Origin: Flagellimonas chongwuensis
Lineage (GTDB): Bacteria > Bacteroidota > Bacteroidia > Flavobacteriales > Flavobacteriaceae
NCBI RefSeq assembly: GCF_013376415.1
Contig: NZ_WYET01000002.1
Span: 62,001-126,000, forward strand
Direction: 5' to 3'
Length of the DNA: 64,000 nt
Shown here: positions 1 to 64,000 of the stretch, piece after piece
How positions within the stretch are numbered: the first letter of the stretch is position 1
Layout of the letters: every line of letters begins with the position of its first letter
Made by a program: the position numbers and the translations under genes
Notes under the pieces: model-generated
Seen by the model: the letters and a program-made list of their open reading frames with translations, nothing else
Told to the model about the DNA's origin: nothing
Database searches by the model: none

Positions 1-615
1 CCTGTCCCCTATTTGTTCCGAACGTTTGATGAAATGCCCAAAATTGAACAGAAAGCTCTAAAACTAGCTCGGGGCAAAGTCTTGGATATTGGGGCCGGGG
101 CGGGAAGCCACTCGCTATACCTACAGGAAAAAGGAATAGATGTAACGGCGTTGGACAATTCCGAAGGCGCTATTGCCGTATGCAAGGACAGAGGAATTAA
201 ATCGACTGTATTGAACAACGTTCTGGACTACTCAGCAGAAAAGTATGATACCTTACTGTTGTTGATGAACGGAATAGGTCTGGCAGGCAAACTGAAGAGT
301 TTAAGCCAATTTTTGACGCATTTGGCGTCATTATTGCGACCTAATGGTCAAGTTCTGTTGGATTCCAGTGATATTGTCTACATGTTTGAGCAGGATGATG
401 ATGGTGGTTATTGGATTCCAGATGATGGCACGTATTACGGTGAAGTCAAATTTGAAATGGAGTATAAAAACCAAAAAAGCAACCCTTTTGACTGGGTTTA
501 CGTAGATATAAATACGTTACAGAATGCTTGTGAGTCGAACGGTTTTAATTGTGAGCTTATAATTTCGGGCGAACATTACGACTATTTGGCCAAACTCACG
601 TTAAAAGAATACTAG
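1..615 (+). CDS. class I SAM-dependent methyltransferase (5' end cut by window)
   Basis: The reading frame is open to the first base of the window, so the start lies upstream; the TTG at 13 is only an internal codon. The visible part opens with a short lead ending in DEMPKIEQKAL, followed by the SAM-binding glycine motif VLDIGAGAGSHS and the acidic loop VTALDNS, which mark a Rossmann-fold methyltransferase. A hydrophobic strand (DTLLLLMNGIGLAG) follows at the usual motif II position. The substrate cannot be read from sequence. The last residues (ISGEHYDYLAKLTLKEY) look like the normal end of such proteins, so the 3' end is complete. Confidence 0.85.
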   Translation, partial: PVPYLFRTFDEMPKIEQKALKLARGKVLDIGAGAGSHSLYLQEKGIDVTALDNSEGAIAVCKDRGIKSTVLNNVLDYSAEKYDTLLLLMNGIGLAGKLKSLSQFLTHLASLLRPNGQVLLDSSDIVYMFEQDDDGGYWIPDDGTYYGEVKFEMEYKNQKSNPFDWVYVDINTLQNACESNGFNCELIISGEHYDYLAKLTLKEY

Positions 616-653
616 TTCCCCATATGGAACGTTCTATTGTATATTAGTTGATC

Positions 654-1451
654 ATGAAAAAAATTGTCCTTTTTGCCCTATGTAGTTTTGGGTTACTGAT
701 AAGTTGTTCCAAGGATGCCGATGTATCCTCGCCAGAATCCAACACCAACCTAATGGCCGGAAATCGGTTGACCACCGGAGCATCTGCCCGGGACTTCCTT
801 TCCAATGATACTTTTGACAGACTCTTGATAGAAATAGATTATGTGACCGGTTTTGCCCCTACTGCCGGAGCCATAGCCAACTTTGAAGAATTTTTAAGAG
901 CACGCACTTACAAAGAAAACATTGAATTTACCTATTCTGCAGTCACCTCTCCAGGCGAAGAAAGCCTGACTCTGGAAGAAGTGGTTGAACTGGAAAATGA
1001 AAATAGGGATGAGTACAACAGTGGCTCAACACTGGCAATCCACATATATTTTGCTGATGCTCCTTCGGAAAGCGACGATGAAAGCGAAGGCTTGGTGACT
1101 TTGGGAGCGGTGTACAGAAACACCTCTATGGTTATTTATGAATCCACCATTAAAGATATGGCCAGCAGTAGCACTGCCGTAAGTACCGAAGAGATTGAAA
1201 CAGCTACTATACTACATGAATTTGGCCATTTGTTCGGATTGGTGAACCTTTCCACAGAATCGGTAAACGACCATGAGGACACAGAGACAGAAAATCATTG
1301 CAACGTAGATGGCTGTTTGATGCGCGCCGAATTGCAGTTTGGTGCATCCTTGCTCAAGCAGATGGAAAAAAATGCATCCAAAGGCTTGGCCTCAATTCCA
1401 GATTTGGACGCCGAATGTCTTCTAGATCTTCAAAAATACGGGGGACGCTAA
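654..1451 (+). CDS. membrane metalloprotease-like lipoprotein
   Basis: ATG at 654 is preferred over an in-frame TTG at 648 because it begins a clean lipoprotein signal (MKKIVLFALCSFGLLISC) with the lipobox Cys near residue 18. A zinc-protease helix HEFGH lies at residues 188-192 and continues FGLVN, so the classical third ligand of the HExxHxxGxxH pattern is Asn198. A conserved-looking tail follows with NDHED, a Cys pair (HCNVDGC) and LM, resembling a Met-turn. This arrangement is familiar from flavobacterial proteins annotated as membrane metalloproteases, where a downstream His may complete the zinc site. It is probably anchored in the envelope; the substrate is unknown. It converges on queE with 7 bp between stops. 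Confidence 0.85.
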   Translation: MKKIVLFALCSFGLLISCSKDADVSSPESNTNLMAGNRLTTGASARDFLSNDTFDRLLIEIDYVTGFAPTAGAIANFEEFLRARTYKENIEFTYSAVTSPGEESLTLEEVVELENENRDEYNSGSTLAIHIYFADAPSESDDESEGLVTLGAVYRNTSMVIYESTIKDMASSSTAVSTEEIETATILHEFGHLFGLVNLSTESVNDHEDTETENHCNVDGCLMRAELQFGASLLKQMEKNASKGLASIPDLDAECLLDLQKYGGR

Positions 1452-1458
1452 CGTCCGT

Positions 1459-2091
1459 TTAAGGAATATTTAAATACTTATGTGTCTGTAGGGAAACTTT
1501 CCACTTGGGATGTTTCATCACATAGTCTACAATCAACGGAACCATTTTATCCCGAACGCTCCATTCCGGCTGTAGGTAAAGAATACAATCTTCTCCTACT
1601 TGGGCTGCTTGTTCCTCTGCAAAAATAAAGTCGTGCTTGTTGTACACAATCACCTTAAGCTCTTGCGCTTTTTTATAAATCTCGCCCTCGGGAAGTTTGT
1701 TCTTTTTGGGTGATAGGCAAATCCAATCCCAAACACCCGTCAACGGGTACGCCCCTGAAGTTTCGATATGGATTTTCATATTCTTTGCTTTCAGACCTTG
1801 GGTGAGGGGCCCCATATCCCATGTGAGCGGTTCTCCGCCGGTAATCACAATGGTATCGGAATATTTCTCGGCATTGGCCACAATACTATCGATTGCCGTG
1901 GGTGGATGCGTCTCGGCATTCCAGCTTTCCTTTACATCGCACCAGTGGCAACCCACATCACAACCCCCTACCCTAATAAAGTAAGCGGCTGTTCCCTTGT
2001 GAAACCCTTCCCCTTGAATGGTATAAAATTCTTCCATCAGGGGCAGCATCAAGCCCTTTTCCACCAAATCCATCACGTTTTCTTCTACCAT
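1459..2091 (-). CDS. queE: 7-carboxy-7-deazaguanine synthase QueE
   Basis: Radical SAM enzyme converting 6-carboxytetrahydropterin to 7-carboxy-7-deazaguanine in the queuosine (preQ0) pathway. The N-terminus has the family signature EEFYTIQGEGFHKGTAAYFI, then the iron-sulfur cluster motif C-x3-C-x2-C at residues 44, 48 and 51 (GGCDVGCHWCD), and a SAM-binding ITGGEPL. The x3-x2 spacing is normal for the short QueE type. Met at 2091 is preferred over a longer start at 2109 because the family begins close to that point. The gene follows the ridA-like gene by 32 bp on the same strand and is probably co-transcribed; no other queuosine gene is in the window. Confidence 0.93.
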   Translation of the reverse strand: MVEENVMDLVEKGLMLPLMEEFYTIQGEGFHKGTAAYFIRVGGCDVGCHWCDVKESWNAETHPPTAIDSIVANAEKYSDTIVITGGEPLTWDMGPLTQGLKAKNMKIHIETSGAYPLTGVWDWICLSPKKNKLPEGEIYKKAQELKVIVYNKHDFIFAEEQAAQVGEDCILYLQPEWSVRDKMVPLIVDYVMKHPKWKVSLQTHKYLNIP

Positions 2092-2123
2092 GGTGCAAAG
2101 ATAATCCACTTCGGTGGTTTCAC

Positions 2124-2576
2124 CTACTTTACAGCAATAACATCTATCTCTATATGGGCATTGGCCGCAAGTCCGCTAGCTGCAAAGGTGGTCCTTGCCG
2201 GTTTCTTTGTGAAGAATTGGGTATAAACCTCGTTAAAGGCTGCAAAGTCGGATATATCCGATAATATCACGGTACACTTCACCACGTTGTCCAAGGTTAA
2301 GCTATGCTGGTCCAAAACATCCTCAATATTTTTAATGGCTTGCTCGGTTTCTGCTTGAATCCCTCCTTCGACCAAGGTTCGAGTTTTCTGGTCCATGCCT
2401 ATCTGTCCCGCCAAAAAGTACATATTGCCCGCTTGTACTACATCACTAAATGGCGCATTTTGCTTTTTGGGCTCGTGCGATTTATAAAAAATAACTTCAG
2501 TGGATTCTTGCGCATAAGTGGTTGCCACAAAGCAAGTCAACAAAACGGTCCAGATTGCACATCGCATAGGTTTCAT
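2124..2576 (-). CDS. RidA family protein with signal peptide
   Basis: RidA (YjgF/YER057c) proteins hydrolyse reactive enamine/imine intermediates released by PLP enzymes. The core is typical: GNMYFLAGQIGMD, GGIQAETEQAIKNIEDVL, and the end ARTTFAASGLAANAHIEID. Arg128 and Glu143 are 15 residues apart, the same spacing as the catalytic pair of E. coli RidA. Unusually there is an N-terminal secretion signal (MKPMRCAIWTVLLTCFVATT, ending YAQ), so the mature enzyme should act in the periplasm. ATG at 2576 is chosen because it starts this signal; an upstream Met at 2633 overlaps the divergent ATPase start. The gene is upstream of queE. Confidence 0.9.
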   Translation of the reverse strand: MKPMRCAIWTVLLTCFVATTYAQESTEVIFYKSHEPKKQNAPFSDVVQAGNMYFLAGQIGMDQKTRTLVEGGIQAETEQAIKNIEDVLDQHSLTLDNVVKCTVILSDISDFAAFNEVYTQFFTKKPARTTFAASGLAANAHIEIDVIAVK

Positions 2577-2632
2577 AATCTCATTTTTAGTTTTGCTTAA
2601 AATTACCCTATTTTTATCGCAAATTGGATGCA

Positions 2633-4141
2633 ATGGGCAACAAAGAAAAATTCTTCGAGCATTTAGAACAAGGTTACGCCATGAAGGGCGATTACATTAC
2701 TGTGGGAGCAGGAATGCTGGATGGCGAGACTTTGACGAATGCCTTTGTTAAGGTTCCTTTGAAAACGATGAACCGCCACGGGCTAATTGCCGGAGCAACG
2801 GGCACGGGAAAGACCAAGACGCTACAAGTTTTGGCGGAAAACCTATCCGACAAAGGGATTCCCGTGTTGCTCATGGACCTTAAAGGAGACTTGAGCGGCA
2901 TTGCACAACCAAGCCCTGGCCATCCCAAAATAGATGAGCGCCAAGAAAAAATAGGTTTACCGTTCGAAGCCAAAGGATTCCCTGTAGAAATCCTGTCGCT
3001 TTCCGAACAAGGAGGGGTTCGCCTGCGTGCCACTGTTTCGGAGTTTGGTCCCGTGCTCCTTTCCAGAATTTTGGACCTTAGCGTAACACAGGAGGGCATT
3101 GTTGCCGTAATTTTTAAGTATTGCGATGACAACAAGCTTCCCCTTTTGGACCTTAAGGACTTTAAAAAGGTATTGCAATATGCCACTGGCGAGGGAAAGG
3201 ATGAGTTCCAAAAAGCCTACGGACGTATCTCTACCAGTTCCACCGGCACCATATTGAGAAAGGTAATTGAACTGGAACAACAAGGTGCGGACCTTTTCTT
3301 TGGAGAAAAATCCTTTGATGTAGATGATCTAACACGCATTGATGAAAACGGGCGAGGCTATGTGAACATCATCCGTTTGACAGATATACAGGACCGTCCC
3401 AAATTGTTCTCGACATTTATGTTGAGCCTTTTGGCCGAAATTTATGCCACTTTCCCGGAACAAGGAGATAGCGACCGTCCTGAGCTGGTGTTGTTTATTG
3501 ATGAGGCCCATCTAATTTTTGACAATGCCAGCAAAGCACTTTTGGACCAGATTGAAAGCATCGTTAAATTGATCCGCTCCAAAGGAATCGGCCTGTATTT
3601 CGTTACACAAAACCCAACTGATGTGCCGGACGAGGTTTTGGCGCAATTGGGACTAAAAATACAGCACGCATTGCGTGCATTTACTGCCAAAGACCGCAAG
3701 GCAATAAAACTTACGGCACAGAACTATCCCATAACCGAATTTTATGATACCGCAGAGGTACTGACTTCGTTGGGAACAGGGGAAGCCTTGGTCTCTGCTT
3801 TGGATGAAAAGGGACGTCCCACCCCTTTAGCGGCCACCATGATGCGGGCCCCGATGAGCCGTATGGATATTTTGAGCGACTCGGAAATCAAGGATGTGCT
3901 GGACAACTCCAAATTGATAAAAAAATACAACGAGGAAATTGACCGTGAAAGTGCCTACGAAATCTTGACGGAAAAAATAGAAAGAGCCGAAAAAGAGGCA
4001 GAAAAAGAAAAGGAAGAAAAATCAACCAGCCGAAGGTCATCGAGCCGTAGGAGCACTCGAATGAACCCTGTTGTAAAGGTTTTGACAAGCGCAACATTTA
4101 TCAGAGGAGTGTTGGGTGTATTAAAAAAAGTGATTCGATAG
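2633..4141 (+). CDS. HerA/FtsK-like ATPase, DUF853 (YjgR) family
   Basis: About 502 residues. The P-loop GATGTGKT lies at roughly residues 55-61, and a Walker B strand LVLFIDEAHLIF is followed by a sensor-type segment (GLYFVTQNPTDVPDEVL). These are characteristic of the DUF853/YjgR branch of HerA-like P-loop ATPases, whose physiological role is poorly defined. The C-terminus is a charged helix rich in Glu/Lys followed by Ser/Arg repeats (SRRSSSRRSTR) and a short hydrophobic end. ATG at 2633 is preferred to the in-frame TTG at 2624. It is divergent from the ridA-like gene (56 bp between starts), and a small lipoprotein gene follows 5 bp after its stop, probably in one transcript. Confidence 0.9.
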   Translation: MGNKEKFFEHLEQGYAMKGDYITVGAGMLDGETLTNAFVKVPLKTMNRHGLIAGATGTGKTKTLQVLAENLSDKGIPVLLMDLKGDLSGIAQPSPGHPKIDERQEKIGLPFEAKGFPVEILSLSEQGGVRLRATVSEFGPVLLSRILDLSVTQEGIVAVIFKYCDDNKLPLLDLKDFKKVLQYATGEGKDEFQKAYGRISTSSTGTILRKVIELEQQGADLFFGEKSFDVDDLTRIDENGRGYVNIIRLTDIQDRPKLFSTFMLSLLAEIYATFPEQGDSDRPELVLFIDEAHLIFDNASKALLDQIESIVKLIRSKGIGLYFVTQNPTDVPDEVLAQLGLKIQHALRAFTAKDRKAIKLTAQNYPITEFYDTAEVLTSLGTGEALVSALDEKGRPTPLAATMMRAPMSRMDILSDSEIKDVLDNSKLIKKYNEEIDRESAYEILTEKIERAEKEAEKEKEEKSTSRRSSSRRSTRMNPVVKVLTSATFIRGVLGVLKKVIR

Positions 4142-4146
4142 TTTAT

Positions 4147-4695
4147 ATGAAAAAGACAGTTATAGCAATTGCACTAATTTTTGGGACGATACTAATCCAC
4201 TCTTGCCAAAAAGACACGACTTTTTTAATCACGGAGACCAGTGTTGGACCTTTGACACAGGACACCAAGGCAAATGAACTGGAAGCCACTTTTGCAAAAG
4301 ATTCGGTCGTTGGCGATCAAGTGCAAATAGATTTGGGTGCCTCACCTAAAAAATTCGAAATTTTTGAGAAAGGGGGCAAACATCTTTTGACCCTTACCGT
4401 GAATACAGATAGTGTACCCGGCATTGAAAATGTTAGGATCATGGACCCCAGATATGTTTCAGAAAAAGGGATTGGACTAAAGAGTACGTTTAAAGATATC
4501 CAGAACAAATATGATATCAAGAAAATTGTGACCACCTTGAAAAGTATTGTGATTTTTCCAAAGGGAAGCAACCTCTACTTTACGATAGACAAGGAAGAAC
4601 TGCCTGAAAATTTACGCTTTTCAATGTCGGATATTGAAGCAGTGCAAATCCCCGACGATGCCAAAATCAAATATTTAATGGTAGGCTGGGAATAG
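4147..4695 (+). CDS. hypothetical lipoprotein
   Basis: A 182-aa protein with a lipoprotein signal (MKKTVIAIALIFGTILIHSC, lipobox Cys at residue 20). The mature part is beta-rich and acidic, with no motif recognised. It contains a Lys-rich central region around KSTFKDIQNKYDIKKIVTTLK. The start lies 5 bp after the stop of the HerA-like ATPase gene, which suggests translational coupling. I cannot assign a function; family-level annotation would be a conserved flavobacterial hypothetical. Confidence 0.82.
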   Translation: MKKTVIAIALIFGTILIHSCQKDTTFLITETSVGPLTQDTKANELEATFAKDSVVGDQVQIDLGASPKKFEIFEKGGKHLLTLTVNTDSVPGIENVRIMDPRYVSEKGIGLKSTFKDIQNKYDIKKIVTTLKSIVIFPKGSNLYFTIDKEELPENLRFSMSDIEAVQIPDDAKIKYLMVGWE

Positions 4696-4705
4696 CTTTC
4701 CAAGA

Positions 4706-5128
4706 CTACAACAATCCGAATTTTTCACGATTGGCCAATACTTTTGGACTGTTATCGTGCATCCATTCGGCCAAGTCCAATAGTTTTTCCAGATAGGATT
4801 GTCCAAATTCGGTAAGACTGTACTCCACCCGGATGGGCACTTCGGGATACGCTTCCCGTTTAATGTAACCATCAGCTTCCAATACTTTTAAGCGCTGGCT
4901 CAATACTTTATTGGATATACCATACACATATTTCTTGAGCTTATTGAACCTGAGTACGGGAAAGTACCCCAGCCATAACAGTATCAAAACACTCCATTGG
5001 TCAGAAGCCACGGACATTACATCTCGAACAGGGCATAGCTCGGGCGGATTCTTTAAATCAATATGACCGAACATTTTTTCTAATTTTTTTACCGTCCTAA
5101 CCTTCTGATTTTCAGCAATAGTTTCCAT
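4706..5128 (-). CDS. HxlR family winged-helix transcriptional regulator
   Basis: A 140-aa winged-helix regulator. The HxlR signature is visible: CPVRDVMSVASDQWSVLILLWL, then RFNKLKKYVYGISNKVLSQRLKVLEADGYIKR, then the wing IRVEYSLTEFGQSYLEKL. The single Cys before the first helix (about residue 32) is at the position used for thiol sensing in several HxlR/DUF24 members; redox sensing here is inference. It is divergent from an alpha/beta hydrolase gene, 97 bp apart, with inverted repeats in between, so that hydrolase and the VOC gene after it are the likely targets. Confidence 0.93.
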   Translation of the reverse strand: METIAENQKVRTVKKLEKMFGHIDLKNPPELCPVRDVMSVASDQWSVLILLWLGYFPVLRFNKLKKYVYGISNKVLSQRLKVLEADGYIKREAYPEVPIRVEYSLTEFGQSYLEKLLDLAEWMHDNSPKVLANREKFGLL

Positions 5129-5180
5129 GGATATACTTGGTTTTCAATCAATCACTTCTTTTTTGTTCTAAAAGGAATAT

Positions 5181-5222
5181 GTACTTTTAGTATCTAATCA
5201 AGAGTAAGTTACAAAAAGTAAC
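5181..5222. promoter_or_regulatory. candidate HxlR operator region
   Basis: The divergent gap holds two inverted repeats: GTACTTTTAGTATC-like sequence at 5181-5194 and a perfect GTTAC-AAAAA-GTAAC at 5208-5222, the latter ending just upstream of the hydrolase ATG at 5226. HxlR/DUF24 regulators commonly bind short GTAC/GTTAC-type palindromes between divergent genes. Assignment is inferred from position and symmetry only. Confidence 0.45.
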
Positions 5223-5225
5223 CTC

Positions 5226-6065
5226 ATGAAAAAACAAATCAGCAAAATACTGCCTTTGGCGTATGGGCGATTTTTTAACGCTTACAGTCTTATTGCCCCA
5301 AAAAAGGTGGCCGACAATGCATTTCATGTTTTTTGCACAGTGCGCAAGGGCAAAATAAAGCCTGAACAGGCCGCATTTTTGGACGATTTCAAATTAACCA
5401 CCGAGGAAGTTGCAGGGCACAAAGTGCAATCCTACCACTGGCCGGGAAATGGGGAAACCGTTCTGTTGGTACATGGATGGGAAAGCAACACATTTAGATG
5501 GCGTAACCTTATCAAAAAACTCCGGGAGGCCGACTTTAATATCATTGCTTTTGATGCACCTTCACATGGCTATTCTACTGGAAAACATTTATACGTTCCG
5601 CTGTATGAAGAAGCCGTCAACCATATGGTAAAAAAATATAATCCGAAGCACCTTATCGGGCATTCTGTTGGCGGTATGACTATTCTTTACAATCAATATA
5701 AAAACCCGAGTGAACATGTGGAAAAAATGGTCACTATTGGCTCACCTTCAGAATTCCATGAAATCATAGAGCATTTTCAGAACATTTTAAAGTTCAACAA
5801 TAGGGTAATGAAACACTTGGATGATTATGTCTTAAATCGTTTCGGGTTCAAAATTGATGAATTTTCCACATCCAAGTTTGCACAATCCATCAGTAAAAAA
5901 GGACTGCTATTCCATGATAAGCATGATTTGATTACTCCATACCATGCCTCTGTCGCCGTCAATAAAAATTGGAAAGGCAGCCGATTGGTCAGCACCGAAG
6001 GACTGGGGCATTCCATGCACCAAGATGATGTGAACAATCAAATCATATCATTTTTGGAAGCTTGA
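5226..6065 (+). CDS. alpha/beta fold hydrolase
   Basis: A 279-aa serine hydrolase. Visible motifs are VLLVHGWESNTFRWRNL (oxyanion region, HGW at residues 83-85), FDAPSHGYSTG, the nucleophile elbow GHSVGG with Ser147, a late acidic segment (HDKHDLITPYH) for the Asp, and GLGHSMHQDD for the catalytic His near residue 262. There is no signal peptide, so it is probably cytoplasmic. The divergent HxlR regulator and a downstream VOC protein 33 bp away suggest a small inducible detoxification unit; the substrate is unknown. Confidence 0.88.
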   Translation: MKKQISKILPLAYGRFFNAYSLIAPKKVADNAFHVFCTVRKGKIKPEQAAFLDDFKLTTEEVAGHKVQSYHWPGNGETVLLVHGWESNTFRWRNLIKKLREADFNIIAFDAPSHGYSTGKHLYVPLYEEAVNHMVKKYNPKHLIGHSVGGMTILYNQYKNPSEHVEKMVTIGSPSEFHEIIEHFQNILKFNNRVMKHLDDYVLNRFGFKIDEFSTSKFAQSISKKGLLFHDKHDLITPYHASVAVNKNWKGSRLVSTEGLGHSMHQDDVNNQIISFLEA

Positions 6066-6098
6066 TAAACTTGTCCTAATTTTCAGAAAAAATAGACC

Positions 6099-6521
6099 AT
6101 GCAAAAAATAACTCCCTTTCATGTTGCCGTACCGGTTCACAACCTTGAAGAATGCCGGATATTTTACCGTGAAGTCCTTGGTTGCAAAGAAGGTAGAAGT
6201 GCCGAGCAATGGGTCGATTTCGATTTTTTCGGACATCAATTTGTGATTCATTACAAGCCAAAATCAGAAGAAGACGCACACACCAATCCTGTTGATGGTA
6301 AAAATGTGCCTGTTCCCCATTACGGAGTGGTTTTGCCTTGGGATACCTTCCAAACATTTTCCCAGGAACTCATTGAAAAGGGAATTGATTTTGTAATTGA
6401 ACCTTACATCCGTTTTAAGGGTGAACCCGGGGAACAAGCTACGATGTTCTTTTTGGACCCGGCAGGAAACGCCCTGGAATTCAAAGCTTTTAAGGATATG
6501 GAACAGTTGTTCGCCAAATAG
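6099..6521 (+). CDS. VOC family protein (glyoxalase/dioxygenase fold)
   Basis: A 140-aa vicinal-oxygen-chelate protein. It has the paired beta-alpha-beta-beta-beta pattern, opening [29 protein letters not shown] and closing [19 protein letters not shown], which places the metal-ligand His near residue 8 and the Glu near the end. The central HQFVIHYKP provides another His candidate. It follows the alpha/beta hydrolase closely on the same strand and ends 1 bp from the convergent DUF2306 gene. The reaction is not predictable from sequence. Confidence 0.9.
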
Positions 6522-6522
6522 G

Positions 6523-7149
6523 TTACGCAAGGTTCAAACCTTTTTTGCGTACCCATAGCATGGCAAAAACCATATTGGGAACCCAACAAAGCCAAGCCAC
6601 TATTTTATAGGCCAATAAAAATTCACCAAAAACAATGGTGAGCAAAGGCAGCCATATACGCAAAGTCACCGCTGCAAAACAAGCCGCATAACTGTAAATC
6701 ATCATACCTTGATGAAGTGAAAGGTCCTTCTTTTTGATGGCGACATAAGCTCTAGTCGTGGTAAAGACCCAAATAATACCGAGACTTATAAAACCAATGG
6801 CTGGAACGATACCACCTGTGGCGAAAAATCCAAGATAAATTCCGCACAACCCACTTAGCAAAGCAGAAACCACATAGATTTTTCCAAGATTGCGATGCAA
6901 TTGCAAACGTTTGGCCCGCAACTTTTTCAAGAACTGGGACCAACCTACCAAAAGCGCTATTCCACCGAAACTAATGTGGCCATAAAACGCCATCTTCCAA
7001 ACGGCATTACCACGTAAATCCGGTGACTTGCTCAGCAATACACCAAAATCATCCGAGGCAAAAAGATATGCCAAAGGATATAGACCTATCCCTATGGCCA
7101 GAAAGATGAATACCACCCAAGCTACCTTGTTTCGCGCTGTTTGAGCCAT
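6523..7149 (-). CDS. DUF2306 integral membrane protein
   Basis: A 208-aa polytopic membrane protein with about six or seven hydrophobic segments. His residues near the membrane faces (YGHISFGG, LQLHRNLGKIY, LSLHQGMMIYSYAACFA) are the typical features of DUF2306 proteins. The C-terminus is positively charged (WVRKKGLNLA). Function is unknown for the family. A perfect CCGTTG/CAACGG hairpin sits directly upstream of the start codon at 7153-7169. Confidence 0.85.
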   Translation of the reverse strand: MAQTARNKVAWVVFIFLAIGIGLYPLAYLFASDDFGVLLSKSPDLRGNAVWKMAFYGHISFGGIALLVGWSQFLKKLRAKRLQLHRNLGKIYVVSALLSGLCGIYLGFFATGGIVPAIGFISLGIIWVFTTTRAYVAIKKKDLSLHQGMMIYSYAACFAAVTLRIWLPLLTIVFGEFLLAYKIVAWLCWVPNMVFAMLWVRKKGLNLA

Positions 7150-7269
7150 AATCCGTTGTTTAGCAACGGGTAAGTTATCGATATTTTGAAGACAAAAACA
7201 AGAATTTGAATGGTAATTCGTTATAAGTGTACCAATTAGGCTACCAAGCCATACCCAAATCTTATTACT

Positions 7270-7416
7270 ATGAAGACAATTTTACTATTGGTGACCCTTG
7301 TTTTTTCAGCTATGGCTGTATCCAGCTGCACCAACGACGAAGGTGAAACGGAATTTGAACACCTCAATCCTGATGAGGAGCAGCAAATGGCCTTAAAAAC
7401 CGAGCAGAAAAACTAA
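7270..7416 (+). CDS. 48-aa small lipoprotein
   Basis: This is a short ORF reading MKTILLLVTLVFSAMAVSSC followed by a Glu-rich tail (TNDEGETEFEHLNPDEEQQ, then MALKTEQKN). The basic start, hydrophobic core and lipobox AVSSC (Cys20) make a convincing SPII signal; the mature peptide is only about 29 acidic residues. It converges on folD, whose stop is 1 bp away. No family recognised. It is supported as real by the signal sequence and by the tight fit to the neighbouring stop codon. Confidence 0.65.
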   Translation: MKTILLLVTLVFSAMAVSSCTNDEGETEFEHLNPDEEQQMALKTEQKN

Positions 7417-7417
7417 G

Positions 7418-8296
7418 CTAGTTATTATGGCGCTCTCTTGCCAATAAGGTATTCTTGAGCAACATTGCTATCGTCATTGGCCCTACTCCGCCAGGTACGG
7501 GTGTGATGAATGACGCCTTTTTGCTGACGTTATCAAAATCCACGTCACCAGTGATGTAATATCCCTTTTCTTTGGTGTCATCGGCAACCCGAGTGATTCC
7601 CACATCTATGATGGTAACCCCCTCTTTGACCATATCGGCCTTTAAGAATCTTGGAACCCCCAAGGCAGATATCACGATATCAGCTTGAAGTGTCAATTCC
7701 TTTAGGTTCTGGGTTCTACTGTGTGCCAGTGTCACTGTGGAGTTTCCGGGTTTCCCTTTTTGACTCATCAAGATACTAATAGGTCGGCCCACGATGTGGC
7801 TTCTCCCGATTACAACGGTGTGTTTTCCTTCGGTGTCCACGTTATACCTTTTCAATAACTCCATAATTCCAAATGGTGTTGCCGAGATAAAGGTTTCCAT
7901 ATCCAATGCCATTTTTCCAAAATTGGTCGGGTGGAATCCATCCACATCCTTATCTGGATCAACAGCCATTAGCACTTTTTCCTCATCAATATGTTTGGGC
8001 AAAGGAAGCTGAACAATATACCCATCGATTGCCGGGTCGTTGTTCAATTGGTGTACTTGCTTAAGCAAATCCTCTTCGGTGGTCTCTTCGGGAAGATGGA
8101 TCAAGGTGGATTCGAAACCTATTTTTTTGCAGGAACGCACCTTACTTCCCACATAGGTAAGACTGGCCCCATCGTTGCCCACCAATACAGCGGCCAAATG
8201 AGGGACTTTTTCTCCCCGTTCTTTCATTTGGGCCACCTCAACGGTGATCTCTTCTTTAATTTGGTTCGATATTTTTTTTCCGTCAAGGATTTCCAT
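7418..8296 (-). CDS. folD: bifunctional methylenetetrahydrofolate dehydrogenase/cyclohydrolase
   Basis: A 292-aa FolD interconverting 5,10-methylene-THF, methenyl-THF and 10-formyl-THF in one-carbon metabolism. Motifs seen are [14 protein letters not shown] with the catalytic Lys, [12 protein letters not shown], the dinucleotide-binding segment [17 protein letters not shown], and the C-terminal signature [18 protein letters not shown]. Length is normal. It lies 39 bp downstream of ffh on the same strand and is probably co-transcribed with it. Confidence 0.97.
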
Positions 8297-8335
8297 GGGT
8301 TGTGTTGGTATTTAGTTCTGGCCTTTTTAATAAAG

Positions 8336-9664
8336 TTATCTCATATTCTGCATCATCTGCATCATCTTTTTGCCTCCGCCGCCTTGCATCATCTTCATCA
8401 TCTTGCTCATTTGGTCGAATTGTTTGAGCAACTGGTTCACTTCTTGAATAGAAGTTCCGCTACCTGCGGCAATTCTTTTTTTGCGGCTTGCATTCAACAT
8501 AGCTGGGGTAGATCGTTCTTCGGGGGTCATAGAATGGATGATGGCCTCAATATGCTTGAAGGCATCGTCATCTATATCCAATCCCTTCAAGGCCTTTCCA
8601 GCGCCTGGAATCATTCCCATGAGGTCCTTCATGTTCCCCATTTTCTTGATTTGCTGTATTTGGCTCAAGAAGTCATCGAACCCGAACTTGTTCTTGGCAA
8701 TTTTCTTTTGAATCTTACGCGCCTGCTCTTCATCGAACTGTTCTTGGGCACGCTCCACCAAGGACACCACGTCTCCCATTCCCAAAATACGGTCGGCCAT
8801 ACGGGATGGATGGAATACATCAATGGCCTCCATTTTTTCCCCTGTACCGATAAATTTAATGGGCTTGTCAACTACGGATTTAATGGAAATCGCAGCACCC
8901 CCTCGGGTATCACCATCTAACTTGGTAAGGATTACCCCATCAAAATTAAGGACATCGTTAAACGCCTTTGCAGTATTCACGGCATCTTGACCCGTCATGG
9001 AATCCACCACAAACAAGGTTTCTTGTGGCTCAATGGCTTTGTGGATGTTGGAGATTTCATCCATCATCTGCTCGTCCACGGCCAAACGACCGGCGGTATC
9101 GATAATCACAACGTTGCAACCTGTACTTTTGGCATGGGCAATACCTGCTTTGGCAATGGCAACAGGGTCGTTGTTATCCCTATCGGAATACACCTCTACG
9201 CCAATTTGGTCTCCTACCACATGCAACTGGTCTATCGCCGCAGGACGATACACATCACAGGCTACCAAAAGTGGTTTCTTTGTTTTTTTGTTTTTGAGGT
9301 AATTGGCCAATTTACCGGAAAAGGTGGTTTTACCCGAACCTTGAAGACCGGACATCAAGATAACCGAAGGATTGCCCGATAGGTCGATTTCCTCGGCATC
9401 GCCGCCCATGAGTTCGGTAAGCTCATCCTTCACCAGTTTTACCATGAGCTGGCCTGGCTGAAGGGTGGTCAAAACGTTTTGACCCAGTGCCTTTTCTTTT
9501 ACCGTATTGGTAAATTCCTTAGCTATCTTAAAGTTTACGTCAGCATCCAACAAAGCTCTTCGAACTTCCTTCAGGGTCTCCGCAACATTGATTTCAGTAA
9601 TCTGACCATGCCCTTTTAGGACGTGGAATGCTTTATCTAACTTTTCACTTAAATTATCGAACAT
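8336..9664 (-). CDS. ffh: signal recognition particle protein Ffh
   Basis: A 442-aa SRP54 GTPase that binds signal sequences and SRP RNA and targets nascent membrane proteins to FtsY. Visible are the N domain, the P-loop GLQGSGKTTFSGKLANYL, the insertion-box region CDVYRPAAIDQL, DTAGRL, and TKLDGDTRGGAAISI. The Met-rich M domain closes with GGGGKKMMQMMQNMR. Length is typical. No SRP RNA gene was recognised nearby. Confidence 0.98.
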   Translation of the reverse strand: MFDNLSEKLDKAFHVLKGHGQITEINVAETLKEVRRALLDADVNFKIAKEFTNTVKEKALGQNVLTTLQPGQLMVKLVKDELTELMGGDAEEIDLSGNPSVILMSGLQGSGKTTFSGKLANYLKNKKTKKPLLVACDVYRPAAIDQLHVVGDQIGVEVYSDRDNNDPVAIAKAGIAHAKSTGCNVVIIDTAGRLAVDEQMMDEISNIHKAIEPQETLFVVDSMTGQDAVNTAKAFNDVLNFDGVILTKLDGDTRGGAAISIKSVVDKPIKFIGTGEKMEAIDVFHPSRMADRILGMGDVVSLVERAQEQFDEEQARKIQKKIAKNKFGFDDFLSQIQQIKKMGNMKDLMGMIPGAGKALKGLDIDDDAFKHIEAIIHSMTPEERSTPAMLNASRKKRIAAGSGTSIQEVNQLLKQFDQMSKMMKMMQGGGGKKMMQMMQNMR

Positions 9665-9687
9665 ATGTTCTTTGTTTTAAAGAGGGA

Positions 9688-9695
9688 CAAATTTA
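9688..9695 (-). promoter_or_regulatory. candidate -7 element for ffh-folD
   Basis: Read on the minus strand this is TAAATTTG, a match to the Bacteroidota -7 consensus TAnnTTTG, 24 bp before the ffh start. No good TTTG -33 element is present at the right distance, so the call is tentative. Confidence 0.35.
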
Positions 9696-9713
9696 ATAAT
9701 AATATAAAAGAAA

Positions 9714-9741
9714 AAGGACGGCTTTGGGGTGGGCCGTCCTT
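9714..9741 (-). terminator. terminator downstream of the four-repeat lipoprotein gene
   Basis: The 9-bp perfect stem AAGGACGGC/GCCGTCCTT (9714-9722 with 9733-9741) is followed on the minus strand by a T-rich run. It lies about 100 bp after the stop of the lipoprotein gene and just upstream of the ffh promoter region, insulating the two units. Confidence 0.7.
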
Positions 9742-9838
9742 CTTTTGGAAAAAGAATGGGGAAAATTTTTATTTCTTATTGTAGAATTGACCAATCTAAG
9801 CTTCGAAAACTTTTCAATTCAGAATTAATCATTGTGAT

Positions 9839-10897
9839 TTATATATCGCATCTTCTTTCGAGTAGAATTTTATTGCCATCGTCTTTGTACAACTTTATAA
9901 GCTCTTCCTCAAGTTTATACACCTGCCATTCTGATGAAAAGTCGGTGAAATTTTCAAACTCTAGCCTTAAGTTCACTGCTCCATTTGACATACTTGTGTT
10001 CCAGGCACCTGTTATCTCATTTGCCGTAAATGTGGAAAAAACAACAGAACCATCTTCTCTAAATACCATTAAATGTTCCAGGTATTGTTCACTGTTGTCC
10101 ATTTGGTTGCGGATTACCTGTTTTACCTGTAATGGGCAGGCCATTAAATATTGGTCCAGCTCGGCTTCGGAAAAATCGTCATCGCCAAAATCATTATCGT
10201 CATCCTCATCACATTCATTCTTTTCCAATTCCAAAGTTGCTATCAAATCGGCATTGTTTTCAATGACAACTTCAGTACCGTCATGTTTTGTTAGTGTAAT
10301 GGGGTACTGGAAACTGACCAATCGATTGTCTTCCAACTCCGAAAATACACGGTACATATCTAAATCGGTTTCAACTTGGATTTCGGAACTCTGTTGTACA
10401 TCAATCACAAAGGTGAACAAGGTTATGGGATATACGAAATCAACACACTCAATATCATCATCCCCCCCGCCTTCAATGCATTCACGGGCCCTAATCATAA
10501 GCTCTCCCTTATTTTCAATAGTGATTTGGCTATAATCCGCAAATGTTATTGTGACGGGAAAAACTATTTCTAGGATATTATTTCCCTCAATGGTAGCATC
10601 AAAGACTTCTTCAATTTTTTCAAGATCACTTTTGGAATTGATGCTGATCTCAACCCCATTTGCATTTACGGTGTAAGGAAACTCGACGGCGAAACAACTG
10701 GCTCCGTCCACAATATTGTCAAAAGAACCATCTTGGGAGGAGGTTTGTTGAATTAAACCAGCAATGTCAGATTTAGCTGCAATGGTTTGTTCTTGGTCGT
10801 TGCCCTCTACATCTTCATACTCCTCTTGACAGGAATACAAACCAATAACAGACACCATGAGCACAACACGCATCACATTGTCAATCAGCTTCTTCAT
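9839..10897 (-). CDS. lipoprotein with four related internal repeats
   Basis: The start at 10897 gives MKKLIDNVMRVVLMVSVIGL followed by YSC, an SPII signal; a longer ORF start at 10930 lacks this logic. The mature protein contains four similar units of roughly 28-35 residues: CFAVEFPYTVNANGVEISIN, LEIVFPVTITFADYSQITIE, CVDFVYPITLFTFVIDVQ and LVSFQYPITLTKHDGTEVVI, each ending in a polar N/D-L stretch. An acidic linker (CDEDDDNDFGDDDFSEAE) precedes a C-terminal domain ending in a Cys-containing tail. No family name is recognised. It is divergent from the ECF sigma gene, so it may belong to that regulon; this is inference. Confidence 0.85.
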   Translation of the reverse strand: MKKLIDNVMRVVLMVSVIGLYSCQEEYEDVEGNDQEQTIAAKSDIAGLIQQTSSQDGSFDNIVDGASCFAVEFPYTVNANGVEISINSKSDLEKIEEVFDATIEGNNILEIVFPVTITFADYSQITIENKGELMIRARECIEGGGDDDIECVDFVYPITLFTFVIDVQQSSEIQVETDLDMYRVFSELEDNRLVSFQYPITLTKHDGTEVVIENNADLIATLELEKNECDEDDDNDFGDDDFSEAELDQYLMACPLQVKQVIRNQMDNSEQYLEHLMVFREDGSVVFSTFTANEITGAWNTSMSNGAVNLRLEFENFTDFSSEWQVYKLEEELIKLYKDDGNKILLERRCDI

Positions 10898-10979
10898 AAC
10901 TATTGATTTTTTGGGGTTATTCTTTACCACTAAACAATTCTCGAAAAAAAAACCCTACTTTTCCTTAATATTTTTCAAA

Positions 10980-10987
10980 TATATTTG
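10980..10987 (+). promoter_or_regulatory. candidate -7 element for the ECF sigma gene
   Basis: TATATTTG matches the Bacteroidota -7 consensus TAnnTTTG and lies 23 bp before the sigma factor ATG at 11011. A clear -33 TTTG is not present. Confidence 0.4.
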
Positions 10988-11010
10988 ATTCCCTAATCAA
11001 ACCATCTTCG

Positions 11011-11511
11011 ATGAGCAACGTTTGTGAAGAGCAAATTTTCAGTAAAGTTTTCAAGGCCCACTCCAAAACGGTCTTTAACTACATATTCTATAAGTTCGGT
11101 AATGAGGAAAAAGCAAATGACGCCGTACAGGAAGCATTTGTAAAGTTATGGCAAAACTGTGCAAAAGTGAGCCCGGAGAAAGCAAAATCCTACGTTTACA
11201 CGGTTGCCAACAACCTTTATTTAAATGTGATAAAGGCTGAAAAGGTGAGGTTAAAACATGCCGACAGCCTTGTAAAAGATAGAACCAACGAATCTCCAGA
11301 ATTTTTGATGGAGGAACAAGAATACAAAGAAAAATTGGACAATGCGCTTAATGCCCTACCCGAAAATCAACGGACCACATTTTTACTGAACCGAATCGAT
11401 GGTAAAAAATATGCAGAAATTGCAGAAATGGAGGAGGTGAGCGTAAAAGCCATTGAAAAACGAATGCATTTGGCCCTCAAAAGTTTACGGGAACATATTG
11501 ATGGCATTTAG
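11011..11511 (+). CDS. ECF RNA polymerase sigma-70 factor, FecI-like
   Basis: A 166-aa sigma factor with region 2 (KTVFNYIFYKFGNEEKANDAVQEAFVKLWQN) and region 4 (ALNALPENQRTTFLLNRIDGKKYAEIAEMEEVSVKAIEKRMHLAL), joined by a short linker with no region 3. It fits Bacteroidota FecI-type ECF sigma factors. A FecR anti-sigma gene starts 75 bp downstream, then a TonB receptor with an N-terminal signalling domain, so it probably drives the receptor when substrate is bound at the surface. A 14-bp palindrome lies between it and fecR. Confidence 0.93.
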   Translation: MSNVCEEQIFSKVFKAHSKTVFNYIFYKFGNEEKANDAVQEAFVKLWQNCAKVSPEKAKSYVYTVANNLYLNVIKAEKVRLKHADSLVKDRTNESPEFLMEEQEYKEKLDNALNALPENQRTTFLLNRIDGKKYAEIAEMEEVSVKAIEKRMHLALKSLREHIDGI

Positions 11512-11548
11512 CTATAGAATTTATTTTGAATTTTAAGTAGGGTATTTT

Positions 11549-11562
11549 AACAACTAGTTGTT
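11549..11562. promoter_or_regulatory. 14-bp perfect palindrome between sigma factor and fecR genes
   Basis: AACAACTAGTTGTT is a perfect inverted repeat centred in the 75-bp gap, 24 bp upstream of the fecR ATG. It may be a protein-binding site or the upstream element of a sigma-dependent promoter; the following GTATAACG resembles a -10-type box. Position and symmetry are the only evidence. Confidence 0.3.
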
Positions 11563-11586
11563 TGTATAACGTAAAGCATAGAACCC

Positions 11587-12501
11587 ATGCAAGAAAATTA
11601 TTTGGCAAAATGGCTGAGCGGAGAGCTTTCAGAGGATGAGCTTCGGGAATTTAAAGGCTCCGAAGCGTATGCCTCGTACCAAAAGCTAAAGGATGTTTCT
11701 AGTAGGTTGGTAGCTCCCGAATTCGATGCCGACCAAGCATTGCAACGCCTAAAAGATGAGTACATCGACAATGCGCCAAAGGTAATTTCCCTGAACCCGT
11801 TCAAGAAATTCCTTAGGGTGGCTGCAGTCATTGCTGTTCTACTTGCTGGCTCATACTTCTACATAAACACTTTGGACGAAAATGTAACCACAGAATTTGC
11901 AGAACGCTCCGAAGTTGTGCTTCCCGATGATTCCGAAATATTTTTGAATGCCGATTCCCAAATTTCATACAACGAGAAAAGTTGGGACAAAAACCGAAAC
12001 ATTGATTTACAAGGCGAAGCTTTCTTTAAAGTGGCCAAAGGAAAAAAATTCACCGTTTCCACCGACCATGGAACAGTTAGCGTATTGGGAACACAATTCA
12101 ATGTGGAAAACAGAAAAGGCTTTTTTGAAGTAACCTGCTACGAAGGATTGGTAAGCGTTACCTATAACAATGAAGAATTAAAACTGCCCGCAGGAAATTC
12201 ATTCCTTGTAATCGATGGCAAAATTGTAAGCACTGGCGCTCCAAATGGTAATTCCCCCTCTTGGATGAACAACGAAAGTAGTTTTGAAAGTATTCCCCTA
12301 AAATATGTTTTTGCCGAGCTGGAAAGACAGTTCAATATCCAGGTCAGCATTGAAAATATTGATACAAATCTTTTATTTACAGGTTCGTTTAACAACACAG
12401 ACCTAAAAATGGCGTTAAAAAGTATAAGTACCCCCTCCCAAACACGTTTTAAAATAGACGGAGACAACGTACTTTTTTATGCTGAGAACACACAACAATA
12501 A
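11587..12501 (+). CDS. FecR family anti-sigma factor
   Basis: A 304-aa single-pass inner membrane regulator. The N-terminal cytoplasmic part (about 1-75) binds sigma; a transmembrane segment FLRVAAVIAVLLAGSYFYI lies near residues 77-95. The periplasmic FecR core includes EVVLPDDSEIFLNADSQISY and GEAFFKVAKGKKFTVSTDHG, and the C-terminal DUF4974-type domain is FESIPLKYVFAELERQFNIQ onward. This is the normal architecture of Bacteroidota FecR proteins that relay signals from a TonB receptor. The gene overlaps the downstream receptor gene by 23 bp, implying translational coupling. Confidence 0.94.
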   Translation: MQENYLAKWLSGELSEDELREFKGSEAYASYQKLKDVSSRLVAPEFDADQALQRLKDEYIDNAPKVISLNPFKKFLRVAAVIAVLLAGSYFYINTLDENVTTEFAERSEVVLPDDSEIFLNADSQISYNEKSWDKNRNIDLQGEAFFKVAKGKKFTVSTDHGTVSVLGTQFNVENRKGFFEVTCYEGLVSVTYNNEELKLPAGNSFLVIDGKIVSTGAPNGNSPSWMNNESSFESIPLKYVFAELERQFNIQVSIENIDTNLLFTGSFNNTDLKMALKSISTPSQTRFKIDGDNVLFYAENTQQ

Positions 12502-15037
12502 GCATATAGGCCTCGTCCTCGGTGTTTTGTTTTTTCTGGTAGGCAACATCAATGCACAGGAAGAACAACAATCCCTTATTTCATACATAAAAAATATAGA
12601 GAATCGTTTTAATGTCAAGTTCTCCTATCTAGATGAGGATTTGGATGGTCTTTCCATCAAAATTCCAGAAAACCTAAATACCCTAGAAGAAATTCTTCAA
12701 TATATCAAGAACACCTTCAGCATTCAAACAGAAAAACTCAATGAACGATATTACACCCTCTCCACCAAAAATCAGGTCAATGTGTGCGGTGTGGTTTTGG
12801 ATAATTTTGCTGAAAACACGGTTATTGGCGCCACGATAGAGGTTTTGGGAACAGGCACCGCTAAAATCACGGACAATAACGGGTCCTTTTCACTGGAGAA
12901 CGTTCCTAGAAACGCATCCCTGCAGATTCGGTACTTGGGTTATGTGACCAAATATGTAAAGGTAGAATCCCTCTTGCAACAAAGCGGATGTCCCAAAATA
13001 CTTTTGGCACCTTATTACGAACAATTGGATGAAGTGTTCGTGTACAAATACCTCACCTCGGGAATTATAAAAGAAAAGGATGCCAGCATCACATTGAACA
13101 CCGCAGAGTTTGGAATACTCCCAGGACTTATTGAACCTGACATTCTGCAAACCGTCCAGGCCTTACCGGGGATAAAAAGTATTGACGAGACCGTATCGGA
13201 CATCAACGTTCGTGGTGGTACCAACGACCAAAACCTTATTCTTTGGAACGGCATAAAAATGTATCAATCCGGACATTTTTTTGGGTTGATATCTGCCTTT
13301 AACCCCTATCAAACGGATAAAGTGACCATCTATAAAAATGGGACGCCCGCCAACTTTGGTGACGGGGTGAGCAGCGTTATTCAAATGGAAACAGGAAATT
13401 CTGTCCCCGAAACTTTTAGCGGCGGAGGTGGTTTTAATTTAATAAGCGGTGATATTTACGCCGAGGCTCCCATAACCCATAACCTTGGAATTCAGTTTTC
13501 TGCAAGACGTTCTGCCACCGACTTTTTAAGCACACCCACCTACAAACAATTCATCAATCGGGCTTTCCAGGATAGTGAGATTACACTTCAAAACAACAGT
13601 ACCGTCGATGATGAATTTATACGTGATGAAGACTTTTTCTTTTACGATTTTTCCGGAAAAATCCTGTACGACCTCAACGAATATCACAAAATCAGACTGA
13701 GTGTAATACACATCAAAAACAATTTGAAATTTGATGAGACCAATGTTACGGCAGATGAAACCAACATCAGCCTATTGAAGCAGGACAATATTTCCGTTGG
13801 AGGACAACTCCAGAGCAGTTGGACCGATAGATTCTCCACACACCTGAATATGTATTACTCCAAGTACAATTTGGATGCACAAAATATTTATGACAATCAG
13901 GTTCAGCAGTTGTTCCAAAACAATCAGGTGATTGAAAACGCCTTAAAATTAAATACCAACTATATTCTGAATGATTCCTTTAACTGGAACAATGGGTACC
14001 AATATATTGAAACTGGTATTGTCAATGCCACTATCATAAATCAGCCCAGTTTTGAAAGTGAACTTAAAGGAGTAATCCGAACCCACGCACCATACTCACA
14101 ACTCAATTACAATTCTCCCGGGAATAAATTCATCGGGGAAATTGGAGCGCGATTCAATTTTATCGAGAATCTAAACACCTTTCAACAGCTTTTGGTGGAA
14201 CCCAGAATCAACCTGAACTTTAAATTGGCCAATTATATTAGGGCCGAAGTTTTGGGAGAATTCAAAAGCCAGACTACCAACCAAATCATAGATTTGGAAC
14301 AAAATTTTTTGGGCATCGAAAAACGCAGATGGATTCTTTCCAACGATAACACGCTTCCCGTGACCAAGAGCAAGCAAGGCTCGGTAGGCATCAATTACGA
14401 AAAAAACAATTTTTATGTGGGTGTCGAGGGCTTCTATAAAAATGTGGACGGCATCAGCACCAGCACGCAAGGATTCCAAAATCAATATCAATTTTCGGGA
14501 GAAATAGGAAGCTACAATGTTAAGGGATTGGAACTGCTCATCAATAAAAAAGGAGATAATTATAGTACTTGGTTAAGCTATGCTTACAACAAGAATGATT
14601 ACACCTTCGACTCCATTGTACCACAAACATTCCCGAACAATTTGGACATAAGGCACACCATTACCTTTGCCAGCACCTACAATTATAAGGATTTGAAGCT
14701 GAGTATTGGTCTTAATTACAGAACAGGCAAACCGTTTACCGAACCTGTTCCAGGCGATGAAGGGCTGGATGAGAACTTCTCCCCGCCCAGAATCAACTTT
14801 CAGGCCCCGAACAGTAGCCGATTACCTGACTATTTTAGGGCGGATGCCTCGGCCATATACAATTTTCAAATTGGTAGAACTATTCGGGCCAACGCCGGGC
14901 TGTCCATTTTAAACTTCACAAATAGAAGAAACAGCCTCAACAAATATTATCGGGTCAACCAAGATAATGAAATCGAGACCGTGGAAAACTTTTCACTGGG
15001 CATTACCCCCAATATGAGTTTTAGGGTGAGTTTTTAA
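12479..15037 (+). CDS. TonB-dependent receptor with N-terminal STN signalling domain
   Basis: An 852-aa outer membrane transducer. After a signal peptide (ending NINA-Q) comes an STN/secretin-like domain (about 30-95, SLISYIKNIENRFNVKFSYL), a carboxypeptidase-regulatory-like beta domain (VVLDNFAENTVIGATIEVLG onward), then the plug (LPGIKSIDETVSDINVRGGT, NGIKMYQSGHFFGLISAFNP) and a 22-strand-type barrel ending in Phe (MSFRVSF). The STN domain is the part that contacts FecR. It is a FecA-like signalling receptor rather than a SusC (no SusD follows). The ligand is unknown. Confidence 0.92.
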   Translation: MLRTHNNKHIGLVLGVLFFLVGNINAQEEQQSLISYIKNIENRFNVKFSYLDEDLDGLSIKIPENLNTLEEILQYIKNTFSIQTEKLNERYYTLSTKNQVNVCGVVLDNFAENTVIGATIEVLGTGTAKITDNNGSFSLENVPRNASLQIRYLGYVTKYVKVESLLQQSGCPKILLAPYYEQLDEVFVYKYLTSGIIKEKDASITLNTAEFGILPGLIEPDILQTVQALPGIKSIDETVSDINVRGGTNDQNLILWNGIKMYQSGHFFGLISAFNPYQTDKVTIYKNGTPANFGDGVSSVIQMETGNSVPETFSGGGGFNLISGDIYAEAPITHNLGIQFSARRSATDFLSTPTYKQFINRAFQDSEITLQNNSTVDDEFIRDEDFFFYDFSGKILYDLNEYHKIRLSVIHIKNNLKFDETNVTADETNISLLKQDNISVGGQLQSSWTDRFSTHLNMYYSKYNLDAQNIYDNQVQQLFQNNQVIENALKLNTNYILNDSFNWNNGYQYIETGIVNATIINQPSFESELKGVIRTHAPYSQLNYNSPGNKFIGEIGARFNFIENLNTFQQLLVEPRINLNFKLANYIRAEVLGEFKSQTTNQIIDLEQNFLGIEKRRWILSNDNTLPVTKSKQGSVGINYEKNNFYVGVEGFYKNVDGISTSTQGFQNQYQFSGEIGSYNVKGLELLINKKGDNYSTWLSYAYNKNDYTFDSIVPQTFPNNLDIRHTITFASTYNYKDLKLSIGLNYRTGKPFTEPVPGDEGLDENFSPPRINFQAPNSSRLPDYFRADASAIYNFQIGRTIRANAGLSILNFTNRRNSLNKYYRVNQDNEIETVENFSLGITPNMSFRVSF

Positions 15038-15086
15038 ATTTTGTAGATTTATAGAATCAATCTCCCCGATTCAATAACCTGAATCA

Positions 15087-15112
15087 CCCCTCTTTTTCCA
15101 AGAGGGGAGCTT
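15087..15112 (+). terminator. terminator after the sigma/FecR/receptor operon
   Basis: The perfect stem CCCCTCTT/AAGAGGGG (15087-15094 with 15100-15107) is followed by AGCTTTTTAT. It sits 50 bp after the receptor stop and directly upstream of the DUF559 gene. It also resembles the palindromes that commonly accompany solitary DUF559 genes in this group. Confidence 0.7.
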
Positions 15113-15127
15113 TTTATATAGAGATTG

Positions 15128-15496
15128 ATGAAAAAAAGAATCCATAACCGCAAAGAATTAGAAAACTACAGAAAAAAGTTACGAAAGAACCTAACCCCCG
15201 CCGAAGCTTTTTTATGGCGTTACCTCAAAGCCAAAAAACTACGAGGTAGACGTTTCAACCGTCAGCATAGCATCAAAAACTACATTGTTGATTTCTATTG
15301 TGCTTCAGAAAAATTAGTGATAGAATTGGACGGAGCCGTACACAATACACCTCAAGCCCAAGAATACGACGCAAAGCGCACTCAGGTTATAAATGAACTA
15401 GGTTATACCGTGATACGATTTGAGAATAAAATGGTGTTTGAAAACCTGGAATCCGTATTATCGGAAATTACTGAACATTTTAAAGAAAATCCATAG
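15128..15496 (+). CDS. DUF559 endonuclease-domain protein
   Basis: A 122-aa protein of the DUF559 / very-short-patch-repair-like nuclease group. Signature elements are NLTPAEAFLWRYLKAKKLRGRRFNRQHSI, YIVDFYCASEKLVIELDG with the conserved D..E-L-D-G core, and YDAKRTQVINELGYTVIRFEN. ATG at 15128 is used rather than the in-frame TTG at 15125. The gene stands alone between a receptor operon and argS, with a GC-rich palindrome on each side (15087-15107 and 15500-15520), as often seen for these short solitary genes. No methyltransferase is adjacent, so it is not an obvious restriction or Vsr repair partner. Confidence 0.88.
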   Translation: MKKRIHNRKELENYRKKLRKNLTPAEAFLWRYLKAKKLRGRRFNRQHSIKNYIVDFYCASEKLVIELDGAVHNTPQAQEYDAKRTQVINELGYTVIRFENKMVFENLESVLSEITEHFKENP

Positions 15497-15499
15497 GCT

Positions 15500-15520
15500 T
15501 CTCCCTTTTAATAAGGGAGA
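15500..15520. repeat. palindrome downstream of DUF559 gene
   Basis: TCTCCCTT-TTAAT-AAGGGAGA is a perfect 8-bp stem, 4 bp after the DUF559 stop. It could terminate the DUF559 transcript and/or argS, and it mirrors the palindrome upstream of the same gene. Confidence 0.55.
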
Positions 15521-15532
15521 CTGAGAGGGTTC

Positions 15533-17311
15533 CTACATCCTATCAGGAACATCAATACCCAACAAACGGAACGAAGATTGAATCACCTCGCCCACTTTTT
15601 GGGACAATTGCACCCTGAAGTTTTTCTTCTGCTCGTCGGTTTCGCCTAAAATGGAGACCTGTTGATAGAACGAGTTAAACTCCTTCACCAAATCGTAGGT
15701 ATAGTTCGCAATCAATGCCGGACTAAAGTTTTCCGCCGCTAACTGAACCGTTTCCGGGAACAATTGAATTTGTTTCAACAACTCCTTCTCCTTCTCGTGC
15801 AAGTCCAGAGAGGTCTCGACTGCGCTCGACCCAACACCCTCTGCCTTACGCAAAATAGATTGAATCCTTGCGTACGTATATTGAATAAATGGTCCTGTGT
15901 TTCCCTGAAAATCCACCGATTCTTCAGGGTTGAAGAGAATACGCTTCTTAGGGTCTACTTTTAAAATGTAGTACTTAAGCGCACCCAAACCTATGGTTCG
16001 GTACAATTGCTTTTTCTCTTCACCGGAATAGCCTTCCAATTTGCCCAATTCTTGGGAAATGGATTCAGCGGTATCTTCCATATTTTTGATAAGGTCGTCC
16101 GCATCCACTACGGTACCTTCCCTACTCTTCATTTTTCCGCTGGGCAAATCCACCATTCCATAACTCAGATGAAACAACTGCTCCGCCCAAGAATAACCCA
16201 GTTTTTTCAAGATAAGGAACAAGACCTTGAAGTGATAATCCTGCTCATTACCCACCGTGTAGACCATTCCGTTAATGTCTGGATGGTCCGTTACCCGTTG
16301 GATGGCCGTACCGATATCCTGGGTCATATACACCGCAGTACCATCGGAACGCAATACGATTTTTTCATCCAAGCCCTCATCGGTCAGGTCAATCCAAACA
16401 CTGCCATCTTCTTTTTTAAAGAAAACACCACGCTCCAATCCATCCTTTACCACATCACGACCCAATAAATAGGTATCGCTCTCGTAGTAGAGTGTGTCAA
16501 AATCAACGCCCAAGTTCTTGTAGGTGATATCGAAACCTTCGTACACCCAACCGTTCATTTTTTTCCAAAGTGCCACAACTTCATCATCCCCAGCTTCCCA
16601 TTTACGGAGCATTTCTTGGGCCTCCAATAAAATCGGAGCCTCTTTTTCAGCCTTATCTTTGGGTGTACCTGATTCGACCAATTCGGCTATCTGTTCTTTG
16701 TAGGCTTTATCAAAGGCCACATAGTATTTTCCAACCAAGTGGTCCCCTTTTAAACCGGAAGATTCTGGGGTTTCACCTTCACTAAACTTTTGCCAGGCCA
16801 ACATACTTTTACAAATATGGATGCCACGATCATTGATGATTTGGGTTTTGTACACCTTTTTTCCCGAAGCCTTCAAAATCTCTGCTACGGAATAGCCCAA
16901 AAGATTGTTTCGGATATGCCCCAAGTGCAACGGTTTGTTGGTATTGGGAGATGAATATTCCACCATCACGGCATCATTGGACTGGGATTTTACATACCCA
17001 AAATCTGTTTCTTCAAAAATGCTGTTGAAGAAATTAAGGTAGTAGCTATCAGCAATAACAATGTTCAAAAAGCCTTGTACCACGTTGCATTTCAATACTT
17101 CATCAACATTCTCAACAAGGTACTCCCCTATCTTGGTCCCAATCTGAACCGGATTCCCTTTCACAAGGCGCAACATAGGGAATACCACTACGGTAATGTC
17201 ACCCTCAAAATCCTTTCGGGTAGGTTGAAATTCCACCGTGGGCAAGTCAACTTGGTACAGTTGTTTTACCGCCTCGATTACTTTTTGGGTCAAATCGTTC
17301 TGCAAACTCAT
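15533..17311 (-). CDS. argS: arginyl-tRNA synthetase
   Basis: A 592-aa class I synthetase charging tRNA-Arg. The N-terminal Add1 domain is present, then the HIGH-type motif SSPNTNKPLHLGHIRNNLLG, the catalytic YMTQDIGTAIQR region, the KMSKS-like KMKSREGTVVDADDLI, and the anticodon-binding alpha domain ending VQLSQKVGEVIQSSFRLLGI. Near the C-terminal third, the stretch SSAVETSLD is encoded by GTCTCGACTGCGCTCGAC (plus strand 15813-15830), a dispersed genomic repeat sequence inserted in frame. The insertion falls at a variable surface linker between LRKAE and LHEKEKELLKQ, so function is probably kept. Confidence 0.97.
   Translation of the reverse strand: MSLQNDLTQKVIEAVKQLYQVDLPTVEFQPTRKDFEGDITVVVFPMLRLVKGNPVQIGTKIGEYLVENVDEVLKCNVVQGFLNIVIADSYYLNFFNSIFEETDFGYVKSQSNDAVMVEYSSPNTNKPLHLGHIRNNLLGYSVAEILKASGKKVYKTQIINDRGIHICKSMLAWQKFSEGETPESSGLKGDHLVGKYYVAFDKAYKEQIAELVESGTPKDKAEKEAPILLEAQEMLRKWEAGDDEVVALWKKMNGWVYEGFDITYKNLGVDFDTLYYESDTYLLGRDVVKDGLERGVFFKKEDGSVWIDLTDEGLDEKIVLRSDGTAVYMTQDIGTAIQRVTDHPDINGMVYTVGNEQDYHFKVLFLILKKLGYSWAEQLFHLSYGMVDLPSGKMKSREGTVVDADDLIKNMEDTAESISQELGKLEGYSGEEKKQLYRTIGLGALKYYILKVDPKKRILFNPEESVDFQGNTGPFIQYTYARIQSILRKAEGVGSSAVETSLDLHEKEKELLKQIQLFPETVQLAAENFSPALIANYTYDLVKEFNSFYQQVSILGETDEQKKNFRVQLSQKVGEVIQSSFRLLGIDVPDRM
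15813..15830. repeat. dispersed repeat fragment inside argS
   Basis: The plus strand reads GTCTCGACTGCGCTCGAC. Its core TCGACTGCGCT recurs in reverse complement at 19280-19290 in a non-coding repeat region of this same window, supporting a dispersed repeat that landed in frame in argS. Confidence 0.55.
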
Positions 17312-17405
17312 CTATAAAGGCTTTTCAGGGCGCAAAACTACGCATTTTTTGGGCTTTTCCCACACATCGGTCAAACGGTCCGCCGTAATTTGACTAATTT
17401 TAGAT

Positions 17406-17831
17406 ATGCTTTTGAACGTCTCCTACAACGATAAAACAATCACCAAAAAAATTGACGATGCCGTGGGTAAACCCATCCCCATAAAAGAGCGTTTTGCCAT
17501 GGGCGGTATCGGCTCCCCAAAACTTTTTATTACCGAAGCCAGTATCGATATTTACAATCTGCTCATTTTGGATAACAGCACCAATACCTGTAATGTGGAA
17601 ATTCGTCCGAACGGCATCATTGTTCGGTTCCGTTCCCGTTTGGAGACCTACGGGCTTATCATCCCCTACTATAAATTGAACGTGTACAAGGGTGATATCG
17701 GAATCTATTCCATTTATATGGACCATTACTTTATAAAAGTAAAATCGGATACCAAAGTCATTCAGCGATTCTTCCGTAAATTGTTGGACCATCGCGCGGA
17801 CAACCTTCCCACTAACCTAGAAGATATATGA
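17406..17831 (+). CDS. conserved hypothetical protein
   Basis: A 141-aa protein, no signal peptide or membrane segment, predicted mixed alpha/beta with a Lys/Arg-rich C-terminal helix (KVIQRFFRKLLDHR). The region LFITEASIDIYNLLILDNST and the long beta segment NVEIRPNGIIVRFRSRLETYGLIIPYYKLNVY suggest a PH-like or beta-barrel fold, but I do not recognise a named family. Its TGA overlaps the ATG of the SDR gene (ATGA), so the two are translationally coupled. Confidence 0.82.
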   Translation: MLLNVSYNDKTITKKIDDAVGKPIPIKERFAMGGIGSPKLFITEASIDIYNLLILDNSTNTCNVEIRPNGIIVRFRSRLETYGLIIPYYKLNVYKGDIGIYSIYMDHYFIKVKSDTKVIQRFFRKLLDHRADNLPTNLEDI

Positions 17832-19249
17832 AAATATTACTGACAGGGGCCAATGGCTACATCGGGATGCGCATATTACCCAAACTTTTGGATATGGGCC
17901 ACAGCGTAGTTTGTGCTGTTCGGGATGAAAAACGGCTTTCGGTCGATGCTAAAATCCGCTCAAAAATTGATATTGTCGAGATTGATTTTTTGGACGACCC
18001 CGAAAAACAACAAGTGCCCAAGGATATTGATGCCGCCTACTACTTGATACATTCCATGACCTCCTCCGTCACCGATTTTGATGAAAAAGAGGCGCAAGCG
18101 GCCAAAAATTTTAATATGATTTTGGAGAACACCCAGTGCCAACAGGTTATCTACCTCAGCGGTATTGTGAACGACAAGGAACTTTCCAAACACCTCAGCT
18201 CCAGAAAAAATGTAGAAGAAATTCTATACAAAGGCCCGTTTGATGTTACGGTGCTCCGTGCTGGGATTATTGTAGGCTCTGGAAGCTCTTCTTTTGAAAT
18301 TATACGGGACCTCTGCGAAAAACTGCCCATCATGATTACCCCTAAATGGGTGCTTACCAAAACGCAGCCGATTGCCATTCGCGATGTGATTCAGTTCCTT
18401 ACCGAAGTGTTGGGCAACAAAGAAACGTACGGTCAATCCTTTGATATTGGCGGTCCCGATATTCTTACTTATAAAGATATGTTGCACGGCTACGCCAAGG
18501 TCCGTGGGTTTAAAAACTGGATTTTCACCGTTCCCGTGATGACCCCGAAATTGTCTTCCTACTGGCTCTATTTTGTGACCTCGACTTCCTATAAATTGGC
18601 CATGAACCTGGTGGACAGCATGAAAATGGAAGTCATTGCCGAGGATAATCGTTTACAAAAAATGCTGGGCATAGAAACCCATAGTTATGAAGAAGCCATC
18701 GACTTGGCTTTCAAAAAAATTGAACAAAACCTCGTTATTAGTAGCTGGAAGGACAGTATTGCAAGCGGCAGAATAAAAAAGGATCTCGAAGATTATATTC
18801 AAGTACCCAAATATGGTGTTCTGCAGGATAAAAAATCCACTCCCATACAAAATGAGAAAGAAGTCTTTAAGAACATCTGGCGCATTGGTGGCGCAAACGG
18901 TTGGTATTACGGTAATTGGCTTTGGAAAATCCGTGGTTTTTTGGACAAGCTAGTTGGGGGACCGGGACTGCGACGCGGACGCACCCATCCCGATAAAATT
19001 TTTCCTGGGGATGCGCTGGACTTTTGGCGAGTCCTCTTGGCCGACAAAAAAAGCAAGCGACTGTTGCTTTTTGCCGAAATGAAAACCCCGGGCGAAGCTT
19101 GGTTGGAGTTTAAAATTGAGGACGGTGTGCTTTACCAAACCGCTACCTTTAGGCCCAAAGGGCTATTGGGGCGATTGTATTGGTACTCCGTGCTCCCGTT
19201 CCACCTTTTCATCTTTGGCAACATGATCCGGAATATTGCAAAAGTGTAA
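17828..19249 (+). CDS. SDR family NAD(P)-binding protein with C-terminal DUF2867
   Basis: A 473-aa two-domain protein. The N-terminal atypical extended SDR Rossmann domain begins MKILLTGANGYIGMRILPKL and carries YLIHSM and VTVLRAGIIVGSGSSSFEII. The C-terminal DUF2867 domain covers roughly 330-473 (WYYGNWLWKIRGFLDKLVGG, PGDALDFWRVLLADKKSKRL, ending FHLFIFGNMIRNIAKV). This fusion is widespread in bacteria as a YbjT-like oxidoreductase of unknown substrate, probably membrane-associated through the hydrophobic end. It overlaps the preceding hypothetical gene by 4 bp. Confidence 0.92.
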   Translation: MKILLTGANGYIGMRILPKLLDMGHSVVCAVRDEKRLSVDAKIRSKIDIVEIDFLDDPEKQQVPKDIDAAYYLIHSMTSSVTDFDEKEAQAAKNFNMILENTQCQQVIYLSGIVNDKELSKHLSSRKNVEEILYKGPFDVTVLRAGIIVGSGSSSFEIIRDLCEKLPIMITPKWVLTKTQPIAIRDVIQFLTEVLGNKETYGQSFDIGGPDILTYKDMLHGYAKVRGFKNWIFTVPVMTPKLSSYWLYFVTSTSYKLAMNLVDSMKMEVIAEDNRLQKMLGIETHSYEEAIDLAFKKIEQNLVISSWKDSIASGRIKKDLEDYIQVPKYGVLQDKKSTPIQNEKEVFKNIWRIGGANGWYYGNWLWKIRGFLDKLVGGPGLRRGRTHPDKIFPGDALDFWRVLLADKKSKRLLLFAEMKTPGEAWLEFKIEDGVLYQTATFRPKGLLGRLYWYSVLPFHLFIFGNMIRNIAKV

Positions 19250-19311
19250 ATACTCAAAATAAAAACCTCTGCTACATCTAGCGCAGTCGAAGGAGTTAAG
19301 CATAACGTAGT

Positions 19312-19397
19312 GTCATTTCGAAATGAATCCTGATAACCATTTGGACGATTGAGAAATCTAAGAACAGTTTAGATTTCTCACATACGTTCGAAATGAC
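19312..19397. repeat. palindromic interspersed element, copy A
   Basis: It is bounded by a perfect 11-bp inverted repeat, GTCATTTCGAA (19312-19322) and TTCGAAATGAC (19387-19397), with an inner pair GAGAAATCTAA / TTAGATTTCTC (19351-19380). It could fold into a long hairpin or act as a non-autonomous mobile element. Copies B and C lie at about 22299-22379 and 22470-22533. Confidence 0.75.
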
Positions 19398-19432
19398 GAA
19401 TCTTCCCAACTCCCAACTACCAACCCCTAACC

Positions 19433-19474
19433 CCTAACTCCTAACTCCTAACTCCTAACTCCTAACTCCTAACC
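19433..19474. repeat. tandem heptamer CCTAACT
   Basis: There are five exact CCTAACT units (19433-19467) plus a final CCTAACC, preceded by degenerate CCCTAAC/CCCAACT units back to about 19404. It lies about 145 bp upstream of the next gene. Perfect short tandem repeats of this kind tend to vary in copy number by slippage. Confidence 0.85.
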
Positions 19475-19618
19475 CAAAGCTGTTAAAATACTATTAAGCC
19501 ATATCGGGGATTCCCTATTTCTTTGCACTTTGTCACAAAATTGCCCAAAGCTCGTCTAAACCACAGACAACCTTTCCTCCCCAAAAGTCGTCTTAACATT
19601 GAAACCATAACTGTAATT

Positions 19619-21127
19619 ATGTCCGTAAAACAGACCCTATTTCTTGCTTATTTTTCGCTTTTGATCGCACTTCCGATGGCGGCCCAGACCATTAGTTCGC
19701 GTTTGGTGGATGCCAAGACCCAAAAAGGAATTCCCTACGCCACCATCCAGTATGGGGAGCACCAAGGCGTGGTCACTAATGATGAAGGCCGTTTCAGTTT
19801 TGTATTGGATGAAGGTACCGCCCTGCCCGACTCCATTTATGTGACTTCCATGGGCTACGAGAAAAAAGGCTTCACGCTGGAACAGATGCAGGACAGCTTG
19901 GTTACTTTGAGTGCCAAGGCCATTGAATTGAGCGGTGTATATGTGTTCGACAAGGAGCTGGAGGTGGATGACATTATTGATAAAATGATAGAGAACATTC
20001 CCCAAAACGTGAACAAAGCCCCCGTAAAACAACGGTTTTTCCTTCGGAAATCGGAACTGGCCAACATGCACAAAGTAGATTTTGGGTTCGAAAAATCATC
20101 CATTAAAGAACTCAACAAGGAATTGATGGACAGCATTGCCCGTTCTATCCCTAAAAATGCTTCGCACTATACCGAAAGTTTTGGCGACTTCTATAAAAAC
20201 AACACCGATTACAAGCTCAACATTCTAAAAGCGGCCGACCTGTACGATAAACGCGATGTGGGTTCTTTTGAAGATTTGGCGGAACACATGGAGGATATCT
20301 TTACAGCAAACGTAAAGCCGGGATCTTATCTAAAGATAAAATCGGGGATTTTTAGTGAAAAGATACAAGTGGATTCCATTCTGGATACCATGGACGATGA
20401 ACGGATGGACCAAGCCAAAAAGCTGAAAGCCCAAGTAAAAAAAGACAGTATTTCGGGCTTGACCGATAGTCAACGTTGGCAGTTCAAGGAACTGTTGAGT
20501 CAACTGTACTATAAAGATGATACTAAATTGGACTTGGTGGACAAGAACCGCCGTTACGAATTTAAATTGGCCGGCTATGCCGATATTGGTGATGCAGGGG
20601 TCTACGTGGTCGATTTTTGGCCCAAGCGAAATAGTGCGGATTTTAAGGGACGTCTCTATATCAACATTGAGGACTTTGCCGTAATGCGGTTGGATTTTAC
20701 CAATACACAACGCTTGCGCAACTTTAGGTTGCTTGGTATTACCTACCGCGAAACGGTGTACAAGGGCACCATGCGATTTGCCAAACTGCCCAACGGCAAG
20801 TACGACCTTCAGTTTATGGAATTGGCCGATGGTAAATTCTTTGGGGTGGACAGACCGCTAAAAGTGGTGGAAAAGAACAAACATGTAAAAGGCCGTCGCA
20901 AACAGAACGAATTGAAGCTGAACATTGACTTCCAGATGAACGTTACCTCCAAGTGGGAGCTTGTAGTCTTTAACCAAGACAACATTGCCGAGAGCGAGTT
21001 CAAGTCCTTTAAAGAGGATAAAACGGTGAAGGCTACCTACATGCCACGCTACGATGCGGAGTTTTGGAAAGGCTACACCATTATGGAGCCCAACCAGGCG
21101 ATACGGGGGTTTACGGTTGAGAAGTAG
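19619..21127 (+). CDS. carboxypeptidase-regulatory-like domain outer membrane/periplasmic protein
   Basis: The start at 19619 gives a signal peptide (MSVKQTLFLAYFSLLIALPM, AAQ). The mature N-terminus is a CarboxypepD-regulatory-like beta sandwich (SRLVDAKTQKGIPYATIQYG, VTNDEGRFSF, YVTSMGYEKKGF), as found in many Bacteroidota envelope proteins. The rest (about 400 residues) includes VDDIIDKMIENIPQNVNKAP and a beta-rich end resembling large flavobacterial surface proteins of unknown function. An in-frame upstream TTG (19523) would add 32 residues without a signal and is rejected. It converges on the next gene with 9 bp between stops. Confidence 0.85.
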   Translation: MSVKQTLFLAYFSLLIALPMAAQTISSRLVDAKTQKGIPYATIQYGEHQGVVTNDEGRFSFVLDEGTALPDSIYVTSMGYEKKGFTLEQMQDSLVTLSAKAIELSGVYVFDKELEVDDIIDKMIENIPQNVNKAPVKQRFFLRKSELANMHKVDFGFEKSSIKELNKELMDSIARSIPKNASHYTESFGDFYKNNTDYKLNILKAADLYDKRDVGSFEDLAEHMEDIFTANVKPGSYLKIKSGIFSEKIQVDSILDTMDDERMDQAKKLKAQVKKDSISGLTDSQRWQFKELLSQLYYKDDTKLDLVDKNRRYEFKLAGYADIGDAGVYVVDFWPKRNSADFKGRLYINIEDFAVMRLDFTNTQRLRNFRLLGITYRETVYKGTMRFAKLPNGKYDLQFMELADGKFFGVDRPLKVVEKNKHVKGRRKQNELKLNIDFQMNVTSKWELVVFNQDNIAESEFKSFKEDKTVKATYMPRYDAEFWKGYTIMEPNQAIRGFTVEK

Positions 21128-21136
21128 TACAAGGCC

Positions 21137-21778
21137 TTACTTTGAAGAATTAACCCATTCGGTTAAGTATCTCATGAGGGTATCAACATCACCTTTTTCC
21201 AGTTCATTGGCAAATTGTTCCTTTAAACCCTGATTATCCCCAATGTATTCTAAAATATTTTCTTCGGAAACAATATAAACTTCGTCTTTTTCCTTGTCCA
21301 AAATATAGGGCAATCTAATCAACGCCCTTTTGGCCGCACTAATTCCAGCAATAATTCCCCCAAACATATAGGGAAGATTGGAAGCTTCGAGTCCGTACCG
21401 TTCAAAATTGGAGGGCAAGCCAGCCCTAAAAAGAAAATAGTCATCATTTTCAGCTTCTATCATACTATACCAAAATTGAATCTCATATTTTTTGCAGTTA
21501 AGCAGCAAAGAATCCCCATCAGAATAGGCATATAGTTCATTTTTTAAAAACTTCTTTTTTACCGATTTATCAATTGGGTTTAATTGATAATCGTTACCTG
21601 CCACCATTTTAATCTTTCCTTTGGAACGTCTTTCAATCTCAACATTGAAATCAGAACATGGAGTTTTCTCCAAAACTCCTTGAAGATTGGCGTACCCACC
21701 TTTGGGATAGGTTTCAATTTGTGAAAAAGCGACATTGTAGAATAGGACAAAAACAAGGAGACTGAATACGTTTCTCAT
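21137..21778 (-). CDS. exported hypothetical protein
   Basis: A 213-aa protein with a signal peptide (MRNVFSLLVFVLFYNVAFSQ). The mature part has a pair of Cys (TPCSDFNVEI and LLLNCKKYEI) that could form a disulfide, a Gly/Ala-rich hydrophobic patch (PYMFGGIIAGISAAKRALI), and an acidic C-terminus. No named family is recognised. Its AT-rich composition is higher than that of the upstream plus-strand gene, and it lies between two repeat-bearing regions, which fits an accessory location. Confidence 0.8.
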   Translation of the reverse strand: MRNVFSLLVFVLFYNVAFSQIETYPKGGYANLQGVLEKTPCSDFNVEIERRSKGKIKMVAGNDYQLNPIDKSVKKKFLKNELYAYSDGDSLLLNCKKYEIQFWYSMIEAENDDYFLFRAGLPSNFERYGLEASNLPYMFGGIIAGISAAKRALIRLPYILDKEKDEVYIVSEENILEYIGDNQGLKEQFANELEKGDVDTLMRYLTEWVNSSK

Positions 21779-21813
21779 ATTTTTTGAGGTCTTTGCAACA
21801 AATGTATAGATAA

Positions 21814-22050
21814 TTATAGTTCTAGATTACAGATTTCAGATAAGGGTACTTCCAAGGCTTGGCTTATTCGGTACAAGGTATGAATGGTGGCGTTAGTCCT
21901 TCCCTTTTCTATTCTTGAAATATTGGTCGTATCGATTCGAGTTTCTATTTTACCTACCAAATCGACTTGTGTATACCCCTTTTCAAGCCGCGCTTTCTTG
22001 ACATTTTCCCCGATTTTCTTTAAAACTTCCAATCTTTCCATACTTGTCAT
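21814..22050 (-). CDS. XRE family helix-turn-helix regulator
   Basis: A 78-aa protein that is almost entirely a Cro/C1-type HTH: KKIGENVKKARLEKGYTQVDLVGKIETRIDTTNISRIEKGRTNATIHTLYRISQALEVPLSEIC. The start at 22050 (MTSMERLEVL) is chosen because the 26 extra residues of the longer frame (to 22128) run through two operator-like palindromes and overlap the divergent gene. One palindrome spans this start codon, which fits autorepression. Proteins this small usually act as repressors of adjacent genes; the divergent 61-aa gene is the obvious candidate. Confidence 0.88.
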   Translation of the reverse strand: MTSMERLEVLKKIGENVKKARLEKGYTQVDLVGKIETRIDTTNISRIEKGRTNATIHTLYRISQALEVPLSEICNLEL

Positions 22051-22060
22051 ATTTGACAAG
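22043..22060. promoter_or_regulatory. operator-like palindrome O1
   Basis: CTTGTCATATTTGACAAG has perfect 8-bp arms when extended by one base each side (22042-22061). It overlaps the start codon of the XRE gene. It shares 13 of 18 positions with O2. Confidence 0.55.
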
Positions 22061-22089
22061 TCAAGAAAAGGCTTATATTTATGGGTGTA

Positions 22090-22107
22090 AATGCCATATA
22101 TGGCAAG
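22090..22107. promoter_or_regulatory. operator-like palindrome O2
   Basis: AATGCCATATATGGCAAG contains the perfect 14-bp palindrome TGCCATATATGGCA (22092-22105). It lies 12 bp upstream of the 61-aa gene start and 47 bp centre-to-centre from O1. O1 and O2 together give the consensus CTTGYCATATWTGRCAAG. Confidence 0.55.
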
Positions 22108-22119
22108 TTTTGATTTGAT

Positions 22120-22305
22120 ATGGAACATAGTGAGGTTTTAACAAATTGGATTGAAGATTGGTATGGCACACCAGAAGAATTGGCCAAAGTTTTGGATCTA
22201 GCCTTGGAAATGTTGTTTTATTTGGAAGAAGATACGTTTGACCGTAAAGAAATACAAGAAGTAGTCGCTGCACTTAGAGGAATTGTGGTTGGGTTAAGAA
22301 AATGA
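22120..22305 (+). CDS. 61-aa hypothetical protein divergent from XRE regulator
   Basis: The sequence is acidic and predicted helical throughout (MEHSEVLTNWIEDWYGTPEE, ALEMLFYLEEDTFDRKEIQE, then VVAALRGIVVGLRK). It has no signal peptide and no recognised family. The start is 69 bp from the XRE start with two operator-like palindromes in between, so the pair probably forms one regulatory module. The TGA stop lies in sequence resembling the left arm of palindromic element copy B, so the C-terminal end may have been altered by that insertion. Confidence 0.7.
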   Translation: MEHSEVLTNWIEDWYGTPEELAKVLDLALEMLFYLEEDTFDRKEIQEVVAALRGIVVGLRK

Positions 22306-22379
22306 AATGCATAGCAGCGATTGAGAAATCTCAACTTTCCTTAGATTTCTCACACTTCCTTCGGTCGGTTCGAAATGAC
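22299..22379. repeat. palindromic interspersed element, copy B (left arm degenerate)
   Basis: The inner stem GAGAAATCTCAA / TTAGATTTCTC and the right terminal arm TTCGAAATGAC (22369-22379) match copy A. The left arm is reduced to GAAATGC-ATAGCAGCGATT, whose tail parallels copy C (GAAGCATCGATT). It overlaps the end of the 61-aa gene. Confidence 0.65.
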
Positions 22380-22469
22380 AAAAAGTTACTTCGGGGAAAT
22401 TTGAGGAATTCGTGTCAAACCATAAACCCTTAAAAAAGGAATACTGAAACAAGTTTAGCGTGAAGGGGA

Positions 22470-22533
22470 GTCATTTCGAAATGAGATGCGGAAGCATCGA
22501 TTGAGAAATCTCAACTTTCCTTAGATTGCTCAC
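22470..22533. repeat. palindromic interspersed element, copy C (right arm missing)
   Basis: It begins with the terminal arm GTCATTTCGAA (22470-22480) and runs through GATTGAGAAATCTCAACTTT to TTAGATTGCTCAC, but lacks the closing TTCGAAATGAC. Its central sequence is nearly identical to copy B (TTGAGAAATCTCAACTTTCC in both). Confidence 0.7.
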
Positions 22534-22543
22534 TGTCAATTGT

Positions 22544-23161
22544 TCATTGTTTCGGCCGGAGCAGTTTCCCTAAAAAGTAGAGAGCCGCCATAATCAGGAG
22601 TATCAACAATAACACAAAACAGCTATTCAAAAGCACCGAACCCAGCCCAAGCTCCACAACATTTAAAAAAGGATACGGATAAAAGCCAGAGAAATGTCCG
22701 CGGGCCAGCACAAAAACCACATACCCTAAAGGGTAAAGCAGCCACTTGGAGAGCTGTTTCCATTCAACCGTGGTCTTGGAACAGAACATGAGCCAATACA
22801 CATACATCAGTACAGGGATTATGGTATGCAAAAGTTCATCCACCACCATTTGCAGGCCCGTTGGAGCCCAAAGGCTCCTGAGAACAAATTGGTACACCAA
22901 TCCCACCACCAATATAAAAGAGGTCAGAGCCATTGGTGTAGCCTTCCGGTGTAAAAGGGCCAGTCGTTTTTGGTCCGCCCCAAACACCCTAGTGGTAAAA
23001 AAGAGGGCAACCAATGTGTTGGTAAGAATGGTAAAATAGCTGATAAAACGCAACAAACTTTCAATCAGGGCGGTTTCTCTGTTCTGGAGCATTAAATAGA
23101 GTTGGGCGAGTACGGCAAACCATCCTGCACACATCCCTAAAATCTCAAAATTTCTGCGCAT
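22544..23161 (-). CDS. Pr6Pr family membrane protein
   Basis: A 205-aa integral membrane protein with about six hydrophobic segments. Family features are the opening GWFAVLAQLYLMLQN, FISYFTILTNTLVALFFTTR, HTIIPVLMYVYWLMFCSKT and the YPLGYVVFVLARGHFSGFYPYPF stretch, characteristic of Pr6Pr (FAR-17a/AIG1-like) proteins. The hydrolase activity known for eukaryotic AIG1/ADTRP has not been established for bacterial members. It lies downstream of ctlX on the same strand, separated by a short hairpin. Confidence 0.88.
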   Translation of the reverse strand: MRRNFEILGMCAGWFAVLAQLYLMLQNRETALIESLLRFISYFTILTNTLVALFFTTRVFGADQKRLALLHRKATPMALTSFILVVGLVYQFVLRSLWAPTGLQMVVDELLHTIIPVLMYVYWLMFCSKTTVEWKQLSKWLLYPLGYVVFVLARGHFSGFYPYPFLNVVELGLGSVLLNSCFVLLLILLIMAALYFLGKLLRPKQ

Positions 23162-23205
23162 ATGCTACTTAATTCTATTCTCAATTGGGCCAATACACCC
23201 TTAAA

Positions 23206-23220
23206 GTCCCTCTAGGGGAC
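23206..23220. terminator. short hairpin after ctlX
   Basis: GTCCC-TCTAG-GGGAC lies 2 bp downstream of the ctlX stop on the minus strand and is followed by TTTAAGG. It is weak as an intrinsic terminator; it could equally be a copy of a short palindromic repeat. Confidence 0.35.
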
Positions 23221-23222
23221 AA

Positions 23223-24158
23223 TTAGGCTTTTGGCAAAAATACTTCGGCCATCATACAACGGGCGCTACCACCACCACAGGTCTCGATAGTATCCAACGG
23301 ACTGTGGATGATGAGACAATGTTTTTCAATGACCGTGATTTGTTCTTGTGTGAGGCTATTGTACGCTTGGGTGCTCATCACCATAAAACGCTTATCGTCG
23401 GTACCGATTACCTGTAGCATGTTTCCAGCAAAGTGGCACATTTGCTCTTCGGTAATGCGTATAATTTCCTTGCCATCCATTTTAATATGGTCCACCACGT
23501 TTTTTCGTTCCTTTTTATCATCGATGGAATCCAAACAGATAACGGCAAAGGTTTCCGCCATGGCCATCATTACGTTGGTATGATAAATAGGCAATCGCTC
23601 ACCTTCCACCGTTTGATTGGCATGAAATATTACCGGAAAACAATCAAAATCTTCACAAAACTCGATAAAGAGATCTTCGTGCGCACGTTCGGACAATGCG
23701 CAATATGCTTTCTGGTTAACCCTGTCCAATAGAATACTGCCAGTACCTTCCAAAAACACCTCTTCCTCTTCTGCGTCCGTGTAATCCATAAAATTATTGA
23801 TTACAAAACCGTTGTCTTCCAAAAGTTCAAAAATGTCCTCTCTTCGCTCCTTTCTGCGGTTTTCCGCAAACATCGGGTATACGCAAACGGTTCCATTATC
23901 GTGAAAAGAGACCCAGTTGTTCGGAAATATGGAATCGGGAGTATCGCGCTCCATATTGTCGCTTATGGTAATCACGTTGACACCATTGTCCCGAAGTACC
24001 TTTACAAATTGGTCGAATTCTTCCTGTGCCTTTCTATTGATCTCGGCATTTTTTAGATGCGGGTCTTCCTGAAAATAATTGTTGACGGCAGTCTGCTCGT
24101 TCATCCTAAAGTTAACGGGGCGCACCATAAGAATAGTGCCGGTAATCTGATTCTTCAA
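23223..24158 (-). CDS. ctlX: citrulline utilization hydrolase-type protein CtlX
   Basis: A 311-aa member of the guanidino-group-modifying (pentein) superfamily. It has an opening ILMVRPVNFRMNEQTAVNN, the conserved FPNNWVSFHDNG, the acidic EGTGSILLDR, a catalytic His in YHTNVMMAM, and the nucleophile Cys near the C-terminus in ETCGGGSARCMMAEV. Proteins of this type are named CtlX (citrulline hydrolase) in current annotation; activity here is inferred. It follows an arginine deiminase-like paralogue by 52 bp on the same strand and is probably co-transcribed with it. Confidence 0.9.
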   Translation of the reverse strand: MKNQITGTILMVRPVNFRMNEQTAVNNYFQEDPHLKNAEINRKAQEEFDQFVKVLRDNGVNVITISDNMERDTPDSIFPNNWVSFHDNGTVCVYPMFAENRRKERREDIFELLEDNGFVINNFMDYTDAEEEEVFLEGTGSILLDRVNQKAYCALSERAHEDLFIEFCEDFDCFPVIFHANQTVEGERLPIYHTNVMMAMAETFAVICLDSIDDKKERKNVVDHIKMDGKEIIRITEEQMCHFAGNMLQVIGTDDKRFMVMSTQAYNSLTQEQITVIEKHCLIIHSPLDTIETCGGGSARCMMAEVFLPKA

Positions 24159-24210
24159 TACGTTGACTGTTTTGGTATACCTGTGGCAGCAGGAAACGGG
24201 GTTATAAAAT

Positions 24211-25125
24211 TTATGCTCTTACCAAAGGCATGGTGCTGCATCGCAACAGACCTTCTTGTTTGGCTATTTCGGCATAGGGAATCTCCTCTACGGTAAATCC
24301 CTGGTCCCGAAGCCAATTGTTCAATCGGGTAAAATTTCTTTCCGAAACTACGACTTCCGGAGAGATGGAAAATACATTGCTGAACATTTGATACATTTCT
24401 TCCTTATCGATTTCAAAGATATTGTCCGGACCGAAGAAATCCACCAAATATTGGTATTCTTCTTCCACTAGAAATCCGTTCTTGTGCAAAATGGCCTTAT
24501 CCTTTCCTACGGGTTGAAAACAACAATCCAAGTGCAATGCGTTTTCCCTTGGGTTGGTATTCGATTTTCTCAGTTCAAAGGATTTCACGGTTTTATGAGG
24601 GAACATATCCCGAATAAACTCCACTGCTTCAATGTTGGTTCGTGCCGTTATGTAGCTTGCATAGTCTGAACCGGTATAGGTTCCAATAAAAATATGGTCG
24701 TTCCAGGGCATTACATCGCCACCTTCAATATGTACCTCGGCCGGTGGCCTTATAATTTTATTGGGGTCAATATTATCCAAAACCTCATGGATGGCTTCGA
24801 ACTCTCTTTCGCGGTCCGGCAAAATATTGGCATGAAACAGGTTATCCTCTATTACAAAAGCAATATCACGTGCAAATATCTGGTTACAATCTTCCAATAC
24901 CTCGGGCCGATAAACCTTTACATCATATTTATGGAATACACTGGCAAAAGCATCCATTTCTTTGATCATATCTGCCTCCTTTGGATACGTACCTGCTTTG
25001 ATAAATTCGATGGATTTTGGGTCGTAGGCTTCCTCAATAGTCGGAACTGGCCCACAACTTTCTGCAGTTCCTAAAATGACTGCTTTTAAAGGGCTGGTTT
25101 CATCAACAACGTTCAAATCTATCAT
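24211..25125 (-). CDS. arginine deiminase-related / dimethylarginine dimethylaminohydrolase-family protein
   Basis: A 304-aa pentein-fold enzyme. The pattern is clear: LKAVILGTAESCGPVPTIEE, the ARDIAFVIEDNLF strand, AEVHIEGGDVMPWNDHIFIG, the catalytic His in NALHLDCCFQPVGKDKAILH, and the nucleophile Cys in LLRCSTMPLVRA at the extreme C-terminus. Family members hydrolyse arginine, methylarginines or transfer amidino groups; the exact substrate cannot be read here. It is the first gene of a two-gene unit with ctlX. Confidence 0.88.
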   Translation of the reverse strand: MIDLNVVDETSPLKAVILGTAESCGPVPTIEEAYDPKSIEFIKAGTYPKEADMIKEMDAFASVFHKYDVKVYRPEVLEDCNQIFARDIAFVIEDNLFHANILPDREREFEAIHEVLDNIDPNKIIRPPAEVHIEGGDVMPWNDHIFIGTYTGSDYASYITARTNIEAVEFIRDMFPHKTVKSFELRKSNTNPRENALHLDCCFQPVGKDKAILHKNGFLVEEEYQYLVDFFGPDNIFEIDKEEMYQMFSNVFSISPEVVVSERNFTRLNNWLRDQGFTVEEIPYAEIAKQEGLLRCSTMPLVRA

Positions 25126-25410
25126 ACTAGGGTTATTTGTCTCCGAAAATATCGGCAGATATGATCAATACGAAAAAATCCTAAAATTTCTATGGCAAAT
25201 CTAGTGTTTTAGTTGAATTTTATTGCTCGCGTAAATAAGAAAATCCTCCAACTTTTCAATGCCTTACCCTCTAGAAGTATGGTTTGCAGTTTTAAAACGG
25301 GGTAATTTTTATCAAAACCTCAAAATACTGTTCAAAAACTCAAAAACTGACATATATCAGGCACTTAAACTGTTTTTATTACTACTTTTGTTTTAAGATT
25401 TTTCTTACCT

Positions 25411-25881
25411 ATGAAAAAATTAATGCTCACATCCATTCTACTGGCAACTTTAGCAGTTGTCTTTGGGGGCATGAATGCTTTCCAAAAAATAGATCGTTTT
25501 AGCTTTATTTCCAAAACTGGGACTGCTGCTAATCATGAGATGATTCATGTGGTAAAATATGATGATTGCATTACCCAAGAGGACTTGCCCAAGAGACATT
25601 TTCTGTTTACACACCAGATAACCCATCAGCATATAGAACCTGAATACAATAGAGTGAACGAATCAGCGAGGAAATATAGCACAGCGTTGGATTCTACCCT
25701 AAAGAGCTTGAGTACTGTGGATGCACATGACTTTATCCACAAAACTTTTCAAGATGCAAAAAATGAAGCATCCAGAGAGGACATTTCCGAAATGCAAAGG
25801 CATTACCAGTTTGAAATAATGCGAATGTGCCTAGATAAGGATAAGCATTTAAACCAAAACACAATAGGACGCATTCTATAG
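25411..25881 (+). CDS. exported hypothetical protein
   Basis: A 156-aa protein with an N-terminal hydrophobic signal (MKKLMLTSILLATLAVVFGG). The mature part is His- and Lys-rich (HEMIHVVKYDDCITQEDLPK, FTHQITHQHIEPEYN) with helices towards the end. No recognised family. It stands alone between the ctlX unit and gltA, with a 285-bp upstream gap in which I see nothing definite, and ends at a bidirectional terminator. Confidence 0.75.
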   Translation: MKKLMLTSILLATLAVVFGGMNAFQKIDRFSFISKTGTAANHEMIHVVKYDDCITQEDLPKRHFLFTHQITHQHIEPEYNRVNESARKYSTALDSTLKSLSTVDAHDFIHKTFQDAKNEASREDISEMQRHYQFEIMRMCLDKDKHLNQNTIGRIL

Positions 25882-25901
25882 TTAGTTAATTTGTCCCATT
25901 G

Positions 25902-25931
25902 AAAAAGGGGACGATAATTGCCCCCTTTTTT
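25902..25931. terminator. bidirectional terminator between hypothetical gene and gltA
   Basis: AAAAAGGGG and CCCCTTTTT (25902-25910 with 25922-25930) form a stem with A/T runs on both sides, placed between two convergent stop codons (25881 plus, 25951 minus). Confidence 0.8.
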
Positions 25932-25950
25932 ATTCTCAATGTTCCAAATC

Positions 25951-27234
25951 TTATCTTTTTTCCAAAGGAACAAAGCTTCTGTGGTTTTCACCGATGTAAA
26001 CCTGTCTTGGTCTACCTATCGGTTCTTTTCTCAATCTCATTTCTCTCCATTGTGCAATCCAACCGGGCAATCTACCCAATGCGAACATTACAGTGAACAT
26101 TTCTGTTGGAATACCCAGCGCACGGTAGATGATTCCAGAATAGAAATCCACGTTGGGGTACAGTTTTCTATCTACGAAGTAGCTGTCTTCCAAGGCTTCT
26201 TTCTCCAGACCTTTGGCAATATCCAAAATAGGATCTTGAATACCTAAATTGCCCAATACCTCGTCTGCGGACTTTTTGATAATCTTGGCTCTTGGGTCAA
26301 AGTTTTTATATACTCTGTGTCCAAAGCCCATCAACCTGAAAGGATCTTCCTTATCCTTGGCTTTGGCCATGTATTTTTTAGTATCACCACCATCTGCTTC
26401 GATAGCTTCCAACATTTCCAGTACAGCTTGGTTGGCCCCACCATGCAATGGCCCCCATAGTGCCGATATACCTGCGGAAAGTGAAGCAAAAAGACCGGCA
26501 TGGGAAGAACCCACGATTCTTACCGTAGAAGTGGAACAGTTTTGTTCGTGATCTGCGTGCAAAATCAACAATTTGTCCAAAGCGTCGATTGCTATTGGGT
26601 CTCTTTTATATTCTTGATTTGGTCTTTTGAACATCATTTTATGGATGTTTTCCACATAGCCCAAAGTATCATCCCCATAATCCAATGGAAGACCTTTTTT
26701 CTTACGTAAGGTCCAAGCCACCAACACCGGGAACTTGGCCAAAATACGAACAATGGAGTTATACATAGCGGACTCCGAAGAAACGTCCACACAAGATGGA
26801 TTAAAAGCGACCAAAGCACTTGTCAACGAAGATAGCACGCCCATAGGGTGGGCAGATTTTGGAAAGCCATCCAAAATTTTCTTCATCTCCTCGTCCACTT
26901 GGGATTCTTCTTTAATGTCGCTGTGGAATTTTTCAAGCTGCTCCTTGTTGGGCAACTCGCCAAAAATCAGAAGATATGCAACTTCCAAAAAGTCAGCTTT
27001 CTCGGCAAGATCTTCAATGGAATATCCTCGATATCTCAAAATACCTTTTTCGCCATCGAGGAACGTTATGGCACTCTCACAAGACCCAGTGTTTTTGTAA
27101 CCGGGGTCTATGGTCACCATTCCTGTTGCGGCCCTCAAGGTTTTGATATCTATGGCCAATTCATCTTCAGTACCTTTTATAACAGGGAATTCATATCTTT
27201 CTCCCCCATATTCGAGTATAGCTTTATCCGACAT
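25951..27234 (-). CDS. gltA: citrate synthase
   Basis: A 427-aa type II citrate synthase that condenses acetyl-CoA and oxaloacetate. Signature motifs are YRGYSIEDLAEKADFLEVAY, the catalytic GPLHGGANQAVLEMLE (His), MGFGHRVYKNFDPRAKII (His), and the C-terminal MFALGRLPGWIAQWREM. Length fits the hexameric Gram-negative type. It is separated by 120 bp from the upstream glycogen synthase gene. Confidence 0.98.
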   Translation of the reverse strand: MSDKAILEYGGERYEFPVIKGTEDELAIDIKTLRAATGMVTIDPGYKNTGSCESAITFLDGEKGILRYRGYSIEDLAEKADFLEVAYLLIFGELPNKEQLEKFHSDIKEESQVDEEMKKILDGFPKSAHPMGVLSSLTSALVAFNPSCVDVSSESAMYNSIVRILAKFPVLVAWTLRKKKGLPLDYGDDTLGYVENIHKMMFKRPNQEYKRDPIAIDALDKLLILHADHEQNCSTSTVRIVGSSHAGLFASLSAGISALWGPLHGGANQAVLEMLEAIEADGGDTKKYMAKAKDKEDPFRLMGFGHRVYKNFDPRAKIIKKSADEVLGNLGIQDPILDIAKGLEKEALEDSYFVDRKLYPNVDFYSGIIYRALGIPTEMFTVMFALGRLPGWIAQWREMRLRKEPIGRPRQVYIGENHRSFVPLEKR

Positions 27235-27354
27235 TTTATGTTTTAATAGATTAGTAAAAATAGAATGCGAAAATTACGAAAAAGCACAGCCATTAACAAT
27301 TTCCAGCCGCTATTTGTGTTGATATTAACGCTAAAATGATACATAAAAATCGGG

Positions 27355-28893
27355 TCAATCCAATTTGTAGAGCACTTTGTAATATTCGTCTACGGATTTC
27401 TGCCATGTAAAGCGTTTTTTTCGTGCCGCAGCCTGTATTTTTTTCCAAGTTGGTTTATCATTTGCGAACACATCCAAAGCTACATCCATTGCTTCCAACA
27501 TGCTTTTAATTTTTTCATCGTAGCTATCGCCATCAAAACTAAAACCTGTCCTCATATGTTCCACGGTATCCTTTAACCCTCCGGTATGGTGGACCAAACA
27601 TGGATTCCCATTTCTCATAGCAAGCATTTGACTGATGCCACAAGGTTCAAAAAGGCTGGGCATAAAATACAGGTCGGATTCCAGGTACATAGAATCAATG
27701 AGTTTTTCTGACTGACCGTTGGTGAATATGAAATTCTTATGTTGGTAGCTCAATTTCCTGAAGAGTTCCTCATACTCTGGAGCTCCGGTACCCAAAAGCA
27801 TAAAGATACCATCGACCTTTTCGAGCTTTTTCAGTATTTCCACAAAGGCTTCTGGCGACCTCATGAAAAAGTAAAATTTTTGCTCTGTCAACCTAGCTAC
27901 GCTCGAAGCGATAAATTTGGGACGCTCTTCCACAAATGCCATGATTTTTTCCCCGGTATGGGCCAAAAAGTCTGCCTTGTATTTTTTATCCTCTTGCTGC
28001 AACCAACCAAATAAGGCTTTCACCGTATTCCGGTAAATATTCCCCTTTTTCTCCTTGTTGATGTTTTTATAGTTACAACCGTTCAGTATGCCAAACAACC
28101 GTCCTTCTTCATCCGCCTTTTGTAAATCTGTTTCCAAGCCTTCCCCTCCAATGAACTCGGGTGGTGAACTGGGCAACAACACATCATCTTTATAGGATGG
28201 TGATACCGTATGTACGGCATCCGCAAATCGAATGCCCACGGCCATAAGGTTGATACAATCCTGATATCTATGGTCCATCAACTTTTGATAATCTAACGGA
28301 ACATTGGGGAACCAGTTTTTAACGGAGGAATAATTATTGTCAAATGGACGTATGCCTTGAATGGCCAAATTATGGATGCTATAAACAATCCTGATGTCCT
28401 TCAGATTGGTATATTCTGGATGGTATTCGCGCAAGAACAATAATAGGCTGGAGTGCCAATCGTGCAGGTGTACCAAATCTACATCTCCAAATGCTCCCTG
28501 CTTTATGGCTTCGGCTACCGCGGTACAAAAGATAAAATACTTAATGGCATCGGTATAAAAGGGCTCTTCTGGATCATTGTGGTAAATGTGTGCAATATCG
28601 CCTGCTTCAATCTCCGGATGATGCAGCACATAATGAAAAATATTAGGGAACTCCTTTTTAGGTTTTACTTCGTAGAGCTCGGCAGTATACCCCAAACCGC
28701 GCAAGGTAAAATTCACCGTGGTTCTTGGCAATCCCTCATGATGCAATCTAGAGTATGCGGGTACAACCACATGCACCTTATCACCCTTTTCCGAAATCTG
28801 CCTTGGCACATCGCGGACCACGTCGCCCATGCCACCAGCTTTACAGTTTTCCAAAGCGTCATTTTCGGCGGCAATAAAAAGAAAGTTGTTCAT
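27355..28893 (-). CDS. glycogen/starch synthase (GT5 family)
   Basis: A 512-aa glycosyltransferase transferring glucosyl residues from a nucleotide sugar to alpha-1,4-glucan. The N-terminal donor/acceptor motif reads KAGGMGDVVRDVPRQIS (usual form KxGGLADV), and the C-terminal GT-B domain has FIASSVARLTEQK, FLLGTGAPEYEELF-type strand IFMLLGTGAPEYEEL, and PSLFEPCGISQMLAMRNGNP. The usual glgB, glgC and glgP partners are not in the window, so it is an orphan here. It lies downstream of eno beyond a terminator. Confidence 0.9.
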   Translation of the reverse strand: MNNFLFIAAENDALENCKAGGMGDVVRDVPRQISEKGDKVHVVVPAYSRLHHEGLPRTTVNFTLRGLGYTAELYEVKPKKEFPNIFHYVLHHPEIEAGDIAHIYHNDPEEPFYTDAIKYFIFCTAVAEAIKQGAFGDVDLVHLHDWHSSLLLFLREYHPEYTNLKDIRIVYSIHNLAIQGIRPFDNNYSSVKNWFPNVPLDYQKLMDHRYQDCINLMAVGIRFADAVHTVSPSYKDDVLLPSSPPEFIGGEGLETDLQKADEEGRLFGILNGCNYKNINKEKKGNIYRNTVKALFGWLQQEDKKYKADFLAHTGEKIMAFVEERPKFIASSVARLTEQKFYFFMRSPEAFVEILKKLEKVDGIFMLLGTGAPEYEELFRKLSYQHKNFIFTNGQSEKLIDSMYLESDLYFMPSLFEPCGISQMLAMRNGNPCLVHHTGGLKDTVEHMRTGFSFDGDSYDEKIKSMLEAMDVALDVFANDKPTWKKIQAAARKKRFTWQKSVDEYYKVLYKLD

Positions 28894-28956
28894 GCGGGAG
28901 AATTATTAATGATAGTTTAGTGAACCCTTAATTTAACCAAAGTTTGGAACTGAAAC

Positions 28957-28991
28957 AAAAAAAAGCCTTTCCGAGTTAGGAAAGGCTTTTT
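28957..28991 (-). terminator. terminator of eno
   Basis: A 12-bp perfect stem AAAAGCCTTTCC / GGAAAGGCTTTT (28961-28972 with 28979-28990) is flanked by A/T runs, 23 bp after the eno stop on the minus strand. Confidence 0.88.
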
Positions 28992-29013
28992 GTATGCTAA
29001 AAAATCATTATTC

Positions 29014-30312
<1,299 letters not shown>

Positions 30313-30424
30313 TCAATGTTTTATAGTTGTGATTATTGGCTAAAGATACAAAAGACAGTGTTTTTAACTCCATGATATTACTCACAAAACGCACTTAAAT
30401 GCTTAAAAACAAAACTATATCGTT

Positions 30425-31537
30425 TTAGTTTTTGCTAGCCTTGATCAAATCGAAGAACTGGTCGAACAGATAGTCTGCATCGTGTGGACCTGGACTTGCT
30501 TCGGGATGGTATTGCACCGAGAATACGTCCTTGTTCTTCATTTTGATTCCTGCAACGGTTTGATCGTTCAAATGTGTGTGTGTAATCTCCAACTCAGCAT
30601 TTGCTTCCGTCTCTTCCCTGTTCACCGCGAATCCGTGATTTTGAGAGGTAATTTCTCCTTTGCCGGTAACCAAGTTTAGAATCGGGTGATTGATCCCCCT
30701 GTGACCATTGTGCATCTTATAGGTGGAAACCCCGTTGGCCAAGGCCAATACTTGGTGCCCTAAACAGATTCCGAACAAAGGTTTGTCGGAAGCAATCATC
30801 TCCTTAGTGGCAGCTACGGCATCGGTCAACGGTTCTGGATCTCCAGGACCATTGGATATAAAATAACCGTCAGGGTTCCATTCTTTCATTGCATCATACG
30901 ATGAATTATATGGGAATACTTTGATATAGGCTCCCCTCTTTGCCAAATTCCTCAAAATGTTCTTTTTGATTCCGATGTCCAACGCAGAGATTTTAATCTC
31001 AGCGTTTTCGTCTCCGTAGAAATAAGGTTCTTTTGTGGATACTTTGGATGAAAGTTCCAAGCCTTCCATACTGGGGACTTGCTTCAATTCTTCTTTTAAC
31101 GCATCAATATCGTCCACTTTTGTGGAGATCAAGGCATTCATGGCGCCATTGTCACGAATATAGCTCACCAAAGCACGAGTGTCCACATCTGAAATGGCCA
31201 AAAGGTTGTTTTTGTCCAAAAACTCCAACAAACTCATGTCCGCATTGGGTCTTGAGTAATCGTAACTGAAATTTTTACAGATCAAACCGGCAATCTTCAC
31301 GGAATCAGATTCCACTTCTTCCAAATTGGCCCCATAATTCCCAATGTGTGCATTGGTGGTGACCATTAACTGTCCGTAATAGGACGGGTCTGTAAAAATC
31401 TCTTGGTAACCCGTCATCCCAGTATTGAAACAAACTTCCCCTACTGCGGTACCTTCTCTTCCTCCAACGGCCTTGCCATAAAATATGGTTCCATCCGCTA
31501 ACAAAATCAACGCTTTTTTCTTTGTGTGATACTTCAT
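30425..31537 (-). CDS. carA: carbamoyl-phosphate synthase small (glutaminase) subunit
   Basis: About 370 aa. It hydrolyses glutamine and passes ammonia to CarB for pyrimidine and arginine synthesis. The N-terminal domain begins KKALILLADGTIFYGKAVGG with FNTGMTGYQEIFTDPSYYGQ. The class I amidotransferase domain has the nucleophile in PLFGICLGHQVLALANG and the His-Glu pair in VQYHPEASPGPHD. The start at 31537 (MKYHTKKKAL) is preferred to the longer frame at 31564, which would run into the preceding terminator. carB is not in the window. Confidence 0.96.
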   Translation of the reverse strand: MKYHTKKKALILLADGTIFYGKAVGGREGTAVGEVCFNTGMTGYQEIFTDPSYYGQLMVTTNAHIGNYGANLEEVESDSVKIAGLICKNFSYDYSRPNADMSLLEFLDKNNLLAISDVDTRALVSYIRDNGAMNALISTKVDDIDALKEELKQVPSMEGLELSSKVSTKEPYFYGDENAEIKISALDIGIKKNILRNLAKRGAYIKVFPYNSSYDAMKEWNPDGYFISNGPGDPEPLTDAVAATKEMIASDKPLFGICLGHQVLALANGVSTYKMHNGHRGINHPILNLVTGKGEITSQNHGFAVNREETEANAELEITHTHLNDQTVAGIKMKNKDVFSVQYHPEASPGPHDADYLFDQFFDLIKASKN

Positions 31538-31572
31538 TTTGTGCTCTAGTTTCAGTTTTGACAAAAAAACAT

Positions 31573-31604
31573 AAAAAAAGGATAAGTTCTCACTTATCCT
31601 TTTT
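31573..31604 (-). terminator. terminator of the ribosomal protein block
   Basis: The stem AAAAAGGATAAG / CTTATCCTTTTT with a 6-nt loop lies 31 bp after the rplQ stop and before carA. It marks the end of the str-S10-spc-alpha transcription block. Confidence 0.85.
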
Positions 31605-31634
31605 CGTTAAATACAATAGTTAATAACATTCTTC

Positions 31635-32138
31635 TTATTCTTCAGAATCGTCAGTTTTGGTTTCAGCCGCTGGTACTGGTGTCTCAGCTTTTTTTGCTGC
31701 GCCTCCTCTTCTACTTCTTCTGGTCGATTTCTTCTTAGGCTTACCTGCGTTGTAAAGCTCATTGAAGTCTACCAACTCGATCATCGCCATGTCAGCGTTA
31801 TCTCCCAATCGGTTACCCAATTTTATAATTCTTGTATAACCACCTGGTCTGTCACCAACTTTCTCCGCTACGTTGCTGAACAATTCTGTTACAGCTTCCT
31901 TGCTTCTTAAGTTACTGAATACAACCCTTCTGTTGTGTGTACCTTTTTCGGTAGTTTGGTTGTTCTCGGTCTTTGCTTTTGTGATCAAAGGCTCGATAAA
32001 CTGTTTCAACGCCTTGGCTTTTGCAACCGTAGTGTTGATTCTTTTGTGTTCGATAAGGGAACAACCCATGTTGGCCAACATTGCCTTTCTGTGGGCAGAT
32101 GTTCTACCTAAGTGATTAAACTTCTTTCCGTGTCTCAT
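31635..32138 (-). CDS. rplQ: 50S ribosomal protein L17
   Basis: The first ~115 residues are canonical L17 ([31 protein letters not shown]). A C-terminal extension of about 45 residues is Lys/Arg-rich and then acidic ([18 protein letters not shown] onward), typical of Bacteroidota L17 and longer than the E. coli form. It is the last gene of the alpha operon, 60 bp after rpoA. Confidence 0.97.
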
Positions 32139-32198
32139 TGTTCTAAGTTATCATCTTGCTACCAAATCCCTTTTTACAGAGAGAGCAAAATATGATTA

Positions 32199-33191
32199 TT
32201 AATCTTTATCTAATTTGTATTTTGAAAGGTCCATACCAAATTGCAGGCCTTTGTTTATGACCAATTCTTCCAACTCGGTCAATGATTTTTTACCGAAGTT
32301 TCTGAATTTCATCAAATCGTTTTTGTTGAAGGAAACCAAATCTCCCAAAGTATCCACTTCGGCAGCTTTTAGACAGTTCAACGCCCTTACGGACAAATCC
32401 ATGTCTACCAATTTGGTTTTCAACAGCTGGCGCATGTGCAATGATTCCTCATCGTAGGTCTCTGTCTGAGCAATCTCATCAGCCTCAAGGGTGATACGCT
32501 CATCGGAGAACAACATAAAGTGGTGAATCAAAACTTTAGCGGCCTCTGTCAATGCATCTTTAGGGTGGATGGAACCATCAGTGATGATTTCAAAAACCAA
32601 TTTTTCATAATCGGTCTTTTGCTCTACCCTATAGTTTTCGATGCTGTATTTTACGTTCTTAACAGGAGTGTAAACAGAATCAACCGCAATGCTTCCCAAA
32701 GGTGCATTGGATTTTTTGTTTTCCTCAGCAGGAACATAACCACGACCTTTTTCGATAACAATCTCCATGTTGATGTTGACCTTTGGGTCCATGTTACAGA
32801 TTACCAAATCCGGGTTAAGGACTTGATATCCTGAGATGAACTTTTGGAAGTCACCAGCGGTCATTTGTTCTTTTCCGCTTACGGAAATAGATACAGTCTC
32901 GCTCTCAACATCATCAATCTGTCTTTTAAACCTAACTTGTTTTAAGTTCAGGATAATTTCGGTAACGTCTTCAACAACGCCTGGGATAACAGAAAACTCA
33001 TGTTCAACTCCATCTATGCGCACAGAAGTGATGGCAAAACCTTCCAAAGAGGAAAGCAAAACCCTTCTCAGCGCATTCCCAACTGTTAATCCATATCCAG
33101 GTTCCAAGGGACGAAATTCGAATTTCCCCTCGAAATCTGTTGAATCGATCATTATAACTTTATCGGGCTTCTGAAAATTAAGTAATGCCAT
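32199..33191 (-). CDS. rpoA: DNA-directed RNA polymerase subunit alpha
   Basis: 330 aa. The N-terminal assembly domain has [30 protein letters not shown], and the C-terminal domain has the helix-hairpin-helix [22 protein letters not shown] followed by [20 protein letters not shown]. The alphaCTD is intact and should contact promoter DNA and activators. The gene sits between rpsD and rplQ. Confidence 0.98.
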
Positions 33192-33212
33192 AATTGGATT
33201 AATGTTGAATTC

Positions 33213-33818
33213 TTATTTAGAGTATAATTCGACTATCAGTTGCTCCTTGATATTCTCAGGAATCTGTAGTCTTTCTGGAACAGCTACATAAGTACCTTCT
33301 TTCTTTTCAGAGTTCCAAGTAATCCATTCGTAAACACTGCTGTTATTAGCCAATGAATCCACGATGGATTGTACGGATTTGGATTTTTCCCTAACACCTA
33401 CCACATCACCGGCCTTTAGCGAGTAAGATGGAATGTTAACGACCTCCCCGTTTACTGTAATATGACGGTGCGATACCAACTGGCGTGCACCTCTTCTTGA
33501 TGGAGAAATTCCCATTCTGAAAACCACGTTGTCTAAACGTGACTCACACAATTGAAGCAAAACCTCACCGGTAACTCCTTCTTTTCTTTTTGCCTCGGCA
33601 AAAAGGTTACGGAATTGTTTTTCCAAAATACCATACGTGTATTTTGCCTTTTGCTTCTCCATCAACTGGATTGCATATTCAGACTTTTTACCACGACGTC
33701 TGTTGTTACCGTGTTGTCCTGGAGGGTAATTTTTCTTTTCGAATGACTTATCGTCTCCGAAAATCGCTTCTCCAAATTTTCTAGCGATTTTTGTTTTTGG
33801 TCCTGTATATCTTGCCAT
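33213..33818 (-). CDS. rpsD: 30S ribosomal protein S4
   Basis: 201 aa; begins [21 protein letters not shown], with the S4 RNA-binding domain [45 protein letters not shown]. It lacks zinc-binding Cys near the N-terminus (C-minus form). It is preceded by an unusually wide 113-bp gap after rpsK that contains short inverted repeats; S4 is an autoregulator in other bacteria. Confidence 0.98.
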
Positions 33819-33931
33819 CTTCTTTTGGTTTGAAAGTGCGATTATGAATTAAGGCTTATCCTTCGATAATCTAACTGCACCTTCGGGTGAAGACCCTTTT
33901 TAGGGGGCCCGTTAAACAATATAATTGATAA
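33819..33931 (-). promoter_or_regulatory. 113-bp leader before rpsD
   Basis: The gap is far wider than the 2-20 bp typical of this cluster. It holds short inverted repeats, including CCCT-TTTT-AGGG at 33894-33905 and CTTC-GGGT-GAAG at 33881-33892. It may be a site for S4-mediated or other leader control; no binding motif has been demonstrated. Confidence 0.3.
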
Positions 33932-34324
33932 TTAAACTCTTCTTCTTTTAGGAGGTCTACATCCGTTGTGCGGTAGTGGAGTAACGTCAACGATCTCTGT
34001 TACTTCGATTCCTGAGTTGTGAATGGAACGGATAGCTGATTCCCTACCGTTACCTGGTCCTTTTACATAAACCTTCACTTTTCTCAAGCCTGCCTCATGA
34101 GCAACCTTTGCACAATCTTCGGCCGCAACCTGGGCTGCGTAGGGAGTGTTCTTTTTAGAACCACGGAATCCCATTTTCCCTGCAGATGACCATGAAATGA
34201 CATCACCCTTCTTATTGGTAAGGGAAATAATGATGTTGTTGAAAGATGCTACAACGTGCGCCTCTCCTGTAGCATCTACTACTACTTTGCGCTTCTTGGT
34301 TGTAGTTTTACTTGTTTTTGCCAT
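33932..34324 (-). CDS. rpsK: 30S ribosomal protein S11
   Basis: 130 aa with a Lys/Thr-rich N-terminal lead ([12 protein letters not shown]), the core [31 protein letters not shown] and the conserved end [17 protein letters not shown]. It forms part of the platform of the small subunit near the E site. A 101-bp gap separates it from rpsM. Confidence 0.98.
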
Positions 34325-34425
34325 ATTTTTTAGTTTCTAGTGTTAGCTCTTAGTTATTGGAATCCTAGACTTTTACATTTCAAACAGATTCTTCTAACGT
34401 CTAAATACTAATGACTATGTTCTTA

Positions 34426-34800
34426 TTATTTAGTTGCCTTTTTCTTGTTAGCAACCGTTTTTCTTTTTCCTTTTCTGGTCCTAGAGTTGTTCTTTGTACG
34501 TTGACCTCTCAATGGCAATCCAGCTCTGTGACGAATTCCACGGTAACAACCGATGTCCATCAAACGTTTGATGTTCATTGAGGTTTCTGAGCGAAGCTCA
34601 CCTTCGATAGTGTAAGCGGAAACAGCCTCCCTGATTCTACCAATCTCATCATCTGTCCAATCGGAAACCTTGGTATCTTCACTTACCTGCGCCGTTTTCA
34701 AAATCTCTTGAGCTCTGCTATTACCCACTCCGAAGATATAGGTAAGCGAAACAACGCCACGCTTTTGTTTAGGTATATCTACACCTGCAATTCTTGCCAT
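34426..34800 (-). CDS. rpsM: 30S ribosomal protein S13
   Basis: 124 aa; begins [34 protein letters not shown], ends with the basic tail [24 protein letters not shown] that reaches the P-site tRNA. The start overlaps closely with the end of rpmJ (2 bp apart). Confidence 0.98.
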
Positions 34801-34802
34801 AA

Positions 34803-34919
34803 TTACCCTTGTCTTTGTTTAAATCTAGGATTCTTTTTGTTGATCACATACAATCTGCCCTTTCTGCGAACAATCTTGCAGTCGGCACTTCTCTTTTTTA
34901 TTGATGCTCTTACTTTCAT
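34803..34919 (-). CDS. rpmJ: 50S ribosomal protein L36 (zinc-free form)
   Basis: A 38-aa reading frame from ATG at 34919 to TAA at 34803, too short for most ORF lists: [20 protein letters not shown] then [18 protein letters not shown]. Only one Cys (residue 14) of the usual C-x2-C-x12-C-x4-H zinc site remains, so this is a C-minus L36. The position between infA and rpsM is the standard one. Confidence 0.95.
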
Positions 34920-34923
34920 GTAA

Positions 34924-35139
34924 CTAGTATCTATACGTAATTCTTGCTTTTGTTAAATCGTATGGACTCATTTCCAACTTCACTTTATCACCGGGAAGCA
35001 GCTTTATGTAGTGCATACGCATTTTCCCTGATATGTGCGCCGTTACAACGTGCCCATTTTCCAATTCTACCCTGAACATTGCATTGGACAATGCTTCAAT
35101 GATAGTCCCGTCTTGTTCTATTGCTGGCTGCTTTGCCAT
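34924..35139 (-). CDS. infA: translation initiation factor IF-1
   Basis: 71 aa S1-like OB fold: [71 protein letters not shown] is the complete canonical pattern when read in parts ([11 protein letters not shown] and [10 protein letters not shown] are diagnostic). It binds the A site during initiation. It follows secY by 3 bp; the map gene often found here in other bacteria is absent. Confidence 0.98.
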
Positions 35140-35142
35140 AAA

Positions 35143-36486
35143 TTATGCTACTTTTCTGTTTTTACCGGTTTTCATCAAGCCGTCGTAATGTCTATTCAAC
35201 AAATAAGAATTTACTTGTTGTACTGTGTCTATGGCCACACCTACCATAATCAATAGTGAGGTTCCTCCATAAAACAATGCCCATCCGGCCTGTACGTCCA
35301 TCAATTTCACAACAATCGCAGGCAATACTGCCAACAATGCCAAAAAGATAGATCCTGGTAATGTAATCAAGGACATGATTTTGTCCAAGTAATTTCCTGT
35401 TTCTTTCCCAGGGCGTATGCCAGGGATAAAGCCACCACTTCTTTTCAAATCATCGGCCATTTTGTTGGTCGGTACTGTGATTGCTGTATAGAAGTATGTG
35501 AATATGATAATCAGTACTGCAAATAGGATATTGTAAGCCAATCCGAATATATCGGCGAACTGTACTTCCATCCACTGCCCTGCAGCTGTATCATTAAATG
35601 TTCTACCAATTAAACTTGGTGCAAACATAATTGCCTGTGCAAAGATAATAGGCATTACACCAGATGCATTCAATTTTAAAGGAATGTACTGGCGTGCTCC
35701 CATTACATTCTTTTCGTATCCGCCAGAAGCGGTTCTTCTTGCATATTGTACCGGAATCTGTCTTACAGCCATGGTCAGATAAACACTGGCCAATATTACC
35801 AAGAACCAAACAATTACCTCGATCAACATAAACATGATGCCACCGGTATTGTTGGTTGTTCTTGAAACAAATTCCTGTGCAAATGCTTGTGGCATTGTAG
35901 CGATAATACCTACCATAATCAATAGGGATATACCGTTTCCGATTCCCTTATCGGTAATTTTTTCACCCAACCACATGGCGAACACACATCCTGTTACCAA
36001 TATAATAACAGCTGGAACGATGAAATCCAAACCTTTACCCAAAACAAATGCACTGTCCGGCACACCTAGGGCACCTAGACCGTACAAGTAGGCTGGGGCT
36101 TGAACTATACAGATACCTATCGTTAACCAACGGGTTATCTGATTGATGGTCTTTCTACCACTTTCTCCTTCTTTCTGTAGTTTTTGAAGGTAGGGAATCG
36201 CAATTCCCATCAACTGTACCACGATCGAAGCGGAGATGTAGGGCATAATACCCAAAGCGAATACCGAAGCATTCGCAAAAGCACCACCTGTAAAAGCATT
36301 CAGAATACCCAAGATTCCATTTTCGGTCTGCGAGGATAATTGGGCCAATTGGGCGGTATCAATACCCGGAAGGACAACTTGGGCACCGAATCGGTACACC
36401 AATAACAATCCCAATGTTAGGATAATACGTTGTCTCAGTTCATCTATCTTCCAGATATTTGATATGGTCTCAATAAATTTCTTCAT
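35143..36486 (-). CDS. secY: preprotein translocase subunit SecY
   Basis: 447 aa with ten transmembrane helices, forming the protein-conducting channel with SecE and SecG. Recognisable parts are LGLLLVYRFGAQVVLPGIDT, the plug region GGAFANASVFALGIMPYISASI, and loop sequences PVQYARRTASGG and KRSGGFIPGIRPGKETGNYL that bind SecA or the ribosome. It follows rplO by 11 bp. Confidence 0.98.
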   Translation of the reverse strand: MKKFIETISNIWKIDELRQRIILTLGLLLVYRFGAQVVLPGIDTAQLAQLSSQTENGILGILNAFTGGAFANASVFALGIMPYISASIVVQLMGIAIPYLQKLQKEGESGRKTINQITRWLTIGICIVQAPAYLYGLGALGVPDSAFVLGKGLDFIVPAVIILVTGCVFAMWLGEKITDKGIGNGISLLIMVGIIATMPQAFAQEFVSRTTNNTGGIMFMLIEVIVWFLVILASVYLTMAVRQIPVQYARRTASGGYEKNVMGARQYIPLKLNASGVMPIIFAQAIMFAPSLIGRTFNDTAAGQWMEVQFADIFGLAYNILFAVLIIIFTYFYTAITVPTNKMADDLKRSGGFIPGIRPGKETGNYLDKIMSLITLPGSIFLALLAVLPAIVVKLMDVQAGWALFYGGTSLLIMVGVAIDTVQQVNSYLLNRHYDGLMKTGKNRKVA

Positions 36487-36497
36487 GCTATAACTTC

Positions 36498-36950
36498 TTA
36501 TAAACTTATTGCTTCACCTCCTGCTGACTCGATGGCAGCTTTTGCGGAAGCAGTAAATTTATGTACAGATACTTTAAGGGACGCCTTCAATTCGCCATCA
36601 CCCAATATCTTTACCAAATCATTTTTGTGGGCCAATCCGTTCTCCAAAAGAGTTTCCAAGGTAACCTCGTTTTTAACAACGCCCTTATCTACCAACTCTT
36701 GTAGTTTACCTAAATTAATCCCAGTGTACTCTTTTCTATTGATGTTGGTAAAACCAAACTTAGGTACACGTCTTTGCAATGGCATCTGACCACCTTCGAA
36801 ACCAATCTTTTTGGAATATCCAGATCTAGACTTGGCCCCTTTATGTCCACGGGTAGAAGTTCCTCCTTTACCGGAGCCTTCTCCACGTCCTACACGTTTT
36901 CCTTCTCTGTGCACAGCGCCATCCGCTGGTTTAAGATTATTTAAATCCAT
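36498..36950 (-). CDS. rplO: 50S ribosomal protein L15
   Basis: 150 aa; N-terminal extension rich in Gly/Arg (VGRGEGSGKGGTSTRGHKGA) that threads into 23S rRNA, then RRVPKFGFTNINRKEYTGIN and a C-terminal globular domain. Order rpmD-rplO-secY is standard. Confidence 0.98.
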   Translation of the reverse strand: MDLNNLKPADGAVHREGKRVGRGEGSGKGGTSTRGHKGAKSRSGYSKKIGFEGGQMPLQRRVPKFGFTNINRKEYTGINLGKLQELVDKGVVKNEVTLETLLENGLAHKNDLVKILGDGELKASLKVSVHKFTASAKAAIESAGGEAISL

Positions 36951-36963
36951 GTGCCTTTATATT

Positions 36964-37143
36964 TTAAGCTTCCTCAGTGGAAACCAAGTGTTTTACCTTA
37001 TTTACCATTCCAAGGATACTAGGAGTTGCTTCGTGCTCAACTACCTGTCCGATTTTTTTCAGTCCAAGAGCCTCCAAAGTTCTTTTTTGGTTTTGTGGCT
37101 TTTTAATGCCGCTCTTTATTTGCTTAACCTTAATCTTTGACAT
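36964..37143 (-). CDS. rpmD: 50S ribosomal protein L30
   Basis: A 59-aa frame (MSKIKVKQIKSGIKKPQNQK onward, with LEALGLKKIGQVVEHEATPSILGMVNKV and end HLVSTEEA). The pattern KxxxSxI, LGLxxIxxxVxxxxTPxxxGMV is diagnostic of bacterial L30. It starts 12 bp after rpsE and ends 13 bp before rplO. Confidence 0.95.
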   Translation of the reverse strand: MSKIKVKQIKSGIKKPQNQKRTLEALGLKKIGQVVEHEATPSILGMVNKVKHLVSTEEA

Positions 37144-37155
37144 AATATCCTCTAT

Positions 37156-37680
37156 TTATCCTTTAAAGACTTTTTCCAAGGAAACTCCTCTTTGCTTAGC
37201 TACAGTGTCAGCGCTTCTCAATTGCAACAAAGCATCGAAAGTTGCTTTTACCACGTTGTGCGGGTTTGAAGATCCTTGAGACTTTGAAAGTACGTCATGT
37301 ACTCCAACTGCTTCCAATACGGCTCTCACTGCTCCACCGGCGATTACCCCGGTACCATGCGATGCTGGCTTGATGAACACCCTTGCGCCTCCGAACTTTC
37401 CTTTTTGTTCATGAGGAAGTGTTGCTTTTGTCAAAGGTATACGAACCAAGTTCTTTTTAGCATCCTCGATAGCCTTCGCAATAGCTGTGGCAACCTCTTT
37501 GGATTTACCCAAACCATGTCCAACTACTCCGTTTTCATCACCAACAACAACTATTGCTGAAAAACCAAAGGCTCTACCACCTTTTGTTACCTTGGTAACC
37601 CTTTGTACTCCAACCAAACGGTCCTTCAACTCCAGTCCACCTGGCTTTACTATCTCTACGTTCTTGTAATTCTGGTACAT
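37156..37680 (-). CDS. rpsE: 30S ribosomal protein S5
   Basis: 174 aa with the double-stranded RNA-binding N-terminal domain ([47 protein letters not shown]) and C-terminal domain ([47 protein letters not shown]). It affects decoding accuracy. Confidence 0.98.
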
Positions 37681-37686
37681 AGTTTA

Positions 37687-38040
37687 TTAAAATTTTAGTC
37701 CGGCCTCCCTAGCGCCTTCAGCCAATGATTTTACTCTTCCGTGATATAGGTTTCCTCCCCTATCAAAAGCCACGGCTTCAACACCAAGCTTAAGGGCCTT
37801 CTCGGCTATGGCCTTACCCACGTTTGTAGCGACTTCGGACTTTGTTCCTTTGGCTTCTACATCCTTATCTCTAGATGAAGCTGCCGCCAAAGTTACACCT
37901 TTATTGTCGTCTATCAACTGGGCGTATATTTCTTTATTGCTTCTGAATACAGACAACCTTGGTCTTGCTTCAGTTCCGAAGGATACTTTTCGTATTCTTC
38001 TTCGGATGCGTAATTTCCTTTCAGTAGTAGATAATCCCAT
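37687..38040 (-). CDS. rplR: 50S ribosomal protein L18
   Basis: 117 aa; [35 protein letters not shown] and the C-terminal [26 protein letters not shown] are characteristic. It binds 5S rRNA with L5 and L25. Confidence 0.98.
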
Positions 38041-38051
38041 AGTCTTAATTA

Positions 38052-38594
38052 TTAAGCTGATTTACCTGCTTTTCTTCTTAATTGTTCTCCTACGAACTTC
38101 ACACCTTTTCCTTTGTAAGGCTCTGGCTTACGGAAAGATCTGATCTTGGCGGCCACTTGACCTACCAATTGCTTGTCGTGGGATGTTAGTTTCACGATAG
38201 GGTTCTTCCCTTTTTCGGAGATAGTCTCGATTTTCACTTCTGGAGCAATATCCAAAATGATATTGTGAGAGAATCCTAGGGCCAAATCCAACTTTTGTCC
38301 TTGATTGCTGGCTCTGTAACCAACACCTACAAGTTCCAATTGCTTGGTCCAACCATTGGTTACACCTTCTACCATATTATTGATAAGAGCGCGGTATAAA
38401 CCATGTTTTGCTTTATGCTCGTTGTCATCGGAAGGTCTTTCCAAAACAACATTTCCGTCCTCGACTTTTATGTCGATCCCTGAAAACTCTTGCGAAAGTT
38501 CTCCTAGTTTACCTTTTACAGTAACTACGGAATCCTTCACTTCTACAGTGACTCCCTCAGGAATATTAACTGGACTGTTACCTATTCTAGACAT
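38052..38594 (-). CDS. rplF: 50S ribosomal protein L6
   Basis: 180 aa, two tandem L6 domains: [20 protein letters not shown] at the start and [24 protein letters not shown] near the end. It lies at the base of the L7/L12 stalk near the factor-binding site. Confidence 0.98.
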
Positions 38595-38613
38595 TTTTCT
38601 TCTCTTTTCTCAA

Positions 38614-39012
38614 TTAATATACGTAGCACAATACTTCACCACCTACGTTCTCTTGCTGAGCTTGCTTGCTCGTCATAACTCCGTGTGAAGTTGAAATGAT
38701 GGCAATTCCCAAACCGTTCAACACTCTAGGCAAATCGCTTGAGTTTGAATATTTACGCAGACCTGGTTTACTAACCCTCTGCAATTTTTTAATGATAGGC
38801 TCCTTGGTGAATTTATCGTACTTAAGGGCTATTTTGATATTTCCCTGTACTTCATTCTCCTCGAACTTATAGCTCAAAATATATCCTTGGTCGAACAATA
38901 TTTTGGTAATTTGTCTCTTTAGATTGGAACCTGGGATATTTACAACCCTATGACCTGCCTTGTTGGCATTTCTCAATCTGGTCAAATAATCTGAAATTGG
39001 ATCTGTAAGCAT
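38614..39012 (-). CDS. rpsH: 30S ribosomal protein S8
   Basis: 132 aa; MLTDPISDYLTRLRNANKAGHRVVNIPGS and the C-terminal LGIAIISTSHGVMTSKQAQQENVGGEVLCYVY signature. S8 binds helix 21 of 16S rRNA and is the spc-operon autoregulator in E. coli; whether this applies here is unknown. Confidence 0.98.
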   Translation of the reverse strand: MLTDPISDYLTRLRNANKAGHRVVNIPGSNLKRQITKILFDQGYILSYKFEENEVQGNIKIALKYDKFTKEPIIKKLQRVSKPGLRKYSNSSDLPRVLNGLGIAIISTSHGVMTSKQAQQENVGGEVLCYVY

Positions 39013-39030
39013 TTCTTTTCTTTATCTAAA

Positions 39031-39300
39031 TTACCAACTTGCCTTTTTAACACCAGGAATCAAACCTTTGTTGGCCATTTCCCTGAACATCACCCTTGAT
39101 ATACCGAAAGTTCTCATGTAACCACGAGGTCTACCAGTTAGTTTACAACGGTTCCTCATACGAACTGGAGATGCATTAACAGGCAACTTTTGCAAAGCCT
39201 CATAATCTCCCGCTTCCTTTAGCGCTTTTCTTTTCTCGGCGTATTTTTCTACCATTTTAGCCCTTTTTCTTTCGCGGGCTTTCATTGATTCCTTGGCCAT
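39031..39300 (-). CDS. rpsN: 30S ribosomal protein S14 (zinc-free long form)
   Basis: 89 aa, the C-minus form: [31 protein letters not shown], then [26 protein letters not shown]. It lacks the paired Cys zinc ribbon of the 61-aa Zn form. It ends 18 bp before rpsH. Confidence 0.98.
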
Positions 39301-39301
39301 A

Positions 39302-39853
39302 CTAGTTCTTTTTAAAGGGTACTCCCAGTTCGGTTAACAATGATTTTGCTTCCTTGTCAGTCTCAGCGGAAGTAACGAACGTAATGTCCATCCCATTGAT
39401 TCTGTTAATTCTATCGATATTGATTTCTGGAAAGATGATTTGTTCAGTAACACCTAAATTGTAGTTACCTCTACCGTCGAAACCTGTGGCTTTAACTCCT
39501 GAAAAATCACGCACCCTTGGTAGTGCACTTGTGATCAATCTATCCAAAAATTCGTACATGCGCTCACCTCTCAATGTCACTTTAGCACCAATCGGCATAC
39601 CTTTTCTTAATTTAAAGGTAGCAACGTCTTTCTTAGAAAGTGTGGCAACTGCCTTTTGACCTGTGATATTGGTCAACTCGTCCACGGCATGATCGATAAG
39701 CTTTTTATCGGAAACAGCAGCACCGACTCCACGGCTTACCACTATTTTCTGCAACTTAGGAACCTGCATTACATTCTTGTAACCAAACTCTTCCGTTAGC
39801 GCCTTGATCACGCGCTCCTTATATTCTTGCTTTAATCTTGGAATATAACTCAT
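39302..39853 (-). CDS. rplE: 50S ribosomal protein L5
   Basis: 183 aa; [65 protein letters not shown] and [21 protein letters not shown] are canonical. It bridges 5S rRNA to the central protuberance. One base separates it from rpsN. Confidence 0.98.
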
Positions 39854-39855
39854 GA

Positions 39856-40167
39856 CTAAATTACTTCATTGGATTTTTTAGAAACCCTTACTTTCTTACC
39901 GTCCCTTACTTCGTACCCAACACGAGTTGCCTCGCCAGATTTTGGATCGATCAAGGAAAGATTGGAAATATGTATTGGAGCTTCCTTTTTAGTTATGCCT
40001 CCTTGAGGATTGTTCGCACTTGGCTTTTCGTGTTTGGACACTTCGTTAACACCCTCTACGATAGCCTTGTTCTTTTCACGGTCAACTTGAAGTACCTTAC
40101 CTTCACTGCCTTTGTGGTCTCCCGCAATGACTCTTACCGTATCCCCTGTTTTTATTTTCAACTTCAT
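39856..40167 (-). CDS. rplX: 50S ribosomal protein L24
   Basis: The start at 40167 ([20 protein letters not shown]) gives a normal 103-aa protein with the KOW motif; a longer frame to 40212 would overlap rplN and lacks similarity. The end carries [20 protein letters not shown]. It is an early assembly initiator of the 50S subunit. Confidence 0.96.
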
Positions 40168-40183
40168 CTTTCTGATATTTCTT

Positions 40184-40552
40184 TTATAGCACTTCAGGCG
40201 CCAATGAAACAATCTTCATGAATTGTCTGTCCCTCAACTCTCTTGCCACGGGACCGAATACACGAGTTCCTCTCATCTCTCCGGTTGGGTTCAACAACAC
40301 ACATGCGTTGTCGTCGAAACGGATGTAAGAACCGTCAGGTCTTCTCACTTCTTTCTTAGTTCTAACAACAACTGCTGTAGAAACAGAACCTTTCTTTACA
40401 GTACCGTTCGGAGTAGCTTCTTTTACAGTAACAACAATTTTGTCACCCAAGGAAGCGTATCTTCTCTTTGTTCCTCCTAGTACGCGGATGGTCAAAACTT
40501 CTTTTGCACCGGTATTGTCCGCAACCCTTAATCTTGATTCTTGCTGTACCAT
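40184..40552 (-). CDS. rplN: 50S ribosomal protein L14
   Basis: 122 aa; [37 protein letters not shown] and the signature [31 protein letters not shown]. It contacts 16S rRNA at the subunit interface. Confidence 0.98.
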
Positions 40553-40554
40553 AA

Positions 40555-40812
40555 TTATTTAGCTCTTTCTAGGATTTCTACCAACCTCCAGCATTTTGTT
40601 TTGCTCAATGGTCGTGTTTCCATTATTTTGACGGTATCACCTTCGTTGCAATCGTTCTTCTCGTCGTGGGCAACATACTTCTTGGTCTTCAAAACGAATT
40701 TCCCGTACATAGGGTGCTTCATTCTTTTTACCTCAGAAACCACTATCGATTTCTCCATTTTGTTGCTGGTAACAACGCCTATTCTTTCTTTTCTTAAATT
40801 TCTGTTTTCCAT
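40555..40812 (-). CDS. rpsQ: 30S ribosomal protein S17
   Basis: 85 aa OB-fold protein: [40 protein letters not shown] and [20 protein letters not shown] are diagnostic. Two bases separate it from rplN. Confidence 0.98.
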
Positions 40813-40825
40813 AAGGCAGAACCGA

Positions 40826-41017
40826 TTATTGTAATTCCCTTTTAGTTATTTCAGTCGCAAGTCTTGCTACCGTCCTTCTAGTCTTTCTGATCTGTAAAGG
40901 ATTTTCCAAAGGAGTAACGGCGTGGGCCATTTTAAGGTCGGCGTGCTGCTTTTTCAACTCGGCCAATCTCTCCTTTAGCTCTTCAATTGAAAGTTCTTTT
41001 ATTTCTGATTGTCTCAT
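40826..41017 (-). CDS. rpmC: 50S ribosomal protein L29
   Basis: 63 aa from Met at 41017 ([20 protein letters not shown]), a two-helix protein ending [18 protein letters not shown] four-residue longer frame from 41029 is possible but atypical. It sits near the exit tunnel where SRP and trigger factor dock. Confidence 0.95.
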
Positions 41018-41036
41018 CTTTCTTCTCAATTAAAAA

Positions 41037-41456
41037 TTAGGCGGAATAATCCCTTGCTACAACAAACTTGGTCTTAACCGGTAGTTTTTGTGCCGCAAGC
41101 CTTAAGGCCTCCTGGGCAATATCCTTTGGTACACCAGCAATCTCGAACATGATTCTACCCGGCTTAACCACGGCTACCCAATATTCTGGAGCACCTTTAC
41201 CTTTACCCATACGAACCTCAAGAGGCTTTTTGGTGATAGGCTTGTCCGGGAATATTTTGATCCACAATTGACCTTGTCTCTTCATGTATCTTGTCGCAGC
41301 GATACGCGCAGCCTCGATTTGACGGGAAGTAATGAAGTGTGAATCCATGGACTTGATACCGAACATTCCATTGGAAAGTTGGTGTCCTCTCTGGGAGATA
41401 CCCTTCATACGCCCTTTCTGGGCCTTACGAAATTTTGTTCTTTTTGGCTGTAACAT
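41037..41456 (-). CDS. rplP: 50S ribosomal protein L16
   Basis: 139 aa; [40 protein letters not shown]-type segment (seen as [20 protein letters not shown]), and [26 protein letters not shown]. It contacts the A-site tRNA elbow. Confidence 0.98.
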
Positions 41457-41475
41457 TTTACCTTACTTTATCTTA

Positions 41476-42186
41476 TTACTTTCTACGGCGGGGTTTCTTG
41501 TTGTCCTTACCGCTTTTTCCTTGACCAGTGCTCAATCCTACCAATGGGGAAAGTTCTCTTTTTCCGTAAACTTCTCCTTTCATGATCCACACCTTTACTC
41601 CCAATCTACCATAAGTAGTATGAGCTTCGTGCAAGGCATAGTCAACATCGGCACGGAAAGTAGACAATGGAATCCTTCCTTCTTTGTAAGATTCGGAACG
41701 CGCCATCTCTGCACCGTTCAAACGTCCAGAAATCTGAATCTTGATACCTTCGGCATTCATACGCATTGCAGCCGCAATAGCCATTTTAATAGCTCTTCTG
41801 TATGAAATCCTACTCTCAATCTGTCTAGCAACACTAGCTGCCACCAAGTTTGCATCAAGCTCAGGCCTCTTAATTTCATGAATATTGATCTGAACCTCTT
41901 TGTTGGTGATTTTCTTAAGCTCTTCCTTAAGTTTATCAACCTCTTGCCCACCTTTACCAATGATAATACCAGGTCTAGACGTGGTGATGGTAATAGTGAT
42001 CAATTTCAAGGTTCTCTCGATAATTACCCTTGACACACTGGCTTTTGCCAAACGTGCATGGATATATTTTCTGATCTTATCGTCTTCAGCCAGTTTATCG
42101 CCGTAATCATTTCCTCCGTACCAGTTGGATTCCCATCCTCTGATAATTCCTAAGCGATTTCCTATTGGATTGGTCTTCTGTCCCAT
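41476..42186 (-). CDS. rpsC: 30S ribosomal protein S3
   Basis: 236 aa; [22 protein letters not shown] domain with [20 protein letters not shown], and C-terminal [20 protein letters not shown]. It ends with a basic tail ([11 protein letters not shown]). It forms part of the mRNA entry channel. Confidence 0.98.
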
Positions 42187-42196
42187 ATTCTAATTT

Positions 42197-42604
42197 CTAG
42201 CTTTCAACGTTGTTATTGGCCTCCAAGATCATAGTCACATGATTGGAACGCTTTCTGATTCTGTGTGCCCTACCTTGTGGAGCAGGTCTCAATCTCTTCA
42301 ACATAGTTCCTCCGTCAACACGGATTTCTTTAATGTAAAGATTTGCCGCTTCGATATCAGCACCCTCATTTTTTGCTTCCCAGTTAGCGATTGCGGACAG
42401 CAAAAGCTTTTCCAACTTTCTAGAAGCTTCTTTTGGGTTAAATCTCAAGGTAGCCAAAGCCATCTCAATTTGCTTACCTCTCACCAAGTCAGCGACCAAA
42501 CGCATTTTTCTTGGAGACGTTGGGCAATTGTTAAGCTTTGCAATAGCAAGTTGCTTTTTTTCTTCCTTCAACCTTTCGGCCATTTCTCTCTTACGAACTC
42601 CCAT
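42197..42604 (-). CDS. rplV: 50S ribosomal protein L22
   Basis: 135 aa; KLNNCPTSPRKMRLVADLVR, the central ALATLRFNPKEASRKLEKLL and the beta-hairpin end RLRPAPQGRAHRIRKRSNHV that lines the exit tunnel. No deletion in the macrolide-resistance loop region is apparent. Confidence 0.98.
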   Translation of the reverse strand: MGVRKREMAERLKEEKKQLAIAKLNNCPTSPRKMRLVADLVRGKQIEMALATLRFNPKEASRKLEKLLLSAIANWEAKNEGADIEAANLYIKEIRVDGGTMLKRLRPAPQGRAHRIRKRSNHVTMILEANNNVES

Positions 42605-42611
42605 AGCTTAC

Positions 42612-42890
42612 TTACTTTTTACCTTTGTTTTTAGCCCCTGCATGACCCCTAAAAGATCTAGTAGGTGAAAATTCCCCTAGTTTGTGACCTACCATGTTCT
42701 CAGTTACAAAAACGGGAACAAATTGTCTTCCGTTGTGAACTGCGATAGTTTGCCCTACAAAGTCTGGCGTTATCATAGAGGCTCTAGACCACGTTTTGAT
42801 AACTGTTTTCTTACCTGATTCTATATTGGTCTGAACTTTTTTCTCCAGACTAAAATGAACGTATGGTCCTTTTTTTAACGAACGTGCCAT
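42612..42890 (-). CDS. rpsS: 30S ribosomal protein S19
   Basis: 92 aa; [40 protein letters not shown] and [20 protein letters not shown] form the family signature. It partners S13 in the head of the 30S subunit. Confidence 0.98.
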
Positions 42891-42901
42891 TTACTTTTCT
42901 T

Positions 42902-43726
42902 TTATTTCTTTCTACGTTCTATGATATATCTATTGGTGTCCTTGGTCTTGGAACGGGTTCTGAATCCTTTTGCAGGAATACCGTTTCTAGATCTTGGATG
43001 ACCTCCTGAAGCTCTACCTTCACCACCTCCCATTGGGTGATCTACAGGGTTCATTGCAACAGGTCTAGTTCTTGGTCTTCTACCCAACCATCTGCTTCTA
43101 CCAGCTTTACCGGAAACAAGCAATTGGTGGTCAGAGTTGGAAACCGCTCCGATTGTGGCCAAACAAGTAGCCAAAATCATTCTAGTTTCTCCAGATGGCA
43201 ATTTCAATGTCACGAACTTACCGTCCTTTGCCATTAATTGAGCAAATGTTCCTGCACTACGCGCCATAATAGCACCTTGACCAGGCCTTAACTCAATACA
43301 AGAAACAATAGTACCCAATGGAACTTCGCTCAAAGGAAGAGCATTTCCAATTTCGGGAGCAGAACCGGTTCCGGACCGAATAGCCTGACCTACCTGCAAA
43401 CCATTTTGGGCAACTACATATCTTTTTTCACCATCCTTATACTCTACCAAGGCGATAAACGCAGTTCTGTTTGGATCGTACTGGATTGAAACTACAGTAG
43501 CTTCAACTCCTTGTTTATCCCTTTTGAAATCGATGATTCGATATCTTCTTTTATGACCACCACCTTTGTGACGCATGGTCATTTTTCCTTGACTGTTCCT
43601 ACCACCTGTCTTTTTGATCGGAGCAAGCAAGCTTTTCTCCGGCTTATCAGTAGTAATCGCGTCAAATCCGTTTACTACTCTAAAACGCTGACCAGGGGTT
43701 ATCGGTTTTAATTTTCTAACTGACAT
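42902..43726 (-). CDS. rplB: 50S ribosomal protein L2
   Basis: 274 aa; [20 protein letters not shown], and the peptidyl-transferase-proximal loop [20 protein letters not shown] with the conserved His. It is essential for subunit association and peptide-bond formation. Confidence 0.98.
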
Positions 43727-43735
43727 TTCTCGTCT

Positions 43736-44026
43736 TTATAGATTACTGTAAAAATCAATAATATCACCTTCAGCTACATCAACAATTGCTTTTTTGATCG
43801 CATTTGTTTTTCCATGCTGAATACCGGTTTTTGTATAACGACTCTTACGCGTTGGACCATAATTCATGGTTCTTACCTTTTCAACAGACACACCATAAGT
43901 TGCCTCTACCGCTTCTTTGATTTCCAACTTGTTAGCAGCTGGATTTACAAAGAATCCGTAGCGATTGAAAAGCTCGCTATCGGCGGTCATCTTCTCCGTA
44001 ATTATCGGTTTTATCAACACACTCAT
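43736..44026 (-). CDS. rplW: 50S ribosomal protein L23
   Basis: 96 aa; LIKPIITEKMTADSELFNRYGFFVNPAANKLEIKEAVEATYGVSVEKVRTMNYG is the typical L23 fold in order. It sits at the tunnel exit and is a docking site for trigger factor and SRP. Confidence 0.97.
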   Translation of the reverse strand: MSVLIKPIITEKMTADSELFNRYGFFVNPAANKLEIKEAVEATYGVSVEKVRTMNYGPTRKSRYTKTGIQHGKTNAIKKAIVDVAEGDIIDFYSNL

Positions 44027-44033
44027 GATACTC

Positions 44034-44663
44034 TTATTTCTTTAGGTTCGATTCAATTCCTTCCAAAGCGCTTTCGGTCAACACCAAACTTGTTGCATTA
44101 ACAATTTTGTAAGTGTTTAATCCTGAGCCTGTTACAACTTCGGAGCGTTCCAAATTACGCGACGACAAATATACGTTATTATTTGTATCACCCAACACAA
44201 TAAGGGACTTTTTCTTTTCTATTCCCAAGGAAGACAAGAAATTAACGAAGTCCTTTGTTTTTGGAGCTTCAAAATTGAAGTCTTCCACAACCACCAAAGA
44301 TTGCTCTTTGGACTTCAAGCTTAAGGCAGATTTTCTGGCCAATCGCTTCATGTTCTTGTTCAACTTTTGGGTGTAGTCCTTCGGTCTTGGACCAAAGATT
44401 CTACCTCCACCTCTAAACACAGGGGATTTAATGCTACCAGCCCTTGCGGTACCGGTACCTTTCTGCTTCTTGATTTTCCTGGTACTACCAGCAATCTCAG
44501 CTCTTTCTTTGGCCTTGTGCGTTCCTTGCCTTTGGTGGGCCAAGTACTGCTTAACATCCAAATAAATGGCATGCTCGTTAGGCTCTATCCCGAAAACATC
44601 GTCAGAAAGCTCTACTTTCCTACCTGTTTCTTTTCCATTGATATCTAAAACTGCTACCTTCAT
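44034..44663 (-). CDS. rplD: 50S ribosomal protein L4
   Basis: 209 aa from Met at 44663 ([20 protein letters not shown]), with the tunnel loop [30 protein letters not shown]. Three extra residues at the front of a longer frame would overlap rplC more. Its ATG overlaps the rplC stop by one base (TAATG), a coupling junction. Confidence 0.97.
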
Positions 44664-45286
44664 TATTGCCACCTTTGAATAGTTACATATGCATTTTTAT
44701 GGCCAGGCACACATCCTTTAACAACCAAAAGATTTTTCTCTGGAACCACTTTCAACACTCTTAAGTTCTGTGCAGTAACCCTGTCACCACCCATTCTACC
44801 GGCCATACGAAGACCTTTTACTACTTTGGATGGATAAGATGCAGCACCGATGGACCCTGGAGCTCTCAATCTGTTGTGCTGACCGTGGGTTGCTTGACCA
44901 ACTCCACCGAAACCATGACGCTTTACAACACCTTGGAATCCTTTACCTTTTGACGTACCAACTACATCAACAAATTCTCCTTCTTGAAAAAGGTCGACAC
45001 CTACAGTATCTCCCAATTTGTAATCACCTTCAAATCCATGGAATTCAACGACTTTCTTTTTAGGAGAAGTACCTGCTTTTTTGTAGTGACCTGTTTCGGC
45101 CTTGTTAGCACGCTTTTCTGCCTTGTCATCGAAACCTAGCTGAAGGGCATTGTACCCGTCTACCTCTTCGGTTCTGACTTGGGTAACCACGCATGGCCCA
45201 GCTTCCAAAACGGTACATGGAACGTTCTTTCCATTCTCGTCGAAAATGCTGGTCATACCGATTTTCTTACCTATTAACCCAGACAT
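44663..45286 (-). CDS. rplC: 50S ribosomal protein L3
   Basis: 207 aa; [52 protein letters not shown] (with the Gln loop near the peptidyl transferase centre) and [21 protein letters not shown] 162-bp gap with several hairpins precedes it, unlike other junctions in the cluster. Confidence 0.98.
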
Positions 45287-45448
45287 AATTATTAATTATT
45301 AATTGTTTACTTTTCTATTTGTGCCAAATAATTGGCAAAAAAATTGGGTCAAGAAAATATTCTGTTCTGACCCAGATTCTTTTCTTTCTCCGTTTTTCCC
45401 GAACCATCGTTCGGGACATGTGACCCCCGCTATTCAGCGGAAATATTA
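45287..45448 (-). promoter_or_regulatory. hairpin-rich leader between rpsJ and rplC
   Basis: The 162-bp gap contains four inverted repeats: TGCCAA-ATAA-TTGGCA (45322-45337), TGGGTCA...TGACCCA with a bulged extension (45345-45374), TCCCGAAC-CATC-GTTCGGGA (45397-45416) and CCGCT-ATTC-AGCGG (45427-45440). None is followed on the minus strand by a clear T run, so a plain terminator is unlikely. A regulatory leader or processing region for rplC and downstream genes is inferred. Confidence 0.45.
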
Positions 45449-45754
45449 TCAGACTTTGATCTCAACTTCAACACCACTTGGAAGCTCAAGCTTCATAAGG
45501 GCATCGATAGTTTTTGATGAAGAGCTATAAATATCCAATAGTCTCTTGTATGAACTCAATTGGAACTGCTCTCTAGCCTTTTTGTTCACGTGAGGTGAAC
45601 GCAAAACTGTAAATATCTTTTTGCGAGTTGGCAACGGAATTGGTCCAGTTACCACAGCACCTGTCGTTTTTACTGTTTTCACGATCTTTTCAGCAGATTT
45701 GTCCACCAAATTGTGATCGTAAGATTTCAATTTTATTCTAATTTTTTGACTCAT
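45449..45754 (-). CDS. rpsJ: 30S ribosomal protein S10 (NusE)
   Basis: 101 aa; [55 protein letters not shown] is diagnostic. It also serves in transcription antitermination as NusE. It is 12 bp after fusA. Confidence 0.98.
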
Positions 45755-45766
45755 CTTGCTGAAAAA

Positions 45767-47893
45767 TTAAGCGGTTACTCCTTTAGCTGCTTTGATCACT
45801 TCCTCTGCAATATTGGAAGGAGTCTCTGCATAGTGTGAAAATTCCATTGTTGATGTTGCTCTACCTGAAGACAAAGTCCTCAAAGCAGTAACATAACCAA
45901 ACATTTCTGATAGTGGAACTTCAGCCTTAACAACCTTTGCTCCTGCCCTATCTGACATACTGTTCACTTGACCTCTTCTACGATTCAAGTCACCAACAAT
46001 ATCACCCATGTTTTCCTCTGGAGTTAGAACTTCCAATTTCATGATTGGCTCCATAATGATAGCCCTTGCTTTCTTAGCAGCAACTTTGTAACCCAATTTT
46101 GCGGCCAATTCGAAAGAAAGTTGGTCGGAATCCACAGGGTGGAAGGAACCATCTTTAAGGGTGATCTTCATGGAATCCATTTCGAAACCGGCCAAAGGAC
46201 CATTCTTCATAGCCTCTTTGAATCCTTTTTCAACAGATGGAACAAATTCCTTAGGAATGTTACCACCTTTTATAACGTTTACAAACTCAAGTCCGGATTT
46301 ACCTTCCTCAGCAGGTTCCATAGTAAATACGATATCTGCGAATTTACCACGACCACCAGTTTGTTTCTTGTAAGTCTCTCTGTGATCAGCTGTACCAGTG
46401 ATAGCTTCCTTGTACTCCACCTGCGGTTGACCTTGGGTAACATCCACCTTAAACTCACGCTTAAGACGATCACAAATAATATCCAAGTGAAGCTCCCCCA
46501 TACCAGAAATAATGGTCTGTCCTGAGGCCTCATCCGTTTTTACTTGGAACGTTGGATCCTCTTCGGCCAATTTAGCCAAAGCCATACCCAATTTATCTAC
46601 GTCAGCTTTTGTTTTTGGCTCTACGGCGATACCAATTACAGGCTCCGGGAACTGCATACTTTCCAAAACAATCGGATGTTTTTCATCGGAAAGGGTATCC
46701 CCAGTCTTAATATCTTTAAATCCTACTGCTGCACCAATATCTCCAGCTTCGATAAAGTCGATTGCATTTTGCTTATTGGAGTGCATCTGATAGATACGGG
46801 AAATACGCTCTTTGTTACCTGAACGGTTGTTCAAAATATAAGAACCTGCATCCAAACGACCAGAATATGCTCTAAAGAATGCCAAACGACCTACGAAAGG
46901 ATCTGTAGCAATCTTAAATGCAAGAGCAGCAAATGGCTCTTTTGGATCTGGTTTTCTTCTTTCTTCTTTTTCTGTATCAGGATTAACACCTACGATATCA
47001 TCCTTATCCAACGGTGATGGCAAGTAACGACAAACCGCATCCAGCAAAAACTGAACTCCTTTATTTTTAAAGGAAGAACCACAGATCATAGGGATAATAG
47101 CCCTATCCATAACAGCAGCACGTAGTGCAGCATGTACTTCCTCCTCAGTGATGGAGTCTTCATCCTCGAAGAACTTCTCCATCAATTCCTCGTCATATTC
47201 AGCAACCGCCTCGATCAAGGCAGCCCTATATTCCCTTACCTCATCCTGCATATCAGCAGGGATATCAACAACATCAAAGGTAGAACCAAAGTTATCCTCG
47301 TGCCAAACAACAGCTCTGTTCTTGGCCAAATCCACGATTCCTTTAAAGTCAGCTTCGTCACCAATCGGCAATACGATCGGCACTGCATTTGACCCCAACA
47401 TTTCGCGAACCTGCTTACATACCGCAAGGAAGTTGGAACCTTGACGGTCCATCTTGTTCACGAATCCAATTCTTGGCACTTTATAGTTATCGGCCAACCT
47501 CCAGTTGGTTTCGGATTGAGGCTCAACACCATCAACGGCACTGAACAAGAAAACCAATCCATCCAACACACGAAGGGAACGGTTTACTTCAACCGTGAAA
47601 TCAACGTGTCCGGGGGTATCGATAATATTAAAGTGGTAATCCTTTGTATCTGGCAATGCTTGAGCATTCTCCATTGGGAACTTCCAAGTACAGGTTGTAG
47701 CTGCAGAGGTAATGGTAATACCACGCTCTTGCTCTTGCTCCATCCAGTCCATAGTAGCCGCACCATCGTGCACCTCCCCAATTTTGTGACTCACACCTGT
47801 GTAGAAAAGAATACGCTCCGTAGTAGTTGTCTTTCCAGCATCAATGTGGGCTGCAATACCAATATTCCTTGTATATTTTAAATCTCTTCCCAT
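45767..47893 (-). CDS. fusA: elongation factor G
   Basis: 708-aa translational GTPase that drives translocation. Domain I has [41 protein letters not shown] and [10 protein letters not shown]; domains II-V follow, ending in [20 protein letters not shown]. Length is the usual one for EF-G1. The tuf gene that commonly follows in other phyla is absent here. Confidence 0.98.
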
Positions 47894-47901
47894 TGTATTG
47901 T

Positions 47902-48378
47902 TTAGAATCTAAAGTGTGAGAACGCTTTATTGGCCTCAGCCATTTTGTGTGTATCTACTCTTTTCTTCACTGCCGCACCTTCTTCCTTAGCCGCTGCCAA
48001 AATTTCAGCTGCTAATTTTTGCGCCATGGATTTCTCGTTACGCTTTCTTGAAAAGCTGATCAACCACTTCATTGCAGTGGATATTTTCCTATCTGGACGA
48101 ATCTGCATAGGAATCTGGAATGTTGCACCACCCACTCTTCTACTACGAACCTCTACGTGTGGCATAACATTGGAAAGAGCATCTTTCCAAAGCTCCAATC
48201 CTGTTTTTTCCTCGTCTGTATTTTTTTCATCAACGATTTCAATTGCATCGTAAAATATTTTAAACGCAATTGACTTCTTACCATCCCACATCATCATGTT
48301 AACAAAACGCGTAACAAGCTGATCGTTAAATTTTGGGTCTGGTAATAAAGGTCTTTTTTTTGCCTGTTTTTTTCTCAT
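47902..48378 (-). CDS. rpsG: 30S ribosomal protein S7
   Basis: 158 aa; Lys-rich start ([20 protein letters not shown]), [20 protein letters not shown]-like segment ([20 protein letters not shown]), [20 protein letters not shown]. It organises the 3' major domain of 16S rRNA. Confidence 0.98.
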
Positions 48379-48397
48379 CTCTCTTTCTTAAAAATGA

Positions 48398-48772
48398 TTA
48401 ATTTTTAGGACGCTTTGCACCATACTTAGATCGACGCTGCGTTCTTCCCGCAACACCTGCGGTATCCAATGCACCGCGAACGATATGATATCGCACACCA
48501 GGCAAATCCTTTACTCTTCCGCCCCTTACCAATACTATCGAGTGCTCTTGGAGGTTGTGTCCTTCACCAGGAATGTATGCGTTCACTTCTTTACCATTGG
48601 TCAACCTTACTCTTGCAACTTTACGCATTGCAGAGTTTGGTTTTTTTGGTGTAGTAGTGTAAACACGCGTACAAACCCCTCTTCTTTGAGGACACGAATC
48701 CAAAGCAGCCGATTTACTCTTCTTGGTAATCGTGGCCCTTCCTTTTCGTACTAATTGTGAAATTGTTGGCAT
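48398..48772 (-). CDS. rpsL: 30S ribosomal protein S12
   Basis: 124 aa; [20 protein letters not shown], the decoding-site loop [20 protein letters not shown] and [20 protein letters not shown]. The Lys residues at the two classical streptomycin-resistance positions are wild type. It is the first gene of the str-S10 block and follows a good Bacteroidota-type promoter. Confidence 0.98.
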
Positions 48773-48797
48773 TAAATTCCTTTTAAAAACTAAATAA

Positions 48798-48812
48798 CCC
48801 TCATTTTGAGGG
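48798..48812 (-). other. hairpin at the 5' end of the rpsL leader
   Basis: CCCTCA-TTT-TGAGGG lies just downstream of the predicted start of transcription. It would place a stem-loop at the very 5' end of the mRNA, which can stabilise transcripts or take part in control. Confidence 0.4.
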
Positions 48813-48815
48813 CTG

Positions 48816-48846
48816 CAAATGTAATGATAATTCCCAATAATTCAAA
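48816..48846 (-). promoter_or_regulatory. promoter of the str-S10-spc-alpha block
   Basis: On the minus strand, TTTG (48843-48846) and TACATTTG (48816-48823) match the Bacteroidota -33 TTTG and -7 TAnnTTTG consensus with a 19-nt spacer. The predicted start site is near 48810, about 37 bp before the rpsL ATG. Confidence 0.65.
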
Positions 48847-49289
48847 TCCCTAGCAATTAATTTTAAGTAGAATACAAAAAAAGATAAAACCCACCCTAAA
48901 AACAATGATCCACATCCGCCCCAGACGATTCCCGAAAGACAAAAATCCGAGACACAAAATGAACGTTATATATTAAGGTATAGAACTGCAAAGACAAAAA
49001 ATCGACTCTTAACATTACCCTAACACTTTATACCGCATCTATTCTTTGAGACAAAACCAAACATCAAATCAAATTTATTGAACCAAATCCCTATTAAATC
49101 ATGGGGTAAACTAATAATATTGATATAAGATCAATTACACCCCCTTAAAATTGTGTAGTTATCAATCAAAATTGATGTTTTTGCTGTTACTTCATTTAAA
49201 TAACCAGTCTTAAAGATTTTATAAAATTAGTTTGGATTATTAACATGAAATTATGATTTTAGCGATTAGCTAATTCAAATAATTTAACA

Positions 49290-52200
49290 ATGAGAACAAA
49301 ACTTAATGGATTGTTAACGCTATTATTGGCGTTTGTTGTGCATATATCCTATGCACAGGACAAGACGATTACAGGTACAGTTACGGATGCCGATGGCCTC
49401 CCGCTGCCTGGAGTCAACATTGTCGTTGAAGGGACCTCGTCCGGTACCCAAACAGATTTCGATGGAAATTATGCTATCAGTGCAAGTGAAGGACAGACAT
49501 TGCTTTTCACTTACATTGGACAACGCCCCTCCAGCAAAGTTGTGGGTGCCAGTAGTGTAATCAATGTTCAAATGGTGGAAGACGCCCAAGCCCTTGAAGA
49601 GGTTGTAGTTACCGCACAGGGTATTAAAAGGGAAAAGAAAGCCCTTGGTTACGCAGTCTCCTCAGTTGGAGCGGAAGATTTGGAGCAAAAAGCGGAAGGT
49701 GATGTAGGAAGGGTACTAAACGGTAAAGCTTCCGGGGTACTTATTAATGCAGCAAGCGGTGTATCCGGTTCTGCTACCAACATTATTATTCGTGGATTCA
49801 CTTCAATTTCCGGATCCAACCAACCGTTGTTTATTGTGGACGGTGTTCCGTTCAGCTCTGACACCAATACTCAAGGAGATGCCATTGATGGTAACGTGGG
49901 GTCAAGTAGATTTTTGGACCTTGACCCTAACTCCATTGCCAATGTAAGTGTACTTAAAGGTTTGGCTGCTGCCAACCTATATGGTACCGCAGGAAGGAAT
50001 GGTGTAATATTAATTACCACTAAGGCAGGTGCTGCCGGGGCCAGCAGGGCAAAATCAGAAATTACCGTTACTTCATCAATATTTTTTAATGAAATATCCA
50101 CATTGCCTGATTACCAAGACCAATATGGTAATGGTTTTGACCAGGCTTATGGTGAATTCTTCAGTAACTGGGGACCTGATTTCAACATTCCTGACCCTAA
50201 CAACTTCGGTGCTACATGGAGAGGAACATCCCCAGATGGTACTATCTTGATCAGACATCCATATTCCGTTAATGCCGGTGTAAGTGCAGCATTCCCTGAA
50301 TATCAAGGAGCTACGTATGAATTTAGACCTTATGACGGTGTAAAGAATTTTTTCCGTACTGGTGTTGTGACCAACAATGCTGTTAATGCCTCTGGTGGGT
50401 CAGAAGATGGAAAAATTGCCTTTAATGCAAGTGCCAGTAATCTTAGAGACGAAGGGTTTACCCCTGGCAACAAACTACAAAGAACCAATATTAGTTTAGG
50501 TGGACGCGCTGAGTTGAGCAACAACTTTACAATCAACTCTACCTTTAACTTTTCAAAGAGTGATGTAAAATCTCCTCCAATTGCAGCAAGTACCGGTAAC
50601 GGTTCCTTTGGAGCTGGTTCGTCTGTATTTGGCCACCTGTTCTTCACACCACGAAGTGTGGATTTGATGGGACTGCCTTTCCAGAGCCCTATTGATGGTA
50701 GAAGTGTTTACTATAGAGGAGGTAACGATATTCAGAACCCAAGATGGACAGCTGCGAATGCATTCGCCAATCAGTTGACAAATCGTTTCTTTGGAAGCAC
50801 ACAGGCTACTTACAAAATAAACGACAACATTAACGTTTTCTGGAGAACCGGTTTGGATTTTTACACAGAGCGTAACGAAATCGGACAGAACAAAGGTGGT
50901 GCCGAAGGTTACATACAAGGTAGATATCAAACCTACGACAACAGAAATACAATTTGGGATCACACGCTACAGTTAAATGGTTCTTTCCTATTGACAGAAA
51001 AATTAGACCTTAGTGTTAACGTTGGTGCTACTTCTAGAAGAACCGAGTTCTCTCAACAAGGTGTAACCAGTGACCAGCAGTCTATTTTCGGTGTGTTCAG
51101 ACACTATAACTTTGCCACGGCCCAACCAGTTCAACGTGATGAAACACAGAACATTGTTGGTGTATATGCCCAAACCGAGTTTGGCTATGACAACTTTGCT
51201 TACCTTACATTGGCAGCAAGGAACGATTGGGTTTCCAACTTCTTTGAAAACTCCATCTTCTACCCGTCTGCTAGTTTATCTATATTGCCAACTTCTATAA
51301 TTGATGGCCTACAATCACAAAATGGATTGAACTTCTTGAAGCTTAGAGCTGGTTATGGTACTTCCGCAGGTTTCTTTGGGGGTTACCCCGTAGCTAGCAC
51401 AGCAACTTTGGACACTAGGGAATTCTTAAAAGACGGTACGTTGGTATCCTCCATTAGAGTGGATGACGAATTGGCCAATCCAGCCCTAAAACCTGAGCTT
51501 CTTCAGGAATTAGAGTTCGGTATTGAGAGCCGTTTTATCCAGAACAGAGTTTCTTTGGATGTTTCTATCTATAAGAAAACAACCACAGACCTTATTTCTA
51601 ACAGACCTTTGGACCCTTCCACAGGTTATACCGAAACTGTTACCAACATCGGTGAGGTACAGGTTAAAGGTATTGAGGCTGACTTAGGAGTTTCCCTATT
51701 TAGAAACTCCAACCCAGGTGGATTCAACTGGATGGTTAACGCCAACTTTACTGCGGATGAGTCTACAGTAGTGGACCTTGGTCAGGATACGGACAACATT
51801 AACATTGGAGGTCTTTTCTCTGACCTTTCCAACTTTGCTGTTGCAGGACGACCATTTGGTATTATAATGGGTACTAGAGTGCTAAGAGACGACGATGGAA
51901 ACAAAGTTGTTGCGAGTACCGGTAGCTATGTTGAAGAGCAAGGATTGTTTGAGATTGGAGACCCCAATGCTGACTGGAGATTGAACGTTAGCAATGGTTT
52001 CAACTACAAAAACTTGAACTTTGGCTTCGATATTTCTTATAGACATGGTGGTGATGTTTATGCCAACACGATTTCTGCATTGGTTGGTAGAGGACTTACC
52101 ACAGATACTGAGGATCGTGTTTCCACTTTCATCCTTCCTGGGGTTAAGGCGGATGGTTCCGTTAACGATATTCAAATCAACAACTCCGATTACTACTTTA

Positions 52201-52496
52201 GTAACGTAGCATTCGGTCCAAGTGAATTACAGGTTTACGATGGTAGTACCATTCGATTAAGAGAGGTAAGATTAGGATATTCTGTTCCAAAGAAAGCCTT
52301 GGAAAAGACACCTTTCGGATCATTGAGCCTTACTTTAACTGGACAAAACCTATGGTTTAAGGGTATCAATATCCCCAAAGGAACAAACTTTGACCCTGAA
52401 AACCTTGGGGTTGGTGTAGGTAACGCCTTAGGTTTCGACTTTATCAACAGCCCAGGCTCTAGAAGATATGGTATGTCTATTAAAGCAACATTTTAA
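49290..52496 (+). CDS. SusC/RagA family TonB-linked outer membrane protein
   Basis: A 1068-aa outer membrane importer. It has a signal peptide (ending SYAQ), a carboxypeptidase-regulatory-like domain (KTITGTVTDADGLPLPGVNI, TQTDFDGNYAISASEGQTLL), a TonB box region EEVVVTAQGIKREKKALGYA, a plug (NIIIRGFTSISGSNQPLFIVDGVPF, VLKGLAAANLYGTAGRNGVI) and a barrel ending in IKATF. It pairs with the SusD directly downstream. Codon choice is strongly biased towards AGA, GGT, AAC and GTT like the ribosomal genes, suggesting very high expression. No glycoside hydrolase or sensor is adjacent, so the substrate is uncertain. Confidence 0.96.
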   Translation: MRTKLNGLLTLLLAFVVHISYAQDKTITGTVTDADGLPLPGVNIVVEGTSSGTQTDFDGNYAISASEGQTLLFTYIGQRPSSKVVGASSVINVQMVEDAQALEEVVVTAQGIKREKKALGYAVSSVGAEDLEQKAEGDVGRVLNGKASGVLINAASGVSGSATNIIIRGFTSISGSNQPLFIVDGVPFSSDTNTQGDAIDGNVGSSRFLDLDPNSIANVSVLKGLAAANLYGTAGRNGVILITTKAGAAGASRAKSEITVTSSIFFNEISTLPDYQDQYGNGFDQAYGEFFSNWGPDFNIPDPNNFGATWRGTSPDGTILIRHPYSVNAGVSAAFPEYQGATYEFRPYDGVKNFFRTGVVTNNAVNASGGSEDGKIAFNASASNLRDEGFTPGNKLQRTNISLGGRAELSNNFTINSTFNFSKSDVKSPPIAASTGNGSFGAGSSVFGHLFFTPRSVDLMGLPFQSPIDGRSVYYRGGNDIQNPRWTAANAFANQLTNRFFGSTQATYKINDNINVFWRTGLDFYTERNEIGQNKGGAEGYIQGRYQTYDNRNTIWDHTLQLNGSFLLTEKLDLSVNVGATSRRTEFSQQGVTSDQQSIFGVFRHYNFATAQPVQRDETQNIVGVYAQTEFGYDNFAYLTLAARNDWVSNFFENSIFYPSASLSILPTSIIDGLQSQNGLNFLKLRAGYGTSAGFFGGYPVASTATLDTREFLKDGTLVSSIRVDDELANPALKPELLQELEFGIESRFIQNRVSLDVSIYKKTTTDLISNRPLDPSTGYTETVTNIGEVQVKGIEADLGVSLFRNSNPGGFNWMVNANFTADESTVVDLGQDTDNINIGGLFSDLSNFAVAGRPFGIIMGTRVLRDDDGNKVVASTGSYVEEQGLFEIGDPNADWRLNVSNGFNYKNLNFGFDISYRHGGDVYANTISALVGRGLTTDTEDRVSTFILPGVKADGSVNDIQINNSDYYFSNVAFGPSELQVYDGSTIRLREVRLGYSVPKKALEKTPFGSLSLTLTGQNLWFKGINIPKGTNFDPENLGVGVGNALGFDFINSPGSRRYGMSIKATF

Positions 52497-52508
52497 AAAA
52501 ATAGAAAA

Positions 52509-54200
52509 ATGAAAATATATATAAAACAACTAGTTCTAGCGATTTCCTCCGTGGGGCTCCTACTTTCATGCGAGAGTACAGAACTTGATCTGACTACAGA
52601 CCCGAATGCGGTAAGTCCGGACCAAGCTACACCCGATTTTTATCTTAACCGTGTACAAGAGGAATTCGCTCGTTTCAACGATGCTTTTGGAACCAATGGC
52701 TCCGAAGTAACCCGTATAGAATATATGGGTACCCGATTGTATCAACAAGCATACTCGCCAGCATCTCAAGATGCGGAATGGAGGTTTGCTTATTCCTCTA
52801 TGTTCACAGACATCTCTGCCATGAACGTTTTGGCAGAAGAAGCCAACTTTAAACGCCATATAGGTATGGGACAGGTATTTCAGGCGTTCACTGCAGTTAC
52901 TTTAGTTGATTTTTATGGAGATGTACCTTATACTAGTGCTATACAGGGCTTAGACAACCTTAATCCAACAGCAGACAGCGGGGCCGCCATATATGAGGCA
53001 GCTCTAGGATTATTGGATGATGCCATTGCAAATTTCACTACTGAGGACAACACAGCAGACCCTAGCAATGACTATTACTATGACGGTGACTGGGATAACT
53101 GGGTAAAACTGGCAAACTCCTTAAAATTGAAGATTTATGCACAGTCCAGATTAGTAGATGGAGGCGCTATTGACGCATTTAATGCTATAATCGCTGGCGG
53201 TGATTACATCACTTCTGTAGATGAGGATTTCCAATTCGAATGGGGAACCAATGTGGTAAACCCAGATTCAAGGCATCCAAATTACATTGACAACTACACA
53301 CCTCAAGGTTCTGCTGATTATATGAGCAACTGGCTTATGAATTACATGGACAATTCAAAAGTTGAAAATGGTGTGGCCATCTATGAGGATAGCGATCCTA
53401 GGATTAGGTACTATTACTACAGACAATCCGCAACTACTCCTGGTGCCATAGATTCAGAAGGCCCTAACCAACAGACATTATCTTGTAGTGTGGAGCCAAT
53501 ACCTGAACACTATGTTGATGGTGGGTTCACTTTCTGCTATTTGCCCAATGGTTATTGGGGAAGAGATCACGGAGATGATGACGGAACTCCACCAGACGGA
53601 CCTTTAAAGACAACATACGGTGTATATCCAGCAGGTGGCGAATTTGATGACAGCGAATTTAGTGCAGTGGATTTAGGCTCAGGTGGCGGTGGAGCTGGAA
53701 TAATCCCTATCTTCTTGGCACAGACAATTGATTTCTTACAGGCAGAAATAGCCTATGCTACCGGAGACATCCCTGGTGCAAGAGCATTCCTTAGCGATGG
53801 TGTAACAAAGTCAATAGAAAAGACAATGGCCTTTGGAGCTTTGGATGCTGATGCAGACTTATCTTTGGCCCCTACCAGTGATGATGTAGACGACTATGTT
53901 GCAGAGGTAGAAGCTCTATATGATGCTGCTGTTGGTGATGAAAAACTAAACCTTATCGCCAAAGAATTTTGGGTAGCACTTTACGGAAACGGAATTGACG
54001 CATATAACTTTTATAGAAGAACAGGATATCCAAACGATCTACAAGCCAACTTGGAGCCAGAACCGGGTTCGTTCATAAGATCTTTCCTTTATCCTGCGGT
54101 TTATGCAAACAACAACAGTTCAGTTACACAAAAATCAAGTGTGACGGTGAAGGTGTTCTGGGACAATAACCCTGATTCCGGTTTCCCATTATCAAACTAA
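52509..54200 (+). CDS. SusD/RagB family substrate-binding lipoprotein
   Basis: A 563-aa surface lipoprotein (MKIYIKQLVLAISSVGLLLSC, lipobox Cys near residue 21). The helical TPR-like SusD framework is visible: LYQQAYSPASQDAEWRFAYS, MGQVFQAFTAVTLVDFYGDVPYTSAIQG, WVKLANSLKLKIYAQSRL and IAKEFWVALYGNGIDAYNFYRRTGYPNDL. The mid-region loops rich in Gly, Asp and Tyr (HGDDDGTPPDG) may form the ligand-binding face. It begins 12 bp after the SusC stop. Confidence 0.95.
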   Translation: MKIYIKQLVLAISSVGLLLSCESTELDLTTDPNAVSPDQATPDFYLNRVQEEFARFNDAFGTNGSEVTRIEYMGTRLYQQAYSPASQDAEWRFAYSSMFTDISAMNVLAEEANFKRHIGMGQVFQAFTAVTLVDFYGDVPYTSAIQGLDNLNPTADSGAAIYEAALGLLDDAIANFTTEDNTADPSNDYYYDGDWDNWVKLANSLKLKIYAQSRLVDGGAIDAFNAIIAGGDYITSVDEDFQFEWGTNVVNPDSRHPNYIDNYTPQGSADYMSNWLMNYMDNSKVENGVAIYEDSDPRIRYYYYRQSATTPGAIDSEGPNQQTLSCSVEPIPEHYVDGGFTFCYLPNGYWGRDHGDDDGTPPDGPLKTTYGVYPAGGEFDDSEFSAVDLGSGGGGAGIIPIFLAQTIDFLQAEIAYATGDIPGARAFLSDGVTKSIEKTMAFGALDADADLSLAPTSDDVDDYVAEVEALYDAAVGDEKLNLIAKEFWVALYGNGIDAYNFYRRTGYPNDLQANLEPEPGSFIRSFLYPAVYANNNSSVTQKSSVTVKVFWDNNPDSGFPLSN

Positions 54201-54213
54201 AAGAAAAAGAAAA

Positions 54214-55119
54214 ATGAAAAGATATATTAAAAATATAATGATACTTTCGCTGGCATCCATTGGCTTTGTAGCCTGTGACTCCAGTAACAAGACAATTGAT
54301 GATGTCTTCGCCGAAGTAACCCGCGGTGCTGTATTTAGAGCTACAACACCCAGCTCCGATGTTGCATCTCAAAACTTCCTGTTCAATTTTCCTACCTCGA
54401 CCTATTCGGTAACTTTTGAGGTAGAGGACAACAAACAGGGAGAATTGCTTCAAGATGTTGAAGTCTACGCATCCTACACCGGTGCTGATGAAGCGGATTC
54501 AGTAGACGAGACACTTGTCACTACTTTGCCCGCATCGGCATTCTCACCAAACGATGTTGACTTACCCTCTATTACAGTAGAGTTTACGTTAGCAGAATTG
54601 GCAACAGCTTTGGGACTGTCCGAATCGGATTTCGTCGGAACTATACCAGAAGATTATGCTGGGGGAAGTAGTTTTACAATTCGATATGTATTGAACTTGA
54701 CCGATGGTCGCTCCTTCTCCAGTGGGAATTTGAACAGTACTGTATCTGGTGGATCTTACTTTAGGTCTCCCTTTGTATACAGCATACCTGTCGCTTGTCC
54801 TCCCATTACTCCAACTCCAGGAGAGTGGACCATTGAACAACAAGATTCTTATGGTGACTCTTGGAACGGTGCTTCATTATCTGTAAGCATTGATGGAGAA
54901 GTAACCAGTTATGCCCATGAGGGAGGAGCTTCATCATCATATTCTTTTATTGTACCAGAAGGCACTGTTGAAATTCAGATTTTTTACAACAGTGGGTCAT
55001 ATGATGAAGAAAACACATTTCAAGTCACTTCTGCTAATGGTGAAACCGTTTTGGACCTAGGTCCAGAACCACCGGCCGGAACCGCTTTATTTGACTTCTG
55101 TATGGCTTTGGACCTATAA
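54214..55119 (+). CDS. SusE/F-position surface lipoprotein, two-domain
   Basis: A 301-aa lipoprotein (MKRYIKNIMILSLASIGFVAC). The N-terminal half is a beta-sandwich (FNFPTSTYSVTFEVEDNKQG) and is followed by a C-terminal domain starting TPGEWTIEQQDSYGDSWNGA, a repeat-type motif (D-S-Y-G-D-x-W-N-G) found in many Bacteroidota surface proteins. It occupies the place of the extra glycan-binding lipoproteins SusE/SusF but I do not recognise it as one of them. It is followed by a strong terminator, so it closes the SusCD operon. Confidence 0.85.
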   Translation: MKRYIKNIMILSLASIGFVACDSSNKTIDDVFAEVTRGAVFRATTPSSDVASQNFLFNFPTSTYSVTFEVEDNKQGELLQDVEVYASYTGADEADSVDETLVTTLPASAFSPNDVDLPSITVEFTLAELATALGLSESDFVGTIPEDYAGGSSFTIRYVLNLTDGRSFSSGNLNSTVSGGSYFRSPFVYSIPVACPPITPTPGEWTIEQQDSYGDSWNGASLSVSIDGEVTSYAHEGGASSSYSFIVPEGTVEIQIFYNSGSYDEENTFQVTSANGETVLDLGPEPPAGTALFDFCMALDL

Positions 55120-55140
55120 AAAGCAATACAATTATAACTT

Positions 55141-55169
55141 AAGGGCGTAAATTTTTACGCCCTTTTTTT
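55141..55169 (+). terminator. terminator of the SusCD operon
   Basis: The 11-bp perfect stem AAGGGCGTAAA / TTTACGCCCTT with a 2-nt loop is followed by a T run, 21 bp after the stop codon. Confidence 0.93.
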
Positions 55170-55296
55170 ATACACCATCATTGAACACCGTATGCATAGC
55201 ATAAACGTGTTAATTTTAGTCTCGGAAAGGATGAATCCCCTATCGCACAACTAGAATTTTCATATCTTATCAGCATAGAATCAACCATAATCCAAG

Positions 55297-56742
55297 ATGT
55301 CTCGACACCTATTTATTCTTTTGTTCAGTATAATTTTAACCGCCTGTCAGGATGGTTCTAAAGAGAAAGGAACTTCTTCCAAAAAGGAGCCTGTTAAGCC
55401 ATCAACCAAACAGAGTGAGGCCTCAGAAAAAAAGAGCGATATCAATGAACCTAACGGCGGACTGTACCTACCTGATGGATTCTCTGCACTTGTTGTAGTG
55501 GACAGCGTTGGACCTTCTAGACATATAGCTGTAAACGATAATGGTGATATCTACGTAAAACTGAGAAAACCTGAAGGTACTCATGGTAATCTTGCACTTC
55601 GAGATACTACCGGGGATGGAAAAGCGGATATTATAAAAACTTTCGGGGACTATCCTAATGATGGAACTTTTGCCACTGAAATGAGGATTCACAAGGGATA
55701 TCTCTATTTCAGTTCCGAACAAATTGTGTACCGGCAAAAACTTACCCCAGGAAAACTTATTCCCGAATCCAAGGCCGAAGTAATTTTAATTGACCAATTC
55801 CCAAAAAGATGGCACAACTCCAAATCCCTGGCATTTGACAAAAAAGGAAATATGTACGTCACTTTCAGTGCCCCAACAAATGCTTGCGAGAATTTCAATA
55901 CAGAAGGACAGGTAAAAGGCATGAAACCATGTCCCGGACTGGAAGTTTTGGGAAGTATTTGGAAGTTTGATGAAAACCGTACCAATCAAGTTCAACAAGA
56001 TGGCGAAATGTACGCCATTGGTATAAGGAGCGTGGTGGCCTTCTCTTGGAACGACAAGGACAATAGCCTATATGGTGTGCAGCATGGAAGGGACTACCTA
56101 CACAACCATGCACCACAATACTATAGTAAATGGCACCAAGCGGTATTACCAGCCGAAGAGTTTATGAAAATAGAACAAGGGGATGATTTTGGATGGCCCT
56201 ATACCTATTACGATCATTTTAAGAACAAAAGGCTTGTAGCTCCAGAATATGGCGGAGATGGTTCCATGGAAGATAATCAGTATAAAAAACCGCTCATGGG
56301 ATTACCGGCCCATTGGGCACCCAACGATCTTTTATTTTATAAAGGGGACTTATTTCCTCCTCGATATCGTAATGGAGCCTTTATAGCCTTCCATGGATCT
56401 ATGAATAGGGCCCCATACCCTCAAGCTGGATATATTGTAGCATTTATTCCGTTCAAAGATGGAAAACCAACAGGTGAATGGGAGGTGTTTGCAGATGGTT
56501 TTGCCAAGGTCGATACCATTGTAAGCATGCCCGATGCAAAATATAGACCCATGGGCTTGGCAGAAGGAAAGGATGGTTCTTTGTATATTTCCGAATCCAA
56601 ACAAGGGAAGATTTGGCGAATACACTTCAATGGTGACCCAAAACAGTTTGGAGAGGCTCAGCTTCAAAAAATGGAGGAAAGAAAATCAGCTGCCCATTTA
56701 AGGACCCCAGATAAAATAAAGGATGACCTGAGTATCAAATAA
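55297..56742 (+). CDS. PQQ-dependent sugar dehydrogenase-like lipoprotein
   Basis: A 481-aa lipoprotein (MSRHLFILLFSIILTAC). After a Lys/Ser-rich linker the chain forms a six-bladed beta-propeller of the glucose/sorbosone dehydrogenase type: LYLPDGFSALVVVDSVGPSR, NLALRDTTGDGKADIIKTFG, HNSKSLAFDKKGNMYVTFSAP, CPGLEVLGSIWKFDENRTNQ, YAIGIRSVVAFSWNDKDNSL, GDDFGWPYTYYDHFKNKRLV and FAFHGSMNRAPYP. Members use PQQ or act on non-sugar ligands; activity here is inferred. A 30-bp gap leads to the arylsulfotransferase gene, so both probably share a transcript. Confidence 0.87.
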   Translation: MSRHLFILLFSIILTACQDGSKEKGTSSKKEPVKPSTKQSEASEKKSDINEPNGGLYLPDGFSALVVVDSVGPSRHIAVNDNGDIYVKLRKPEGTHGNLALRDTTGDGKADIIKTFGDYPNDGTFATEMRIHKGYLYFSSEQIVYRQKLTPGKLIPESKAEVILIDQFPKRWHNSKSLAFDKKGNMYVTFSAPTNACENFNTEGQVKGMKPCPGLEVLGSIWKFDENRTNQVQQDGEMYAIGIRSVVAFSWNDKDNSLYGVQHGRDYLHNHAPQYYSKWHQAVLPAEEFMKIEQGDDFGWPYTYYDHFKNKRLVAPEYGGDGSMEDNQYKKPLMGLPAHWAPNDLLFYKGDLFPPRYRNGAFIAFHGSMNRAPYPQAGYIVAFIPFKDGKPTGEWEVFADGFAKVDTIVSMPDAKYRPMGLAEGKDGSLYISESKQGKIWRIHFNGDPKQFGEAQLQKMEERKSAAHLRTPDKIKDDLSIK

Positions 56743-56771
56743 AAGACCCCTCAGAAACAATATCTAAAAAC

Positions 56772-58160
56772 ATGAAAAAGAAAACTATGCTAATCCGTAT
56801 TTATATAAACAACATTAAAATTCTGGGCATTTGTTTCCTTTCAACACTTCTGCTAATCTCCTGTTCCAATGATGATGGTCCATCTCCTGACATAATTGGC
56901 GAAGAAACACCAGAAGAAACTGAAAACCCTGATCCGGAAGAGGAAACACCAGAAGAAACACCGGAAGAGACCGATGAAAATACTATTGAGGGAGAAACTG
57001 GAACAGTAAATATCATTGATTCGGAACAAATTAGTGATAGCTATGTGTTGGTAAACGACCTTTTGGCTCCTGCAGTTTATTTAATGGACAAAAGCGCAAA
57101 TATTGTATATGAATGGGATCTAGGAGAAAAATCAATAGGCAACGATGCCATACTCCAAGATGACGGAACACTCCTGGCCACGTTTAGATATGATGAAAGT
57201 AATGATATTCTCTTTGGAGGTTATGGAGGTCAAATTCAAATTTTGGACAAAGAAGGGACTTCTCTTTGGGATTTCGTCTATGCCACCAGCGAACATAGGA
57301 TGCATCATGATATCGAAAGGATGCCAAATGGGAACGTATTGGCCATTGCATGGGAAAGAATACCTCAAGAGACTGCCACAGAAAATGGCTCTACCCATAA
57401 TATGGATCTTTATTTGGAATCGGTCATTGAAATTGACCCTACCACCGATCAAATTGTTTGGGAATGGCATTCTATAGATCACATCATACAAGATGTAGAT
57501 GACACCAAATCCAATTTTGGTTCAGTATCGGGCAATCCACAGCTTATTGATATCAACTTCAACAGTAACGATACAGGCAATCTTATGCACATCAATGGCA
57601 TTGATTATGATGCCGATAACGATTTAATATACCTCAGTGTTAATTTTTACAGTGAGGTCTGGGTAATAGACCACAGCACAGATACCTCTGCAGCTGCAGC
57701 ACATTCTGGAGGAAATTATGGTCGTGGTGGAGACCTTGTGTACAGGTTTGGCAACCCAAGCACATATGGAGATTTAGATTCTGAACGATTGTTCCACAAT
57801 AACCACCACCCCAATCTATTTGAACCAAGCAAATTTATGATTTTTTCCAATGGAGGAGAATTGGGCCAGTCTACCGTTTATGAAATGGAACTGCCTGAAG
57901 CTCTTTACCAACAATCAATACCCCAAAACACAGCGCCGCAAGTTACATGGAGCTTCTCAAACCCTGAGTTATTCGCAGACAGGGTTTCAGGAGCTGTAAG
58001 ACTCCCCAATGGGAATACGATGATAACCGAAGGAGATTATGGTATTTGGGAGGTAACTATGGATGGTGAAGTCGTTTGGAAGTTCTCAGGACAAGGCTTT
58101 TTTTGGAGATCGTACCATTACGCCAAAGATGACCCAGGAGTATTGGAGCTTGGACTATAA
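56772..58160 (+). CDS. arylsulfotransferase (ASST-type) lipoprotein
   Basis: A 462-aa lipoprotein. The signal is MLIRIYINNIKILGICFLST, LLLISCSND with the lipobox Cys, then an acidic low-complexity linker of repeated PEET units (about residues 40-70). The rest is a six-bladed beta-propeller of the ASST family: YVLVNDLLAPAVYLMDKSAN, HRMHHDIERMPNGNVLAIAW, MHINGIDYDADNDLIYLSVN, RLFHNNHHPNLFE and the final GEVVWKFSGQGFFWRSYHYA. Family members transfer sulfate between phenolic donors and acceptors using His/Arg residues; His-rich motifs are present but exact equivalents cannot be proven. It is the second gene of a two-gene unit. Confidence 0.87.
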   Translation: MKKKTMLIRIYINNIKILGICFLSTLLLISCSNDDGPSPDIIGEETPEETENPDPEEETPEETPEETDENTIEGETGTVNIIDSEQISDSYVLVNDLLAPAVYLMDKSANIVYEWDLGEKSIGNDAILQDDGTLLATFRYDESNDILFGGYGGQIQILDKEGTSLWDFVYATSEHRMHHDIERMPNGNVLAIAWERIPQETATENGSTHNMDLYLESVIEIDPTTDQIVWEWHSIDHIIQDVDDTKSNFGSVSGNPQLIDINFNSNDTGNLMHINGIDYDADNDLIYLSVNFYSEVWVIDHSTDTSAAAAHSGGNYGRGGDLVYRFGNPSTYGDLDSERLFHNNHHPNLFEPSKFMIFSNGGELGQSTVYEMELPEALYQQSIPQNTAPQVTWSFSNPELFADRVSGAVRLPNGNTMITEGDYGIWEVTMDGEVVWKFSGQGFFWRSYHYAKDDPGVLELGL

Positions 58161-58254
58161 ACTTCATTTGGTTAGTACTTTTAAAAAATTGATCTTCCAT
58201 TAAAATGCTTATAAGTTTCTTTATTGCATCTTTGCAAATCAATTGCAATATATA

Positions 58255-58989
58255 ATGAGCAGTCAAATCTACGGTATAAGGGCAGTCATAGAGGCGATTA
58301 ACGCCGGACAACCCATTAACAAGGTATTCATTCAAAAAGGTCTTAAAGGTGACCTTTACAAAGAATTGGAGTCCTCTGCACGTAAAAGCGGCATCGGCCT
58401 ATCCTACGTTCCTGTTGAAAAGCTGAACCGCCTTACCCGCAACAATAACCATCAAGGTGCCGTAGCACAGATTTCCCCAGTGGAATTCCATCAATTTGAA
58501 GAATTGGTAGAACAAGTGCTCAGCAAAGAAGAGACTCCCCTGTTCCTGATGCTTGACGGTGTATCCGATGTAAGAAATTTTGGTGCCATTATACGTACTG
58601 CCGAATGTTGCGGCGTCCATGCCATTATCGTTCCTAAAAGTGGGGCCGCACCTATTACGGAGGATACGGTAAAAACTTCGGCCGGAGCAGCCTTTAATGT
58701 ACCCATTGCAAAGGTAGACCACTTAAAAGATGCTATTTTTTACCTGCAATCTTCTGGAATTGTCGTTACTGGAGCTACCGAGAAAGCCGATGACGAGATT
58801 TACGGTGTCGATTTTAACCAACCTACCGCAATCATAATGGGTTCGGAGGAAAAAGGTATCTCCCCTTCTACCCTCAACATCATAGACCATCAGGCCAAAT
58901 TGCCCCTCATGGGAAAAATAGGCTCATTGAACGTTTCTGTGGCCTGCGGCGTGTTTCTTTATGAGGTGGTTCGACAAAGGAGAAGCTAA
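58255..58989 (+). CDS. rlmB: 23S rRNA (guanosine-2'-O)-methyltransferase RlmB
   Basis: About 244 aa from ATG at 58255 (an in-frame TTG at 58243 is rejected). SpoU-family tRNA/rRNA 2'-O-methyltransferase: IYGIRAVIEAINAGQPINKV, LDGVSDVRNFGAIIRTAECCGVHAII, IIMGSEEKGISPS and the deep-knot end GSLNVSVACGVFLYEVVRQR. It modifies G2251 of 23S rRNA. Its stop overlaps the convergent rhomboid stop by 4 bp. Confidence 0.95.
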   Translation: MSSQIYGIRAVIEAINAGQPINKVFIQKGLKGDLYKELESSARKSGIGLSYVPVEKLNRLTRNNNHQGAVAQISPVEFHQFEELVEQVLSKEETPLFLMLDGVSDVRNFGAIIRTAECCGVHAIIVPKSGAAPITEDTVKTSAGAAFNVPIAKVDHLKDAIFYLQSSGIVVTGATEKADDEIYGVDFNQPTAIIMGSEEKGISPSTLNIIDHQAKLPLMGKIGSLNVSVACGVFLYEVVRQRRS

Positions 58990-59708
58990 TCATCACTTGA
59001 CTTTTTATAGTGATATTTGATTTCAATTTTTTCCTCAGGCTCTTCGGGAGCACTCTCGATAAAATTACCGTTATCATCAAAATGTTTTAGGAAAGGGTCA
59101 TCCTCTTCCCTATAATCTTCTCGTTCCCAATCATATTTTCGAACCTCCGGAACTTGGATTTTAGTAACAAAAGCAAGTACCAATCCGGTGAAAAAACCAG
59201 CTAAATGGCCTTCCCACGAAATACCGTCCTTAACCGGGAATATATACCAAATCATACTGCCATATATAAACACTACTACCAACGATAGGGCGACCAAACG
59301 ATAATTCTTGGCCAAAATCCCTTTAAAAAATATAAAACTGGCCAATAAGTAAATAACCCCACTTGCCCCAATATGATAGGATGGCCTAGCTATTGCCCAC
59401 GTCAACAACCCAGAAACCAGAGCCCCGATCAACAAAACCCGAAGGGCTGCACTTCTATAAAAATAGAACAGGAATGCCGTCAACACCGCCAGAGGAATGG
59501 TATTGTTGTATAAATGTTCAATGGAACCATGGATAAACGGGCTGAAGAATACTCCCTGCAAGCCCGATAACCTCCGAGGATATACACCGTACTCGTTCAA
59601 ATTGATGCCTAATTGCATCTCTACCCAGAATACAATCCAAATGGACAATACCGCCACTAAGGGCGCTACTATAACTGAATTAGATAATTTAAAAGAATCT
59701 GAACTCAT
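58986..59708 (-). CDS. rhomboid family intramembrane serine protease
   Basis: A 240-aa protein with six transmembrane helices. The catalytic dyad is clear: GASG with Ser116 and GHLAGF with His168 (spacing 52), plus the conserved HGSIEHLYNNT (His65 and Asn pair) in helix 2. The C-terminus is a soluble acidic tail (EDDPFLKHFDDNGNFIESAP onward). Rhomboids cleave transmembrane substrates within the bilayer; the target here is unknown. Confidence 0.94.
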   Translation of the reverse strand: MSSDSFKLSNSVIVAPLVAVLSIWIVFWVEMQLGINLNEYGVYPRRLSGLQGVFFSPFIHGSIEHLYNNTIPLAVLTAFLFYFYRSAALRVLLIGALVSGLLTWAIARPSYHIGASGVIYLLASFIFFKGILAKNYRLVALSLVVVFIYGSMIWYIFPVKDGISWEGHLAGFFTGLVLAFVTKIQVPEVRKYDWEREDYREEDDPFLKHFDDNGNFIESAPEEPEEKIEIKYHYKKSSDD

Positions 59709-59828
59709 ACGCTCACAAAATCAAACATCTCGCCATAACATTAAATTTATACAAATTGTCAGGTGATGGGTAAAAATCCTTCCTCTTTTAAGAACAACGG
59801 ACCGTCAAATTTATTTTATTTTTGATGT

Positions 59829-61106
59829 ATGAACGAACCTTTGGCAGAACGCATACGTCCGAAAACTTTAGAGGATTATATCAGTCAACAACATTTGGTA
59901 GGGAAGCAGGGTGCTTTGACTAATCAAATTAAGAGGGGTGTAATCCCCTCGTTGATTTTTTGGGGGCCGCCCGGAACAGGTAAAACCACCTTGGCCAATA
60001 TAATCGCCACGGAAAGCCAAAGACCATTTTATACCTTGAGCGCCATTAGTAGTGGCGTAAAGGATGTTCGCGAGGTCATCGACAAAGCCAAACAAAGTGG
60101 TGGTTTGTTCACCTCCAAGAACCCCATTCTTTTTATTGACGAGATTCACCGGTTTAGCAAATCACAACAGGATTCGTTGCTCGCTGCGGTAGAAAAAGGT
60201 TGGGTGACACTAGTTGGGGCAACTACCGAGAACCCAAGTTTTGAGGTAATTCCTGCACTTTTGTCGCGTTGCCAAGTCTACACTTTGAATTCCTTTGGAA
60301 AAGACGACCTCGTGGCACTTTTAGAGCGTGCTATTGAAACCGACACCTTACTTTCCAAAAAAGATATCGAGCTCAAGGAAACGGATGCACTACTTCGTTT
60401 ATCGGGAGGAGATGGTAGAAAATTGCTCAATATATTTGAGCTTATCGTTAATTCTGAACCAAATGGAAAAATTGTCATAACCAATGACCTAGTACTCAAC
60501 AAGGTCCAAAGCAATACGGTTCGGTATGACAAGACAGGGGAACAACACTACGATATTGTTTCGGCCTTCATTAAAAGTGTTCGCGGTAGCGATCCCAATG
60601 CGGCTGTTTATTGGTTGGCCCGGATGATCGAGGGCGGCGAAGACGTAAAATTTATTGCCCGTAGAATGATCATATTGGCATCCGAAGATATAGGAAACGC
60701 CAACCCTACAGCACTTGTTATGGCCAATACCACTTTCCAATCCGTAACAACGATAGGATACCCAGAGGCCAGGATAATCTTGAGCCAATGCGCTACCTAT
60801 TTAGCCAGTTCTCCCAAAAGCAATGCCAGTTACATGGCCATTAACGAAGCGCAACAAAAAGTTCGTCAGACCGGGGACCTATCTGTGCCTATTCCTTTAA
60901 GGAACGCTCCAACTAAACTAATGAAGGATTTGGGGTATGGTAAAGGGTATGCCTATGCCCATGACTACCAAAACAATTTTGTGGATTTTGAGTTTCTCCC
61001 GGAAGAAATTTCAGGTACAACTTTCTATAAACCTGGGAACAACCCTAGAGAAAATTCTATGAAGGATTTTCTAAAAAAAAGATGGAAGAACAAATATGAT
61101 TTTTAG
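59829..61106 (+). CDS. rarA: replication-associated recombination protein A
   Basis: 425-aa AAA+ ATPase of the RarA/MgsA (WRNIP1-like) family that acts at stalled replication forks. Motifs are [21 protein letters not shown], the P-loop [20 protein letters not shown], Walker [24 protein letters not shown], sensor AATTENPSF, and the C-terminal tetramerisation region [20 protein letters not shown]. It converges with the next gene (4-bp overlap of stops). Confidence 0.96.
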
Positions 61107-61942
61107 AACTTGATTTCCAGTTCTTTCTGAACCTTTTCTCCGTTTTCGGAATACTCCAACAACCACTTGCCATCTTTTTCGAAGACTACTGCATTGTAAC
61201 CGTTAAAATCGGTCATAAATACATTGTCCATCGAAGTTTCCTGCAACTTCAACACAACCTTTGGTGTGCTATCCACGAGTTGATAGCCAAAATCGGTCGG
61301 CTGTGCATACAAAACCTCGGCCGGCAACTCGGCAGATTGTTTCTCCGCAGCTCTTACGATAGATGAAGGTTTCGGTTCCACAGCTTTGTAGACCTGCTCC
61401 TCTGTAGTGGATTTCTGTTCTATAATATGCTCTTTTGATTCTTCTTGAACCGATTTTACATCGTCCTTAAAATTGAGAGTAACCGTGGCTGATTCTTTTT
61501 TCTCCCGTTCTTGTGGCACATAGCTGTAATCCATTCCAGCAAAAGAGATAAATGCTTTTTGAATAGCATCTTTGTAAGCCTTATCGTATTCCTTGATCTT
61601 GCTAATTCCTTCAACAGACCTAAATACCTCGACATTGTTACAATCCTTTAGGGTGATTGTAACTTTCGTGGTAAACATATTGGAACCATCCTCCAAATTG
61701 GCCAAAAGCCCTAAACACCTATTCCCTGCCAAGTCTACTGGCATGGCATCATCATAAAGAGCATTAAACCCGTTTTCTTCAAAATAATATTTGACCAACG
61801 TGCTGGTCTGGTATTCATTCACGGATTTAAATGCATCAAACTTCTTGGGCACAATGATGTATTTGTAATCGTTTAACTGAGCATTTACCACTGTGTTCAA
61901 TCCGATTGCAAAAAGCAATATGTACAATACTTTATATTTCAT
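61103..61942 (-). CDS. exported hypothetical protein
   Basis: A 279-aa protein with a signal peptide (MKYKVLYILLFAIGLNTVVNAQ). The N-terminal part (DYKYIIVPKKFDAFKSVNEYQTSTLVKYYFEENGF) resembles an envelope beta-domain; the middle is charged and low-complexity (Lys/Glu rich), and the end is beta-rich (VVFEKDGKWLLEYSENGEKV). No family recognised. It follows the DUF5723 gene closely (13 bp) and is probably part of the same unit. Confidence 0.8.
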   Translation of the reverse strand: MKYKVLYILLFAIGLNTVVNAQLNDYKYIIVPKKFDAFKSVNEYQTSTLVKYYFEENGFNALYDDAMPVDLAGNRCLGLLANLEDGSNMFTTKVTITLKDCNNVEVFRSVEGISKIKEYDKAYKDAIQKAFISFAGMDYSYVPQEREKKESATVTLNFKDDVKSVQEESKEHIIEQKSTTEEQVYKAVEPKPSSIVRAAEKQSAELPAEVLYAQPTDFGYQLVDSTPKVVLKLQETSMDNVFMTDFNGYNAVVFEKDGKWLLEYSENGEKVQKELEIKF

Positions 61943-61955
61943 ATATCAAAGATAC

Positions 61956-63419
61956 TCAATTACCGTTCCAAGATATAATATTAAATCCGAACTGTAAAGA
62001 AGCATAGTGGCTGTCCGCAATATTGGAGTAGCTTAGAAGATTGTCCGCCAGCACATAAAAGTTTACGGGGCCCATCTGAAAATTTGCGCCCAAACCTATA
62101 TTTGTAAAGGAATATTTATCCATGGTATACGTACCTTTTAATGAGAGTACACGGCCAAAACGTCTTTGATAAAAACCGGTCAATGCAGCTTGGACCCCCT
62201 TTGGTCTTTTTATCATGAACAATTGTCCGCCGACACTGTTGCGGTAATAGTCGGAAGTACTTGACATTCCACCGCCGTTTACGGCACAACCACAATTATC
62301 GAAAATCCTGCCATTTCCACCCTGTCCAAAATCGTATCTAAGGGAACCGTAAACCTTTACTGGCCTCCATGAGATATAGCTGGACCGGTTTTCACCATGT
62401 GGCAATGCTGCATCTATTTCATCTATTAGTTCTTGCCATTTGTCATTGTCCACGTCATCGATATCCTCTGGAAGCACAATAGAAATACCATCTGTAGTGG
62501 TGCTACCTGCAAAAGTATAGTTCCAAACATCTTTTGAATTGCTGATAAATCCAAGGTCCAAAACACTGGCTGTAATGGTCGTCTGCGGATTTAAATTATA
62601 ACTAAAGCCAACATCAACACCAAAACCCAGGTTCCCACCCAAAAGCGTCCTTTCCGTAAATAGACTTTTTACATCCTTTTTCGTGGTTCCCGTATCCTCT
62701 TCGATAATATCATAAAAACCTTTCACACCGGCCGTTTGTAACTGCATATCTGCACTTATGGCACTTTCGTAAACATTGTTCTGTCCTTCCCTTGTAATAA
62801 AAGAGCCCGAATTATTTATAGATTGAAACTGAAAAATACTGGAATATATTTTGGCCCGTCCCCCAATGGTAAGACCCTCATTTACTTTTCTATTTATGCC
62901 AAAATGAAGCACATTGACCATTTCTCCGCGGAGATTCAAGTCACCAAGGTCAAAGCTCCTACCTAGGTTGCCTCCCCCGTTACCTTCAAAAGCCAAAATG
63001 GCCAAGTCCTTGGGCCAATAGGAAATAATGTCCATTTCGCCATACATGCCGAAGGAATAGTAATCATCCGGTCTGTTTTTGCCCCTGAATCCTACAGTAA
63101 ATGCCTCTATCTGACTTGTAGTGCTAAAATCATCTCTATTGGTCATAACATCCAATAATCGCTCTTGTACCTTGGTGGTAAAATCTACCCCATCATTGGC
63201 AAAAAGGTCGTTCACGGTAACTCCACTGGTGGCTCCTTGTACGGAGAGGCCAGACAAAACAGGAATACCTGCATGCCATTTCTGCGAAGTCTTGACTCCA
63301 GGATTTACCATCAAAGATTGGGGAATCTCATAAAAATCGTACAATACCTCCTTGTTCTGAGCAAATCCGGTAGCGTATACAAAAAGTGTAATCAGGATAA
63401 GTCTTGGGGCCATACTCAT
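61956..63419 (-). CDS. DUF5723 family outer-membrane-associated protein
   Basis: A 487-aa protein starting MSMAPRLILITLFVYATGFAQ with a signal peptide. The mature part shows the repeating Gly/aromatic beta-strand pattern of an outer membrane beta-barrel, ending VNFYVLADNLLSYSNIADSH and YASLQFGFNIISW. The pattern and end are those of the Bacteroidota DUF5723 proteins, often secretion-linked or gliding-associated, though that role is not shown here. Its ATG overlaps the stop of the upstream lipoprotein gene (ATGA). Confidence 0.86.
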   Translation of the reverse strand: MSMAPRLILITLFVYATGFAQNKEVLYDFYEIPQSLMVNPGVKTSQKWHAGIPVLSGLSVQGATSGVTVNDLFANDGVDFTTKVQERLLDVMTNRDDFSTTSQIEAFTVGFRGKNRPDDYYSFGMYGEMDIISYWPKDLAILAFEGNGGGNLGRSFDLGDLNLRGEMVNVLHFGINRKVNEGLTIGGRAKIYSSIFQFQSINNSGSFITREGQNNVYESAISADMQLQTAGVKGFYDIIEEDTGTTKKDVKSLFTERTLLGGNLGFGVDVGFSYNLNPQTTITASVLDLGFISNSKDVWNYTFAGSTTTDGISIVLPEDIDDVDNDKWQELIDEIDAALPHGENRSSYISWRPVKVYGSLRYDFGQGGNGRIFDNCGCAVNGGGMSSTSDYYRNSVGGQLFMIKRPKGVQAALTGFYQRRFGRVLSLKGTYTMDKYSFTNIGLGANFQMGPVNFYVLADNLLSYSNIADSHYASLQFGFNIISWNGN

Positions 63420-63967
63420 TGTAGTTGAAATAAAAATTCAGCTCCAGAGCGAAATATAATCCTTGCATCGGGATTTGCAGAAACACTTGAGCCATCACCC
63501 AAATTATCAGCAGATACGCGAAGACTTTTTGTACTGGACAATATATCGATGTTTTTGCCTCCTGCCCCATAAAAGACTGGATACTCTGCAACATTCGGAC
63601 TATTGGCCTCGATATCAAATCTCTCTACATCCAAAACCCTTCCATCTTCATTCAAAAATTCAATCACTATGCGAAGTCTTTTGCTTGTGGTGTTTTCTAT
63701 TTGATAGGTTATTGTTCCTTCTATTAGACGCTCTGCAACATACTGCTCGTTAAACGCTTCAAAAGTGACCTCTTCAAAATAAAAAGAGCCCAATGGCCCT
63801 GCTAAATTTATGGTCTCCTCATCGGATTCCAAATAAAAAATCCCTGAGGACAAGGTCGGGGTCACCCTTAAATCATCAAACTGATCAAAATCTTGCTCTT
63901 CCATACAGGATATGGTGCAAGCCAACAATCCTGTGATCCAGAGAGTGGAATACAGTAATTTTCTCAT
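63416..63967 (-). CDS. hypothetical lipoprotein upstream of DUF5723
   Basis: 183 aa from the Met at 63967 (MRKLLYSTLWITGLLACTIS) with a lipobox SC; a longer frame from 63985 adds six residues. The mature part is a beta-sandwich-like sequence with many F and Y residues and the unit FDQFDDLRVTPTLSSGIFYLESDEE. The gene is translationally coupled to DUF5723 by an ATGA overlap. No named family is recognised; it may be the surface partner of the barrel. Confidence 0.82.
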   Translation of the reverse strand: MRKLLYSTLWITGLLACTISCMEEQDFDQFDDLRVTPTLSSGIFYLESDEETINLAGPLGSFYFEEVTFEAFNEQYVAERLIEGTITYQIENTTSKRLRIVIEFLNEDGRVLDVERFDIEANSPNVAEYPVFYGAGGKNIDILSSTKSLRVSADNLGDGSSVSANPDARIIFRSGAEFLFQLQ

Positions 63968-64000
63968 AGCCAAAAACATTTCCAAGTATCAAAAATGGGG

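Follow-up and report, generated by a model that had tools for sequence, protein, structure and literature searches.

A repeat-containing lipoprotein predicted to be an output of a neighbouring FecI-type sigma factor in Flavobacteriaceae

The window, i.e., the whole stretch of 64,000 nucleotides that was analysed, contains the gene of a lipoprotein with four repeat units, divergent from the genes of an ECF sigma factor, a FecR-type anti-sigma factor and a TonB-dependent receptor. Sequence comparison gives good support to the prediction that the neighbouring sigma factor controls this lipoprotein as one of its outputs. The most likely reading is that it would also be located at the cell surface and work with the receptor. 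The full proposal, i.e., that the lipoprotein is the output of surface signalling of the FecI/FecR/FecA type, is probably surface-exposed and is a partner or a lid of the receptor, is favoured with modest confidence. The features of the lipoprotein gene are as follows:

9839..10897, minus strand: FP-repeat lipoprotein gene (352 residues; ATG at 10897, stop ending at 9839; relatives in 62 named loci)
9839..10930, minus strand: GTG-extended open reading frame, reaching up to the promoter; a GTG start is unlikely
10832..10897, minus strand: signal peptide, residues 1-22; the lipidated Cys is residue 23, the first of C-Q-E-E-Y-E-D
10577..10696, minus strand: repeat unit 1, residues 68-107, beginning at conserved Cys68
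10469..10576, minus strand: repeat unit 2, residues 108-143, including conserved Cys140
10322..10447, minus strand: repeat unit 3, residues 151-192, beginning at conserved Cys151 of the DDDIEC motif
10211..10321, minus strand: repeat unit 4, residues 193-229, with conserved Cys229 at its end
10172..10213, minus strand: acidic linker CDEDDDNDFGDDDF, residues 229-242, from the sequence; its start, CDEDD, is conserved in homologues
9842..10177, minus strand: lipocalin-like beta-barrel domain, residues about 241-352 (AlphaFold model and VIA-align; sequence profile to 4zgf)

Along the protein, four homologous units are followed by the acidic linker and a lipocalin-like C-terminal domain. A sequence-only reading had already described a lipoprotein with four internal repeats, and this is borne out by the lipobox (GLYS before the lipid Cys23) and by the alignments of the unit profiles. 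The acidic linker and the separate C-terminal domain of that reading are also found, the former in the sequence and the latter as a lipocalin-like barrel in the model. The unit length of about 30 residues was an underestimate: units have about 40 residues and their starts are 40-43 residues apart. The proposed F-P-x-T core holds as [FY]-P-x-T (FPYT, FPVT, YPIT, YPIT), i.e., its first residue is not always Phe, and the proposed DG-x4-I-x-N end has its literal form in unit 4 but not in the other three. The acidic motifs DGSxDN, DDDIEC and CDEDD are conserved among homologues.

Unit profiles were built from 60 homologues and compared with 100 column-shuffled controls. All 6 unit pairs outscore 100/100 of these controls, and the units thus align above background. 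U2-U4 gives the strongest alignment (hhalign E 7e-13) and U1-U3 the weakest (E 2e-3, probability 13%). The latter is only a little better than the top result of 12 comparisons made with further segments of this protein (U4 vs. a C-terminal segment: E 4e-3, probability 9%). Units 1+2 align with units 3+4 at E 6e-12. It must be added that Cys 68, 140, 151 and 229 enclose the units two by two; the true building block of the cassette may thus be a pair of units, each presumably closed by a disulfide (Cys68-Cys140 and Cys151-Cys229).

The AlphaFold model of the whole protein has a mean pLDDT of 81.5, and that of the cassette alone (197 residues) a pLDDT of 90.0 and a pTM of 0.81. In the models each unit consists of a short strand, a proline, a hairpin and a helix. 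Since the fold search with the whole model returned the C-terminal barrel, the repeat part was predicted and searched separately. The cassette model has no significant match in the PDB (best Foldseek E 0.034, probability 0.15; VIA Z <=3.5) and none among viral models at E<=0.001, and the cassette sequence profile finds none among PDB sequences up to E 10. A missing match of a predicted model is no proof of a new fold. Pfam and NCBIfam give no family above cut-off for the window protein, and the earlier statement that no named family fits is thus upheld. PB1 (ubiquitin-like) is matched at E<=0.1 by 11/85 cassette members (best E 1.3e-5), L004 scoring 18.5 bits, i.e., below the cut-off of 23.6. 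An eight-unit relative, L150, reaches DUF7767 (PF24962) at 35.6 bits for a cut-off of 27, via short stretches of less than 30 residues; the window protein has no match to DUF7767 in Pfam. A distant relationship of the units to PB1 or to DUF7767 is conceivable. L150 (6893-7891) is a lipoprotein with about eight FP units that lacks a C-terminal domain; it is divergent from a sigma-FecR-receptor set and has the same promoter.

The genes on the other side of the intergenic region are the following:

11011..11511, plus strand: ECF sigma factor, Bacteroidetes FecI-like (TIGR02985 119.7 bits, under the cut-off of 126.4)
11587..12501, plus strand: FecR-type anti-sigma factor (PF04773 4.6e-21, PF16344 6.4e-11)
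12479..15037, plus strand: TonB-dependent receptor (STN/FecR_C-like domain at residues about 30-90, CarbopepD_reg_2, plug, barrel)

The sigma factor has regions 2 and 4 (PF04542 2.5e-11, PF08281 4.2e-16). These domain matches, with an STN/FecR_C-like receptor N-terminus, agree with the initial description of a lipoprotein divergent from a FecI-type sigma factor, FecR and a signalling TonB receptor. The FecR_C-type (STN-like) domain of the window receptor scores 22.3 bits, under the Pfam cut-off of 24.4. Among 29 related receptors, 20 match FecR_C and 3 match STN (E<=0.1), and the N-terminus of L105 exceeds the FecR_C cut-off at 31.1 bits. On the basis of these comparisons a signalling domain is taken as probably present in the window receptor. 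Shorter receptors of 750-789 residues make up 13/102 (e.g., L031, L043, L105, L107, L111); those printed keep, by eye, the STN-like start and apparently miss CarbopepD_reg. The FecR_C-type start is confirmed for the receptors of L031 and L105. The small open reading frame after the window receptor (15125-15496, plus strand) is taken to resemble a DUF559/Vsr-type endonuclease.

Relatives were collected in two sets: (i) a named set from a contig profile scan (62 loci with 64 cassette copies, mainly Flavobacteriaceae); (ii) a sample of 395 whole genomes drawn evenly from the phylum. The two overlap in part (L021 and L104 are on the same contig, judging by its length) and counts are given apart. 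The cassette is matched at E<=1e-3 in 40/395 sampled genomes, i.e., 35 of the 41 genomes of the same family, among which G257 and G324 have half a cassette, and five genomes outside it. A pair-of-units profile, used for remote families, returned the same 40/395 genomes and added none. The lipoprotein family has no name; a full cassette is present in 33/41 sampled genomes of one bacterial family. In the window's genus, all genomes (36/36) have it. Two MAG records are named Algicola; their sigma factors fall within flavobacterial groups.

All 38 full cassettes of the phylum sample lie beside an ECF sigma factor, FecR and a TonB receptor (37 divergent within 700 nt, L125 at 2.0 kb). In the named set, 56/64 copies are divergent from the sigma gene at 700 nt or less; another 3 are located at the end of a contig, a further 3 lie 2.3-3.8 kb from the sigma gene (two of them second tandem copies), and L026 and L038 have no divergent sigma gene. 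From the phylum sample 49 places were fetched, the window's own genome being left out. In 41 the gene adjoins the sigma gene divergently, with FecR and receptor present; L125 is at 2.0 kb. The 7 others are six half-cassettes (L142-L147) and L148, whose gene lies upstream of the sigma gene in the same direction. Clustering of the open reading frames around the 38 full cassettes leaves the lipoprotein, sigma factor, FecR and receptor as the only ones found in 38/38. The window's genome contains seven FecR genes in 3.77 Mb, and chance adjacency is thus estimated to be of the order of one percent. The co-occurrence with FecI/FecR loci that was to be looked for is therefore general, nearly all homologues adjoining sigma, FecR and receptor genes. 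Neither of the two outcomes that would have spoken against the sequence-only reading, i.e., units aligning no better than background or homologues never beside FecI/FecR genes, was thus observed.

No FecR was found in the 14 kb pieces around the six half-cassette proteins. Among these proteins, five with one unit pair (L142, L144, L145, L146, L147) adjoin a different ECF sigma factor of 177-183 residues or are one gene away from it; in L144 and L145 a distant receptor is about 3 kb off. In 19 loci the four-gene core is joined by a block OB-fold (tRNA_anti-like)-(plastocyanin)-DUF5777-cytochrome c-YceI. The block is behind the lipoprotein gene in 10 loci (L031, L032, L035, L039, L043, L051, L060, L106, L107, L117) and behind the receptor gene in 9 loci of a single genus (L130-L138), i.e., co-directional with the adjoining core gene on a side that differs between lineages. 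In those lineages the block suggests redox or metal chemistry. For the window, DUF5777 was of no help as a clue to function: a search of the window's genome found none, and the control genomes gave none either, so that its absence is not shown.

Three promoter elements are found in the locus:

10930..10958, minus strand: predicted ECF-type promoter of the lipoprotein gene, GTAGGGTTTTTTTTTCGAGAATTGTTTAG
10980..10987, plus strand: TATATTTG, fitting a TAnnTTTG -7 element, 23 nt before the sigma ATG
11537..11565, plus strand: predicted promoter with the same two boxes before fecR-receptor, GTAGGGTATTTTAACAACTAGTTGTTTGT, 21 nt before the fecR ATG

The two-box promoter is GTAGGR, 15 nt and TTGTTT. 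The element TAnnTTTG, matched by TATATTTG, is the -7 element of housekeeping promoters in Bacteroidota. GTAGGGT is present on the lipoprotein strand in 29/71 dereplicated lipoprotein-sigma intergenic regions vs. 0.8 expected. When the regions are aligned on GTAGG, TTGTTTTA appears at a fixed spacing downstream; GTAGG[GAT] is found in 59/93 regions, own locus included. A weight matrix was made from 17 dereplicated lipoprotein promoters, with the 99% shuffle level as threshold and with similar training sites left out when lipoprotein promoters were scored. In the phylum sample a site is found before fecR in 36/38 loci, before the lipoprotein gene in 32/37, before the sigma gene in 2/38 and in the fecR-receptor gap in 0/38. 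The corresponding values for the named set are 35/55, 35/51, 1/55 and 0/50.

Many loci without GTAGG fall in a second class, C, whose box [TCA]CAGG[AG] (e.g., TCAGGA at -35) was defined after inspection of these loci. Where both promoters of a locus could be assigned, they are of the same class: GG 22, CC 12 and mixed 0 in the named set (62 loci, 28 of them with one or both promoters unclassified or unavailable), and GG 28, CC 2 and mixed 0 in the sample (38 loci, 8 of them with one or both unclassified or unavailable). Residues 128 and 150 of the sigma factor fully separate the classes (67 G vs. 21 C). Where the -35 box is TCAGGA (e.g., L106, L032), K150/R128 of region 4 become Y150/K128. The residues K/Y150 and R/K128 are thus candidate specificity determinants. 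Class C sigma factors form one clade (support 100/99), and the matched change of promoter and sigma factor is therefore a single evolutionary switch. A search of the literature on the ECF group, DUF5777 and FecR/Flavobacterium promoters, with bioRxiv and most subscription papers outside its scope, gave nothing usable.

The ECF-type promoter common to the lipoprotein and fecR-receptor genes, with matching classes at both, supports the early guess of a regulon member. It also bears on the possibility that the divergent arrangement is mere hitch-hiking with no functional link. The housekeeping genes ffh and folD do follow the lipoprotein gene, in the window and in 12/38 and 10/38 sampled loci, respectively. 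Nevertheless, this explanation, to which hardly any credit can be given, is already contradicted by the linkage, seen across many genera in 38/38 full cassettes, and by a promoter that is shared and of matched class.

The pattern GTAGGR-N15-TTGTTT occurs at six sites in the 3.77 Mb genome of the window, vs. three for the controls. Two are the lipoprotein and fecR-receptor promoters. A third is 59 nt before the gene of a DUF4382-CarboxypepD_reg lipoprotein of 302 residues (L199). The others are 84 nt before a glycosyltransferase-like open reading frame (by eye), 245 nt before an open reading frame of 146 residues, and inside an open frame of 634 codons. Three of the six sites are considered credible for the sigma factor. 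In 199 genomes of the family, 13 matches to the DUF4382 protein (own included) reach E<1e-60. The locus was available for 12 of these close homologues: a strong site (matrix score >=17; 99% shuffle level, 9.9) lies 56-78 nt upstream of the match in 5, and the other 7 lack one. The weaker matches number 44; 18 with the locus were examined and 0/18 have a site.

In the genomes searched, the exact 29-base pattern gives 47 sites in 37 genomes vs. 18 for the reversed pattern. By their coordinates, 16 of the 47 correspond to promoters of lipoprotein or fecR genes; another is upstream of an orphan, L143. The other 30 hardly exceed the control, and single sites in trans are therefore weak evidence. 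Twenty of these 30 were fetched: 5 precede lipoprotein genes (L184, L186, L187, L193, L198; lipobox by eye), no open reading frame lies within 350 nt of another 6, and the rest precede various open reading frames. L187 is a DUF4382 protein and L186 has no Pfam match. A relaxed search with one mismatch stays at background (17 matches vs. 17 controls). A broad regulon in trans is mostly rejected, the trans sites being near the control level. L143 (G367:C14:32989-33017) is an orphan half-cassette protein whose 14 kb piece has no sigma gene. The exact promoter lies about 28 nt upstream of the start of this protein; judging from that promoter, it is a possible regulon member in trans.

The following mechanism can be proposed: (i) a ligand bound by the receptor would, via the STN-like domain, make FecR free the sigma factor; (ii) the cognate sigma factor would drive two promoters of the locus, i.e., that of the lipoprotein gene and that of fecR plus receptor, the latter amounting to a positive feedback; (iii) as a rule it would not drive its own gene, and it would have a third site in the window's genome, before the DUF4382-CarboxypepD_reg lipoprotein gene located elsewhere; (iv) once synthesized, the lipoprotein would receive its lipid and be brought to the cell surface; (v) the FP-repeat cassette would dock on the receptor as partner or lid; (vi) the lipocalin-like barrel, or the modules replacing it in relatives, would capture the ligand. 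Steps (ii) and (iii) are supported by the sequence comparison, and the other steps are inferred. A different role under the same control would be that of a feedback element, the lipoprotein occupying or closing the receptor and thus limiting or prolonging the signal. Its promoter is indeed, together with that of fecR-receptor, among the three credible sigma sites of the genome (six sites, three controls). This role is however improbable: there is no sign of an inhibitory function, and lipocalin-like, FN3 or DUF4382 modules in several copies would not be needed for it.

Steps (iv) to (vi) of the preferred mechanism concern the protein itself. A lipobox with a lipidated Cys is found by a pattern rule in 103/113 homologue open reading frames, L063, i.e., the window's own, being excluded. 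In 87 distinct homologue N-termini, position +2 is Gln in 70% or Arg in 19%, and Asp or Glu is present at +4 in 91% vs. 53% of 105 control lipoproteins of the same loci. The control lipoproteins, too, are acidic at this place. Export signals are reported for Capnocytophaga, Bacteroides and Flavobacterium, with K-(D/E)2 or Q-A-(D/E)2 defined in Capnocytophaga (PMC5080379). The homologue N-termini resemble these signals by their composition, and the C-Q-E-E of the window is not the exact Capnocytophaga motif. The window lipoprotein is probably surface-exposed. The label of surface ligand-binding partner remains putative and is made plausible by this export-signal-like N-terminus, the lipocalin-like fold and the comparison with DUF4249 lipoproteins and their transporters given below.

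The C-terminal 112 residues are modelled as a lipocalin-like barrel (model residues 220-331). With VIA-align it reaches Z about 11 with 4nw4, 8u2f, 8ehc and 4qrl (rmsd 2.5-3.6 over about 90-105 residues), and its sequence profile reaches 4zgf weakly (E 0.004). The structure 8ehc is potempin E of Tannerella, which is among the best folds (Z 11.1, rmsd 2.6, 89 residues). The barrel could thus be an inhibitor of secreted proteases, the repeats being a simple anchor. This is very unlikely, since many other lipocalin-like folds, unrelated in function, score as well as potempin E, whose identity is 9%, and since the domain is missing from 15 of the 113 cassette proteins counted. In these 113 proteins, 57 have one lipocalin-like copy, 12 have two, 29 have three and 15 have none. 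Moreover, 22 separate open reading frames of the fetched pieces have the same domain; by their coordinates they adjoin the cassette gene or, in L154, replace it. The C-terminal modules of cassette relatives are lipocalin-like, FN3, DUF4382 or none, and L053 has DUF4382-CarboxypepD_reg fused behind the repeat cassette.

The receptor was also taken as the starting point, two candidates being scored per genome. The sample contains 43 receptor matches above 640 bits, 39 within cassette loci and 4 without an FP-repeat gene. In G107 a very similar sigma-FecR-receptor set has no open reading frame of at least 90 residues in the lipoprotein slot, and no cassette was found in the genome; this receptor can thus do without it. 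The slot of the three others is filled by a divergent lipocalin-only lipoprotein (G021), a divergent putative metallopeptidase lipoprotein (G312) and a co-directional lipoprotein without Pfam family (G088). The close receptor sets L154, L155 and L156 have, beside the sigma gene, a lipocalin-only lipoprotein, a putative metallopeptidase (Peptidase_Mx1) and a family-less lipoprotein, respectively. The four distant receptors examined at around E 1e-110 to 1e-123 (L158-L161) are each directly followed by a DUF4249 lipoprotein gene, and a fifth distant locus, L157, has neither an FP-repeat nor a DUF4249 lipoprotein. Since lipocalin-only, metallopeptidase, family-less and DUF4249 types were found in this way, the slot beside this receptor type is mostly filled by lipoproteins of several kinds.

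These data must be weighed against a second explanation, i.e., a sigma-controlled surface protein acting alone (adhesin, metal binding or protective coat) and making no contact with a receptor that only senses and imports. The wide variation of the C-terminal modules (lipocalin-like, FN3, DUF4382, none), the receptor set of G107 without lipoprotein, and the acidic motifs DGSxDN, DDDIEC and CDEDD, which could bind metal, are in its favour. On the contrary, a fixed partner is suggested by the constancy of the cassette in proteins whose other parts vary, and related receptors pair with DUF4249 lipoproteins. A protein acting alone is thus a serious but rather unlikely explanation.

If the lipoprotein is indeed a partner of the receptor, a bolder proposal can tentatively be made, though it is doubtful as a whole. 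The cassette would be a lid of TonB transporters that belongs to a novel class and has a novel fold (disulfide-closed pairs of strand-Pro-hairpin-helix units, 4 to about 8 units), and it would be a constant docking platform for swapped capture modules (lipocalin-like x1-3, DUF4382, FN3), under its own sigma factor with a very small regulon, i.e., platform, receptor and one module lipoprotein. Such a lid would be a structurally new kind of partner for transporters that are central to nutrient uptake by marine flavobacteria. The analysis in any case assigns the lipoprotein family a predicted regulator and promoter sequence as well as a small regulon, and proposes residues of the sigma factor that may determine specificity; the promoter could serve in a simple reporter for finding the inducing signal.

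FecI-FecR-FecA cell-surface signalling is known from E. coli. As in this system and its Bacteroidota versions, the locus has an ECF sigma factor, a FecR anti-sigma factor and a receptor with a putative STN-like signalling domain. It differs in that the sigma factor is predicted to control also a divergent lipoprotein gene having its own promoter, and in that the sigma promoter lies before fecR-receptor and, as a rule, not before the sigma gene. SusD lids are surface lipoproteins working with the TonB-dependent transporter of SusCD systems, which is the role proposed here. The SusD fold consists of helical repeats, whereas the window model has beta-hairpin/helix repeats; the window protein has no match to the SusD family in Pfam (threshold E 10) and none in NCBIfam. 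With lipocalin-like domains (Lipocalin_4, META, GH43_C; 4qrl, 5byp, 4zgf and 7kv7, SGBP-B), the modelled C-terminal domain shares the barrel fold (Z 8.6-11.4); as for the curated lipocalin-like Pfam families, relatives score below the cut-offs and the window protein has no match. PMC11003636 describes DUF4249 lipoproteins as paired with TonB-dependent transporters (BT2172/BT2173). The likeness is that of a lipoprotein partner of a related receptor family (L158-L161). The window protein differs from them by having no PF14054 match and a repeat cassette instead, and while DUF4249 genes are in the receptor operon, its gene is divergent and, as predicted, sigma-controlled.
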